NCBI GenBank assembly: GCA_950295325.1
Contig: OX485804.1
Span: forward strand, 63,702,533-63,766,532
Direction: 5' to 3'
Length of the DNA: 64,000 nt
From: Polytrichum commune
Taxonomy: Eukaryota > Streptophyta > Polytrichopsida > Polytrichales > Polytrichaceae
This document shows, piece by piece, positions 1-64,000 of the stretch (position 1 is its first letter; every line of letters begins with the position of its first letter). Position numbers and translations under genes: made by a program. The notes below the pieces were generated by a model. The model saw only the letters and a program-made list of their open reading frames with translations. It was not told the origin of the DNA and did not search any database.

Positions 1-607
1 GCTCAATAAATCCGAAACGGGTCGCCACCTAATAGCTTACTAGGGTTTGCAACCCACTTGGTGGCAATCTACGTAGATGGAAAGGCATCTACTGGTGTAG
101 GGTGGTGCCCACTATCATGTGAGCCAAAATAACATATACAAACCTCATACTCCAAGCATGTACGATTTTTTGTGAGGTCAGCGTTGCTTGTTTTGGGAGG
201 GAGTTTCATGTGTTGCTCAAATGTAGTACGAGCCAAATTTAGGATCTAATATCTTTCACATATGATGACCAATTTGGTGGGTTTATTTTATTTTTTCATG
301 TTTTAACTTCCTTGAGACAAGGTGACAATTGTGTGAAACTTGACCGGATGGATTTGGGAAAAACCACTTAATGCACATGTTGCTTGCTCCATAAAAAAGG
401 GGTAATCTCCCAAAAGGACTTCATATGGCCCCTCCAACTTTGAGGGTGACAAACATCATCTAAACCTGCTCCAAAAACCCCTTATTTTTTAGAGTAGCTC
501 ATTTGTCATCCAAATAACATATTATGTCAAAGTCTCCAACTTTCTAGAAAAAATGGCACGATCGAAATGGTCATGAAACACAAAAACTCAGAGTTTTCAC
601 TAGCACC
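1..607. other. Non-coding stretch, no gene seen
   Basis: AT-rich sequence with stops in all frames. I see no coding region and no repeat that I can delimit. Confidence 0.5.
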
Positions 608-608
608 C

Positions 609-873
609 CTTGATCACTATATTCGTTAATTTGGGACTTTTTCGGCATTTTGAGACTATTACAAATATAAGAACATGGATAAAATTGCACAGATATTGAA
701 GAATGTTGTAAGATGCAAATACTTTGAAGCAGGTGTTCATATCAAGAACCCAATTAAGAACTCATATCAAGATGGTTTAGGTAGGATGACCCAAACATTA
801 GACCATGTTGTTGTGGTCCATATATTAATTTGTGACAAGAGAAAGTCTCAAATTAACGAATATAGTGATCTTG
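609..873. mobile_element. Small inverted-repeat element (MITE-like)
   Basis: The arms at about 612-640 and 841-869 are inverted copies of about 29 bases, beginning GATCACTATATTCGTTAATT, with one clear mismatch. The body of about 200 bp codes for nothing recognisable. A related fragment occurs near 55505-55535. No target-site duplication could be fixed, so the superfamily is unknown. Confidence 0.5.
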
Positions 874-874
874 G

Positions 875-2243
875 ATGAAGGCCATGTTCATATATTAGTG
901 TGACCTAGCAAATGTGGTCCAATTGACTTCAAATTCTCTCACGAATAAGATATGATAGTCTAGTTCATATCCATACAATTGGATTTGAATAGAACATAAT
1001 CATTTTGCTACATAACATAAATTTTCAGCATTGGTGCTGGAGGTGCCCGAAAATGGACGGTGAAGGCTTGAGTGTTTAGAGGTTAAGACACACATGGCCC
1101 CACCAACTATGTTAATTATAAGCGAAAGTACAATAGAGGAATTTCAATGGATATATTGAGAAAATTACTTTGGTGGGCCACAGGCTTCACATGAGACCGC
1201 TTGAGGAGCTAACTTGGCTTTGAGTAACTGGACCTAAAATCACCCATGCAGCAATGCCCAGAAGAGCATCAAACATGAACACCAAACATGGGCATTGAAG
1301 GCGACGTTGCCTTTGAAATACGAATTAGATTATATTTGAGCTAATTAGATAGATACATTCACAAGGATAGATTGCTTAGACTTCAATAAATGAATATACA
1401 TGATGAAAAAAAAAAGAAAAAAAAAAGAACAAGTGATGGTAGAGGGTTTAAACTAAGACATTGAGTGTTGATCTAGATGTTCGAAAAGTCTATAAAGAGA
1501 AGAAAAAAATAAGAACATAGAATCCAAAAAGAAAGATCCACTTCTCATCCTGAGGGCCCGTTTACGCGAAAGTCATTAGACCATGGTTCTTGAGAATCTT
1601 TGAATTCTCATTGGTTGAGAGTGTCATGGGCCCTTGCTTTAGGTTTACATGAGGATAGTTTTGAATCACAACTCATAACATCTTCAATGGATGAAAAATC
1701 TACATGGAATCCCACATGGCAAGTATGGTTAATGTTGGCCGGGATTGTATGGAATTTTTTTTGGACTCTTCTTGAAGGTAGGCTTGATAGAATTTGCGGC
1801 ATGAATTTGGGTTTACAATAAGGGCTTGTGCCCTTCAAAAGACTTTGGGCTATAGTCCATGGACTTCTCTATAGTCTCGTCCAAAAAGCAGGGTACCATA
1901 GTCATGTAAGAGCCATGGCCTAATGCCTTTGGTGTAAACATGCCCTTAGTTTACAAGTCTTCATGTAAGTGACCAAACAAAGATTACACGAATTCGAAAG
2001 GTGGAGGCTACCACTAGTATTTAATGTTGTGAAGTGTGGCAACACTTTGAGGCCTTCTTGTTGTAAGCCAATATTTAAAGAGAAAGAATGAGAAGACTGG
2101 AGGTCATAGCTTAGTAGCATGCACCATTGATCATGTAAAAAATACAAAATTTTGAGGCAAGTAATTTCCTTAAATTTTCGCTACATTACCCCATGATGGG
2201 ATTCTATTTGATCTGGATGAACCCAAGAAGATGGAATTAAGAT
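875..2243. other. Non-coding stretch, no gene seen
   Basis: There is an A-rich run at 1406-1428 and only short, uninformative open frames. Nothing supports a gene. Confidence 0.45.
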
Positions 2244-2583
2244 TGTCACGGTATGCGGCGTCGGTGGCCGCACCTTATCCGTTGGGCTTCATCCATCTAG
2301 ATTTGGATGGATGAATCTTAGATGTGGAGAGGAAGGCTCCTAAGTGAAGAACCTCCTCCTTGGCTTCGCATTATTGCCAAGTGAGAAGGAAGGGAGTCAA
2401 ACACTCATAAGAGCTCTAATCTCTCTTCAAATGCACACAATGAGTCAAGCTATCTCTCACTCCACCACGGGAGAATTTGTCGAGGTGTGTTGTTTATGTG
2501 TGACTTTGCTATGTTTTAGTGTTGTTTGTTAGTGATGGTTGGTACTCGAGCTGCAGTGACACACGATCGCTATTTACACGACA
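2244..2583 (+). mobile_element. Solo LTR related to the Gypsy element at 33527-43667
   Basis: The segment starts TGTCACG and ends ACACGACA, the same ends as the 3' LTR at 43128-43667. It is flanked by a 4-bp direct repeat, AGAT (2240-2243 and 2584-2587). It shares the GGAGAGGAAGGC stretch and, near the end, the TTTGCTATGTTT and CACGACA stretches with that LTR. One interior part (about 2440-2475) matches the Gypsy LTR only as its reverse complement. No internal element sequence adjoins it, so it is read as a solo LTR left by LTR-LTR recombination. Confidence 0.6.
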
Positions 2584-2587
2584 AGAT

Positions 2588-3740
2588 TAACCTTTTATTG
2601 CCCACGGTAACTTTCATATCACCCTTGATGTCAAGGACGTTTCATCCCACTATCACCAACACATTTCATGATCGGTTACTTGTATGTGGATATTAACTCC
2701 ATCATAAACATAGGGGAAGAGAAATCTCTTTGTTTTAACAAAAGTTGAGAAGATCCAACAAGCGCAAAGTTGAAGTTCTCAAGTTGAGCCAACCAGTGAA
2801 CATCTACTTTCTTCTAGATTTGGAGGGCATGGTGGGTGAGGACCCTCAATAACAAAGGGGGGGGGGGGGTAAAAATTACTTGAATATACTTTTTTAGATT
2901 ATATCTTTGTGAGGATTTCAAATTTGGAGTTTATATGCCTGTTATAGGGGCAATCAAAGTTCATTGATCGGATGGTGATTGTCTCTCACAATGGGCTTGA
3001 GTGTCTTTTTTGGAGTAAGGGCTTCACACAAGAGAATGAGGACCCGTGACCATTGCATTTCAAGCACTCTCATTGGTGGAAAATGCAAACCGGTCCAAGT
3101 TCACTTCACACTATGCTCGAGGGACCAACATAATAAGTGAATGCAAGATGGATGTAAAGTCTACATGGATTCCTACATGGCATCAAATGAATCATGTTTC
3201 ATGGTCACTTGGACTATTTTTTTAAACCACCTATTGGAGGTAGGCCAAACACAAAACCGGGAGACCATGGCACTCCAAAATCTCACAACTGTTGGTTTAT
3301 TATATTTTATCATATGAAAGGACACCATATGAATAGAAAATCATTGAAATAGTGTTTGATTGAGGGCCCAATACATATGACTTCACACACACTTGAGGAC
3401 ACGGGACCACATTACATGATTTTGGAAGTGCCTTAGGATGATGGCCTTTGGATTCTTTTTTGGGCCCTCACATTATCATGATCACCGCTCTTAGCTTGTG
3501 TGTGAAGTGACCCCGAGTTTTGGTTTGGGGTGTTTCCCACACTACTAAAGATGGTTGATTTTATAACCGACAACATCCACAAGCAAGAATTTTTGTATAC
3601 TCATTCAAGTTTTATGGTTGCATTGTATGAGAGCTACCTAATAGATTATAATTGCTAAAGCCATATTATCCAACAAGAACATATATTTCCACCAACCTAC
3701 CAACCTCAAACATATGCCAACTTTTGCGATAATCATAGTG
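2588..3740. other. Non-coding stretch with a 13-base G run
   Basis: No gene was found. A poly(G) run lies at 2857-2869. The short frames look like chance. Confidence 0.45.
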
Positions 3741-4010
3741 TGGGTACCTAGATTGTATGGGATATCAACAATGAATGGGGAGAATTGACAACTAGTTATA
3801 GATGAACTAGTTGAGTTTGAGAAATAATCGGTTGAAGCTGAAGACTTCAAGAAAATTACCGATTGTTTTCAATGAATTTAGAGTATATACCTAAAATTAG
3901 TAAAGAAAACCCAAAAGATGTCAACATGTAACAAGTTGGAAGTCTTGGAAACACTAGGATCTTGACCAAACATGTCAAAAAATCTCTCTTGATTTTGGTT
4001 TCTAACATAA
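3741..4010 (-). repeat. Dispersed repeat family R1, minus-strand copy
   Basis: The reverse complement contains GATCCTAGTGTTTCCAAG and TTATTTCTCAAACTCAACTA. Both recur in order in copies near 50640-50840, 51100-51290 and 55825-55930, and the first also near 21885-22010. Ends and coding potential are undefined. Confidence 0.45.
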
Positions 4011-4390
4011 TTATAATTAAAAGTCGTGTGGTCTCAAGTAGACTTATGGGTGTTCATAGTAGAGGTGCCTATTCCCGATCATGACCCCATTGGCAATGTA
4101 TACGGTATTGTATATTTCAATCAGGATGGGATTCAATTTCGATTAGGTTGGGACTTAATTTTGATTGGGTTGGAACCAATAGTGGCATGACACATGTCAT
4201 GAGTTATGAGTGCTAAAATGAGAAGGAATGAGCGGATATGGTAGACTCTAGACATTGGTAATATGTTCGGACCAACTTCTAGCTTCAAATGGCCACAAAA
4301 ATTTCAATTTGCAATCCTCATGATTTCTATCGTCCTACATGGAATTTTATTGCACCGCCTTATACTTCTCCAAACCTGGCACAAAGTCTC

Positions 4391-5000
4391 TTAACCCCTA
4401 AAGGACCGTAAGGCCCCCAGGGGGCTTTTGATTGTAGAAAAGTGCAAATTGGATGACATTGTTCCAAAGAAGCCCAAATTTGCGGGGAGTGGACCCTGGC
4501 TGTTTTTGCGAGATGGATCCAATGGTCTTTTCCGATTAGAAAATGATGAAGGATTGGATTTTTGGCGAATTCTTTGAGTGAACAAAAATTTTAGTTTTTG
4601 GGCCCAATCTTATTGCTTGGAGACTTCAGAGTCCCATATCTTTTTTTCCACACCTCAGAATTTGACGGAAAAAAATTCCACATGAGGGTCATAATGTTCT
4701 TTACATGTGGTAAAAATTTCAGATGTTTTGGAGCACTTCTAAGCAATCTGATTCCAGCATAAGTACGAAGTACCTCCTGCCCGAACAATTTCCATCAATC
4801 TTCTCAACGGTGGCAATTTCTCAAAAATTGTGCGATCTTGTTGATCTTTTTTCCATAAACAAGCTATGTAAGTCTTCTTTAGTTTCAACGGTGCCGATCG
4901 TGAAAATTACCCCACACTAATAAGAAATTGAGCTTGCTACAAGAGCTAATCAAGAAAACACGACCCTAAGCTAAAACACCCCCGGTCCTTTAGGGGTTAA
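4391..5000. mobile_element. Short TTAA-flanked inverted-repeat element, piggyBac-like MITE
   Basis: The left end reads TTAACCCCTAAAGGACC and the right end is its exact reverse complement, GGTCCTTTAGGGGTTAA. TTAA is the classic piggyBac target duplication, which leaves a 13-base terminal repeat CCCCTAAAGGACC. The same terminus marks the larger element at 9143-21263, which contains a piggyBac-type transposase fossil. The body has no credible ORF, so this would be a non-autonomous derivative. Its last 131 bp lie inside the first 400-bp tandem unit. Confidence 0.6.
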
Positions 5001-6869
5001 GTGATCAATTATGGATACCTCTACTCTACAGATAATATGCAGTTGTTCACTATCATAGTCTAACAATCAAAGCGCCCAAATCTTGGGTCACTTCAAGTCT
5101 TCCTATGTCTTTCTTAACCCTTTCTTGCCTTGGGTCCATCACATGAGATCCTTAAATGTTAGACCACATCCTTTGTTATGCACATTTCAACCTTTTTCAA
5201 TCAACCCTTTTAAACAATTGAGTAGTTGTTTGTGTTACCTAACTTCAGGACACATATATGAATATATGAAAGTCTTCTTTAGTTTCAACGGTGCCGATCG
5301 TGAAAATTACCCCACACTAATAAGAAATTGAGCTTGCTACAAGAGCTAATCAAGAAAACACGACCCTAAGCTAAAACACCCCCGGTCCTTTAGGGGTTAA
5401 GTGATCAATTATGGATACCTCTACTCTACAGATAATATGCAGTTGTTCACTATCATAGTCTAACAATCAAAGCGCCCAAATCTTGGGTCACTTCAAGTCT
5501 TCCTATGTCTTTCTTAACCCTTTCTTGCCTTGGGTCCATCACATGAGATCCTTAAATGTTAGACCACATCCTTTGTTATGCACATTTCAACCTTTTTCAA
5601 TCAACCCTTTTAAACAATTGAGTAGTTGTTTGTGTTACCTAACTTCAGGACACATATATGAATATATGAAAGTCTTCTTTAGTTTCAACGGTGCCGATCG
5701 TGAAAATTACCCCACACTAATAAGAAATTGAGCTTGCTACAAGAGCTAATCAAGAAAACACGACCCTAAGCTAAAACACCCCCGGTCCTTTAGGGGTTAA
5801 GTGATCAATTATGGATACCTCTACTCTACAGATAATATGCAGTTGTTCACTATCATAGTCTAACAATCAAAGCGCCCAAATCTTGGGTCACTTCAAGTCT
5901 TCCTATGTCTTTCTTAACCCTTTCTTGCCTTGGGTCCATCACATGAGATCCTTAAATGTTAGACCACATCCTTTGTTATGCACATTTCAACCTTTTTCAA
6001 TCAACCTTTTTAAACAATTGAGTAGTTGTTTGTGTTACCTAACTTCAGGACACATATATGAATATATGAAAGTCTTCTTTAGTTTCAACGGTGCCGATCG
6101 TGAAAATTACCCCACACTAATAAGAAATTGAGCTTGCTACAAGAGCTAATCAAGAAAACATGACCCTAAGCTAAAACACCCCCGGTCCTTTAGGGGTTAA
6201 GTGATCAATTATGGATACCTCTACTCTACATATAATATGCAGTTGTTCACTATCATAGTCTAACAATCAAAGCGCCCAAATCTTGGGTCACTTCAAGTCT
6301 TCCTATGTCTTTCTTAACCCTTTCTTGCCTTGGGTCCATCACATGAGATCCTTAAATGTTAGACCACATCCTTTGTTATGCACATTTCAACCTTTTTCAA
6401 TCAACCTTTTTAAACAATTGAGTAGTTGTTTGTGTTACCTAACTTCAGGACACATATATGAATATATGAAAGTCTTCTTTAGTTTCAACGGTGCCGATCG
6501 TGAAAATTACCCCACACTAATAAGAAATTGAGCTTGCTACAAGAGCTAATCAAGAAAACATGACCCTAAGCTAAAACACCCCCGGTCCTTTAGGGGTTAA
6601 GTGATCAATTATGGATACCTCTACTCTACAGATAATATGCAGTTGTTCACTATCATAGTCTAACAATCAAAGCGCCCAAATCTTGGGTCACTTCAAGTCT
6701 TCCTATGTCTTTCTTAACCCTTTCTTGCCTTGGGTCCATCACATGAGATCCTTAAATGTTAGACCACATCCTTTGTTATGCACATTTCAACCTTTTTCAA
6801 TCAACCTTTTTAAACAATTGAGTAGTTGTTTGTGTTACCTAACTTCAGGACACATATATGAATATATGA
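4870..6869. repeat. Tandem array of five 400-bp units
   Basis: Five head-to-tail units start at 4870, 5270, 5670, 6070 and 6470, each exactly 400 bp. Only a few substitutions separate them: CCCTTTT or CCTTTTT near the unit's position 330, CACGACC or CATGACC, and one CTACAT for CTACAG in unit 4. Each unit contains the right terminus of the inverted-repeat element above plus about 270 bp of flank, so the array formed after that insertion. The repeated 82-residue ORF is a by-product of the repeat and has no family signature. Confidence 0.95.
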
Positions 6870-8304
6870 AATCCATGGAAATCTCACAAAATCCAACGGT
6901 GTCAAAAGTTCCATAAACCCAAGTAGTATAACAACAATGAAAATAGTAATTGTTTTATAAATGGATGACGGGGCAACCAAAGACCCTTAGAAAAAGTTTG
7001 TACAAACTACAAAGTGTTTTTTTGCCATAGGTATTACGTTTTTCATACTCCCTTGAGAAATATACTAGTAAGTGTTATATGTTATTTTGTTATAAACAAC
7101 TACTCCCCTCTTTGTTAAATTACATTGTATAATTGTTACGTGCACCAAAATCCATGAATTATATAATTTGATCTTGTGAGTTTATGATCACTATTGTAAG
7201 TAAACATTTTGGAGGGTGGAGAGTAAGCCAATACTAGATAGTATCGGAGAATGGGTAAATGCAGAGAGTGGTTGAGAGTGAGCCTCACCATATTGACTCA
7301 CATGTAAGCATTTCATTAGAGTGGTGAGGAGTTATATTGTTCACTCACATAGTTTTGTTGAAAACTTTGGACAATTTTGCGCAGTTGAAACTATAAGCAT
7401 GGCTTAAGAAGTCCTAAGTCAGTTACACTATTGTCTCACATGTAAACCATAAAGAAAGTAGGCATACTTTTCTTAGATCGTTTAAGTGCAGAAAAAGAAA
7501 AATATTGAGTTGCCTCCCTCAACAAGGTCATGACTAGTGAGGTTTTTTCTTTAAGATCATAGCTCTTCTCAAAGGGTACGGAGCTACAAATTGCATGGTT
7601 GTAAGCTATAATTAAACACTACATCAAATGAATAAATATTTTTTCTTAAATTTGAATTAATGAAGAAACTTAATGTGATTTGAGGATGCATTGGCCAATG
7701 GTTATAAATATAAATTTGTTATGCTCAAGTTCATTGGTACCAAAGATTATGGTTCTACTATAAAACTAGGAGATGGAGGCTTACATGCCACAACCAAGAA
7801 GAGAAATCAAAATGAGATATTGAAATTAAGATGAAGAGAGGAATCCTTCAAAGAAAAGAAAGAGTGAAACATGTTAATTGTGTTTCCATAATAGTGTATT
7901 AGCTTCATTTTGTCTAATTTATGACTTATAGAGCACAAATGGTTGTGTGAGTTCAATGTGTGGCTAGGCCTTTTCTTGCCCAACGGGTGGAGTATGTGTT
8001 GTTGTGGGTGCCAAAGAAATATTTAAAAATTAATATACATATATATAGTCAACCCTTTGGAGATATGCCTTTTATATGATAACTTGCAGAGATAATTGCA
8101 CTGCATTATTACAAGTTTTTTTTTGGTAACTTTCAATTTATTTTTTTGTTTATTTTTTAGACTATTTCATTGCTAGAGAACCATACAAGGTCATTGCCCA
8201 TGGGACTTGAAACAAAGAATGCATTCTTGAAAATCTTCTAAACATTTCAACCAACCTTTATAGAGTCAACCAATGATACACGCCTAATCCAACAACATGC
8301 AGAA
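6870..8304. other. Non-coding stretch, no gene seen
   Basis: AT-rich sequence with frequent stops. I see nothing to annotate. Confidence 0.45.
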
Positions 8305-8527
8305 CTACACTAAATATGCTATTTAGTGTCATTTGCTATTTGGAAATACACAATGTTATATCTTTTCATTGTTAATGTAATTTTCTACCAAGTGTAGTGG
8401 TTGGTGTTCTATAATGTTCAAACAACCAATTTGACATTTGTTGATAAAATATGAGATATATAGTAAATAGATATAGCATCATGTAATTCCAAATAGTAAG
8501 TCACACTTCATACAATATTTAGTGTAG
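8305..8527. mobile_element. MITE of the CACTAAATAT family
   Basis: The ends are CTACACTAAATATG and CAATATTTAGTGTAG in inverted orientation. The left terminal repeat is itself a near-perfect palindrome (CACTAAATAT, one base, then ATTTAGTG). TA flanks the CACTAAAT core on both sides, suggesting a TA target. The body is similar to 32741-32944 and 58881-59109 and is non-coding. Confidence 0.65.
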
Positions 8528-9142
8528 TTGCACCGCATCATGACACTCTTGCTCATTACTTGTCATGTTGTTTATATATTTATTAATTCATTCCAAATTT
8601 GAGACAAATGAGACAAGTATATTTCATTGCCAAAAAGCATACAAGGACACTGGGACCCAATTAAAATAGAGTGCATGCTAAATATCTTTGAAAAACACAT
8701 GGGTGGAACCACACAACACCGAGATAGATAAGAGCTATAAATATGATCGACAAAGCTCACATCATGTATCTTATCATGCCAAAACATCATGACTTCAACT
8801 AGGAACTCCTACTAGACTTTGACCTAAGGTAAAGAAGATTCTTAGCCTTCCATAGCATGCCGAGTTGTGAAGGGCTTTATTGTTGATGATGCCATGTAGA
8901 TGTAAGCACACCTTTTCAACTTCTTAGATGGTCTTCTCCCAACAATGCATGCATAGTCAATAAGGTAGACGGGTCTTAAATGGTTACTTTTTTTTACTAG
9001 CCCACTTCTCATAGGAATTGAAACACACTATCAGCACGTGATGGTTAGCGAATTCAAAAGAAGTTTGTAGACACTGTCCTCATAGTTTTTGGAGTTCATG
9101 TGAATATCTTCTGCATTATTAAAGTGAATTTTTTGGTGCTCA
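8528..9142. other. Non-coding stretch, no gene seen
   Basis: Short frames only, with no recognisable motif. Confidence 0.4.
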
Positions 9143-9899
9143 TTAACCCCTAAAGGACTAGGCATGAAATTTGACTTCAACATTTCATTGACCATATGGT
9201 GTGTGAAGGATTTGGGCGAACCAACCCATACATTCATTCCTTGTTGGATGCCTAAACCCTTGCCTCCAAGGAACCAGTGTACGGGTTGTTTTGCCCCAGC
9301 TGTGTGTGCAGTGTGCAAAATATTTATTGACATCCAACCTTACGGATTGGATGTTACCTTACCCAAGGACCTAAGATAAAAACCAACACATGTGTTTCAT
9401 TTAAGCATGTTGAGAATGATGTCCAACTTGAAGGTATGTCGGGATTGGATGGTTGCCTAAACTATGGGAATCCACTTTGACGGGGCCATGGTTTCACCGT
9501 GAATTTTTTTTTGGTGATGTCTACGGCTCTTATCCAATGACATGGAGTTCATGACACATGGCCAAAAAATTAAAAATAAACAATTACTATTTTGTGATCT
9601 ATGGGGCTTGTTTTGTATGCTACTACAACTCCCAACAAATATAACTATTGTATCCCACAAATCACACCACTTGCCATTTCAAGAATAAACAGTAGATGTG
9701 GAGGACTATGTATGTTGAATTCTAAGATTTTTAATCAATTCTTGGATACATTTGTGCATGTGAAAAGCATTATAAATTAGTAGAGGGGCCTATGCCAACA
9801 GGCACACCCCCCAAAAAAAAGTGGAGGGGAATTCTCATGGAACCCTTCTTACATACCCTAAAAATGGCTATGACATGTCTTACATATGTGGGTGCTAGT

Positions 9900-11008
9900 C
9901 AGGGCATAAAATTGACACCCTGGGGGGTGTATTTTGCTTCCTAGAGTGTCCTAGGACACCCAAATCTCAAACAGGGTGTCCCCGAGGACACCCAAAAATC
10001 CTACAAGGGTGTCCTTTTTACACCCAAAAAAAATTCAGGGTGTCCCCTGTACTTGTAGGGCCTATCAGCGGATACCAAATTTGTGGCATGAATTTTGGAC
10101 ATTTCTAGAGGTGGTGAGATCCATTTTCAAGACTCTACAGGAGTGGTGCATTCACATATATTGCATTATGCACCATTGCCTCATGCAATTGAGTTTGGTG
10201 GTGATGGTACCCTCCATGGGTGCAAGGTGATTGCACGGGCCTATGTGGTTAAGGTGATAGAATCATTGCAGCAACGATTTCCTGATTTGAAGCTCTTCAA
10301 TGCAGCTAAGCTATTTAGCCCTGTCTGTTTTTCAACAGACTTGACACTTCTTCATCGAAATGCTCGTTTATGGCTTCAAAGTTTCATTGACCACTTCTGC
10401 ACTAATGGAGGGAATCTTTTTGATGAGCGTGGTTTAAAATCAGAGCTTCGAGGTTTTTTGGATACACTTCATATTTCATGTGGTGGTCTTAAAATGCACC
10501 AAGCTTGGATGGTTTATTCTTCCAATTTGGACTATGTTGGAAGATATCCTCATATGACAAAGTTGTGGCAAGCTGTTCTTGTAATTCCTGCTAGTACAGC
10601 TTCTTGTGAGAGAGGATTTTCTACTCAAAATCATATTAAATCTACTTTATGGTGTAGTTTGGTATTAGAGACTTTGGAAGCACAAATGAGAGTTGCAATG
10701 GCAAAAATCCCCATAGAGGCCATTGACTTTGAACAAGTATGGGTAAAGTGGTGTGCTATGAAAGGCCGCCGCTTGTAGGTTTGATTTGCATTGCAAGTTA
10801 TGATATGTAGTGATTTTTTTGATTTTTAATTGAGATTTTGAAATGATATTATATATTTTTCAAAATTGTACCTATTTTGACAAAAAAAAAAATTTAAGAG
10901 AAATTTATGAGGACACCCAAAAATTGGAGCAGGGTGTCCTTGGGACACCCAAAATTTGGGACAGGGTGTCCCCTGGAAATTTGGCTAGGGTGTCAAATTT
11001 ATGGCCTG
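9900..11008 (+). mobile_element. hAT transposon, internally deleted, nested
   Basis: The left end begins CAGGGCATAAAATTGACACC. The right end is the inverted copy with two mismatches over 22 bases. A perfect 8-bp target duplication, GTGCTAGT, lies at 9892-9899 and 11009-11016, the hallmark length for hAT. Multiple short GGACACCC / GGGTGTCC motifs crowd both subterminal regions (about 9921-10045 and 10911-10995), as is typical of hAT transposase binding sites. The 1.1-kb body keeps only the end of a transposase gene. Confidence 0.9.
10095..10778 (+). pseudogene. hAT transposase fragment (C-terminal dimerisation region)
   Basis: An open frame of about 227 codons ends with a hAT C-terminal dimerisation segment. 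The run LWQAVLVIPASTASCERGFS, followed by a leucine-rich tail, matches the family pattern of IPAS..SCER.FS. The upstream part (LFNAAKLFSP, then HFC..GG) resembles the region just before dimerisation in hAT-derived zinc finger 862-like proteins. The BED zinc finger and the N-terminal catalytic part are missing, and no ATG starts the conserved segment, so this is the 3' exon of an internally deleted element. It lies wholly inside the 9900-11008 element, in its + orientation. It could at most give a dimerisation-only product. hAT assignment is firm; function is unlikely. Confidence 0.85.
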
Positions 11009-11169
11009 GTGCTAGTCTCACATGAGGTCCCACCCCTACCATTCAAAGATGCTTTAGGACTAGGAATGCGGGCAAGGTATCCCATGCCCTACCTAGATAC
11101 TCTAGAATGTGTTTTAGTAAAAAACAATCCCAAGCACATTGCATTCATAACATTACTTAGCATCCCATT

Positions 11170-12940
11170 GTTTTATTTTGAGAGCTCATTGAACAAACAA
11201 TAAGTGGTGAGTAATGTTGAGTCATTCCCACAGTGTGGCCACCCTAATTTAATCCATTTTACCTTGCAACTTGCACAAAGACATCTAGCTGATGTTTGCT
11301 CCAATGAGTGAACCGTATTTGGATTGAGTGCACTCCAAGATGTTTTTTTATAGCCTAAGAAATTATTGTTTATCAAGGTAAAAACCATAGATAGTTAAAA
11401 ATCTTGGCATGTCATTGGCTCTTGTACCAACCCAATACTAGCGTGGCAATGTAGAATACATGCATACATCACATTTATATTTAGTAACATAAAACAAAAA
11501 TGTGGTGCCACCACCTATGGGATCGCACTTGACAAAAGTTTTCATCACATAGTTGATTTGCAACATCAACTCTGCGCATGTCAATGGTGTACTGTAAATG
11601 CACTGGTGAGGTTGGAATTGATGATGCTCCCCCTCAATTCGCCTAGGGACGGTAACTTCTTTGTTTCCTTTGTGATTGGCCAAGCATTTGCGGAAATTAA
11701 TATCATCTGCTCCTTGTTGATTCAAGTTACTACAATAATGTTGTGGGATTTGTGCATCTCCCATAACAATGTACCTTGCAGTAATTTTTCCATGATGGTT
11801 TTATCTTTTTGTGATTTTAGGATTCCAACCCGGTTTGACTGGATGGTCCCTAGCTAATGTCTTTTTCACTACGTTGGCACCTTATGGGGCCTCCCTTTTT
11901 GGTGGTGGTGGGACCCATCTTGGAATGTCCCTTGGTAAACTAGGAAATCCCATACACTTTTTATTTTTTTTGGAGTCAATCAAACACCAAATATTGACCG
12001 CCCTCCCCCCCTTACTTCATAGGTTTTGTAGGAATGTATTGCCGGATAGGGTAAAGATATACTTATACCTTAGCATCATTTCGTCAATAGTTATAATTTG
12101 ACCTAAATTGAACGATGATTGAATCTTCTAAGAATCAATCTAAGGTCATCTACTAACCATTTTACTTTTCCTGTCTTGTCATAATGCGAGCTCCACCTAT
12201 CTTGCTGTAGGCTATCGGGGTTTGACACGTGTAGGCATCAGGTAATAAGTTCAAATCTAGTTTGTGTGATTTTATTGCTAATTGCCAAAAATGTAAAAAC
12301 AATGTGGTAGCTGCTCAATATGATCTTAAGATTGGATTTCTTTTCATACCCATTAACAAATAAACACCAAGGTAACATTTGAACTCCACCACTTCAAGTG
12401 GGGTCCATTATGAGCGCCCCCCCCCCCTCATGCGGCTTTCACCCTCTATAAGTTCCATTGCATGGTGATTCGTCTCCCTAACAATCTTACACATGTGTTC
12501 AACCCACAAATCTTGTTAAAATATGATGTATCACTAGGAACCTTGTAAATTGCATTGATGAACCCAGGGGTGGGGCCAGAAAAATCCTTTGGCTGCATAT
12601 TGAAGTTTGTGTGTGTTTTAGACCATTTGTTGTCATTATAAGTTTCATTCATGTTGGGTGCTCTAACAAAATTACAGTCAAGTATACAAGTGTTTGGTTT
12701 GGGGTCCATGGTTGTTTATCTACCTCTACTTGAGCCTCATGGTTTTTCACCAAGGGAAGGAGGCAAAATCCTAGATGTTTTTTTAACCTTTGGCTAAACC
12801 CTTTTCCACCCTTATCCCTCCTTCTAGGCCCATGAGCTCTTCCACGTTGAAAGGTGGTTTTTTGTGCTTCAGTCTCACTCTCAACGAAGATGCCATCAAA
12901 ATCGAGCCTTTGTTGTGATGCTTGAAACTTTGCCATTCAG
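11170..12940 (-). pseudogene. piggyBac-type transposase fossil
   Basis: Read on the minus strand, several piggyBac (DDE_Tnp_1_7) landmarks appear in the right order, in shifting frames. They are KIVRETNHHAME (about 12453-12500), MGMKRNPILRSYWA (about 12300-12360), ITIDEMMLRYK (about 12060-12098, first catalytic Asp region), and a YTIDMRRVDVANQL stretch followed by CQVRSHRWWHHIF (about 11497-11600, the family's YN..M.GVD..DQ and KWW..IF region). Two longer frames (12446-12709 and 12649-12936) cover the N-terminal part. A cysteine-containing tail lies near 11180-11390. Stops and frameshifts between all blocks make it inactive. It sits inside the TTAA-bounded element. Confidence 0.7.
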
Positions 12941-12999
12941 ATCCTCGTAGCTTGCAACTAGCTCGTAGGCAAGTAACTGAATATCTCTTTGGCTGCAAG

Positions 13000-14941
13000 C
13001 AACCTTCCCGCTTGGAGATTACCTAATCACTCCTTGGCATCTAATCGGCTTGGCTCTTGGAGGTTGTGTGCTTAGAGGTTTGCAATCGACCACTTGGAGT
13101 CTAGGTTGTTGCACGCTCACCCTTTGGCGATCCATCGGGTGGTAGCTTGGATCATGCATAGTCACACCTCGGCGATTCACCACCTAGAAACTCGTAAGTT
13201 GCATTTGAGCAGTAGGGCCATTCATAGCATGCAGTGATGGAGATTGCTCGTTGCCAATGAGGCAATTTGCAGCTTCTATCCCCAAGGCGTAGGTTTCCTA
13301 TGGCCAAGATTCAAGGCTACTATCATCCAAATTCGAGAAGTTCTCAGAGTCTACGGAGGTGTCCTTGAGGTGTGTAGTATCGTCCTCTGAAGACTCGTTC
13401 ATTTGCGTCAACTGGGATAGGACAAAGTATGCCTCACCAAGGAGGTCCCGATCCTTTATTTTGTTTATTCCTCTTCCCTTAGTATGTACACGATGTGATC
13501 TGCATTATGGAGGCATTGAAGCCAATTTCACATACAATTTTGTATTGATAATTCATACTCTATGTGCATAAGTACACGCTCAATGTTGTGCCCAACATGT
13601 GAGCTCCCTCTAATATCTCATAGGGCTTCAAGCTATTGTATACATGTACACGTACCCTTATTGGTATTGGGAAATTCCTATGCTTATCGTTCCTAGTATG
13701 TAGGTAGGATTTCGATGTCCTCTGTTCTATTATTTTCTGCAACATCATTGTGTTCATTGTTGCCTTCGTGTTTAGAAGCTCTGATACATTTCCTCACACA
13801 CTTCTCTTGATTGCTTGGTTGTTGAGCCCCGCATGTGGCCACATTCACATCGTTACAAGGGTTGAATTTGTGACATCGTTGTCATGGGATATTGCAAGTT
13901 GCTCGCTGTAGTTTGGATTTGGCGCATGAGATTCTGTTATTTCGTTGGCCTCATTTTCGACCTCGTTATTGGATTGTTAAGTTGCGAGCAACTCCAAGAG
14001 TAGTTGTCGGATAGCGGGGTTGTCTATGCCCACATTTCGTATAGACAATTGATGTTGCTTCGCATGTGAGTCTTAGACGCTTATGGTGGTTGGTAGAGTT
14101 TGTTTTACGCTCTGTTGCACATCCACCTTCAAGGGTGGTGACTTTGAGAGCTGACACATGGCATATCATAAACGACATCAAAAGAGATAGAAATTTGGCA
14201 TCAAAAGAATTGGCAATTTGGTATTAGAAGAGGTAGAAAATTAACATCAAAACATATAGATACCATGCAAAAGTGAGCGATAGAAGATTGATGTGTTCAT
14301 TAAGGGTGAGAGTGTGATCACCTCTTGTTGTGGCTTGTTGATGCCGAGAACACCCCACTGAGTCTCCAATGTTTGCATTCTATCCATGTTTGGTGGCTTT
14401 GAGAGACTTCCTCCACCACTTGAGAGGGGTGTCGGTGTTTGGCCACATGGAGTTCCGTAGGTGAAAATTTAGCTCAAGGGGGAAGCCATTGGGAACTCCT
14501 TCATCTTTTCAACACACCCAACCTAACACGCATGTTGTGAACAATGTGCATTAATGCTGACATCTGCTAGGACCACAAGTAGAGGAATTGAATGCAAGTA
14601 GTTTTTAACCAAAAATGCTATAAACATATCCACCTACTACTCACTTGCACCCTTCACGTCCCGCATCCAAGTTCTAATTACATTGTGTGCAACTCCCAAA
14701 TGTGCTAGAGGTGATGGAAGAGGCTAAGGGAAGGATGTCATTGAGAATTGAGCTAGCTATTTGTAACAATTTGTTATCAAAATAAAAGGTTGCAATTGCG
14801 CACACATATCCACCAACACATTTTCTCTTATGCATGGTTTGTAATGACTATGCACTTCCAATTCTAGTAATGAAAGATTTTTGCTGTCGGCTCATCAATC
14901 TCGACGTACTGTAGGTGATTGGATCCATGTTGAAATCAATG
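13000..14941. other. Interior of the piggyBac-like element, no further gene seen
   Basis: This may hold the N-terminal or untranslated part of the decayed minus-strand transposase gene, but I find no landmark. The bases GTTAG at 14942-14946 are the left target duplication of the Copia element. Confidence 0.4.
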
Positions 14942-14946
14942 GTTAG

Positions 14947-15154
14947 TGTTGACACTCTGCCCACAAGCCCCTCTCTCTTGGTTTTCATCCTTACTTCTTC
15001 ATTAGGGTTCCTTACTTCTTTATTAGGGTTTTCTAGGTCTTTTTCATTAGGGTTTCCGTTCATTAGGTTTAATCTACATGTATATTAACAAGTGAGCCTC
15101 TCGCTCACTTCGAACAGATTAGTTCTGAGGCAGTGTTCTGTCTCTGGTTTAACA
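14947..15154 (+). repeat. Copia 5' LTR (208 bp)
   Basis: It begins TGTTGACACTCTGCCC and ends GGTTTAACA. It is 21 bp longer than the 3' LTR because a short CTTACTTCTT-ATTAGGGTT segment is duplicated. Other differences are few, so the insertion is fairly recent. Confidence 0.92.
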
Positions 15155-15166
15155 TGGTATCAGAGC
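15155..15166 (+). promoter_or_regulatory. Copia primer binding site (initiator Met tRNA)
   Basis: TGGTATCAGAGC directly abuts the 5' LTR. It is the usual plant Copia primer site complementary to the initiator methionine tRNA. Confidence 0.9.
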
Positions 15167-15190
15167 AAGATATCTCCGCCCCAGATACAA

Positions 15191-15446
15191 CAGGAAGTAA
15201 TGTTCTCTCTCTCCCTTTCTTCCCCATCTTGGAGGTTCAACTCTAGAGAGCTTAGAACAGTGCTATGGTCATAGAGCAGGAAGTAGTGTTCTCTCTCTCC
15301 CTTTCTTCCCCATCTTGGAGGTTCAACTCTAGAGAGCTTAGAACAGTGCTATGGTCATAGAGCAGGAAGTAGTGTTCTCTCTCTCCCTTTCTTCCCCATC
15401 TTGGAGGTTCAACTCTAGAGAGCTTAGAACAGTGCTATGGTCATAG
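15191..15446 (+). repeat. Three tandem 86-bp repeats in the Copia leader
   Basis: The units start at 15191, 15277 and 15363 with CAGGAAGTARTGTTCTCTCT and end ATGGTCATAG. They are almost identical. They lie between the primer site and the gag start, in the untranslated leader. Confidence 0.93.
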
Positions 15447-15521
15447 CGGTAAAGACAGTAAGCGCTCGTAGAGAGAGATACTGAGAACACGTTGCAAATC
15501 AACAACAATAGACTCACCAAC

Positions 15522-18500
15522 ATGGCTGGGGATAACGGACTACCTGAAACATACCATCTTGAAGGAGGCAACAACTTTGGAGTTTGGGCTTACAGGATGA
15601 AGAACCTACTCCAGAAGGATGGACGTTTTCACTACTGTATTACACCGCCAAGCAAGATCATGAGCGAAGAGGAGAAGACAGCACGGCAACAAGTCATGAG
15701 CATCATCAACAACAATGCAAAGAATACTGCTCTTAAGCTCCTACGTCGATACCACGACCCACACGAATGCTGGACTGGATTGAAGACTAGGTACGAGTCC
15801 GACAGTGGCCCTCGGCGAGTCATGCTCATTGACAAATTTTTCTCTTTGAGAAAAACTGAATCCATCTCAATGGATGCCCATCTCACTGAAGTTAAAGAGA
15901 TTGCAAATCTCTTGGAGGAAGTTGACGTTAACATCCCGGAGGACATCATAGTGTACTATACACTCAAGAATCTGCCAAAGGAGTACGAAATTTTCAAACG
16001 CATGCAGATTGCCGGACAATCTCTACCCACGTATGAGCAACTCGAGGCTAAGCTGATTTCGGAGGAAACATCAATCAAGTTAGAGAACCAGCACAAGGAC
16101 GTTGGGGAGGATTTTTTCTCTCATCACGATCGGTTTCGAAGATCTGCCCCAAACGGACGGTATCAGCATCCGAACTCACAGCAGCAGAGACAACCCTACA
16201 ACTTCAGGCGCCTTTCCGACTCGGGAGGATCCTCACACGCCAAATCTCAACACCAGATGGAGGCGGGAGCATCTGCACCGAGATTTCAGCACACACACAA
16301 ACCCTCTGGTCCTACACAAAGGAACAACACCCAAACCACATATCAACCGAAGTATCGATCCAGGGGACCGGAGAAACCCAGGAGCGAAAAATGCAACTTC
16401 TGTGGCCTAGATGGCCACTTTGAGAGAGAGTGCGACCTGCGGTCAATCCTGGACCGCATGAAAGATTACGAGAATCATCTGCTACAACAACGGGAACGCA
16501 ACTTCGGCGGCCAGGTGCATCACATTGAAGAACCTGATGAATCGACTCATCACAACCAAGACTCACAACCTTTCGAATTCGCAGACCAAGTAATCGACGC
16601 TTGCTTGGTAGAACTAAATCTGTGTGAGACACCCTCACAGACTCCCTCTTGGTACCTAGATTCTGGAGCCACCCATCATGTCTCTGGGGACTCCTCAGTT
16701 TTTTCCTCTATTCGACCGACTAGCGGAAATCTTGTTAGGTCGGCAGGGGGTCATAGCCATCAGGTCACTGGGATCGGAAATGCCGATGTCCAGCTTACAT
16801 CAGGAAAAATAAATTCTATTTCTTCCGTGCTTTACACCCCGGGCATTACCAAAAATCTCATCAGTGTAGGGACCTTAGCAGATCAACACAAAATCCTTGT
16901 GTTTAGATCAAACGGTTGTTTCATCATTGACAACACTACCCTCAAGGTAGAGATCTTCGCCCCAAGAGAAAACAAGAAGGGTCTCTATAAACTATCAGGC
17001 GTACACACATCTCTGGCACCAGAAGTTAACATGCTATACCCTAACTCTCAAGCAAGACTGTGGCATATGCAACTCGGCCATTTTCATACCAAAGGCCTAC
17101 AGAGGATGATCAACTCTGAAGCCGTAAAAGGGCTTCCTCCACTCCGTTTTTCACGGTACACATGCAACGGATGCCAACTCGGCAAACACTCCCGAACTAA
17201 GCTACCCAAGCAAACTTCCAACTCAGCCTTTCAAATCCTTGAGCTGATTCATTCTGATGTGTGTGGCCCCTTTAGGGTCCCCTCACTTGGAGGTCACAAA
17301 TTCTTTGTCACCTTCATTGACGATTTCTCACGAAAAATGTGGATATTTTTTATCAGCCACAAAAGTCAAGTGCTGTCCAAATTTCAACACTTTGTTCATC
17401 TTGTTGAAACATCCATAGGAAAAAGGGTACAAGCTCTCCGCACGGACAACGGTGGTGAGTTCACTTTGAAAGCCTTCTCCGAGTTCTGTGCCTTGAAAGG
17501 CATTTCCAGGGAGCTCCCCCCACCGTACACACCAGAACGTAACGGAGTTGCCGAAAGGAGGAACCGCTCACTCCTTGACATCACCCGGTGTCTGCTGATC
17601 GATAAACAACTTCCCGGGTACCTGTGGGGTGAAGTTGTCAAGGCAGCTGGCGACATTCTGAATCTACGCTCCACCAAAAAACATCCCGATAGAACTCCAG
17701 AAGAGTTTTTCACGGGTAAGAAACCTTCCATTTCACACCTTAAAATCTTCGGCTCACCAGCCTTTACCCATGTTCCTAAGGTTGATCGGTCGAAGCTTGC
17801 TCCGCGCTCCGAACAATGCATTCTCCTAAGTTTTGATGCAACTGCAAAAGCCTACCGATGTTACAGACCCTCTACACGAAAAGTTTTTATATCTCGCGAC
17901 ATTTTTGTCGACGAAGTTGCTCCCCCTCAAGCATGTGAGCAGGCAGATCCTAAGGACAAGCCCCTGGTCGACAACACCCCAGCTCCGACCAAACGAGAAG
18001 AACTCATAACTTTTTCCGATCAACACCTGCAGCCCCCACCGCGTACATCACCTGATGGAAGCGGCTCGCCGCATCGCTCTCCTACGACAATATCGCCTTA
18101 GTCTGCATCAACACCGACCATCTCCCTCCCCGCCGACACAGTTCATGAACAATTCACTGCCGAATCTGCTGAACCTGCACCATCGCCAACCCTATCGAAA
18201 CCTCCCACCATTGATCCTCCACGTCGATCCGACAGGATTCGACGCTTCCCTCGACATCTTCATAACTACACCGCGCATGTCCAACTACAAACCCCAGACC
18301 TCATTCCAGAGGACTTCACCGACAACATTACATTTAAACAGGCTCAACTCAATCCCCACTGGAGAGCGGCCATGCAAGAGGAGCTTGACTCCATCTACAG
18401 TAACCACACTTGGTCCCTTGTACCACTACCTCCTCACACAAAATCCATCACTTCTCGGTGGGTGTTTAAAATCAAAACAGGTACCAGCGACCAAACACGC

Positions 18501-19848
18501 TTCAAGGCCCGATTAGTTGCTCGCGGTTTCGAACAAACCAACGGAGTAGACTTTCTGGACATTTTTGCACCTGTCGTCCGATGGGAGACTATTCAGACAC
18601 TTCTCGCTATTGCAGTACACTTAAATTGGCCTATTCACCAATTGGACGTGCTCACCGCCTCCTCAACGAGATTCTAAAAGAGGATGTTTACATGGTCCAG
18701 CCTCCCGGTTTTATCAAACCAGGCATAGAACACCTTGTGTGTAAATTGCACAAGGCTCTCTACGGACTCAAGCAGAGTCCCCGAGCCTGGTATGCTCGGC
18801 TCCATGCCACTCTCCTAGCTTGGAATCTTTTTCAATCGCACTCCGACCCCAGCCTATACTACGCCCACATTGGCAATGACACCATTGCTTTGCTAGTTTA
18901 TGTGGACGATATCCTTCTCACAGGAAGTAACACTCGGCTCCTCACCCAACTGAAGACCCATCTCCATCAGAATTTCCAACCAAAGACCTCGGTCCTATCA
19001 CTCGCTACCTCGGAGTCCAATTCGAGCGCAACCCGAATTGTCTACGGATGCACCAAACTGAGTACGCACTTAGTATCCTCCAACAATTCGGCATGGATCA
19101 CTGCACTCCCTCTCAGACTCCTCTTCCCGAAGGATTGCTTCTCTCGAAACAGTCTGCAACACCTCCAGTTGACGCTACACTTTACCGCATGCTTGTTGGT
19201 AAGCTTCTTTTCCTAACTAAAACTCGTCCCGATATTTCGCATGTTGTTAGCGTGGTCAGCAGATTTATGCAAAACCCACAGGAAATTCACCTTCAAGCTG
19301 CCAAACACATCTTGCGTTATGTCCGCCGCTATCCTGACCTAGGCTTGTCTTTTCGACAAGGGGAGGACAACTGTCTGAGGGGATACATTGATGCGGATTA
19401 CGGCCAGGACATTGACGACAGAATTTCCGTGGGCGCCTATATCTTTTTTCTCGGCAATTCTCCTATATCCTAGAATTCAAAGAAGCAGTCTAGTACTTCC
19501 CGGTCTTCATGTGAATTAGAATATAGAGCCTTAGCTAAATGGTCATGTGAAGCAGTGTGGCTTCGGAGATTGTTAGCTGAACTTTGAATCTTGGATGACA
19601 AACCTACCACCATTTATTGCGACAACCAGAGCAGTATAAAACTTAGTTATAACCCAGTTTTTCACGAAAAATCAAAACATTTCGAGATTGACTATCACTT
19701 CACCAGACAGAAGGTCGAAAACAATACCATCAGGGTTGAATTTATTTCCTCCCAGGAGCAACCCGCAGACATTCTTACAAAGTCTCTTGGACGACTCAAG
19801 TTTGACAACTGCAGGAGTAAGCTACACCTTTGCAGCCCTTTCACTTGA
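15522..19848 (+). pseudogene. Copia gag-pol polyprotein, broken
   Basis: From the ATG at 15522 the frame gives gag with a zinc knuckle (CNFCGLDGHFEREC, about residue 290), an aspartic protease (LDSGATHHVSG, about residue 380), the GAG-pre-integrase zinc region (H..H with CNGCQLGKH), and an integrase core with HSDVCGP, RTDNGGEF and NGVAERRNR. A TAG at 18099-18101 (CAG in the ancestor would fit) interrupts the linker. Reverse transcriptase continues in frame to about 18660, where one missing base shifts it; a second lies near 18975. The YVDDILL active site is intact. RNase H (YCDNQSS, then the DILTKSL end) follows, with stops at 19471-19473 (TGG to TAG would fit) and about 19585-19587. The start was chosen because the upstream codons have no ATG and MAGDNG is typical of Copia gag. 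Confidence 0.93.
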
Positions 19849-20582
19849 CAAAATGGCGAGGATAATAAACTCTCATGGAACTATCAGTGGACGATTCATA
19901 CGCCTCGACCTCGTCTTCCTCACTACGGTCAAATTCACCACTTCTCCTGCTTGTGCTACTCTCATTATATGCACATCTTCTCCTTCTACTGATATTGTCA
20001 CTATGACCCTCGCTCTCCGATCCTGTGAAGCACATCGGCCGGCTGATGCCCTCTCTCACCTACGACTGCTCCGTGTCTCTCTGCTCTCGACAGCACCATC
20101 TCCGATCGACTCGCGAAGCTCAACAGGTGTTCCGACAGGAGTAACGTGAAGGCACTCAATTCGCTCTCTACCCGTTCCTGTAACGAAGGTCGCCTTTCCC
20201 TTCATTCGGCCAGGTATCGCAGATAACCGGGTGCATCTACTCTCACCATCTCCAACGCCGCCCATTCGATGGTGGTTCCAACTCGCTCCCTCCACGCTCT
20301 GTTCACCCGTCTAAGCCTCCACAAAAGGGACACATTTACCCTTTTGTGCAGCAACGGCCAAATTCGCCTTAACACAAGCTCGTCATCAAGGGGGGGCAAC
20401 AGTGCTCTTCTCGACTCTCCCTCATGACCTCTTGCTCTCGAGATCGGCTCACTCCTATCAAAGATTCGACCCTCGATGGCCTCTATTAATTGGGAAATGC
20501 CACGTTTTATCATCACCAACAACGTCCATGCCAACAACGTCAATAGACGGACCCAAGTTATCTCCCTTAGTCTTAGGTCCAT
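19841..20582 (-). pseudogene. Antisense ORF inside the Copia element, F-box-like
   Basis: On the strand opposite pol, in the unusually long gap (about 765 bp) between the pol stop and the 3' LTR, a frame starts at the ATG at 20582. The same frame is open back into the LTR to 20708. It encodes a hydrophobic start (VRLLTLLAWTLLVM), then LDDELVLRRIWPLL followed by NVSLLWRLRRVNRAWRERV, which has the spacing of an F-box (LPDEL...L.RVNR.WR). One in-frame TGA (20202-20204) breaks it, after which the frame continues to about 20001. An acidic tail (about 19841-20059) lies in a neighbouring frame. Long low-noise coding with few breaks suggests a real, recently decayed gene carried by the element. The F-box call is by eye only. 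Confidence 0.55.
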
Positions 20583-20612
20583 TGCTTTCGGGGTTGTGCG
20601 TGCAAGGGGGGG

Positions 20613-20799
20613 TGTTGACACTCTGCCCACAAGCCCCTCTCTCTTGGTTTTCATCCTTACTTCTTCATTAGGGTTTTCTAGGTCTTTTTCATTAGGGTTT
20701 CTGTTCATTAGGTTTAATCTTCATGTATATTAACAAGTGAGCCTCTCGCTCACTTCGAACAGATTAGTTCCGAGGCAGTGTTCTGTCTTTGGTTTAACA
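20613..20799 (+). repeat. Copia 3' LTR (187 bp)
   Basis: It matches the 5' LTR apart from a 21-bp length difference and a few substitutions. It is preceded by the polypurine tract AAGGGGGGG and followed by the target duplication GTTAG. Confidence 0.92.
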
Positions 20800-21284
20800 G
20801 TTAGATTCTCGATTTGGTGGCGCTGGAATTTCTTCCTTCATTGGTTTGCCTTCAGCGAGCCTATATCAATGGCGTAGTGGCCATGACAAACTCCTTGAAG
20901 CTGGAATTCAGACATCAGAGTATTCATGAGCCTCTAACAAGGATGGGCAACTCGGGGAGGGGGGGGGGGGGGCTACTCCCTCCCACACCCGTTGCCCGGC
21001 ATGTAACAATCCTTCTCCCCTATTGGCCGGACAAATTCTATCCAAGCAGGCCCAAGGGCAAAATTTGGACATGTCACCATGTTTATCCCACTTGAAAAAC
21101 ACTAAATTAAATCACAAAAAACCATTTATGGGCATACGCTAAACACTTACAATACAAAACTACCACATCTCACCACATTCAATTTGACCCTAGTCACAAC
21201 CTGCTGGCCCTCCTTAAATTGTCTCTACGGTAGAATATGGCCTTATGGTCCTTTAGGAGTTAAATGTTCATATAGGGCCCTCCA

Positions 21285-21425
21285 ATTATGTCAAGACTAT
21301 TGAACTTAAAATTAATTAAATATTTGGAAAAAATAGTTCAATTTCTTCCAAACATATGTTTTTTTGGTGTCCGATCTTAGAGCCACACCTAACCACATAC
21401 CACTCTGTAGAAGATAGAGCATTAG
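21285..21425 (+). repeat. Dispersed repeat family R2, short copy
   Basis: It shares ACTATTGAACTTAAAAT, a TTGGTGTCCG-type stretch and the ACCACATACCACTC end with the longer copies at 26010-26340 and 63105-63430. Non-coding. Confidence 0.5.
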
Positions 21426-21884
21426 ATTGCTTATAGTCAATAAAAATGTAATGGAAGTGGCATGAAAAAAATAAGGTTAAAAAAATAAGGCTACAATGCT
21501 AGTCCGAAGAGGGAGAAGAGTTATTCCATATTGTTTTGTATGAACCAATGAAAAGAAGAAAAACAATAAAAGGCAAAGCAAAGAGAACATGAGACCATCT
21601 CACTCCAAGCATTGCTCATATGCCTTTGTGTATGTGTATATGCTTGTGCAATCTTATCTTTAGTCTTATTGATATCCAATACACTCAAATACATGTGTCT
21701 TAATAAATTAGTAACCACATTTTGCACATTTACCTTCACTAGGCTTGCCCACCTGAGATAAGTTAGAGTTGTTAGAGATACTAAGATTGCTCCTCTCAAT
21801 CCTAAAGATAGTAACCTTCAATGTAGCTCCCAAGACTTAGTTAGATATTGACTATTCATGGCACGTCTAGGTGTGTCCAAGAGA

Positions 21885-22010
21885 TTCTTGGGCAATATTG
21901 GTCGAGATCCTAGTGTTTTCAATATCAACCAATGATCGGGGAGATCCGGCAGCTAGTTGTAAATTAGCCGAGTGAAATTGCAAAATTACCGATTTTTTTT
22001 GGGAGATTTC
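21885..22010 (+). repeat. Dispersed repeat family R1, fragment
   Basis: It contains TTGGGCAATATTGGTCGAGA followed by TCCTAGTGTTTTCAA, as in copies near 50650 and 51105. Non-coding. Confidence 0.45.
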
Positions 22011-22318
22011 GGCCGTATGACTAAGTTAAATATGAAGAGTATAGGAAATCAACCGACCAATATGAGATAATGTAGGAAATTCAACCCCTTAGGCTCAGAA
22101 AATGGCGGAAATGAGTTGGGTCTCCCGAGGGTATAGGCGGATTTGGTTGGTCTCCCGAGGGTATGGGCGGATATTGAATGAGGGAGGTTCTCAGCCGTGT
22201 AGGTCACAGGAAACTTAACGATCCTTTTGCTTCATTATTGCATTTCATTGTTGACGGCTAGCGTTTAGAATGTATTATGAGTGTGTCTATGGAAGATCTT
22301 TGTGGTGATCTTGATAAT

Positions 22319-22876
22319 GTACTCCCGGGTACGCAACTCCCGTATTATATGGTCCTGATTATAATCACTTATAATGCGTTTTAGTCCAATATTGAGTGAT
22401 ACAATTTGTTTTAATGTAGGAAACCCTTGTAGCCCTTCTAACAAGGAATCCAAAAATGTAATTATATATAGGAAATGAATATATTTTGAAGCATATAATT
22501 GCATTAAAAACCTAATTATATGATTTTTTTAATACATGTACCATAGGTCAAACTACCCAACTTTTTGGACTTTTTAATAAAATTTTAACATTGTGAATGA
22601 ATTATAATTTTAATGGGAGGCTTAATAAATATGCAACCCAACTTTTTTTTCATCTCATTTATTTAATATGGTCTTCACCCAACTTTTTTTTCATCTCATT
22701 TTATTTAATTTGGTCTTTACCCAATTTGTTTTTCATCTCATTTTATTTAATTTGGTCTTCACCCAAATTTTTGATCATTTTAATTTGATATAATTTTTAC
22801 AAAAGCCGTCCTCTAAGCCGTTTTAAGTATGATGCCCCCTGCGTATAATATGGGAGTTGCGTACCCGGGAATGTAC
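22319..22876. mobile_element. TIR element (558 bp) with TAAT flanks
   Basis: The left end GTACTCCCGGGTACGCAACT and the right end AGTTGCGTACCCGGGAATGTAC are inverted repeats of about 30 bases. TAAT directly flanks both sides (22315-22318, 22877-22880). The body is AT-rich and includes tandem repeats of about 42 bp built on TCATCTCATTT (about 22635-22775). A truncated relative lies at about 53855-54047. Superfamily unknown; no transposase. Confidence 0.65.
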
Positions 22877-23479
22877 TAATGGAAGCCATAGCTTTATGAA
22901 GGAACTCTACAAAGTTTAGATAGTTGTTTTCACATCCACAAAGATACTTTTCAGGGCGTTTTCCTCTTGAAGGTGAAGATGATATTGTTGATTTTGACTC
23001 TAACAGTTGGTGAATTTCATTTTTGTATATAGTATGATATGTTAGGTTACTCTTTTATCATGTTTTAAGACCTAGGTATGAAAGAAGAGTTTATCCATGG
23101 CCATCAACCAGTTGATGGCTTATTTTAGGTTCAACTCCTGCTACGGATAAATTGTTGATCATTCTTGTTGGATGTTGATATCATTACATATTATTGTTGT
23201 ATGCTGATATGTTCTTTGGACATTGTTGTTGAATGGTGTATGTTGTTTGTAGATATAATTGAAAAACCAACTTACTTATCAATGCCCGAGTTTTTGGCCG
23301 GTTGTCATTACAATGAAGAGGAAATTAACCGGCACTTGAAAGAATATATAGGATATTGGCCGATCCAAATTAATGACAACAAGTTTGCAACCGATCAAAT
23401 CCTAAAAAAACCAGTAGAAATTATGAAAGGACGGATTTTAGCTGGTTGAGCTCAAAAATCTCCCGAACCCTGATATCAA

Positions 23480-23782
23480 CTACACTAAATATGATATTTA
23501 GTGTTAGATACACTAAATACGAACACTACACTAAATATCACTAACCCTATGAAAGTAAGTAACATTAAATGTAAACTCAAACACTAAATATCATCTATGG
23601 TAATATGTGAAAATTACATGCACGAATTTAGTGTTTAGTAGGAAAGAGGTGGCAACAAGGAAGGCGGCGGCGGCGCATTTATGTCTAACACTAATTATCA
23701 AAGAATTGAAAATTAGTGTTGAGCAGAGTAGGGTGGTAAAACACTAAATCTAATCAAACACTAAATATCATATTTAGTGTAG
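23480..23782. mobile_element. MITE of the CACTAAATAT family, longer subtype
   Basis: It starts CTACACTAAATATGATATTT and ends with the inverted equivalent ATATTTAGTGTAG. Several internal CACTAAAT copies are present. Part of the body is repeated in reverse orientation at 26721-26875. Confidence 0.65.
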
Positions 23783-24020
23783 TTACATGTTGACTTCTAA
23801 CCGACACATTGAATGCTACTTATAGGACAAAAGTAACACATAATTAAATAATCACTCACATTAATTTTTCTATAAAAACTATTATAATGGCCCGCTCGAA
23901 TTTTCTACTAGAAATTCAGTGTGGGTTGGAAAGTAAAGTGGCCACAATATTTCTCATTATGAGAATTCAGTTGGGCTCTAAAACATTACTGAGGCCAACA
24001 GTAATAGGACTATTTAGTGG
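23783..24020 (+). repeat. Dispersed repeat, relative of 55935-56247
   Basis: It shares GACTTCTAACC, an AATCACTCACATTAATTTT-type stretch, a CTAGAAATTCAG-type stretch and the ATAGGACTATTTAGT end with 56070-56247. Probably a MITE remnant abutting the preceding element. Confidence 0.45.
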
Positions 24021-24104
24021 AGCTTTCGATTCTCCCCATTCATTGATGCCTATCTAGCTTTCCTGTTACCCGAGACTCGAGTGTACGTGGGAAGCCCGTG
24101 GGAA

Positions 24105-24114
24105 TATATAAATA
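24105..24114 (+). promoter_or_regulatory. Possible TATA box upstream of the dirigent-like gene
   Basis: TATATAAATA stands in otherwise mixed sequence about 815 bp before the dirigent-like ATG. If used, the leader would be long or contain an intron. Between it and the ATG are a partly duplicated segment (GAGCCTCTTCAATTCTGCTTG at about 24630 and 24780) and CATT and CTAT microsatellites. Confidence 0.3.
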
Positions 24115-24928
24115 GGAAGTTGATAACCATCAGCCAGCAGTGGTGTTCGAGAACTGAACGAAACCGAGAAATACATATACAACTGCAGGCAAACCTCAAA
24201 CTCATTCCACCTTCCCATCCATCTAGTGCTTATTCAAGCTGAGGTAGTCCACCATTTTGTGCATAACTGAGCTGTGATGATTCAGCTCAATTACTCTTCA
24301 CAGACTCGGAAAGCCTTTTTGTGAGTTTTCCGTGAGTCCATCCGTCGAGTTTTTTTTGTACAATGTGCATTGACAATTAATATTATTGCACCTGACACAG
24401 CTACAACTTGTCATAGACTCCATACTTGAGATACGAGTCTAACAACACTTTCAGTACATGCAACCGCAGTTAGTGGCAACTGATCAGCACGGATCGATCT
24501 GCAAGCTTGGAAACTCTTTGCTGTTGAAACGTTTGCAACTCGAACGCATAGTTGGGTTAGTCAGTTGTCTTCCCAGAGTGGGACAGAGTTCGGTTCGCCA
24601 CCGAGAGTGGCCGTAGCCCACTGTCGAAGAGCCTCTTCAATTCTGCTTGCCACTTCCTCGGACCCGACGTTTCTTTCATTCATTCATTCTTTCTATCTTT
24701 CCATATATCTTCATGTCTACGTGTCTATCAGGAATTGAAAGTTATTGACCCCCAAAAGCTGGCAGGAGCCCGCAATCAAAGAGCCTCTTCAATTCTGCTT
24801 GCAAATTCCTCTGGAACCCATTGTATCTATCTATCTATCTATATGTCTATCAAGAATTGAAAGTAGTTGACCCCCTGGCTATTGAGAGGAGGAGATTACG
24901 TACGGAGACTCCAAGCTGCATTCAGAAG

Positions 24929-25450
24929 ATGAAGGTGGTGGACATGGTTGCGGTGGTGATGCTGATGCTGGCATGTGCCAGCGCCTGGATCATAGCCCCT
25001 GCGAGTGCAGCGTGCAATCGCACGATTGTGTTCTACCAGTTCGACGACCGGTCGACCTCAGCGGCTGACTCGCCTCTCGTCACCAACTCGACGAAGGGCT
25101 TCATTGCCCTCATCGACCAGGCGATCACGGCGGGCGTGAACACGACGACATCCGCGGTCGTTGGGCGCCAGTACGGCTCAATCAGCGCGTTCTACAACAC
25201 CACCGATCCGAACGGGATCTTCCACCTTTACGCGTCGCTCGATCACCGCATCTCCACCAAAGAATACACCGGCACGTTCCTACTGCAGGGCTCCTACTCG
25301 GACGTCGACAACACGCGCACGTTGTCGATCACGGGCGGCACTGGCGACTTCCTCCTCGCGCGCGGCTGGGCCATCGAGACGTTTGCTATCGGCAGCGCCA
25401 CCGTCGCCCCCGCGGTCGTGCGTTACGAGTGCCACTTGATTTTGCCGTAG
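24929..25450 (+). CDS. Dirigent-like secreted protein
   Basis: A 173-residue protein. The start at 24929 was chosen because the next 28 residues form a clear signal peptide (MVAVVMLMLACASAW core, small residues ASA before ACN). The mature part fits the dirigent / allene-oxide-cyclase-like beta-barrel fold: VGRQYGSISAFY near residues 78-89, a GTFLLQGSYSD strand near 115-125, and the family signature GGTGDFLLARGWA near 136-148. Dirigent proteins act in the apoplast and steer stereoselective phenoxy-radical coupling in lignan and lignin chemistry. The substrate here cannot be read. Its GC content is much higher than the surroundings. There is no intron in the coding part. Truncated copies lie just downstream. 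An allene-oxide-cyclase-like identity is the main alternative. Confidence 0.78.
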   Translation: MKVVDMVAVVMLMLACASAWIIAPASAACNRTIVFYQFDDRSTSAADSPLVTNSTKGFIALIDQAITAGVNTTTSAVVGRQYGSISAFYNTTDPNGIFHLYASLDHRISTKEYTGTFLLQGSYSDVDNTRTLSITGGTGDFLLARGWAIETFAIGSATVAPAVVRYECHLILP

Positions 25451-25769
25451 TCTTCAGCTTGTGTCTGGTAGTTTAGAGAGAGAGAGAGAGCGCACCTTGG
25501 GCTGAGCTCATTGTTCATAGCCGCAAGTTCACATGTGAACCCGAAGCAGGTTAAAAAAATAAGGCAATAGTCTAAAGAGCTTGAAAAGAGATTTCTTCCC
25601 GCAGCACCAGGGCGACATGTTTGTCATCGTCTAGTGGCGCGGCTTAGCTCAAAACGCAGCAATCGACTTGACATGACGAGTCACACAGGTGGGAAACTAT
25701 ATAACTACGTAGGAAACGCGCTCCTGTAATAAATCACAAAATTCGTCACATCCTCGACACAAATTTGTA

Positions 25770-25996
25770 GTGTCCTCTTCAACACTGATGAATCTGGCCC
25801 TTATCAAATGCTTGTCAATGGGTTCAACTGCAATTGGCACGTTCCTGCTGCAGGGCTCCTACTCAGACATCAACAACTTGTGCACATTGTCAGTTACCGG
25901 CGGCACCGGCGACTTCCTCCTCGCACGCGGCTGGGCCACTGAGGCATTTGCAATCGGCAGCGTTGCGAGTGCCACTTGAAATCGAATTTGCCGTAA
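25770..25996 (+). pseudogene. Truncated copy of the dirigent-like gene
   Basis: From about 25837 the sequence repeats the 3' part of the 24929-25450 gene, including GTFLLQGSYSD, GGTGDFLLARGWA and the sequence just before the stop. It lacks the signal peptide and the first strands and has lost the VAPAVVRY segment. The short frame that remains cannot fold as a full barrel. Confidence 0.75.
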
Positions 25997-26009
25997 CGTG
26001 ATTCGGATC

Positions 26010-26340
26010 CTTTAAATTCTCTGTGCACCCATTCCTCGTACGTAGGATATGAAATACATCGCAATCAGTGCAAGATGATTAAGCAATTCTCCAAATTGTA
26101 CCCGCACCAGCCATTTGCCTCATAATTCGGGAAGCTCGTATGGATATCTTATTCATTACCAAAGTGAAGACTTTCGTGCAAATTCAGTGGTCACATATGA
26201 TCCCCCAATCATGCTGACTATTGAACTTAGAATGGTTAGCATATTTCGTACGAGTACGTAGTTCAATCTCTTTTGAACCTGTGTATTTTTGGTGTCTATT
26301 CTTCGATCCACACTTAACCACACATCACTCAAATGCAAAT
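26010..26340 (+). repeat. Dispersed repeat family R2, long copy
   Basis: About 330 bp similar throughout to 63105-63430: GATATGAAATAC, a GCAGCCATTTGC-like stretch, TGACTATTGA and the final CACACATCACTC all occur in order. It directly follows the dirigent fragment. No coding or terminal structure was identified. Confidence 0.55.
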
Positions 26341-26379
26341 GTCTACATTATTGTTGTGTTGGAATGAGGCATGTCTACC

Positions 26380-26710
26380 TTAGTCTTCAGGTTGTGTCGT
26401 GTAGTTGCAGACTTAGGCAAATTTCACAAAGCTTTTAAAGAGCTTTCTTCTCGAGGAGAACCCGTTTGTTGTGCGGCTTAGCTCAAGACGCAACAATCGA
26501 CTTGACATGATGAGCCACACGGAGAGGGTGTTACACAATTAGTAGGAAACATGCTCTTGTAATGTATTAACACTAATTTTTGACAAATCCTTGACTCAAA
26601 TGGATAGTGTCCTCTTCAACCCTAACAAATCATGTTGTCAAATCAGGTAATGGCCTTCTCAAATTTGCATCAATCAGATTCTTTAGGATTGGCAGCGCCA
26701 CAGTAAAGTG
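26380..26710 (+). pseudogene. Second decayed duplicate of the dirigent-like locus
   Basis: It repeats the 3' flank of the intact gene: TCTTCAGSTTGTGT, GCGGCTTAGCTCAA, AATCGACTTGACATGA and AGTGTCCTCTTCAAC in the same order as 25451-25790. A trace of coding (GGCAGCGCCAC) lies near 26691. No usable frame remains. Confidence 0.6.
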
Positions 26711-26720
26711 CCCGATTGGA

Positions 26721-26875
26721 CACTAAATTCGTGCATGTAACTTCCACATATCACCATAGTTGATATTTAGTGTTTGAGTTTACCCTTAATGTTACTTACT
26801 TTCATGGGGTTAGTGGTATTTAGTGTATGTGTTCGTATGTAGTGTATCAAACACTAAATATCATATTTAGTGTAC
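26721..26875. mobile_element. MITE of the CACTAAATAT family, partial
   Basis: This is the reverse complement of about 23485-23640, ending ATCATATTTAGTGTAC. The left terminus is degraded (CACTAAATTCG). Confidence 0.55.
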
Positions 26876-27496
26876 TTCATTTGCCCGGAACCAACCCCCA
26901 ACTTCACATTGTTGTTGCATGTTGTGCCTTGGCATCTTGTTTGTTTATTAGTTTCAATGAGAGCGCTTTGTGTTAGACATTTAGAATGGTTGGTTTCACA
27001 TCTGCAGTTCCAACACCAAGATGAGCAGGGGCATTGTGCAATAGGCCATCAAATACTTCCTCAATATGGACGCTGAAAGAGGGATGCGATTGAGGAGAAG
27101 CCTTTGCTTCAGTTGGAATGCATAAAAGAGTGTGGCTCATGAAGCTAGTATATGCCAGTCCTAGTGCTTGTCTACATGCAGGTGGGTTCACAAGAACAAT
27201 CAGCAGATTATGATAAAGATATCTTTGAGGACCTCCCATCTTCTGAAAACCCACACAATTTTACATGATTTTTTAGTGGTTATACTATTAGGTGGCATTC
27301 TTTGTGAACATCTTTTGAAACACATGTTATTCTTGTGTTTTGTTTATGGTATTGGATCAACTTGGGTCGTTATGGAATTGTTCTCATGGTGGCTCGGGGA
27401 GGTCACTAGTGAGAATCGTGGAAACAACGTGCGATAAAAAAAATAGGGTCTAATATATTCATTGTGGATAAATTTTGCAAAAAAACGTACATATAT

Positions 27497-28217
27497 GAGT
27501 TATCCGTAAAGTAAGCTGGTGTTTTGACAGATTTTGAGTGCACTATTCACACAAACCCATGGAAACGCAAAGTAAGGCTCTTGAATTCCGGGGCATAATA
27601 CACAAGGCCAGGGTTTAAGGTCAGAGCCGGTCTGCTTGTTTTTGGATGAGAGAATCGGGGTCCGCCTATTCGTCAAAAGAAATTAAGAGTTTTTCAGAGA
27701 CTAAAACAGGCGTCTGGCCCACAACACATAGTATTCATTTTGTATGGGCCTATTTTCAGGTGTTTATTGTGTAAGTTGAGGAGCCTCTTGAAAACCCTGA
27801 AATAAGTGGGCTTGAAGATTCCCAACATATAACAAGCATGGGGCAGGAGGGGGGGGGGGCAAGTCCCCTTGTCTGCCATGTGTGACCTAAAATTAGGGCC
27901 ATACCTAATTGCCGAAATTGTTCCTAATAATTCAATTGCCTTTATTTATGACTTTCGCCCCGCCTTGTCAGTGGATCTTCTTTGTTGACAGAATTAGCGA
28001 AACAGGAGAGGGCCCTCTGACAAAGCGACGCTAAATTCCCGGGGCGCGCTCGCAATACAGGAGCAAATTTGTTTTTTCACCATTTCCGGTCCCTCAAAAG
28101 ATTTGTGCCTATATTTTTTTATAGCTACAGACACCTGCTCCACTTTTAGGGCTTGTCACACAATTTTCTCAAATCCAGGCCCAAAACCCTCTCTTCAGCT
28201 CACTTTACGGATAACTC
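27497..28217. mobile_element. TIR element (721 bp) with TAT flanks
   Basis: The inverted ends GAGTTATCCGTAAAGTAAGC and GCTCACTTTACGGATAACTC match with one mismatch over 22 bases. TAT repeats directly on both sides (27494-27496 and 28218-28220). A three-base target duplication of this kind suggests a PIF/Harbinger-like MITE, though no transposase is present. The interior includes an 11-base G run at 27849-27859. Confidence 0.6.
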
Positions 28218-28220
28218 TAT

Positions 28221-31167
28221 AATATAGGGGGTTTTAGAATAATGAAACATGTTTACATGTAAGATAGCATCACATATAATGGTGTTTTTTATCTAGTTAG
28301 TACATATAAAATAGCGTGGAAACAATTACTAGGGTGGCAGATCCAGGGTAGGGTCTGTGCTAGTGGATGAAAAGAGGTAAATTTCTGTTGAAAAAACTTG
28401 GATGGATGACTTCACATGTTGGTTGGCTTGAACGTTATTGAACCAACGCATCCAATGTGGAGTTAATGTTCTCTACTTATGTGCTGGGAGGGAAAATGTC
28501 AATGCGAACTGCAATCTTCTTTCCGATTTTCTTTGGCAATATAAATAAAATAGTGTATTCTTAAATGATTTCCCAAAAAAATTATAATTACAAATAAGGT
28601 GTATTAACATACAAGCATTTACCTTTATTTTGAAAAATACCATACCTTATAATCTTTACTACAAGGTAAATAGCCCCCCGATAAATAGGTCATGAGCACA
28701 CATGTATGCATTTATATAAGAGAAAATAACCTCCCCAAGCGTGGTGGTGATATTGAATACTCATTGAATATTGACATTGATCTATAATCATGAATGTTCC
28801 ACCCAAATAATTCAAGGTGGAGGACAATGTTAACTGTTAAGCACCAAAAGTCGATTACATACCAAAAGGAGATGTGCTCACAAGAGGTTGGACTTCCACG
28901 CTCAAATATGATAATCATGGTAGTCTCCATACTTCAACATTTTTGGTGGGACCTATATGCCCATTCAATGAGCACGAGCACATTGCAAGAACTTTGACTA
29001 ATTGACAATGCACAAGATACTCATGTGGGCCACCTTTACATTGCATTTCATTGTTTTCCAAGGTAACTTCCAATAATTCAATGGGCAACCCAAAAATGAT
29101 ATTTTCGCAGCAAGGTTTGGAAAGTTTTCCGTGCAAAATTCACGGGTTGCTTGAAAGTTTGATGACATGCCTAAATATAGACATGTAAATCCACAAAATT
29201 AGGCTTGGGGGGTCTGTTCACAAGAGCTTGTTTGTGTTGTAGTTACATTCCCATACATGCAACCGATTTAATATAGTCAGGTACTCAATGAGAGTTGTGT
29301 AGAAATGCGATTCACATAATTTTTATTATCGTTCCATGAAGGATTGCATAGGGTGTAAGTTCTGGAAAGTGATGGCAGCCAAACCATGACTAATAAGGTA
29401 ACTTTTGTTATATTGTGTTTCACAATTTTAAATGTTTTGGGCAACATATAACTACAAGTGAGATTGAGCTTTGCAAAGAGCGAAGAATGGCATGAGTGAC
29501 TAAGAACAATCGTCACAAAAAATACTGGAAGAATAGAAGGGAGAGTAGAGGGGGGAGATCAATATGCACAACCCAAACAAATGAGCGGCGTTGGAGGTGG
29601 CGATGATGATCAAGCAACCCCTCTACAAGAAGCATTTGGGATTGATTGGTGAGAGAGATCTATGGAATTTATAACTTATAAGTGTGCTACATAGTGATGT
29701 GCCCGTGGTAATATAATACACCCTACACTCCGTAATATCAACCTCCGTAATGTCACTCACTCTCTAATATCCGGAAACCCTAGAAAACGGATGTTCATAG
29801 TTCAAATCTCACTCCTTATTGTCACCTTTCTCTCATTATATCACGAATTTTGTCATTAATGCAAACCACCAAAGAAGTCAACCAACACTCTTGCATTCTG
29901 CCATGTGTCAATATGTGAAGTGTCACCTTCTTCTTCTTCTTCTTATGCCACTTTGTTGAATGTTGGTGCATGCATATGCCACATCGCCCGGGAAGGCCAA
30001 GTGGAGTGGACCACACCACACCATTTAAAATGTTGCACTTTATGTTATTCCATAGTGCCACATGCTACACTAATTCACTAGTATCACGCATCCGTATTAA
30101 CACTGCAAAACTCCGTAATATCACATGTGTGATACTACAGAGTTTAGAGTTTAGTTGCAACATATATGGGTCATTCATTACTATTATAAATACTTCATGA
30201 CTCAAGCATATCCTGATATCCCTTGTCGAACATGTGGCACTCTCCCAAAGGAATTGACATCATGTGATGATGATGAAGATCTTGTATGAAGATGAAATGA
30301 AGTCATATCTTATTTACATCCCGGCAGGGAGAAGATGGCTAATGACAACCTTACACCTGTCCCATATTAAGAAGTTACTAAGCCCGTGCATATCTCGTCA
30401 TGCCCATAAGGCCCCCATGAGCCGCCACCATGCCCTCATGGTCCCCTTGCCCATGCCATGCCTACCACCTCCCCCAGGTTTCCCCCACATACCCAATCTT
30501 CAACATTTGTTTCATGTTTTCCTTTTGCACGTGGACATTGGGATTCTTTCACCAAACCCACCTTTTGTACTTATAGTCCAACCATCTTTCCACATTCAAT
30601 CTCTTTCTTTTGTTGGTTGCGTGTTTGTCTGTTTTAATATTTTTATTTTTATTGGGGGGGGGGGGGGGGGAGGGGTTAGCATATGACCTTTTTCTTTTGA
30701 AATTTTGTCTTTTTTAAGACAAAGTTTGGTTGGGAATGGTGGGGGCGACACCACCATCACTTTACTTGTCTATGACTTCCCTAGGCAATGTATACTCTTG
30801 CACATTAAAAACAATTCGTAACCTTAGATACATTTTTATGCCCCTACTATAGGTGCACATGCTTCCTAGGCTAGGTTGGAAGTCTTTCAAATGCACATTA
30901 CATTCAATCTAATAGGAATATCATAAACTACAATGTGGACCCACATGGGTTCACCGATGTTCCACAACAACATGTTGTGCAATAAAGATAGGGTCCAAGT
31001 ATAAAATTTGATGTTTCAATGTAAAAACTTAAAACTCTTAGAAAAGTCTAGGATATTGAAATTCTATTTGAGAATATAGTAGATACATTCCAAGCATATT
31101 CATCATACATGCATAATAATTCATGAATATGCACATTACTTCATCGCCGCCCTCTTGAAAATACCCC
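28221..31167. other. Long non-coding stretch
   Basis: No gene was recognised. It contains a CTT run (29932-29944) and a 17-base G run (30654-30670). The open frame at 30264-30686 is proline-rich and ends in the G run, so I read it as chance. Confidence 0.45.
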
Positions 31168-31790
31168 CAAGGGGTCCACTCTTCATTGGAGCTCTAAATG
31201 ATGTGTGTGGGTGATCATGAGATGAAACTCCTTATATACGAGAAAATTATAGTGAAAAACAAAGGTTTATGTACTAATGGTATGCTACATAGTAGACCCA
31301 TGTACATATACTAAGGTTGTCAGCTTAATGTTATAAATGCCTCCATTGTATACACAAAATGTAAATTGTGAAAATATACATCTTTATTATGTAAACAGTC
31401 CACGCTGCTTTTCAATAAATAAGTTATTGAAGATTTTTTCATCCCCAAGATGTCACTCGTGGTAATTCGATCCTATACACAGGGGTTGCACTCTTCACTC
31501 GGGGGTTGGACTCTTCATTGGAAACCTAAACGCATGCATGGATCACTTTGAAATTTAACCCCCTATATATGAGAAGTTTATAAAGAAAAAACATTTGTAT
31601 ACGTACTAACAACATGCTAGAAAATGGACTCATGTATTTATATTGAGGTTTTCAATTTAATTTGATAAATGCCTCCACTACATATACAAAATATAATTCA
31701 TAAATTAATTATGCCTTTATCATATGTAAAATCCATGCTCACTTTCTAATGAGAAAGTCATTGAATTTTTTTCATTCACAACATGTAACT
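31168..31790 (+). repeat. Two diverged tandem repeats of about 300 bp
   Basis: Copies at about 31168-31455 and 31500-31790 share GGACTCTTCATTGGA-type, TAAATGCCTCCA and AATAAGTTATTGA-type stretches in the same order. A third, inverted copy lies at about 33010-33260, so the set brackets the elements at 32422-32944. Confidence 0.5.
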
Positions 31791-32421
31791 CAATGATTGC
31801 ATCAAATAAACAAAGACAAGACCATAATAACTTAGCCACAATCTGGAGAACAAAACTCAAAGAAGCCCATGAGTATTCCAAAAGCCTCTAGCTTGATTTA
31901 GGAACCCAAATGCAAACCCTAACAAGAAAACATCACATTCACATGTGACGGGTTTTTTTTCAAGGTTAACTCAATTTCTAGTCTTGTGGAGTGCACTTCA
32001 ACCTTGTAAAAGATTGCATTTTGAAACTAATTTTATACATGCACCTATGGTACAAGTTCATAGAGTGAAGAAGAAGTTTCTTTATATCATGAATGTTATG
32101 TTTTGTTTTCTATCAACAATATTTGACTTAATAATGAAGAACCTAACATTCATGATACAAAAAGACTTCTTCCCTTGTTATCACTTGCACATGCTACTAG
32201 CATTTTGCAATTGCATCTAGACATAGTTGGCAAAAGCTGCCTCCAAAGACCAATTCAAGTTGGGCTTCCTTGTATTTGAGAGAACAACATTTGTGACATT
32301 TTTGTGTGTCATGTGATGTTTTCATTAATACCATGTTGAATGGACAAGGGAATCATTGAGGATTTTTTTACCATATAACATCAATGGATGAATGTGAATT
32401 GGATGAAACTAACACATCAAA

Positions 32422-32731
32422 TGTCAATTTTTTCTCTAAACCTTAGGGTCCCTTTTGTACATCTACCTTTACATGAAAACAATTAATAGCCTTTTGTAAT
32501 GTACATAGGGTGTACATACTACATGGGTGGATAATTCATACCATGTATGAATTAACATGAGTGTAAGAAGGGGTATTATTTGATGCATTAGCGTACATAG
32601 GATACATAAGGGAGAGGAATTATTTTTCTCTAGTATGTACACCCTATGTACATTTAAAAAGGCCAATAAGAATTGTGAAGTAAAGATGGGTGTACAAAAG
32701 GGGGCCCTAAGGATTAGAGAAAAAAATGACA
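32422..32731. mobile_element. Foldback element with arms of about 100 bp
   Basis: The left arm starts TGTCAATTTTTTCTC and carries CCTTAGGG, CTTTTGTACA and ACATAGGGTGTACATA. The right arm is its imperfect inverted copy ending GAGAAAAAAATGACA. A short non-coding centre separates them. Confidence 0.6.
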
Positions 32732-32740
32732 ATAGGTATG

Positions 32741-32944
32741 CTACACTAAATATATGATTTAGTGTAACTTACAATTCAGAGTTACACATCCCTATACATA
32801 TTTTTACTATGTATGTAACTTTTTACCAAGTAAAGATGTTAATGTTATGCAATGTTTGTTGGTAAAAAATGAGATGTATAATAAACAATTATAACGTTGC
32901 GTAAATCCAAGTAGTAGTGACACTAAATATCATGTTTAGTGTAG
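32741..32944. mobile_element. MITE of the CACTAAATAT family
   Basis: The ends CTACACTAAATATATGATTT and ATCATGTTTAGTGTAG are inverted. The body shares TTTTACCAAGTAAAGATGTT with 58881-59109. Confidence 0.65.
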
Positions 32945-33526
32945 TTTCCTCCAATTTCCCTAGGCTTAATACATTCAAATGACGTGTGCTTTTAGTGTCA
33001 AAACATTATGAGTATATTTTCTAGATTAAAAAACATGTTCAATGACTTTCACATTGGAAAGCGAAAGTAGTTTAGTAATGAAACGAATGTTTATTAATTT
33101 CATGATTTATATTTTGTGTATGTAGTGGAGGCATGTATCACATTAAATTGAAAAGCTTAGTATAAATACACGAGTTCATTTTTATCCTACTATCAGGACA
33201 TATAGTCTGATGTGCATGGGTGACTATGAAACACACACATGATGGTGGACTCTTCATTGGAAATTTGCATATGCCTAGGACCCTACAACATACATTTATT
33301 GTCATTTTTCCATTTATAAACTTTCAAATCTCCCTTCGTACACTTAACTATACATTAAATTCTTAGTAGGTTCTTTGGTTGTACACACTAGAGAATAAAA
33401 GAAACCTCCCCTTTATGAAATTACTACACATGTTAATGCCTCAAATAATACCCTTGTATACACTCAAGTTAGTTTGTATGTGGTATAAAGAGTGACCCCC
33501 TGCTTGCCTTCCCTGCAAAAATACCC

Positions 33527-33966
33527 TGTCACGTGAGGCGACATCGGGGGCTAAGTCACGTCAAATTAGGAGTAAATGGACTCCATTAGGAGTCCATGTG
33601 TGTTTGGATGGATTATGGACTCCATTGGGAGTCCTAGTTAGTTGTTCATCCACTCCATGGATGAAATCCACATAGGATTGGGGTTATGTGGAGAGGAAGG
33701 CATCTTGACTTGCCATTGTTGTCAAGTCAAGTCTTGTGAGTGTGTTTTGAGAGAGAGAGAGCTTGTTGTTGCTATCTTATGGCTATGGTGTAGTAGATCA
33801 TGAGTAAAGCCTTTGCATTCTTTCTCCATCACTTGCACTCTTGGATTCTCCCTTTGTGGAGTGAGAGATAGCTTGACTCTTGTGTGTGAATTTCAGAGTT
33901 TCTTAAGCTTTGTAAGGAGATTTCTTAGTTTCTTGAGCTTGGAGAGAGAAACCCTCATACTTGACA
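33527..33966 (+). repeat. Gypsy 5' LTR, 3' portion missing
   Basis: It is highly similar to 43128-43559 until ACCCTCAT, after which about 100 bp present in the 3' LTR is absent and only a short CTTGACA end remains. The exact end is uncertain. Confidence 0.75.
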
Positions 33967-34070
33967 ACAATTGCGCTTATTTTTCATTTTTGGTTGTATT
34001 TCTGAGCTAGAAGGGCCCAGTAGTGGGAGCAAATGAGTGATACAAGTGTATGAAAGCTTAGTTTGCAATT

Positions 34071-34474
34071 ATAACACGCTCAGATGAATTCAACGCGAAT
34101 CGAACCCGGACCGTATTAATACAACACGCACGTCCTTATCCAACCAACCTTGGAACCATGACTTGGTGACCAACAACACAATCAACCATCATTTATACTC
34201 AAACAAATACGCACGCTTCCCGTCTCCAATGAAGTAGAAAAACCCACACAATTCTAAATTAAAACCCATGCACCCTACACACCACCCTCCCCCCCCCCCC
34301 CCGGTTCAACCGGTTAAAACATCGGTTACTAACATAGTGTCTACTCCCTGCAAAGGGTGAAGTAGTATTACACCCAACGCCGCTACCCTGGGGTACGGCC
34401 ACGGTTGTCCTACGAACAGACACTTTATTCACTCCGGTCCCTGGTAGGGACCGGAGTTCTTCTTTCTTCTTTCT
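34071..34474 (-). mobile_element. 404-bp retroposed insertion in the Gypsy leader, SINE-like
   Basis: It is flanked by perfect 13-bp direct repeats TTAGTTTGCAATT (34058-34070 and 34475-34487). On the minus strand it carries a good B box GGTTCGATTC (34098-34107) and an A-box-like TGGTTGGATAAGG (34134-34146), spaced as in a tRNA gene. It also has a 14-base C run and a 10-bp-arm hairpin (34432-34457). The tRNA-like part lies near the distal end rather than at the head, so SINE is a tentative label. Confidence 0.5.
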
Positions 34475-34719
34475 TTAGTTTGCAATTCCTTGCAACCCTC
34501 AAGAAGATTTTGAGAAAAATCTTCACATTTCTCTTTTGGTGTCTCTTTGTGTTTTCTTGAATTCTTGATGGTTGAATCTTGAGACCAAATGGAATCTCAA
34601 GTCACATCTTTCTTGCTTGCAAATTGTGGAAGCAAAGTTTAATTTTTGTTCTTTTAAAACAAACACAACAATAAAATAAAACAACAATTAAATAAAAATC
34701 CGATTTGTTTTTAATTGTT

Positions 34720-35310
34720 GAGCTCCGGACGGATCCGGAGCTCACCGGACCCTCCTGGAGCTCCTGGAGCTCCTGGAGCTCCGGTTCTGCAAGGGGGCGG
34801 GCGGCGCAGGCCGGGCCGGGGCCGGGCAGCTAGGCGGGCGGGCGGGCGGCGCCAGCCAGGCCCAGGTAAGCCTCCTAACTTTTATTTTTTTATTTTTATT
34901 TTTATTTATTTTATTTTAAAAAAAAGCATTATTTTTATTTTTATTTTTTATTTTCACATTTTTACTTTCACCTTTCAAACTTGGCATTCAATTCTCACAA
35001 ACTTTGAGGTTCAAATTTGGGGGCATACTAGCTCCGATTGGAGTGAAATTTGAGCCTATCTTGTGTGAAATTTGCCAAGGAATCCAATGGTGTAATTGGA
35101 TTGCTGATTGGAATTCAAAATCATTGCTGAAATTATTAATTTCAACGCTGATTTTTGTTTTTGGGAGCAAATTAACTCCGAACGGAGTGAAATTTGACCC
35201 TAATTTGTGTGAAATCTTCCTAGGAGTCCATTGGTGCAATTAGTTTGTTGATTGGAGTCCATAATCACCTTGGAAATTAACATTTTCAACGCTGATTTTT
35301 TAATTTTAAT
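34720..35310 (+). repeat. Gypsy leader: GC-rich hairpin, GGAGCTCCT repeats and a 142-bp duplication
   Basis: GAGCTCCGGA and TCCGGAGCTC form a 10-bp hairpin at about 34720-34743, followed by repeated GGAGCTCCT and a G/C-rich run to about 34865. Two similar units of about 142 bp (about 35019-35155 and 35161-35300) share GGAGTGAAATTTGA, TTTGTGTGAAAT-type and TTTCAACGCTGATTTTT stretches. These belong to the untranslated leader before gag. Confidence 0.6.
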
Positions 35311-35460
35311 TACCAATCTCAAACCTTTGCACAATTTTGGAGTTCTGGGGGCCTAAATAAACACTTGGCATTTGGCAAGGGATTGCCATTTAGATAGCCC
35401 GCAACAGGTGCAGGTTGCCATTACCTTGTAGATAGTTGCCGGTACTCAAGTGATTATTTT

Positions 35461-38250
35461 ATGGTGCAAACTAGGAGCCGATATTATCAATCTCCATCAC
35501 CAGATTACTTGGAGGACGTGCATACCACAAATCTTGAGCCAGAGGTAGATACCAACGAGGCTTTTGAGCCTATTTCGGCGTTGGACACTACTAGTAGGCT
35601 TCGGATTTGGAGTGTTGGCACGTTCGACGAAATGGACGACGATCACCACGGTTCAGTGCGTGATCGGTTCTCAGGTCGAGCTGGGGGCATTTCCTTGCCC
35701 GATTGGAAACTCCGGTTTCGTACCTGGATTAAGGAGAAACGCCAAAGGTCTTCCAATTTCAATGATTGGTATGCCTTTGAACTTCTGCCTCAGCATTTGG
35801 AGTATGAGGCACTCCAAACTTACGAACGTTGGACAGAGGGTCATCAGCGACAACTTCGGGAGGTGGAGCAGTATTGGGAGGCCCGAGTTGAGCTTATTTT
35901 AGCCCTTAAAGATGGGGCGATTGCCACCTTAGCTCCACCCACCTTAAAGGAGGAGGATCCACCGGAGGAGTCTAAGGACCAAGAACTGGCCCTTGGGCCA
36001 ATATATAGTGGTTGGCAGTAGCACGGCTACCCTTTCACGGATGGCACGTGCTACACAGGCAGCATTGACAGCTGTTGGTCCACCACCTCCATTTAATCCC
36101 CTTGCTGAATTTGTCGCACATTTGGAGTTGGAGTATGGTGGATTTCGGCGAGACCAGATGCAGCGCATTCAAGATTTCCGCCGAGAGAAGGATGACACTC
36201 CACGGACCATGTATACGCGACTCGCACGCTTTGCTGTTGAGTCGGGAGGTGTTTTTGCTGAGAGTCAGCTTGTCAAAATCTTTCTGTCTAAGATTGACAA
36301 ACGGCTACTTGAGTTGGCATCACCTCGGATTATCCTCGACTACGAAGGCAGAGCTACGCTTGCACAAGCGTTTGCCGTGGTTGAAAGATGTGATCGGGCT
36401 CTTTGTCAACACGATGCCACAGACATGGTATCTTGGATGACAGAAAGTACGAAATCAAGAAGAATTGTCACAACTACTAGTAGTTTAGCTGAGACTCAAA
36501 CCATTAAGGAGCAAAAGATTTTGCATTGTTTGGGTTGTGGAGAAGCTGGTCATTCGAAGAATGATCCCAATTGTCCTAAAAAAAAGAAAACCCAGCCTTT
36601 GGGAAAATTAAAACAAAAGATAGAACCAGTAAAGGCAGGGGACAACTCTAAGAAGAGACAATTGAAATGTAACCATTGTGGTGGCACTAATCACGATGTG
36701 GATCATTGTTTCCAACTGCATCCTGAGATGCGGCCTGCCAGTTATGTCACTGGCAAATCTCCAAAGGAGCAGAGTTTTGAGGCTAAGGTGGCAGAGCTTG
36801 AGCAAAAGCTCAAATCTTTTGCATCTTTTGCTCAAATTTCTGAGCCGCATGCGGGTGGTGGCACCTCGGGTTCGGACATGTATATGTTTGGAGCATCTGG
36901 AGAGGTGGTGGCTGCGGCTTCTACTCAATCACAAACATTGGCAAATGCGGTGGCTTCTACAAGTGGTGGTAGCAACGAGGTGTCACATCCTCGCCATGCC
37001 GGACCAGCGGATCAAGTTGGTCAAGCATGTTTACCTCTCTCATTTGGATTGGTAGACACCGCTGTTGTTGGGGTTAAAAACCATGTACCTTTGAGAGATG
37101 GGGATTCCATCTCGAAGGATGTTACGCAGGCATTGGCATATAAAATTCTCCATATGCTAATTTTCTCGGGTTCGGAGTTGATGGCTCCGGATTTCAAGCC
37201 TGCTGGAGTTTTTCATTTAGCTGGGAAAGTGTTAGAAGGAAAGGCGGATTTGCCATCCCTTCAAGTATCCCAAGCTGTTGTTGACGTACCTGTGGCTGAG
37301 GAGATGCATGACTTAGCCAATTTACGAGCGAGCCTTGCGGATGCGGCGATCATTGTTTTTGGTAAGCACATTGATATTCCTCCATCAACAATTCCAGCAG
37401 TGGACACGTCTTTTTCGAATTATGCAGCGGGAGCAGCATATCTTGCAGATATTTCTGCAAGGCCTGTGCGCGAGCGGCATAATTTGCAACCTGGAGTTGT
37501 ACGGCTGATGAACGACAAATCTTTGTTTGTCGTTTCACGCGCGGATATGCCTACTATTCGTGCTACACCACTGAGAGTTATGATGGATTCTGGTGCTCAA
37601 CCGGTTATGATTGGCAAAGGACTTGCTGACAGTCTTGGATTGACGCCAACAAACTTAGATCCTTGTCCATTCACAATTGTGACTTCAATAGGGGGCACTG
37701 AACGTGTAACAGGTTACACCAAGGCACCTCTACGTTTGATTTTTAATGTGGGGACAAGACCTACCTACACTCATTTGTCAATGAAGTGTGTTGTTACTAA
37801 TGCTACCAACTATGATGTACTTGTTGGTCAGCAAGCTCTTTATTCACTTGGCTTTGGTTTGGATAATTGGACTGAAGAGGCATGGATTAGACCGGGATGG
37901 TCTTCTGGAGATGGCATGAAGGTATTTATTCCTGTAGCATTTGCAGCTACTTCTATGACAATGGTTGCGGAGGCAATGTTTGGTTGCAGCGGTTCAGTTG
38001 CAGATTTGCCTTGTGCTCTAGTTTTGTTGGAGGAAACATTGGACTACGCTTGTAATGCAGCAGAACAACAAATTTTGCCATCTTTACAAATTTCTGCTCG
38101 ACATTTCAAGGATCCACCTCCACCATGGCGTATTCCTAAGGAGTTATCCGACCATTGTCGACACATTGTAGCGGATTTGGAGCTTGGAGAGACACCTCCA
38201 ACGTCATCCTCATTTTCTTTTATTCAACCCATTCGTTGGCAACCACCACC
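35461..38250 (+). pseudogene. Gypsy gag and aspartic protease
   Basis: The start at 35461 (MVQTRSRYY) opens a gag frame. Around 35950-36015 the reading moves to the next frame, which then stays open to 38404. That second frame holds a retrotransposon gag core (FRREKDDTPRTMYTRLARF), a first knuckle CLGCGEAGHSKNDPNC with unusual spacing, a canonical second knuckle CNHCGGTNHDVDHC (C-x2-C-x4-H-x4-C), a coiled stretch, and a retropepsin domain with VMMDSGAQPVMIG (Asp codon 37586-37588) and YDVLVGQQAL. The gag-pol frame change may be a decay mutation or a natural frameshift; one copy cannot tell. The gag-protease linker is long. Confidence 0.85.
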
Positions 38251-39286
38251 TGAAGGTATTGTCCTTGTAGAAATCTTTGGGGCATTGGCACAGGTTTGGC
38301 GGCAGTGTTGGAGGCTGGGATTACAGTTAGGCGATATATTCATGTGGATAATGGATATGCAGCCAACAGAGCCGTCCGACACCACATTCAACAATTGTTG
38401 TTGAGGTACCCCGCACAATTGTCACCCTCTGCCATTATTGGATGTTGTGGTCAACTTCCTCAAGATGTCACTATGATTAGTGATGAGGATTTGAGAAGAT
38501 TGGGCCACGTGGATTTAATTATTGCAGGATGGCCTTGTCAAGGCCATTCACGGGCAGGAACTGGCCAGGGTTTGGATGATCCTAGGTCTAGTTTGTTCGC
38601 GGATTTGATACGATTGACATAATGATGGTTTACCTACCAATCAACTCCATCAAGGTACATTTAAAAATGTGCCATTATTGGGTGATATACGGCACAAAGT
38701 GGTGAAGGATGGTGAGTACATTAACCAAATTCTGGGTACTCCAACATTTCTGGATTCTGCATCCTTGGGATCCTTTGCTCATCGACCTCGTTGGTTTTTG
38801 ACCAATTTGGTATCACCTCAGGTGCTTTCAGCAGCGATCGCCCGCATTCCCCGCCTTATGAATCGCAAGGTGGATGACATTTTAGATGCTCATCGTGTTT
38901 CTTTGGCAGTTACCAAGGATGACACCTTGCCATTTGCATTAATTAACAAGGTGGGAATTCCGAGAGGTGCACTACCTACTTTTGTGACATATCCACGGTC
39001 TTTTGCATTTCGATCTCGTGGACCAGGCATGGTTTGGGTTTTAAAATCCCAAACTCATGATGAGCCTATGGCAGATGAGCGGGAACGAGCCATGGGTTTT
39101 CCTACATGCACCATGGCTGCTCATGGGCTTCAGGAAGGTCAGAGACGTTTCCTATTGGGACAAGCTATGGATCTCAATAGCATTGTGTGGATAATTGGAA
39201 TTTGTCTTGCTGCTCAACAACGTATGGATGATCAATTGCTTCCTCTGAGGGCAGAGAACAATGGTCATGGGGCAATGGAGCAGTAA
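38250..39286 (+). pseudogene. C5 cytosine DNA methyltransferase domain carried by the Gypsy element
   Basis: Between protease and reverse transcriptase lies a C5-methyltransferase of about 330 residues, which would methylate cytosine using S-adenosylmethionine. Motifs in order are GIVLVEIFG then GTGLAAVLEAG (motif I, cofactor loop), IHVDNG (motif II), LIIAGWPCQGHSRAG (motif IV; nucleophile Cys codon 38536-38538) with GLDDPRSSLF after it, a KNVP segment where family members carry ENV (motif VI), HRPRWFLTNL (motif VIII), then RERAMGFP and RRFLLGQAMDLN (motifs IX-X). It is broken by a one-base loss in the G run of motif I (near 38280), stops at 38620-38625 and a two-base frame change near 38660. 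The frame then runs to a stop at 39284-39286. Family membership is firm. Subfamily (Dcm, DNMT1 or DRM-like) is not. Confidence 0.85.
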
Positions 39287-39298
39287 TCCAAGGATCTC

Positions 39299-39559
39299 AT
39301 GGAGATCAATGACACCGAGGGATTATTTTCTTTGAAACAACATGTTGCAGAAGAGTTTCGAGCCCAACGTGTTTTTTCGGCTTTGGCCCAAGATTTTGGG
39401 AAGTTGGAGGCCCATAAAATGTTTCTACTTCTATTTCTTAGTGACACTTCATATGTGGGTAGCTATTTAGCTACACAAACTGATTGTAGTGGAGAGGATA
39501 CGCATTTGGATTCAAGTACAGATGATGGGGGCAAAGGTGTTGCCCTCTCCACGGACTAG
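39299..39559 (+). pseudogene. Linker between methyltransferase and reverse transcriptase
   Basis: It continues the methyltransferase frame after a single TAA (39284-39286) and ends at TAG 39557-39559, after which the frame is again open to about 39640. It has no recognised domain, though a helical stretch (LKQHVAEEFRAQRVFSALAQ) is visible. It shows that methyltransferase and reverse transcriptase were probably one polyprotein. Confidence 0.6.
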
Positions 39560-39639
39560 CAATCACAGGCTGTGCTGGCACTAAGTAGCAATCCTTCTAT
39601 GAAGAAGGAAACCACGGAGTTGACGATTGGCCAATTGAA

Positions 39640-42600
39640 GTGGGGCCAAAACTTACTGGTGTCGAAGCACGAAAGGTACGGGCATTTATTCGCTCTTACC
39701 GTAATTGTTTTGCCTTTAGTCTTCATGATCTTGAAGGATATAAAGGTAAACCTGTTCGTATTCAACTCGAGGACGACCATCATATTTTCAGACAGCCGTA
39801 CAGACTTAGTACATCTGAAAGGTTGGGTGTTCAAACTCGATGTCAAGAATTATTGGCAGCAGAATTGATTGAACTCTCCAATGCTTGTGCCACGGTTATG
39901 CCTTCAAAGAAAGATATCTTTGGCAACTGGACGGAAAAACGGATGTGTGGTGATTATCGTCCAGTCAACCGTAAGACCAAGTCGGATCGATATCCAATGC
40001 CAATGCCAGAGGAGTTGTTTGATGCACTGGGATTTGCTAGAATCTTCAGCACTCTGGATTTGAGGTCTGGTTATCATCAATTACCTTTGTTGTTGGATGA
40101 TCGGGTGAAGACTGCATTTTAGGGAATTGATAAAGATGGCAAAGATCAACTTTATCATTGGAAATTTTTGCCATTTGGTCTTAAGAATGCACCGGCTGAA
40201 TTTCAGCGGGTGATGGACCAATTATTGGCTGGTTTACCGTTTGCTAGATGTTACATTGATGATGTTATCATCTTTAGTAATAGTCCACAGGATCATGTGA
40301 GACATTTGCAAGCGGTATTTGAACGACTACAACAGTGGGGACTCTGATTACATCATAACAAATGTAAGTTTTTCCATGATCAATTGCCCTATTTAGGCCA
40401 CATGATTGTTCCTGGCGGTCTTGGTGTGCAACAGACGAAGGTGGATGCTTTGCACAAAATTCCCGCACCTAGTGATGTACCATGACTTCGGGCATTTCTA
40501 GGATTGGCAAATTATTATAGAAGGTTTGTCAAAAACTTTAGTTTGATTGCCAAACCTCTCACCATTCTCACGGGGAAAGACCAACTATGGATTTGGAGTC
40601 GGGAACAACAACAAGCATTTGATACATTGAAGCAGAGGCTCGGTTCAGCGCCAGTGCTTCGACACCCGGATGTGTCTAGAGCTTTTCAATTGCACACGGA
40701 TTGGAGTGCAGTGGGATTGGGAGCGGTATTGATACAGAAAGATGAAGAGGAAAAAAAAAATGTGGTGGCTTATGCATCTAGAAGCAATAATAATGCTGAA
40801 TCTAATTATTCTTCTTATGAAGGCGAGGCCTTGGTGGCCGTTTGGGCCATTGCACATTTTCGACCTTATTTATATGTGCAAAAATTTACTTTGGTGACTG
40901 ATCATCAGCCTTTAAAATGGCTTATGGAATCAGATAAACTCACCGGGAAACTTGCTAGGTGGGCATTGTTACTTCAAGAATATGACTTTGAAGTTGTTCA
41001 CCGAGCAGGAATTGCCAACTTAGATGCAGACGGATTGTTTCGCAATCCAAGTCCTTTAGATGAGGATTTAACTGGAGCCAGGTGGCATGGGGATTGTGAT
41101 CGTGAGGCAGTGCCGGGTTGGCATGCTGCCACATATCTCACAATGATGTCGGGATTGGTTGCTGAGATCCTTGTGGAAGAACAAGATGAGGAGGTTGATA
41201 AATCTCTCGTTGTTAGTGATGTGTGGGAAGACCAGGCGGTCTTGCACAAACTTCAACAAGGGATATTTCCTCTTGGACTATCTGCTATGGAGCGAGATAG
41301 AGTTAGTCATCGAATAACAAGGTTTCGTTGGGCAAACGGCTTGTTATTTCGTGTGTGGCCAAACGGAACGAGGCGCATCGTTCCAAGGCCAGATCAAAGA
41401 GCTTCTTTAGTGCGGCAAGTGCACGAGGAGCTTGGACATTTTGGAGTGCGAAGGACACACTCTATGTTGCGCAACCAATATTAGTGGACTGGGATGTATC
41501 AACAGGTTGCCACTTATGTTTCTAGGTGTGAAGTGTGTGACCGGGTCATGTCAAGTTTTAATACTTTATCACCTCAACTTCAGCCTTTACCTATTATGGA
41601 CTTGGGATATCATTGGTCTTTGGATTTTGTCGGACCGCTTACTATCACTCCACGTGGGGCAAAGTATGTACTTGTGATGGTGGAGCATTTTAGTAAGTGG
41701 ATTGAACTCGTGGTTCGTCCCCAAAATTCCTCAATATTGGCGGCTATGGCATTTCTTGATCGAGTTTTGGCACGGTTTGGAGCACCTGCAGAGGTGTTGA
41801 CGGATCAAGGGAGAGAATTTCTTGGATCTTTCGAGGCTTTGTGTACTAAGGCTTTGATTGATCATCGAACAACTTCCAGAGATCACCCTGAGACAGATGG
41901 CTTAGCTGAACGAGTTGTTTAGACTGTCAAGCGTGGTTTGCGGAAGTATGGGTTGTTTCATGGCAACCATCGCAATTGGGACTTGATGTTATCATGGATA
42001 GCAATGGGTTACCGTTTCAGTAGGCAAACATCTTTGGTATCCTATAGTCCTTACCAACTCTTGTATGGACGGGAACCAATTTTACCTAGCTCTGTGCGAG
42101 AGAAATTGGCTAATGTGGTAGACTTGGATGATCCAGATGTTTGGGCTCAATGTCTTCATGACCGAGCATAATTCTTTCAAAAGGCCATGCCTATGGCCAT
42201 GGAGAACTTAAACATAGCTCAATATCGTGATACATTACGGTATGCCCGGATCCGCAGTGGAGCTTATCGACCTCAGGTTCGTAGATTTTCCAAGGAAGAT
42301 TATGTTTACTTGCAACGGGAGGCGCCTACGACATTGGATGTCAAGGTTGGACGCACAATTTTGCGGGTAAAAGATGTTTTACCAAGTGGTATATTATTGC
42401 TTGAAGGCAAGGATGGACGGGAATATCGTGAGCATTCAAAGAATTGTGCTCCATGTCACCTTCCCATCGACGGCTCTGTGCATCCCGAGTTGGCGGTTGT
42501 ACCACAGGGTCTGCCTTGTTATGTGTGGAGAGAGAAAAAAGGAGCTGCAACGATGTTATTGTGCGACCATTGTCAACGTGGATGGCACATGGCATGTTTG

Positions 42601-42693
42601 ACACCTCCCATTTTTACTCTTCCTTTTGGCAATTGGGTTTGTCCTCGTTGTCGGAAAGCCTCCCACTCCATGGCCGTTAATGGTCATGATTAG
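39640..42693 (+). pseudogene. Gypsy reverse transcriptase, RNase H, integrase and PHD finger
   Basis: One frame of about 1,018 codons is interrupted only by stops at 40120, 40345, 40483, 41482, 41920 and 42169, with no frameshift. Reverse transcriptase: CGDYRPVNRKT, STLDLRSGYHQ, active site YIDDVIIFS. RNase H: HTDWSAVGLGAVL, SSYEGEALVAVWA, TDHQPLKWL. Integrase: H..H..CEVC zinc region, then LDFVGPL, LTDQGREF and PETDGLAERV (D, D, E). A basic C-terminal domain follows. The last about 50 residues are a PHD finger (MLLCDHCQRGWHMACLTPP, then WVCPRC). Its second zinc ligand, expected after CYV, is Trp. The start is set by homology (VGPKLTG); a frame change joins it to the preceding segment. The frame stays open after 42693 to 42924. 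Confidence 0.92.
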
Positions 42694-43008
42694 GGACTTT
42701 GTGAATGTTTGCCACATGTCTTAGTGGTGAAGTTGTTATCTAGTTGGTTGGAAGTTTTATGGGATTGGAAATCACATTGGGAGAGTTATCAAAAAATTCA
42801 ACATAAATTGTTGAAGGCGATTAAGGATGGGGCTCACATTGCACCCAGCCTACAGTTCTTAGGTTACTTCCTCAACCATGAATTTAATTCCTTAGATTAC
42901 CACTACCCAATTGGATATGTATAGATGTAGCTACAACTTCATCATGTTCAACACCTCTACCGATGAGTGTGTTTGTTCCTAGCCGATTGGAGGGGCTCCT
43001 TATCTGCT

Positions 43009-43015
43009 AGGGGGG
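43009..43015 (+). promoter_or_regulatory. Possible Gypsy polypurine tract
   Basis: AGGGGGG lies about 110 bp before the 3' LTR. A polypurine tract usually abuts the LTR. Here a copy of the LTR's own end (43018-43126) intervenes. Confidence 0.4.
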
Positions 43016-43017
43016 CA

Positions 43018-43126
43018 CTTGAAGAGGTGGTTGTTTAGCATATTAATTTGCTATGTTTATTTTGTTAATTGATGTTGATGACGACACTCGATCTGTTGTG
43101 TTTAACGATATTAGTTTACACGACAG
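43018..43126 (+). repeat. Extra copy of the LTR end just before the 3' LTR
   Basis: CTTGAAGAGGTGGTTGTTTA through TTTACACGACA repeats with a few substitutions at 43560-43667, the last 108 bp of the 3' LTR. It thus precedes and follows the 43128-43559 block. Confidence 0.85.
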
Positions 43127-43127
43127 C

Positions 43128-43667
43128 TGTCACGTGAGGCAACATCGGGGGCTAAGTCACGTCAAATTAGGAGTAAATGGACTCCATTAGGAGTCCATGT
43201 GTGTTTGGATGGATTATGGACTCCATTGGGAGTCCTAGTTAATTGTTCATCCACTCCATGGATGAAATCCACATAGGATTGGGGTTATGTGGAGAGGAAG
43301 GCATCTTGACTTGCCATTGTTGTCAAGTCAAGTCTTGTGAATATGTTTTGAGAGAGAGAGAACTTGTTGTTGCTATCTTATGGCTATGATGTAGTAGATC
43401 ATGAGTAAAGCCTTTGCATTCTTTCTCCATCACTTGCACTCTTGGATTCTCCCTTTGTGGAGTGAGAGATAGCTTGACTCTTGTGTGTGAATTTCAGAGT
43501 TTCTTAAGCTTTGTAAGGAGATTTCTTAGTTTCTTGAGCTTGGAGAGAGAAACCCTCATCTTGAAGAGGTGGTTGTTTAGCATATTAGTTTGCTATGTTT
43601 ATTTTGCTACTTGATGTTGATGACGACACTCGATCTATTGTGTTTAACGATATTAGTTTATATGACA
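43128..43667 (+). repeat. Gypsy 3' LTR (540 bp)
   Basis: It starts TGTCACG and ends ATGACA (short inverted ends TGTC and GACA). The first 432 bp match the 5' LTR closely. The last 108 bp are absent from the 5' LTR but related sequence is present in the solo LTR at 2244-2583, which supports this boundary. Confidence 0.8.
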
Positions 43668-43891
43668 ACCCCTTTATATTGGGTGGTTCATATATGTATA
43701 GGGTAATGCACTAAGGGGAGGGCATTGTGGGATTTTTTTGAGGGCAGTGGTTGGAAATCCCATAATGCTTGACCCAAAGTTCAATACACTGCATCAAGCA
43801 TGTCTATTTTTCCTTGTACAATGTGTATTATGCCCTGTGTGAAAGGCATTATGAGTAAAGATTTGTACAAGTGGGCATTCCACACAAGTAA

Positions 43892-44802
43892 GATAGAAGG
43901 TGCTTAAACCAACACTTTAAGCTATTGCACATACATACATATGGCTTTGCAGTTGATATAATGAAAATTAGATTAGCCTTTGGGCTAAACATAGGTGTAA
44001 AGAAAGAAAAAAAAATTAGCCTCAATTGAATATTTGATGAATATTCAAAGTCAAAACCAATAGCTTTTTTAAACCAATTCACAGGCCCCATGTATGACAA
44101 CCTTGCATAGGAGGGGGGGGGGGGGGGGGAAGGGTTATAGCCAACTTGGGTCTAGTACCCAACTATGTTGTGTTGGTTCTAGATAATGAAGGTGGGGGTC
44201 CTCATCATATGCAAGGTTGTCATACACGGCGCCTATGAATTGGATTAAAGAAGTTATTAGTTTTGACTTTGAATATTCACCAAATTTTTAATTGGGTATA
44301 AAAATATTTTATAGCCATTGTATTCAGAAAGCCAAGGAGGTTGGTACCCGGGATGTAAGGGGGTTTGGTAACTGGGATGCAAGGGGGTTGGTGTCCGGGA
44401 TGCAAGTAGACAGTTTTGCAAGCGAACCGGGTCGGATCATGGAGGTGGCCATGTGGCTTTGTGCATTGTTACTAGTTGAGCTTTGATCTAGCTTGGGTCT
44501 AGTACCCAACCATGTTGTGTTGGTTCTAGATAATGAAGGTGGGGGTCCTCATCATATGCAAGGTCGTCATACACGGGGCCTATGAATTGGATTAAAGAAG
44601 TTAATGGTTTCAATTTGAATATTTACCAAATATTGAATTGAGTCTAAAAATGTTTTTTCTTTCTTTATACCTATGTTTAGCCCAAAGGCTTACATATATG
44701 TATATCTATGTATTTATTTTATTTTATTTTATTTGTTTATATCAACCGCATAGCCAAATGTATGTGCAATAGCTGAAAGTGTTGGTTTAAGCACCCTCTA
44801 CC
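43892..44802. mobile_element. Foldback element with arms over 200 bp
   Basis: The left arm (43892-44108) starts GATAGAAGGTGCTTAAACCA. The right arm (about 44558-44802) is its inverted copy, ending TGGTTTAAGCACCCTCTACC. Between them, a segment with GGGTCTAGTACCCAACYATG and GATAATGAAGGTGGGGGTCC is present twice directly (about 44148 and 44490), and part of the arm is repeated a third time (44212-44312). A 17-base G run sits at the inner end of the left arm. No transposase. Confidence 0.7.
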
Positions 44803-44856
44803 TTGGGTGTCCTGTTCCTTAAAGCGCAAGAAACTCCAGAAGCATCCAGAACGCCC

Positions 44857-44870
44857 TAAACCCTAACTTA
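44857..44870 (+). promoter_or_regulatory. Telo-box-like motif upstream of TIM14
   Basis: CCTAAACCCTAAC matches the plant telo-box (AAACCCTAA) found in promoters of many housekeeping and ribosomal genes. It lies about 1.1 kb before the TIM14 ATG. Relevance is inferred. Confidence 0.3.
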
Positions 44871-45391
44871 CTCTTGCTGCACAGAACCTGAAACGTCCGA
44901 GTTTCTCATTCCTCCAAGATCAACATCGACACAAACACAGCAACATACAGGAGCATGTGCAAATGTGCTATAAGAAAAGTCTTTGATACCGAGGTATTTG
45001 TTGTCACAGGGTGGAGAATTTCGAGTTACGGCAAACTGGAATTTTAGCGCTGTGCACTTAGGTGAGGTTTTGGTTGTGGCTGTGTGGCGAGCTTGAGGAA
45101 TTCGCGATTGAGGATTATCCTGATCGAAGGTGAGCTTGCTCGTAGAAATCAATTCGAGGGTGGAGAAGTTTCCACAGATTCCTTCACCTCGAGGTTTTTG
45201 TTTCATAGAGTGGAGAAATAAGGATTACGGCAGTTTTGGAATCAAACCGCTGTATATTTCTGTGAGGTTTTGGTTTTGGTTTTGGTTGTGCTGTGAGCTT
45301 GCTGGTAGTTATGAATTCGAGAGTGGAGGGTGTTAGATTACTGCAAACTAGAGTTGAAGTTTTGTGCACGTCTGTGAGGTTTTGGCTGTAA

Positions 45392-45906
45392 GGTAGATGG
45401 TGCTAAAACCGTCGCTGTCACTTTTAGCTCTGTGCATATATGTTTTTATCAGATCAAACGAGCTTTAAATGATTCTCGTTAGCAATTTTAGGGGATTCCA
45501 ACGCATCAAAGCATGTGTTATTTGAATTCCTTATGCATGAGTTTTTAGAGTTCAGAGATTTAATGCCAGATGATCCAGTAAACCAACACGGGAAGCCTGA
45601 TGTTTAGATGCTGAACAATTTCAGAATTAATATGTACTTGTTTTGTAAGATTTTAGGGTGCTGGTTTTGGATGGGGTATTGTTTAAAGGATTCTCACTAG
45701 CAATTGAGAGGGGACTCCTACGCACCAGATCATGTGTTATTTGAATTTCGTATGCACTTACAAGGGTCCAAAGTTTTATTGCTAGATGACCCCAACCAAA
45801 TTAAACCAACACGGTAGCCTGGTGTTCAGGTGGTGAACACTCTCAAAATCAATATGTAAATATTGTGCAAGATTTTAGGGTGTTGGTAGTTGTAGCACCG
45901 TCTACC
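45392..45906. mobile_element. TIR element in the TIM14 leader, related to 43892-44802
   Basis: The ends GGTAGATGGTGCTAAAACC and TAGTTGTAGCACCGTCTACC are inverted and share the GGTAGA-GGTGCT motif with the foldback element. Inside, a unit of about 215 bp occurs twice (about 45462-45664 and 45681-45893), with ATCATGTGTTATTTGAATT-type and AACCAACACGG stretches. It ends about 80 bp before the TIM14 start. Confidence 0.5.
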
Positions 45907-45988
45907 CTAGTTGTGTTGCTGCGAGCTGAAGGTAAACGTGTGTATTGATTGAAGTTGATCGCAGGCGAGAGCTTGCTGGTAGCAAATC

Positions 45989-46327
45989 ATGGCTACGCCA
46001 CTGCTAGCCGGGATGGCGGTGGCCGCAACGGCGATGGGGGCAAAATACGGGATTGAAGCATGGCAAGCATACAAGGCACGGCCCGCTACCGCGCGTCTGC
46101 GAAAGTTTTATGAGGGTGGATTTCAGCCAGTGATGACAAGAAGGGAAGCGGCACTTATTCTGGGGGTGCGGGAGAGCGCGGCCCAGGACAAGGTGAAGGA
46201 GGCACATCGCCGCGTCATGCAGGCCAATCATCCGGACGCTGGAGGTAGTGATTTTATTGCCTCCAAAATCAATGAAGCTAAGGACCACCTTCTTGGCCAA
46301 AAACGGGGTAGTGGATCTGCCTTTTGA
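45989..46327 (+). CDS. TIM14: Mitochondrial import motor J-protein, TIM14/PAM18
   Basis: A 112-residue protein, the same length as plant TIM14. It acts at the mitochondrial inner membrane, where its J domain stimulates the matrix Hsp70 of the presequence translocase motor. Residues 4-20 (PLLAGMAVAATAMGAKY) form the membrane anchor. The KFYEGGFQPVMTRREAALILG segment (39-59) is typical of the family. The J domain covers about 50-106, with the HPD tripeptide at 81-83 and SKINEAKDHLLG at 92-103. ATG 45989 was chosen because it gives the canonical MATP start. The coding part has no intron. The leader shows three related copies of GAGCTTGCTNGTAG (about 45133, 45296, 45969), and an AG acceptor-like site (TCGCAGGCG) lies 27 bp upstream, so the 5' UTR may be spliced. 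All key residues are intact. Confidence 0.93.
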   Translation: MATPLLAGMAVAATAMGAKYGIEAWQAYKARPATARLRKFYEGGFQPVMTRREAALILGVRESAAQDKVKEAHRRVMQANHPDAGGSDFIASKINEAKDHLLGQKRGSGSAF

Positions 46328-49300
46328 TGAGATAGAGAGGGATGTGTCATTATCTAGGGTTAGGGTTAGCGTAGCAAGCAGATTCTGTTTTGCTATGTAT
46401 TTGTGTGCTTGCTAGGAGCATTTACGGAAATGAGAGGTTAGATTTGGCATTAAGTTTTTCTGGTAAAAAGGATTCTGCAAAGTCTGGCTGAAATCGGCTG
46501 GCTGAGAGAATGGAGATGGAGGGGAAGGTGCGCTGAGTGCCTCCCACGAAGAGGAGAAGTTGGAATCGATGACACTTGAACCAGATTTTTTGACAATCTG
46601 TACGCGCCAGCGGCGTTGGCCAGCAAGAGCTACGGGAAGTTGACGATCAGTTCTGGAAGGAGGCCAGTGAGGTGGGAGGGTTTAGTTCATAGAGTTTGGA
46701 TTCTAAGGGTTCTGTGAAGTAGCCTCTTAAATATCAAGAATATCTTGACACCGGGAATGGTTCCTGCAAAAAAACAATGGGCTTTCTATGTTATCACTTT
46801 CAGCTTCTCCAGGGTTGTTAGGGTTTCCTGGCTCTAAAGGCAATGATTCTTAGCTTGCTGAGCATTGATTCTTTTGAAAGGCCAAGGAAGATGGTTATTT
46901 CATTGAGATTTTCCGACCACACCATGGAGCTGTATGATATTTCCCAACATCATACATCATAGTGGTCAAAAGGGAAAGGTTCCCTGTTACCACCGTGATA
47001 GCTGGTTAGTGTACATAACTTTCCTTGTTCTTCTTAACCATGATGTAAAGTCAATGTTCCAACTTTCGTTATAAATCACAAGGCGTTGACATCTACATAT
47101 TGATTATTGAGGTCTGTTTCAGGTCAGTAAGCCATAACTTGCATTGACACATTCTTCTGGTTATCCAATTCTTAGTTTTGATCTTGTCAATCCCTGGTTC
47201 TTCCTAATCTTAAATTCTACTTATTTCTCTGCAGATATTTAACAAGCACTTTTTATTTATTATGGTCATCGTTCCTGTCAAATCATTCTATCCGCCAGAG
47301 AGAATACAAGAAGATTGCCCTAATACCATGTTGGAAAGTTGGGTGCTGCACCTCTTAATTGGGTCAAGGGTTCACTCTATCTGAGATTTGTTTTAAAGCT
47401 GTGCAGTATTGCAAGTAAACAGTGTTGGTCTTTGAGCATCATGGTGGTGAATTCGTTAATTAGAATGGTAGTGAGACTTAGGGATGCATGAATTTATCAG
47501 GGCTAATGCTAAGTGAATATATCTAATTGATTTGCTCACATGTGATCATATGTGCCTCTTCAAGACATGTGCCTCCATTTTGGACTTTCTGGCATGAGTT
47601 GCTTACATGTTAATGTGGAGGTGAGGCTGTTAATTCTAGAGCTTTGGTTTTTTTCTGGTTTGCCTCTCAATTACTTTCTTGGCCGATTTTCGAAATCACA
47701 GTATGTGATGGAGAGGTTTTGTAGAATAGGAGCCCTTGTTATTTAAGGAGCACGAAAGCAAGGAGAAGAATATTGCTAAAGTCTTGCTTTCTTGCACTTC
47801 AACTTCTTGTGCTTTAATATTTAGCAAGAAAGCCAGATTCTCTTGCCGCTCACTGTTTAATTATTAGTTTGCACAGACCTAGGGCATCATTACATACTAG
47901 ATGCGCCTTTTTTTTAACTGCTGCCTAGCAAACTAGCTGCTTGTAGCCAATTTGTATCACAGCAGTCCTGGATGAGATTGTCAATACCAACTTCTATTTG
48001 ACATAATTGACAGCAAAGTGGCCCATCCTAGTACTCTGTCAACAGGAATGAAGACTTTCCTAGGTCTGCTTCCAGATTGACGATTCAATTATGGAGGATG
48101 TTTGAAAACAGATTGGACTGATTTTAATTGATTTTTAAAGGATTTTCTCTTGACATCCATTTGATGGGCTGTCTACTACAGTGTAGAAAGTCGCTCAAGA
48201 TATGGCTCAACATGTTGGCACCTGTTTTCTTGGGAGGTGAGTGAGCACAACTGCAATGGTTGTGTATGATGTAGAACTCGAGAGGCTGTTGGGTTTCATA
48301 AACCAAACATGAGTCCAGGAGCTGATCAAAAAGGAGATATGAGAATGGGTCCTGTGATGTGATGATCCATCTTACCAATCAGCAGGTTGCTGACCAAAAT
48401 ACGCACAACTTAAGATCTGTAAGATCTACAAAGGTTTCCTTCCCCAAATATCTAGCTCAATGACCAGGCAATTCAAAAGTGATGCAATGAACAATTTCCA
48501 GGCTTGGAACCCAGGCTTGAATGGTGTTCATGTGTACAATAAAACCCCATCCATTTCTTCCTCGTTGATTAATTCTGTCTCTCCAATGAATTTCTCTGGT
48601 GATTGAGCTCACAGCAACATTGTTGATGTCAACATACTGTTATCAAGCACCTGCATCACCCCTCCCGGAGTGTCTCGGGGTCCCGCAATTAGGTCATGAA
48701 GGATATCCGCCAGACACTGGCAACTTGAAGGAGCCTTCATGGCTTCTGACTTCAGAAAATCAGACTTGAGTGCAGTGTCCATCTCCATGGTAGGTTTCCT
48801 CAAATCCACTAACATAAACCTGTAGAGGCCTTCGCTTTAAAATGGTAGATCTGACTGTAGAGACCACATCTGAATAAGCACACTGTAGATGTCATTCTAA
48901 GCACATTTGAACCTCGAAATGGGTCTTCCTAAAGAACCACTTTACAATATTAATGAGATTTGTAGATTGCATTTTGGTTGGAGATCCTAGGAGCATATAA
49001 ATTCTAATCATGAATTTCTCATCGATATTCCTCGTTTGGAAATGCTAGCATAATGAGTTCTTTGGCTCCTTGACCTAATAATCAGATGGGTTTATGGGGT
49101 TGGAAGTGTCCACAATAGGCACACATATCTTCAGGTATAAGGTGGGGCCGAAGCGGTCATTGTTCATAATCATATTCTATAGTTGAGTGGTATATGACAA
49201 GGTTTGAAGTCCCGGGGGTGGACTCTTCATACTATGTATGAACATAGAGCATGTTCACTAGTTCTCCATACAATGCCCTAAAATGGAAGAGTGTTGGGCT

Positions 49301-49585
49301 TAGTCTGGGAGTTGGATCCACACATCATACCCAACTGCTATAATTCGCCGGACGCTAAAGAACCCCTATCGAGCTCTGTGCGCCTAAGAATCCGCGTCCC
49401 TTGGTCCACGTGTCAGTGCCCAAACCATAACTTTCTGGACCTGCCCACGTTGTTGCCCGCACCTTGCCAGACCGGATGGAACCTTGGATGGAGTTAGCTC
49501 CAACGACGTTAGTCATCCTTCGAGCCATGGACCCTCTTCCGAGCATTGGGAACGTTCCCTATCTCCTTCCCATCGGTTTTCAACC
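46328..49585. other. Non-coding stretch downstream of TIM14
   Basis: The first part is probably the TIM14 3' UTR. A short telomere-like TAGGGTTAGGGTTAG occurs near 46354-46369. No coding region was recognised. It is less repeat-like than the left half of the window. Confidence 0.45.
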
Positions 49586-49593
49586 ACATTTGC

Positions 49594-50105
49594 TAATGTG
49601 TTATGCAAACGATATCTGCGGATGTGTTATGCATCAAAATCTCTGGAATGTGTTATACGCCGGTCCCAAATCTACAAATGTGTTATGTACTAAATCCAAA
49701 TTTACAAATGTGTCATCCGTCATATTCATATTTACAAATGTGTCATGCACTAGATCCAAATTTACAAACGTGTCATGCACTAGATCCTTATTTATAAATA
49801 TATTATGCGTCATATTCATATTTACAAATGTGTCATGCACAAGATCCAGATTTACAAATATATCATGCATCATATTCATATTTACAAATGTGTCATGCGT
49901 CATATTCAAATGTGTCATGCACTTGATCCAGATTTGTGAATGTGTCATACATCATATTCAAATTTACAAATGTGCTATGCACTACATCCAAGTCTGCGAA
50001 TGTGTCATGCACTAGATCCACATTTTGAAAAATGTGTTATGCGCTCAATCCATATTTGCAAATGTATTATGCGTTTGATCCATATTTACAAAATGTGTTG
50101 TGCAC
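49594..50105. repeat. 30-bp minisatellite, about 17 units
   Basis: The unit AATGTGTCATGCACTAGATC plus CAAATTTACA alternates with a GTCATATTCAT variant. Because 30 is a multiple of three, frames stay open on both strands, producing a 183-residue and a 104-residue ORF that merely repeat TNVSCTRSKF-like decamers. No gene is implied. Confidence 0.9.
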
Positions 50106-50639
50106 CACAAGGGAAGCAAGATGGCATGGCACACCAAGTGAGTGGACTTAATGGAGTTGTTACTGGCGGTGGGCTTTGCGTTCATCAACATGCCTTCCGG
50201 GAGCATGGCTTTTGGAGTACATTGTCAATGCATATTTCGCGCCCCTTCCACACTGAAGTAATTGGCAAATTTTTGTTGTTGCAAGACTTAGGGTTGGGGG
50301 AAAGAGGTTCAGGGTTACATGGCCAACTATCCCATTCCCACCCCGCACTTCAGAGAGCCTGCCACCTGTCACCCGTTAGGGTTTTCCGTTAGACCATAGC
50401 CATTGTAAGCTTTCGAGCTCCAATTTCTTCGTTTACTCTTCTGGAGAGTGCCTGCAAACGAAATGGTGGGTTTACTCTGTTTTGTTTTAGGGGGTAGCAG
50501 GTATATCTCAGGTCCTAGCAATTTGACTTGGCTCCACCGAATCTAGGTGATTGAAAACGTTTTGTTCAATGCAGAGATGTTTGTTCAAGCAAAGGCCAAC
50601 CGAATAAGGTGATAAAAGCAAGCTAGAGGTCCAGTGTCC

Positions 50640-51290
50640 AAAAGATGTTTGGGCATAATCGGTTGAGATCCTAGTGGTACCAAGTCCAGCCAATCACATG
50701 TTGTGATCGCCCGGTTTTTGTCTAATAAGTTGAGGTGTATCCACAGATTGCTCTAGATTGATCAGTTACTTTCCTGGATTCTTGAACCTCATATGGTTAT
50801 TTCTCAAACTCAACCGGTTTGTCTCTAAGTAGCAGCCAATTCTCCGTTCATATCAGAGCTAGCTAAAACCCACCAACGTTAATACAGAAATTTCGGCTCT
50901 AACTAGTTTAAGCGACCCATCCTTCTTTGCAGAGTTCAGGGAGGGGATTCACAACCTCACCTAGATATTGGAGATTGAAGGCAGGCTGCAACTAAAACTT
51001 AGCAACTACCATCGCTATCAAGTTCAATGTAGGCAAGAAGTCACGCTTAGCTAATGACATAGAACTACCAATGGGAACATAGGGACCAGTGATCAGGGAG
51101 ATTTTTGGGCACAATCGGACGAGATCCTAGTGTTTGCAAGTCCAACCGGTTACATATAGACATCCTCTGGTTTTCATGTATTGAATTGGGGTATATTCTA
51201 TAGAGTCTTCTAAAACGACCGGTACTTTTGTTGAAGTCTTTGATCATGTGGAGAAATCGATTTAGGTTCGCAATCGTAGTTCCTGACTCC
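50640..51290 (+). repeat. Dispersed repeat family R1, two adjacent copies
   Basis: The two copies (about 50640-50840 and 51100-51290) share TTGGGCAYAATCGGNYGAGATCCTAGTG, written here in parts: TTGGGCATAATCGG and GAGATCCTAGTG. CAAGTCCA and a CGGTTTTTGT-like stretch follow. Non-coding. Confidence 0.5.
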
Positions 51291-51297
51291 TTGATAT

Positions 51298-52125
51298 TTG
51301 CAGAATTCAACCACGTTTGGCAAGGGTTTAGGGTGTGATTTGGAACTTTTGAGTGATATGGATAAGAAGGGCTCAGTCAACAAAGTTAGTTTGAAACTTT
51401 TGCCAGAGGCTCTCCCGGGCCTTGTGGTTCAAGAGGATGACAAGATGATTGGTTGGTTGGGCCGCGCCACTTTTGTGGGCACTTGTATTTCCGGCCCAGA
51501 TGGATGACAAGAAGGGGTATGTATTTTAATCCTTTTGATTTCGACTATATTTTTAATAAAATACGATGAACTTCATCAACATTTGTGGTTTATAGATGAT
51601 ATTGTGGCTTTAGCCTCAATATGTCAGTTAAAATTTATTATGATATATAATTATTCTACTTGTATAAATGGTTATTAAGTTCGCAATATGTGTATGTAAC
51701 AACTTTTCGGGGGTGAAGATGGAAATATACGGATTTATAAAAGTACTATGACACACAACATACACGTATGTGCGGTTTTGTATGAGGAGGAAAAATATGA
51801 AACATTGGTGTTAGAGTGTCATTGGCAATCGAAGACCAATGTCAAATATTCTAATTACCGTTATATTTATAAATATATTTATTGTAGTCAACAATTTCTT
51901 GATAAAAATGGTATTTTATATCATAGGCTCATGAATTTATGCAAATCTTGGAATGGGCCTGGTGCCCTTAAAATATATTCTACGTGGACACGATCGAACA
52001 ATTTTGAATTGAAGAAGATTGCATTGAAATTTGAGAAAGATACGAATACACCTGTCAAGTCAGCCGCCACAAACGAAGATGACTGTCCAAGAAAAAAACA
52101 AAGAAGTGCATGGAAGGTGGACTAG
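51298..52125 (+). other. Possible decayed gene or exon pair, unrecognised
   Basis: A frame at 51298-51507 reads SLKLLPEALPGLVVQEDD then GWLGRATFVGTCISGPDG, which looks like ordinary protein. A GGTATGT donor-like site follows its stop. The frame at 51748-52125 can be extended upstream (GEDGNIRIYK) and ends in a lysine-rich tail (PRKKQRSAW). I recognise neither. They could be two exons of one host gene, a captured fragment, or chance. Confidence 0.25.
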
Positions 52126-52289
52126 CATAAGAGAAAGAAGTCCATTGAAGTTGCTGATAATGCTAATCTTGCGAGAAAATCAGTGGTTACAACGCCAACT
52201 GTTGCTACGGAAGCAAATGTGAATAGTAAATTCATTATTATTTTAATCTAGATTTTCCTTACACCATTGGAAAACTATTAATAAGGTCT

Positions 52290-52870
52290 AATTGAGAAAA
52301 AATATGCTATCAGTAAGTTAAGCCAAGATGAATCCAACAAACTCCATATAATGCAGCAGTCAACCAGGAAATTTCAAACTACGTATCCCGTCTTTAGAAA
52401 TTCGCATCTAATTCATTTCTTATCCAAATTAAACGTTCTAGATAAATTTTAAAAGATATTAAGAAGATTTATTTGAGAAAAATATTTTATTAGCATATTA
52501 AGCGAAGATGAATCCAACAGACTCCCTGTAATGCAGTAGTCAACCAGGAAATCTCAAACTATGGATTCCGCCTTGAAAAAATCATATCTAATTCATGTCT
52601 TATTCAAATCAATTTTTTTAAAAAACCTTAGAAAGCTAGACAACATATCTATTTAGGAAAAATATAAATTTTTATTGGACTAGCAGGTCTGATCCAGCAG
52701 CCGTTATCCAAAAGAACACCCTGTTTTTCTATTCTATCTTTGAAAATTCATAACTAATTTCCACTTTAACCAAATCATAAATGGAAAAACGACTACACAT
52801 AGCTATAAGAAATCTCTATAAAGAAAAATGATAAGTATTTTATTCTAGATCATGAACTAAGTTTTTTGGA
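52290..52870 (+). repeat. Three to four diverged tandem repeats of about 180 bp
   Basis: AAGMGAAGATGAATCCAACA, CAACCAGGAAATYTCAAACTA and CATATCTAATTCAT-type stretches recur at about 52320, 52500 and, weaker, 52685. Repeats of this kind often occur in retroelement leaders, but no element was identified. Confidence 0.5.
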
Positions 52871-53854
52871 CATGGCAGCTGAGGTCTACAATGCCTCCTC
52901 TTGCAATTCTATAATCCAACCTACCTCTACAAAATAAAGGAAGAAATTTTTGTATGTTAACAAACACACATTCTAACTAGGAGAGATAATAGAGGAATTT
53001 TTCAAGCCTCGTTATTAGGCCATTGAGAATGCAAGATATAATTTTTTGCTAATTACATTGAAGCAGGGCTTCGTCCAAACATCAGAGGAATAGAGATACT
53101 ACAAAGTGGAAGGAGGGGATTTTTTAACCTTCTCAAAAAATGGTTGGACTCCTCCGCCATTGGCTCCATTCTTCGAGCCCTTCCCCAAAATTTCGGCTCG
53201 GGGGTTTTCCCGGTTGAGGTTGCCACCCTCTCGCCGAGGTGGCTCCGACGGGAGTCCTTAAAAACATTCTAAATTTTCGCCATTGAGTTGGCAAGGGGGC
53301 GAGGGGGCAAGTGGACAAGTAATTTTTATTTTATTTATTTTATTTTCCTTCAAAAGTCTTCAAGCCGATTTTACATTTTTACGCCAAACACCTCCAATTG
53401 TCTTGTGTGACCCCTATTAATTTAAAAACTAATATTTGCTTAGCTAGCTGTTTTTACTAGCTATTTGTTTTTCCTACTTCTCTATTTTCTAGCACTATTT
53501 AGTTTTCATTTTGACCTTCCTTCTTTTAGGCTAAGTGCTAAATGAACTAATTTTTCCTAAATTCCCTATCAATTCTAAATTTTAATGTTGACATTCTAAC
53601 TAAAAATGATCCCGCGGAGTGGTGGACCACTCCAAGGGTTCACAACATAGATTACGAGATGAAGCGTAGAGACTCATGTATTGGGGGTAGAGATAGGGAG
53701 AAGGAATGTGCTACATCTATAATTGTTGCAACTCTTTCTAAAGAGGGAGACCTCCAAAGGACGTTCTAATATTTGTGAAGATTATACCAATATCTACTTC
53801 TAACACCCCTCTTTGACGCTTTACAAGGTTAAAAAAAATGTTTCAATTTTTTAT

Positions 53855-54047
53855 ATACATTATGAAGTTAATTATTTTAATAAATATGCAACTTTATTTT
53901 TTTACATCTCATTTTATTTAATTTGATCTTCACCCAATTTTTTGGTGCTTTTATTTTGGTATAATCTAATATAATTTTTATAAAAGCCAATCTTTAAGCC
54001 ATTTTAATGCCAATGCCCCCTGCGTATAATATGGGAGTTGCATACCC
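53855..54047. mobile_element. Truncated relative of the TIR element at 22319-22876
   Basis: It shares the AATAAATATGCAAC, TCATTTTATTTAATTTG and CCCCCTGCGTATAATATGGG stretches and the right terminus (GGAGTTGCATACCCGG). The left terminus is missing. Confidence 0.65.
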
Positions 54048-55820
54048 GGACCCCTCCAGTGATGTATATAAGGCCATCCATTGGCTCATGGTTACAATAA
54101 TTTAATATGAACACCATCCATATATGTGACTATATACCATGTTTCCTTGGCATTGTTATGTTTAATGTTACTCTTTTTTTTGTGGCATGGATTTGTGCTC
54201 TCATAGTTGCCCCCTCAAATTGTGATCCCTATTACCAACGGCCCTTCCGCATCCCCGACTTCCCTTAGATCCCCATCTTGTGGCATGAACGATTTTCAGT
54301 TACCCTCACTCTACCAGCTCTTAGTGGTGGATGCAACCTATGCCATTGATTACTTCAAGGATGCGAAGGTCAATAATGGTGTTGTGGACAACCCACCCAC
54401 AAAAGTTGTCAACCTTATATGTGCTTTGTCGCTCTCCCCCGTCATTGTATGCCCTCCTGCATCAACTCCTTCCACGGTTAGCCAATCTAAGTCCTATTGT
54501 TGTCTCGCCCTTTGCCGAAGTGGAAGACATTCCTCTTCAATGTTTGGGCCTACATACATCTTTGTTGTCCCAATTGAAACCGTAACCCTATCCCAAAGCC
54601 CACAACCAATAAACCCACAACTAAGGTGTGCTCTCATTTCCTCTTCGTTTCATTTTTTAGCATACTAGTTATTGAAATTGTGTTCAAAAGTGAAACATTT
54701 ACTTACTTCCATTGTGATTCCATTTTCTCAAAACTTGTTGGCCTCGATCCAAGGTTACGGACTCGCATCCCGAACTAGCAAATGTTTGTCCTGTATGTTA
54801 TTTACTCGTAGTGACAAGCAAATCTCTGTTACAAACTCACATCCTAATTGTCATATAGTGTGGTGTTGAATTAACCTTATAGGTCTTTGTTCCAACAATA
54901 GGTGGGCCATCAAAGTCTGAGCATTTTATTACGCTTCTGCGGAGTGTTAGACAATCCTTAACATACGTTACACCAAGTTGCGGATCCTCCCATAGTGTGG
55001 TCTCCCAACATAATGATTTGAATGCCCTCGGATCAATGGGCCTAGTCTACACCAAAAGTTATAGTTGTAAAGAAAAGATTTTTTGGGTTGTTGAGGCACA
55101 ACAACCAAAAGAAAAACTGGCGGCTACAAAGGCTTCTGCAACTAATAAGTAAATTACTAAGCTCCCTAGATCTTAGATAGATATTGTGGATTCAAATGTG
55201 AATTTGGCATTCAAATCATTCATTGAAGATTGCCCCTTATGTTCTATATATATCTTCCATTTTGGCTCTCCAAATTATGTTGTTTGTTTTGCATTGTATA
55301 CATTTGGATGCATCCTTATTCTCTTTAGTGTTTGGGAAATGGATTTAGATGCTATGCCATGGGTGCAATCTCGAACATTTGATGTTTTTTAATTTGGTTT
55401 TATGGTTGTAATGATAGGTTTTCATGTAATTGGTTTGTCTTTCTTGTATTTTGTACCATATAATTTGTACTTCAAGTCCTTTGTTAGTCTTCAAATCATG
55501 ATAAAATCTCAAATTACCGAATATAGTGTTAATTTCTACTGATTGGTTTCCAATGTTAATTTCTACATTCATGTTTCAACAACTACAAAATATTGTTTCT
55601 ATAATTCTATCTTTGTTTGTATTTTTCATTGAACATATGATTTATATGATTTGTATATTGTTCCAATCATGTGCCTTTGTCCACACATGTCGTAAGAGTG
55701 GACGCTGTTTTGTTGATTACGAGGCAGGTGACCTCATTTCAGCAAGATACTTGAATTGCACCTCCCCCCCCCCCCCCCAAGAGAAAAAAAAGAAAAAAAA
55801 GAAAGAAAAAACGGAGAAAA
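54048..55820. other. Non-coding stretch with possible decayed frames
   Basis: The frames at 54207-54668 and 55526-55948 have no family motif, and the second runs through a 15-base C run (55764-55778). No gene is supported. Confidence 0.4.
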
Positions 55821-55824
55821 TGAA

Positions 55825-55930
55825 ACAATGTTCCAAGTCCAACTGGTTACATGTTGACATCTTCCAATACTTCGATCTATACATTCCTTTGACCTTCAAC
55901 CAGTTATTTCTCAAACTCAACCAATTCATC
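55825..55930 (+). repeat. Dispersed repeat family R1, fragment
   Basis: CCAAGTCCAACTGGTTACAT and TTATTTCTCAAACTCAACCA match the copies at 50640-51290 and the inverted copy near 3800. Confidence 0.5.
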
Positions 55931-55934
55931 TGTA

Positions 55935-56247
55935 ACTACACTAAATAATCCTACTAGTGTGGATGGAAAATCAGTGTGGAAATAATCAGCGTGGGCCGCA
56001 CTAATTTTCTAGTCGAGGTGGAATTAACATGGGTCCAAGATTTTGGGTCTTCCCTCCAGTCTTCACGATGACTTCCAACCAACACTTTGATTAATATCAT
56101 AGATACAGAACAAGAGAAACACAAAATAAAACAATCACCCACATCAATTTTCCTAGGAAAACAAATTACTGCGGCCCACGCTAAATTCCCACTAAAAATT
56201 TAGCATGGGTTGAAACATGAGTGTGGCCCACAATAATAGGACTATCT
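55935..56247. mobile_element. MITE-like element, relative of 23783-24020
   Basis: It begins CTACACTAAATAATCCTACT and ends GGACTATCTAGTATAG, a degraded inverted pair. GCCGCACTAATTTTCTAG and a GCCCACGCTAAATTC-type stretch face each other in inverted orientation. Non-coding. Confidence 0.5.
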
Positions 56248-56249
56248 AG

Positions 56250-58880
56250 TATAGATGTCAAATCCCCCCAGTTCATTGGTCAAGTTGGGGCCATATGGGG
56301 TAGGGCTCAGTGATAGGTGGGTCTCTAAACACAGACACCGAAAGGGTGGCAAGTTTGCAGTGAGTGGCAACAACATTATTGTGGTGAGGTTTATTCCTAT
56401 ATTCGGACTTTCACATGTATAATAATAGGGAGATAAAGTTCCAACATAGCATCCGGAGTGCGAAACACCTTGTCCACAGAGTACAAAACGGCTCTGGCAG
56501 ATCAAACACCCACAATTATTTTGTTGAAAAGGTCACATAGCTATCATGTAGGTGTTCAGAAAGAAGGAAGGAAGGAAGGAAGGAAAGAAGGAAGGAATTG
56601 GAAAAGTAACGATGGCGATCGAGGTCCCACAAAATTGTGACCATGCAGGAGACTAGATTCTTGGGCAGATGCATAGCTTGCTTACCTCATTCAGACAACC
56701 CGGGCATGGACTCGATGTCCACGTAAGAAGAAGAAGAAGATCTAGTAGTAGTATACTTTAATGGGGTCTCCAGAAACCCGTGACCAAGCTACCATCAATT
56801 TCCCATGGACTATTTGGCATTTGCATCTACTTGTCTGATGGGGGATGAGGTGGTGGTAGGGCCGCCAATAATGTCACTCAGTCTACTCTTTGTCAACCTG
56901 AGATCTGCAAACTCCGAATAACAATCACTAAAAGCATGCCATGAATTCAGCGCACAATCCACCATTCCTGTTTTAGATAGGGCATGGGAGGGCTCGTTCA
57001 TCAACAGTATGCACATTTGGGAAAGACTCTTTTGGCAACAATCATGGGTTCGTAGAGTTGACTGAAGTCGGACTAGTACACCGTTCTAGTGCCACGTACA
57101 CTACTTGCGAAGAGCGAGCACTCGGTGCTTAGAGGTCTCCAGTGTCACGCCTTGCTAATCGTCAATATGATTCTGTTCGTCAACATAAGTGACGATCTTT
57201 AAGTGAGGAAATATCTGCTGCATTATGACATTTAGAGTAGCACAATGGGGTACTTTAGATGATAGTCTCGCGTTTCGGTATGCGAGGGGAAGATGTTTTT
57301 TAGCGTATTGACAGCGAGGGTCATGTGTTTACATGTTAAGAATGTAAGAGGAAGGTATTCTTGAGTGCACTAATGGCATGTGTCATTTGTGTCTTCTTTG
57401 GTTAACTTGTAGATCATTGTGTAACATGGGCATGCACCTCATAACACTATTGAACATACTCGTGCCGAGATATTAGTAAGCGCACTTGAATACCAAGTGT
57501 CATGAGTTGCCACTCATGGTGAAGTTGTGAATCATGGGTGTAATGTAGGATATGCCTCAAAATAGGGTAAGTGAGACTATCTTGCATGTGATACTAAAAA
57601 CCATAAAACGGTGTAGTAGTTGTTGCTGGTCCTGCGAGTTAATGGTGGCCTGGTTTAAGATTTTATTGGATCTGGTGGTCAACAGTTCCAATGTGATCAT
57701 CAGACAGATTTTCAAGGTTCATCTTCATGGAGAGAAAACAAGGGAAAAGCAGCAAGCCTGCTGATCATACTGGGACGAGAACACTTTTAAAACATGTCAA
57801 ATTTCTGGTGTACACTGAAATTGCCAAGTTTCCATTTGAAATCTGAGGCCCTAGACCTCATGGTATGTGAAAAGAAAGATTATGAACATTTTAAAACATA
57901 TTGAACTACAAAGTCAATAAATTTGTGTTGACAAAAACAATCTCAACAAAAGTCTACATATTCTAGAAGATGATGCAAGTGGTGATATTGAGCAAGTAAT
58001 TGTCAAATTTTCATTAAATAAAATTTGATAAAATTACATTCATTTGATGATTTTCTACAAAAAATTTGATGATGACCTCAAGTGTATAATGATTTCAAAG
58101 AATATGGGAAAGAAAAAGAATAAGAAAAAGGAATAACACCAAGTTCAAAACAATTAAGGTCATGAAATTTACACCCATAACCATATCTAATCATTTGCTT
58201 TTGAGCATTTCTTTCAATGATAATTTTTGAAGATCTCATCTTGGTATTCTACATTTAAGAACTTAACACAACAACAAAGGTCACCATGAAACAATTTCAT
58301 TTAAACAACATTTTGCTACTACTTTTAGGCATTTGACCAAAAAAACTATGGTTTTAAGATACCAAAGAACCTTTTTGATCCACTTTACCATGCTTACACT
58401 TGGTGTTGGATGTTATTAAATTAACGTGGGGCAACCTAATTGCACATATCAATGTACACTAAATTGTGCAACAAATAATCATCCCAAGCTCAAGCTATTC
58501 CATGAGATACATGTAAGGATGATATTTACAATCACAACGATCTTGGTTGAGTGTTATGTTACCCAGCAGTTAATCTTGGTGTATGGTCTGAAGAGTGGGT
58601 ATATAATGGAGTGAGGTAGAAGTGCCTAATCATGTTTGTGATCTTGAAGTTACAAACACCTATATTGGAGTGGTTGGGTGTGAATCAAGAACACGCTATG
58701 GACTACTATGAGGAAAGTGGCTATGGGTACGATTTGGATTTGCTAAACATTTCGTACTAATTGTGTGCTTTCATATCCTAATGAGAAGTGGCATGTGTAG
58801 AGAAGAATGTATCCATTTAAGACCCACTTACCTCAATAAGTAAATCTCTAGGTAACTTGTAGTTGCAAAGTGAGTAACCA
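56250..58880. other. Non-coding stretch with simple repeats
   Basis: A GAAG/GGAA microsatellite (about 56560-56595) and an AGA run (about 56727-56741) are present. No gene recognised. Confidence 0.45.
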
Positions 58881-59109
58881 CTACACTAAATATGATATTT
58901 AGTGTCACGTACTATTTGGGGTTACACATTCCTATATCTTTTTACTATTGATGTAATCTTTTACCAAGTAAAGATGTTATTATTTTATTAATTAATATCC
59001 AAACAACCAATTTGACCTTTTTGGGTGAAAATTTGATATGTACAATAAAAAATAATAGCATTGCTTAATTACAAATATTAAGTGACACTAAATACAATAT
59101 TTAGTGGAG
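58881..59109. mobile_element. MITE of the CACTAAATAT family
   Basis: The ends are CTACACTAAATATGATATTT and ACAATATTTAGTGGAG. It is similar in length and body to 8305-8527 and 32741-32944. Confidence 0.65.
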
Positions 59110-59241
59110 TAAGTAACCCTTCCCAAGTAACAAGGAAGGTGGCTCTGCAACAAACTAAGAATATTCAATTGGGCACATGAATAATAGTGGATCATGCTCA
59201 ACCGAGAAATGAGAGAGAATTTAATGGGAGGAGGGGTCTTT

Positions 59242-59567
59242 CACTACAGTAACTAGGATTGTGGGTACTACCACACACTTGCATTTGACACCATGATCCA
59301 TTGTGTGGAAGTAGCCATTTGCCAAATGGTCACTCTTACACTAAAGGATCATTGTGTCAATTGCAAGTGTGTGTTTGAGCCCACAATTTGTGAGCCGATT
59401 TCATACATCACGTAGGGTACCAGTTGACTGGAGTGTCAAGAAGTGAACCCATTTCACTAGGGTGTAAAAGTGACTGCCCAAAATGGTCCTTTCACACGAC
59501 ACAAAGATGGTTTGTGTGAAAGCCAAGTGTGTTTTATACACCATAATCCTACTAGTGTAGTGTAGTG
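59242..59567. mobile_element. Possible CACTA-end MITE
   Basis: The ends CACTACAGTAACTAGGATT and AATCCTACTAGTGTAGTG are approximately inverted. CACTA at the termini suggests the CACTA/EnSpm superfamily, but no three-base duplication was confirmed. Confidence 0.4.
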
Positions 59568-59569
59568 AT

Positions 59570-60350
59570 CCAGACTAGCAAACATTATCATCATCAGAAG
59601 TAGTGTGCAGATCTAAAATACTTGCCAGTGTCATGAGAGCAATTCTTGCAGGTACCACCTTCATCATGATGGACTTGAGGGCCAAAATCCAGGACCCGTC
59701 AACGAACTGATCCAACTCATGAAATTCATCACAATGATCATCATGAGGAAATGAATGGCTAAACGTGTAACATATATAGCTTGAGTCGACAAAGTGAAGG
59801 ATAGCGTGATGAATTTAGATGGACAGTTAGAAACGCAGGCTGAGGAAAAAAGCGTGATTAAAAAGAGCCTCTCCGCCGGCAGGCTAATCAAGGCGTAACT
59901 TTACACTTGAAGTCGATCGGCCGCTCCAGCATGATCTATACTACAAGGAATCTCAAGTTAGTTCAACCTAAGATCCAACATACAAGGAGTCTGAAGTTAG
60001 TTCCACCTAAGATCCAACAGCTGATGTGCCGTCTGATTCCGTGGGCGCCGGTTGGGAGGGCAACGCTGCGTCGCCGGACTAGGTAGTATGATACAACTAT
60101 AAACATCATGAGCTTACATGAAGTGCATGCTACAGGAGTACCCATTCCACTTCACATAATTTCCAAGCCTGCTTTCACTACTCCTGTAGCCTGGAAACTC
60201 AGCATCAATGGGTACAACATCCCCAAATTCTGGTCGAAGACAAGTGGCCGTCCGTCACCATGCATGTTATTGTCGGTGGAGGTGATTATTTTGGGAATTA
60301 GTCATCATCTGTGAAGAAAAAAATGGTGTAGAACTCCCTGCAAAACCTAA
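59570..60350. other. Non-coding stretch, no gene seen
   Basis: Mixed-composition sequence that may include the 3' flank of the minus-strand gene that follows. Short direct repeats are present (AAGTTAGTTCMACCTAAGATC at about 59953 and 59993). Confidence 0.4.
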
Positions 60351-60359
60351 TTAAGGTGA

Positions 60360-60700
60360 AGAAATGGGGAAGAAATATTCCAAGCGCATTGGGGAAGCAG
60401 AGGCCTGCTGCTGGAATTGTCTCGAAGCAGAAGTCGATTGATGAGAACTGCCGCAGAGGAGATGGGATGGTCGTCTAAACGTCAATGATGATCTGCCCCC
60501 CTTTGACACCCTAAGGGCTACAAAAAAACATTCCAAGCATGGCTGTATCAATTCAGGCCAAAGCAATGGGGAAGCGGAGGTCTGCTGTTGGATTTTCTGG
60601 AGCGAGAAGTCGATTGATGATGAGAACTGCCGCAGATGAGATGGGATGGTCTGAAGGTCAATGATGATCTGCACACCTTTGACACCCTTTTGTTGGTACA
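60360..60700 (-). repeat. Tandem duplication in the 3' part of the minus-strand gene
   Basis: Two units of about 180 bp (about 60360-60510 and 60545-60685) share GTCGATTGATGAGAACTGCC-type, GAGATGGGATGGTC and TCAATGATGATCTGC stretches. The duplicated block overlaps the C-terminal 50 or so codons of the reading frame. Confidence 0.65.
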
Positions 60701-61081
60701 AGACGGGTTATGAATCCTGGGGTAATTGCAGGCCACCACAGCCCACGCAGTGGCCCGGAGACGCAACAGATTGCTCTTCATCTTCTCGTACACGGTCTGT
60801 TTGGTGGCGCGGGAGAAGGTGTAGCTGCGCAGGAACTCCTGCCTGCTGCCACGCGGGTCACCGTAACGACCACCGCGCGAGGAAACTGCGAAGTTGAAAT
60901 CCTCGTCGTCTCCTGCTCCGAAGTCATTCTGGAAGGGGGAGAAGGGAATCTCAATCACTTTGAAGAAGTCGCCCGTGTCCACGTCCGACCTCCTCCTGCT
61001 CATGTTGCCCACATTGCTGCCAGGATGGTATGCCGAAGTGTGCCTGGCAGAGTAGCTCTTCGCGACTTGGGAGGAAGACAT
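60548..61081 (-). CDS. Uncharacterised plant protein with RSYTFSR motif
   Basis: A frame of about 177 residues on the minus strand. The ATG at 61081 was chosen over upstream codons, which encode only a cysteine/serine run from a GCA microsatellite. The first about 120 residues look like genuine protein: a serine-rich start (MSSSQVAKSYSARHTSAYHP), an acidic-aromatic stretch (DTGDFFKVIEIPFSPF), then EFLRSYTFSRATKQTVYEKM and LLRLRATAWAVVACNYPRIH. Plants have small unnamed proteins with a similar basic RSYTFSRK segment followed by an amphipathic helix, which is my basis. No enzymatic motif is seen. The C-terminal about 50 residues fall in a locally duplicated block and may be extension by readthrough or untranslated sequence. 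Gene reality is likely; function is unknown. Confidence 0.55.
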   Translation of the reverse strand: MSSSQVAKSYSARHTSAYHPGSNVGNMSRRRSDVDTGDFFKVIEIPFSPFQNDFGAGDDEDFNFAVSSRGGRYGDPRGSRQEFLRSYTFSRATKQTVYEKMKSNLLRLRATAWAVVACNYPRIHNPSCTNKRVSKVCRSSLTFRPSHLICGSSHHQSTSRSRKSNSRPPLPHCFGLN

Positions 61082-61120
61082 GAATGAATGAATGCTGCTG
61101 CAGCAGCAGCACTGCAGCAA

Positions 61121-62160
61121 TGTGACCTATCAGAATATATGGGAGCTAATCCTAGAAGATAGTATACAAATTTCTTCTTCAGATATTAATCATTTCCAAG
61201 TAGAAATTTCTCGTCTATGTTAATCTGCATATGACGAGTCTAAGATGTATTCACCAATTTCTCTTCGCCTCCTCATGTCCTGGTCAGCGAATGGTCAAGT
61301 AGTTTATGTAGTCGTCTAGCTACCTTGAGCAATTCCTGAACAAGCACAACTGCGCACGATGCTAAGTAAGCTCACCAATCTCTTCGCCTCCTATGACCTC
61401 ATGGTAAGGAAAAGATCAAGATTTTATAGTGACTTCTTCTATCTCGAAAATTCCTAAACGAGCATCACCTTAAAAATTTATGCCAAATGCTGTTGCATCA
61501 TGTGCGATCCATGAGAGAAAGATGACGCCGGCCGTAGGTCGGCATGAATAGGCAAGAGATGCTTAGTCCCTGAGTATTATCTCTACTCGTACATATACTC
61601 ATATGTGAGGCAGAGGCGGGTCGTTGGCCGCAACATTACTGGCGAGAAAAACTTTAAGGATTTTGTTCGCATTCTTCTCCCTCGCACAATTCCTGAACAA
61701 GCATGACACCTAAATATCGAGGACCGAATTTCGTCACCAGGCGCTTAGTGAGAGACTCTTAGACCCTGGGCGCCATTGTCTCTACTCGATCCCCTGTGAG
61801 CCCATACGAGGCGCTACAATACTTAATCATGCAGAGTCGTGTAGCACTTGCCAATTAATCCACTCATGCTACTTGCAATCACAGCCTCACAACCTCACCA
61901 ATTGCGAACGAAACACATCCAATTCATCACCCTATACCGAACTCCACAAATTACCCCCACACACACCAGCAGACCGGACACTATCAGAAATTTACATAAA
62001 TAAAATGCACAACACGCATAATCATGTACTCCCCTCGCATCTCAAGCAACGTGGACACAAAACCACATCATCGACTATGTATCTGCCCACTCCATCCTGT
62101 GCAGGCACACAATGACTTAACCCTCCGCCGCACGCAACGCATCAGGAATCAGCCCCGAAA
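61121..62160. other. Upstream flank of the minus-strand gene, non-coding
   Basis: No gene seen. The CTCCTCATGTCCTGGTC / CTCCTATGACCTCATGG and GCGAGAAAA-type stretches hint at old local duplications. Confidence 0.4.
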
Positions 62161-62167
62161 CACATCA

Positions 62168-62169
<2 letters not shown>

Positions 62170-62212
<43 letters not shown>
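62170..62212. repeat. (CT)n microsatellite
   Basis: About 21 uninterrupted CT units. Confidence 0.95.
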
Positions 62213-62217
<5 letters not shown>

Positions 62218-62658
62218 GATTTTTCTTGAGGTACAGAATCTCAAAACCTTGGTGGAACTCGAGCAGAATGACAACAAAGGCACAGAGAGCTACAGATGAT
62301 GAACATTGAATGGATATTTAATATTGGAAGGCTGGGAACAATAGTGGGTGGTGGGGGGGGCGCACCTGAACCCGAAGTTGCAGTAATTAATGGGTTGCAA
62401 CTGTTGCAGATGATCAGGAGCTCGGGCGGGAGGGGGAGCGCGGATGCGGGCGGACTTGAGAAGCAGGATCCTCGGCAGGCTCTGCGCGGTCTATAAGGAT
62501 GCACGAGTGGTGGGGACTGATTGGTGAGAATGGGAAAGCATGAAAGTGATGATGAGCAGGATCCATTGGCGTCGGTGGGAGAGCGGCACGCGGAGTCATC
62601 GCGCGAAGCAGCTGGTGCTGATGATGCAGAGGAGGAGGAATGCCGCTGCGGGTGGCTG
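62213..62658. other. GC-rich stretch, coding status unclear
   Basis: It is unusually GC-rich for the window, with overlapping frames on both strands (for example 62414-62758 minus, proline-rich). No motif decides between a first exon, a CpG-rich promoter and a non-coding segment. Confidence 0.3.
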
Positions 62659-64000
62659 CGCGCCCGCTTGCCCCAGCCTTTTCACACTCGCGGTCACGGG
62701 TGCCTTTCGGTCCACGCTCATAGGGTCCGGGGGAGAGTGGGCACCGCAAACACCACACTAATTATGGTAAACACTGTGGGCTGCACTATTGAGCTTATTT
62801 CCACACTAAAAACAGTGTGGGGAAAATAGTGTGGGTGTACACTATTTTACCAACCCAATAATTATCAATATATGGAATCTACAACGTGGATATGAATCAT
62901 GTAGCTGCAGTGAGGTTGCGCCTACTCGATCAACCTTTTCATACTCATGGCCACAGGTGCCTTTTGGCTAACATGATAGGGTCCCGGGAAGGTTTGGCAC
63001 CAAGCACACCACACTAATTATGGTAAATGTTGTGGGTTGCACTATTGAGCGTATTTCCACACTAAGAACATTGGGGGTAACGCGGATGTGCCTAATTCGG
63101 ATTCTTTTGTGTCACTTTGGAGCCACTTGTAGTAAGATATGAAATACGCAATTGACACGAGATGATTAGCAAATCCAAGTGATCACGTCCGCAGCCATTT
63201 GCTTCATAATTTTCGAAGCTTGTATAAATATCTTAATCATTGTCAGAGTGGAAGTTCCCGTGCTCATTTAGTGGTCATATGGATTCCCCCCAATTGTGTT
63301 GACTATTGAGCCTAAAATTGTTCACATATGTTGAGCATGTAGTCCAATCTTTTTGAAACACGTGTCTTTTTCATATTTGTTCTTAGATTTATAATAACCA
63401 CATACCACTCATTGGCTATGTAGTACATACTTGCCGCAATCGCTGTTACAATATCATGATATCCACATAGCCAAGTTTTGGTATGTACACTATATTGATT
63501 ATAGTAAATTTTGTGGGCTACACTATTGAGCTTATTTCCACACTGGAAGCATTGTGGGATAATAGTGTGGGTGTACACTATTTTACCAACCCAATAGCAA
63601 TATATGGAATCTACAACATGGATATGAATCATGTCGTTGCAACGAGGTTGCGCCTACTCAATCAACCTCTTCATACTCATGGTCATGGGTGCCTTTTGAC
63701 TGACGTTGAAAGGGTCCGGAGGAGGGTTGGCACAAAGCATACTACGGATATGATTATGGTAAATATTGCAGGCTACACTAGTAAGCTTATTTCCACGTAC
63801 ACTAAAAACATTGGGGATCATATTTGTGTGAGTGCATATTATTTTACCAACCCAATATACATATTAGGAGCCTACAACGTGGATATGATGTCGGAGCGCT
63901 TGCAACAATTATGTACATGCTTTAACAACCTTTTCATACATGGAGCCATGGGTGCCTTTCAGCCATGCAATTACGCGTCTCCCCCACACAACCTATTCTG
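62659..64000 (+). repeat. Tandem repeat of about 250-260 bp reaching the window end
   Basis: At least four diverged units share CACTATTGAGCTTATTTCCA, TACACTATTTTACCAACCCA, TCTACAACGTGGATATGA and GGTGCCTTT...GGGTCC landmarks (units near 62659, 62919, 63480 and 63640-63985). One unit is interrupted by the R2 dispersed repeat at 63105-63430. The array continues past the end of the window. Confidence 0.75.
63105..63430 (+). repeat. Dispersed repeat family R2, long copy
   Basis: It aligns by eye along its length with 26010-26340, including AGATATGAAATAC, CGCAGCCATTTGCTTCATAA and GTTGACTATTGAGC. It sits within the tandem repeat. Confidence 0.55.

What the first reader, a model, noticed from the sequence alone, without database searches (positions are those of the whole stretch)
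38250..39286. A plant Gypsy retrotransposon that carries its own cytosine DNA methyltransferase between protease and reverse transcriptase
Seen: ordered C5-methyltransferase motifs (IFG..GTG, HVDNG, GWPCQGHSRAG with GLDDPRS, HRPRWFLTNL, RERAMGFP, RRFLLGQAMDLN) inside an element with gag, protease, reverse transcriptase, RNase H and integrase. Known: cytosine methyltransferases have been reported in LTR retrotransposons of a charophyte alga and of dinoflagellates. I know of no well-described land-plant case with this layout. Inference: the element may once have methylated its own or host DNA, for example to hide new copies, to bias targeting or to counter silencing.
Basis: partly seen in the sequence, partly recalled or inferred. 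Interest (0 to 1): 0.92.

Follow-up and report, generated by a model that had tools for sequence, protein, structure and literature searches.

The report
Plant jumping gene carries DNA methyltransferase
A family of retrotransposons in a land-plant genome, with relatives in liverworts and Sphagnum moss, carries its own DNMT3-like DNA-methylating enzyme and has kept it under selection; such elements were so far described from dinoflagellates and a charophyte alga.

Summary
Window 38240-39217 encodes a broken DNMT3-type cytosine methyltransferase (MTase) between protease and reverse transcriptase of a 10.1 kb Gypsy element (33527-43667). It is no one-off insertion: 38 of the 40 best integrase copies in this genome have MTase DNA in place. 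Of 123 scored PF00145 matches 18 lie in open frames of at least 1350 aa. MTase dN/dS is 0.16-0.25 between copies at dS 0.189-0.265. Relatives occur in Marchantia, Calypogeia and Sphagnum. Three features went unseen: (1) gag-protease-MTase ends at an in-frame TAG in TMV-type leaky context (TAG CAA TCA, 21 of 21 copies; TAG CAA TTA in two family II copies), so RT-integrase should need readthrough and the MTase lies on the Gag side; (2) the ends are DIRS-like split repeats (A...B-A-B), yet flanked by 4-bp target duplications, as integrase makes; (3) a PHD finger follows the integrase. The charophyte element KnitGypsy-Dnmt3 (2018) is published with DIRS-like repeats too; I could not compare sequences. 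New variant of a known kind. Activity and substrate are untested; methylating the element's own cDNA is the likeliest role, by inference.

The parts
33523..33526 (.). target-site duplication ACCC, left
   Evidence: matches 43668-43671
33527..33963 (+). repeat A1 (element starts TGTCACG)
   Evidence: 98.4% to A2; boundary from copies
35461..37000 (+). gag with two CCHC-like knuckles (frame broken near 36000; 3' limit approximate)
   Evidence: ORFs; zf-CCHC scored in relative P0014
37565..37708 (+). aspartic protease (DSGAQ)
   Evidence: PF13650 2.6e-4, PF13975 1.3e-3; both below the curated cut-off
38240..39217 (+). DNMT3-type cytosine-C5 methyltransferase domain, broken here
39218..39556 (+). 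linker between the MTase and the stop
39557..39565 (+). TAG CAA TCA, putative leaky stop
   Evidence: 21 of 21 copies; 4 of 1834 TAGs in the window, both strands, are followed by CARYYA
39566..40500 (+). reverse transcriptase
   Evidence: PF00078 9.6e-4 on a piece, below cut-off
40594..40983 (+). RNase H
   Evidence: PF17917 1.7e-36, PF17919 8.7e-35
41389..41889 (+). integrase: H2C2 zinc part and DDE core (frame broken between them)
   Evidence: PF17921 4.6e-5 (below cut-off), PF00665 1e-14
42529..42651 (+). PHD finger after the integrase
   Evidence: PF00628 2.3e-8; CHD4, PHF12, KAT6A and PHF21A PHDs in PDB
43010..43017 (+). G-run plus CA directly before B1, polypurine-tract-like
   Evidence: sequence; also in a family II copy
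43018..43125 (+). repeat B1
   Evidence: 94% to B2
43128..43563 (+). repeat A2; B1|A2 junction ACGACA-GC-TGTCACG
43560..43667 (+). repeat B2; element ends in CA
43668..43671 (.). target-site duplication ACCC, right

Best explanation
The feature is a decayed copy of a large Gypsy family of a land plant (probably a moss) that carries a captured DNMT3-type cytosine methyltransferase as a selected domain of the element. Open copies would make Gag-protease-MTase as the main product; occasional readthrough of a TMV-type UAG would add RT-RNase H-integrase-PHD. The MTase would be packaged with Gag, reach the element's DNA while it is copied, and methylate cytosines of that DNA (or of the target site) before or during integration. 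The integrase then inserts the unit A-genes-B-A-B and makes a 4-bp target duplication. Shown by sequence: domain identity, order, selection, conserved stop context, repeats and duplications. Inferred: readthrough in cells (about 0.85), packaging (about 0.6), self-methylation of cDNA as the main role (about 0.4).
For: Domain. Cys of PCQ and E-N-V invariant in 30 aligned relatives (4 of the 34 hits left out because their MTase is damaged or cut). Copies and open frames. Presence tested from the integrase side: 38 of 40. dN/dS 0.16-0.25 within family II at dS 0.189-0.265; families I and II differ by dN 0.26-0.29 with saturated dS. Leaky context in 21 of 21 family I copies and in the two family II copies read; at least one copy has both frames open on either side of the TAG. 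B-A-B in 16 of 21 family I copies including the window and in one of two family II copies. 4-bp duplications perfect in 9 of 12 two-ended family I copies including the window, 3 of 4 bases in the other 3, and perfect in one family II copy. Precedent: SymbioDIRS-Dnmt3 DNMTs methylate CG in yeast (PMC5890265, section read).
Against: No expression, methylation or readthrough data. The K. nitens retrotransposon DNMT gave no activity in yeast, called inconclusive by its authors. Among 21 family I copies the shared-versus-private variant test shows no constraint on the MTase, nor a significant one on RT or integrase. Family II pairs at dS 0.05-0.19 give dN/dS 0.18-0.78 and very young pairs 0.2-1.6. 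Open-frame copies were preferred, which favours intact ones. Only 4 of 21 family I copies have the whole MTase query stretch without stop or frame break. C-to-T decay affects CG, CHG and CHH alike, so it points to no specific enzyme.
Confidence: 0.6

Rival explanations
1. The MTase methylates host or rival DNA rather than the element's own cDNA (for example marking target chromatin, or silencing older copies), guided by the PHD finger of the same element.
For: PHD finger after the integrase, close to CHD4- and PHF21A-type PHDs in PDB, which I recall as readers of unmodified H3; copies decay by C-to-T in all contexts, as expected of methylated DNA.
Against: MTase and PHD lie in different products, on either side of the leaky stop; host enzymes (a DRM exon is present, L049) could cause the decay alone.
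Confidence: 0.25
2. The domain is kept as a nucleic-acid-binding or structural part of the particle and has lost catalysis.
For: No activity data; the K. nitens enzyme was inactive in yeast. The window copy has K-N-V and broken frames, but it is a decayed copy.
Against: Cys of PCQ, E-N-V and R291 are invariant in 30 aligned relatives (damaged rows left out), and the domain is under purifying selection.
Confidence: 0.12
3. It modifies RNA (DNMT2-like), for example the genomic RNA in the particle.
For: It would sit with Gag and the genomic RNA; DNMT2-type chains are weakly matched (1.2e-5).
Against: DNMT3 chains score far better (3.6e-20).
Confidence: 0.05
4. A one-off host gene insertion, or contamination.
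For: Only that the window copy is broken.
Against: 38 of 40 integrase copies have it; matches lie on all seven large contigs.
Confidence: 0.01

Closest known systems
KnitGypsy-Dnmt3 (Klebsormidium nitens; de Mendoza et al. 2018, PMC5890265; outline, passages and sections 9-11 read)
   Same: Gypsy domains, Dnmt3-type MTase without introns, DIRS-like repeat arrangement, purifying selection on the MTase.
   Different: Its DNMT is reported inside the Pol ORF; here it ends the Gag-protease ORF before a leaky stop.
SymbioDIRS-Dnmt3 (Symbiodinium; same paper)
   Same: Dnmt3-type MTase and A-coding-B-A-B repeats.
   Different: Tyrosine recombinase instead of a DDE integrase; dinoflagellate host; the paper calls the Gypsy case unrelated to it.
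Algal-type Pol ORFs (P0160-P0191); only one has an eukaryote's name, the green alga Monoraphidium neglectum
   Same: Homologous MTase, RT, integrase and PHD (31-57% over matched parts).
   Different: MTase after RT-RNase H in one ORF in the 17 used for the tree; integrase after it in 16 of 17 (the Monoraphidium model ends there) and a matched PHD in 13 of 17. Some have a further C-terminal region.
Plant DNMT3 genes (e.g. PpDNMT3b, PMC6453930, passages read)
   Same: DNMT3-type MTase, motifs not rearranged as in DRM.
   Different: Host DNMT3s carry a C-terminal DUF3444 and act as host genes. None was obtained here for comparison.
RIRE2 of rice (named as a readthrough candidate among Gypsy elements in PMC2754532, passages read)
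   Same: Candidate stop-codon readthrough in a plant Gypsy element.
   Different: No MTase upstream of the stop (recalled).

Membership tests
C5 cytosine methyltransferase | PF00145 match and catalytic motifs | tested here: met
DNMT3 class | closest to DNMT3 rather than DNMT1, CMT, DRM or DNMT2 | tested here: inconclusive
   The profile ranks DNMT3A first; the tree places element MTases next to DNMT3A, but with only one DNMT3, one DRM fragment and long branches. No host DNMT3, CMT or MET1 sequence was obtained.
Ty3/Gypsy LTR retrotransposon | gag, protease, RT, RNase H, then DDE integrase | tested here: met
Ty3/Gypsy LTR retrotransposon | two plain LTRs | tested here: not met
   A...B-A-B split repeats in 16 of 21 copies; no B before A1 in 12 of 12 copies with at least 108 nt of flank
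Ty3/Gypsy LTR retrotransposon | short target duplication, TG..CA ends | tested here: met
DIRS/PAT elements | A-coding-B-A-B repeats | tested here: met
DIRS/PAT elements | tyrosine recombinase, no target duplication | tested here: not met
   rve integrase; 4-bp duplications. The lack of duplications in DIRS is recalled; no search for a tyrosine recombinase was made beyond Pfam on the ORFs.
KnitGypsy-Dnmt3 lineage | same clade as the K. nitens element | not testable with these tools
   no Klebsormidium sequence obtained
TMV-type leaky stop | UAG followed by CARYYA (consensus recalled) | tested here: met
TMV-type leaky stop | readthrough in cells | not testable with these tools
   needs a reporter assay

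The most novel reading that the evidence does not exclude
One DNMT3 capture by a green-lineage Gypsy element, older than the split of this bryophyte family from its algal-type sister clade, has since moved within the element: it sits inside Pol, after RNase H, in the algal-type clade, and on the Gag side of a leaky stop in the bryophyte-type clade. The Gag-side position would raise the MTase from a rare Pol-level enzyme to a bulk particle component, so that each new DNA copy is methylated before it meets the host: a retroelement that writes its own epigenetic state.
Probability: 0.25. Interest if true: 0.88.

Novelty: new variant of a known kind. Interest (0 to 1): 0.72.

Why it matters
Elements that carry their own de novo cytosine methyltransferase were reported from dinoflagellates and one charophyte (PMC5890265), and a paper states that land plants lack them (PMC6338049, passages). 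This family is abundant, partly intact and under selection, and relatives lie in a liverwort model, Marchantia polymorpha, and in Sphagnum. What a transposon gains by methylating DNA thus becomes testable in a tractable land plant. It also means that gene sets of bryophytes contain MTase genes that belong to retroelements rather than to the host.

Tried and rejected
One-off insertion or contamination: rejected by the copy survey. Shared-versus-private variants as a test of constraint among 21 family I copies: no signal for the MTase (nonsynonymous plus stop to synonymous 2.29 private, 2.46 shared) and no significant one for RT-RNase H or integrase, so taken as uninformative; only gag showed a shift (p 0.013). 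Related MTases in viral contigs: 7 loci, 25-55% over partial stretches; 4 of the 7 served as outgroup rows. Naming the C-terminal region of algal-type Pols from PDB: nothing significant. Host identification through light-harvesting proteins: not completed. A moss with seven chromosomes, such as a Polytrichales species, is a guess from contig sizes and recall; a paper search for a Polytrichum genome listed none. REM1 of Chlamydomonas was considered as a relative from recall only; the passages found do not describe its structure. Family II ends: the first copy showed no repeats, its 3' end being cut short; the second copy showed them.

Full report
Observation. The window lies in an unnamed 408 Mb genome in 64 contigs, seven of them of 42-78 Mb. 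In the window copy the MTase is interrupted and E-N-V reads K-N-V, so this copy is dead.

What kind of MTase. The open region of the copy L002 matches solved DNMT3A at 9.9e-9. A profile of seven relatives ranks DNMT3A first (3.6e-20), then DRM, HaeIII, HhaI and DNMT2 types. A tree of 53 rows (6 own copies, 41 of the 193 proteins held, one human DNMT3A, one host DRM fragment, four viral-contig MTases) puts all element MTases together (93/78), next to DNMT3A. They form two groups: a bryophyte type of 28 rows, joined by the unnamed P0177 (95/87), and a type of 17 rows with the MTase after RT-RNase H (97/89), into which P0192 with another order falls on a long branch. The references are few and long-branched, and the program warns of that, so 'DNMT3-type' rests mainly on the profile ranking.

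A family, not an accident. A DNA search returned 40 scored of 306 candidates, the 39 others at 92-96% identity. A PF00145 search scored 123 of 353 candidates, at least one of them a host DRM exon; 9 had an open frame of 1386 aa and 18 of at least 1350 aa. Because those searches start from the MTase, I also started from the integrase: of the 40 best copies (of 388 candidates), 30 had a listed MTase 1-5.5 kb upstream and 8 more had 620 nt or more of it in fetched stretches; one had only the last 78 nt in the stretch and one was undetermined. So no MTase-less sister lineage was seen among these 40. Twelve family I copies gave A1/A2 identities of 96.2-99.8%, three of them without a substitution; the window pair is 98.4%. 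Some insertions are therefore recent.

Selection. Twenty PF00145 pieces were fetched, mostly from open-frame copies; one is a host DRM exon (L049; DRM2 in PDB at 5.6e-52). The others form the window's family I (81-87% to the metagenome protein P0002) and family II (64-67%). Sixteen were compared (L044, L047, L049 and L054 dropped; L046 kept with one stop). Within family II, pairs at dS 0.189-0.265 give dN/dS 0.16-0.25, pairs at dS 0.05-0.19 give 0.18-0.78; between the families dN is 0.26-0.29 with saturated dS; very young pairs range from 0.2 to 1.6 on few changes. Against this, shared variants among 21 family I copies show no constraint on the MTase, nor a significant one on RT or integrase, so I read that test as powerless. 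In an alignment of 30 of the 34 hits the Cys of PCQ and E-N-V are invariant. Four were left out for a damaged or cut MTase: P0023, P0031, P0034 and P0035.

Leaky stop. The gag-protease-MTase frame ends at TAG CAA TCA in 21 of 21 family I copies (8 of them first seen). Two family II copies have TAG CAA TTA, although the two families are saturated at synonymous sites. At least one copy has 1386 open codons before the TAG and 1047 after it in the same frame; one family II copy has 1048 open codons after it, the other a further stop within RNase H. In the window only 4 of 1834 TAGs on both strands are followed by CARYYA. The consensus is recalled; the TMV sequence gave 32% readthrough in a transient plant assay and 6-10% in stable lines (PMC2754532, passages). 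Relatives P0002 and P0003 end at the same point of their proteins. Readthrough is not shown in cells.

Ends. Besides the A repeats there is a 108-nt B repeat on both sides of A2: A1...B1-A2-B2. B-A-B is seen in 15 of 20 fetched copies and in the window; in the other five a part is missing or lies outside the stretch. In 12 of 12 copies with at least 108 nt of flank no B precedes A1. The outer ends are TGTCACG and ACGACA (ATGACA in the window) with 4-bp duplications, perfect in 9 of 12 two-ended copies including the window and 3 of 4 bases in the other three. One of two family II copies shows the same arrangement, the same B1|A2 junction and a perfect duplication; the other is cut short. The paper on K. 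nitens says that the repeat structure of KnitGypsy-Dnmt3 is that of a DIRS element with Gypsy domains, and describes the DIRS arrangement as A-coding region-B-A-B. The B1|A2 junction abuts the two termini, as in a circle junction; whether replication passes through such a form is inference.

Distribution. In one search, 10 of 34 hits had an organism name: eight Marchantia polymorpha, one Calypogeia fissa, one Sphagnum fallax. One search found 236 hits, 120 listed, with Calypogeia fissa and Sphagnum troendelagicum named and one bacterial MAG name that I take for mis-binning. One search found 64, including algal-type Pols, Monoraphidium neglectum (a chlorophyte) and one more bacterial MAG name (P0193). 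No vascular plant and no Klebsormidium was named among the listed hits; most hits are unnamed and each search scored only 8000 candidates, so absence is weak evidence. The host of the window is a land plant by a dirigent gene at 24821-25450 (the restriction of dirigents to land plants is recalled), a DRM exon and its element's relatives; 'moss' is likely, not shown.

Mechanism. Most likely the MTase travels with Gag and methylates the element's cDNA, as its authors suggest for the published DIRS case (PMC5890265, discussion read), at a higher dose than in elements that keep it in Pol. Copies show private C-to-T changes about 5-7 times as often per site as A:T-to-G:C transitions, in CG, CHG and CHH alike (18.7, 14.6, 12.8 against 2.7 per 1000 sites). 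This fits DNA that is methylated once inserted, but does not tell by which enzyme.

Known or new. Paper searches (open-licence PMC only; most papers seen as listings, eleven opened for passages or sections) showed no land-plant case. A 2025 survey refers to the streptophyte and dinoflagellate elements of 2018 (PMC12344493, passages), and PMC6338049 states absence from land plants (passages). I file it as a new variant of a known kind.

Noticed in passing
P0160, P0167, P0170, P0182, P0184, P0192: 6 of 23 algal-type relatives checked carry, after the PHD finger, a C-terminal region with a DPW motif, some with SPW or APP motifs too, that may be a second methyltransferase fold; Pfam (three of them) and PDB do not recognise it.
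   Followed up: partly
P0060, P0035: A Sphagnum element groups with liverwort elements in the tree, and another is 51% identical to a Marchantia one, closer than to the window's family (34%): several old lineages, or transfer between hosts.
   Followed up: no
P0036, P0193: Retroelement proteins bear the names of bacterial MAGs (Candidatus Obscuribacterales, Spirochaetia), probably mis-binned eukaryote DNA.
   Followed up: no
window 42529-42651: The PHD finger is closest to CHD4, PHF12, KAT6A and PHF21A PHDs; DNMT3A itself reads unmodified H3 through its ADD domain (recalled).
   Followed up: partly
window 45989-46327: Uninterrupted Pam16/DnaJ-like ORF 2.3 kb downstream of the element, below Pfam's cut-offs.
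   Followed up: no
window 15492-19473: A Copia element with gag, integrase and RT.
   Followed up: no
window 10095-10778: hAT transposase C-terminal piece.
   Followed up: no
window 49610-50063: Tandem array with a 30-nt period.
   Followed up: no
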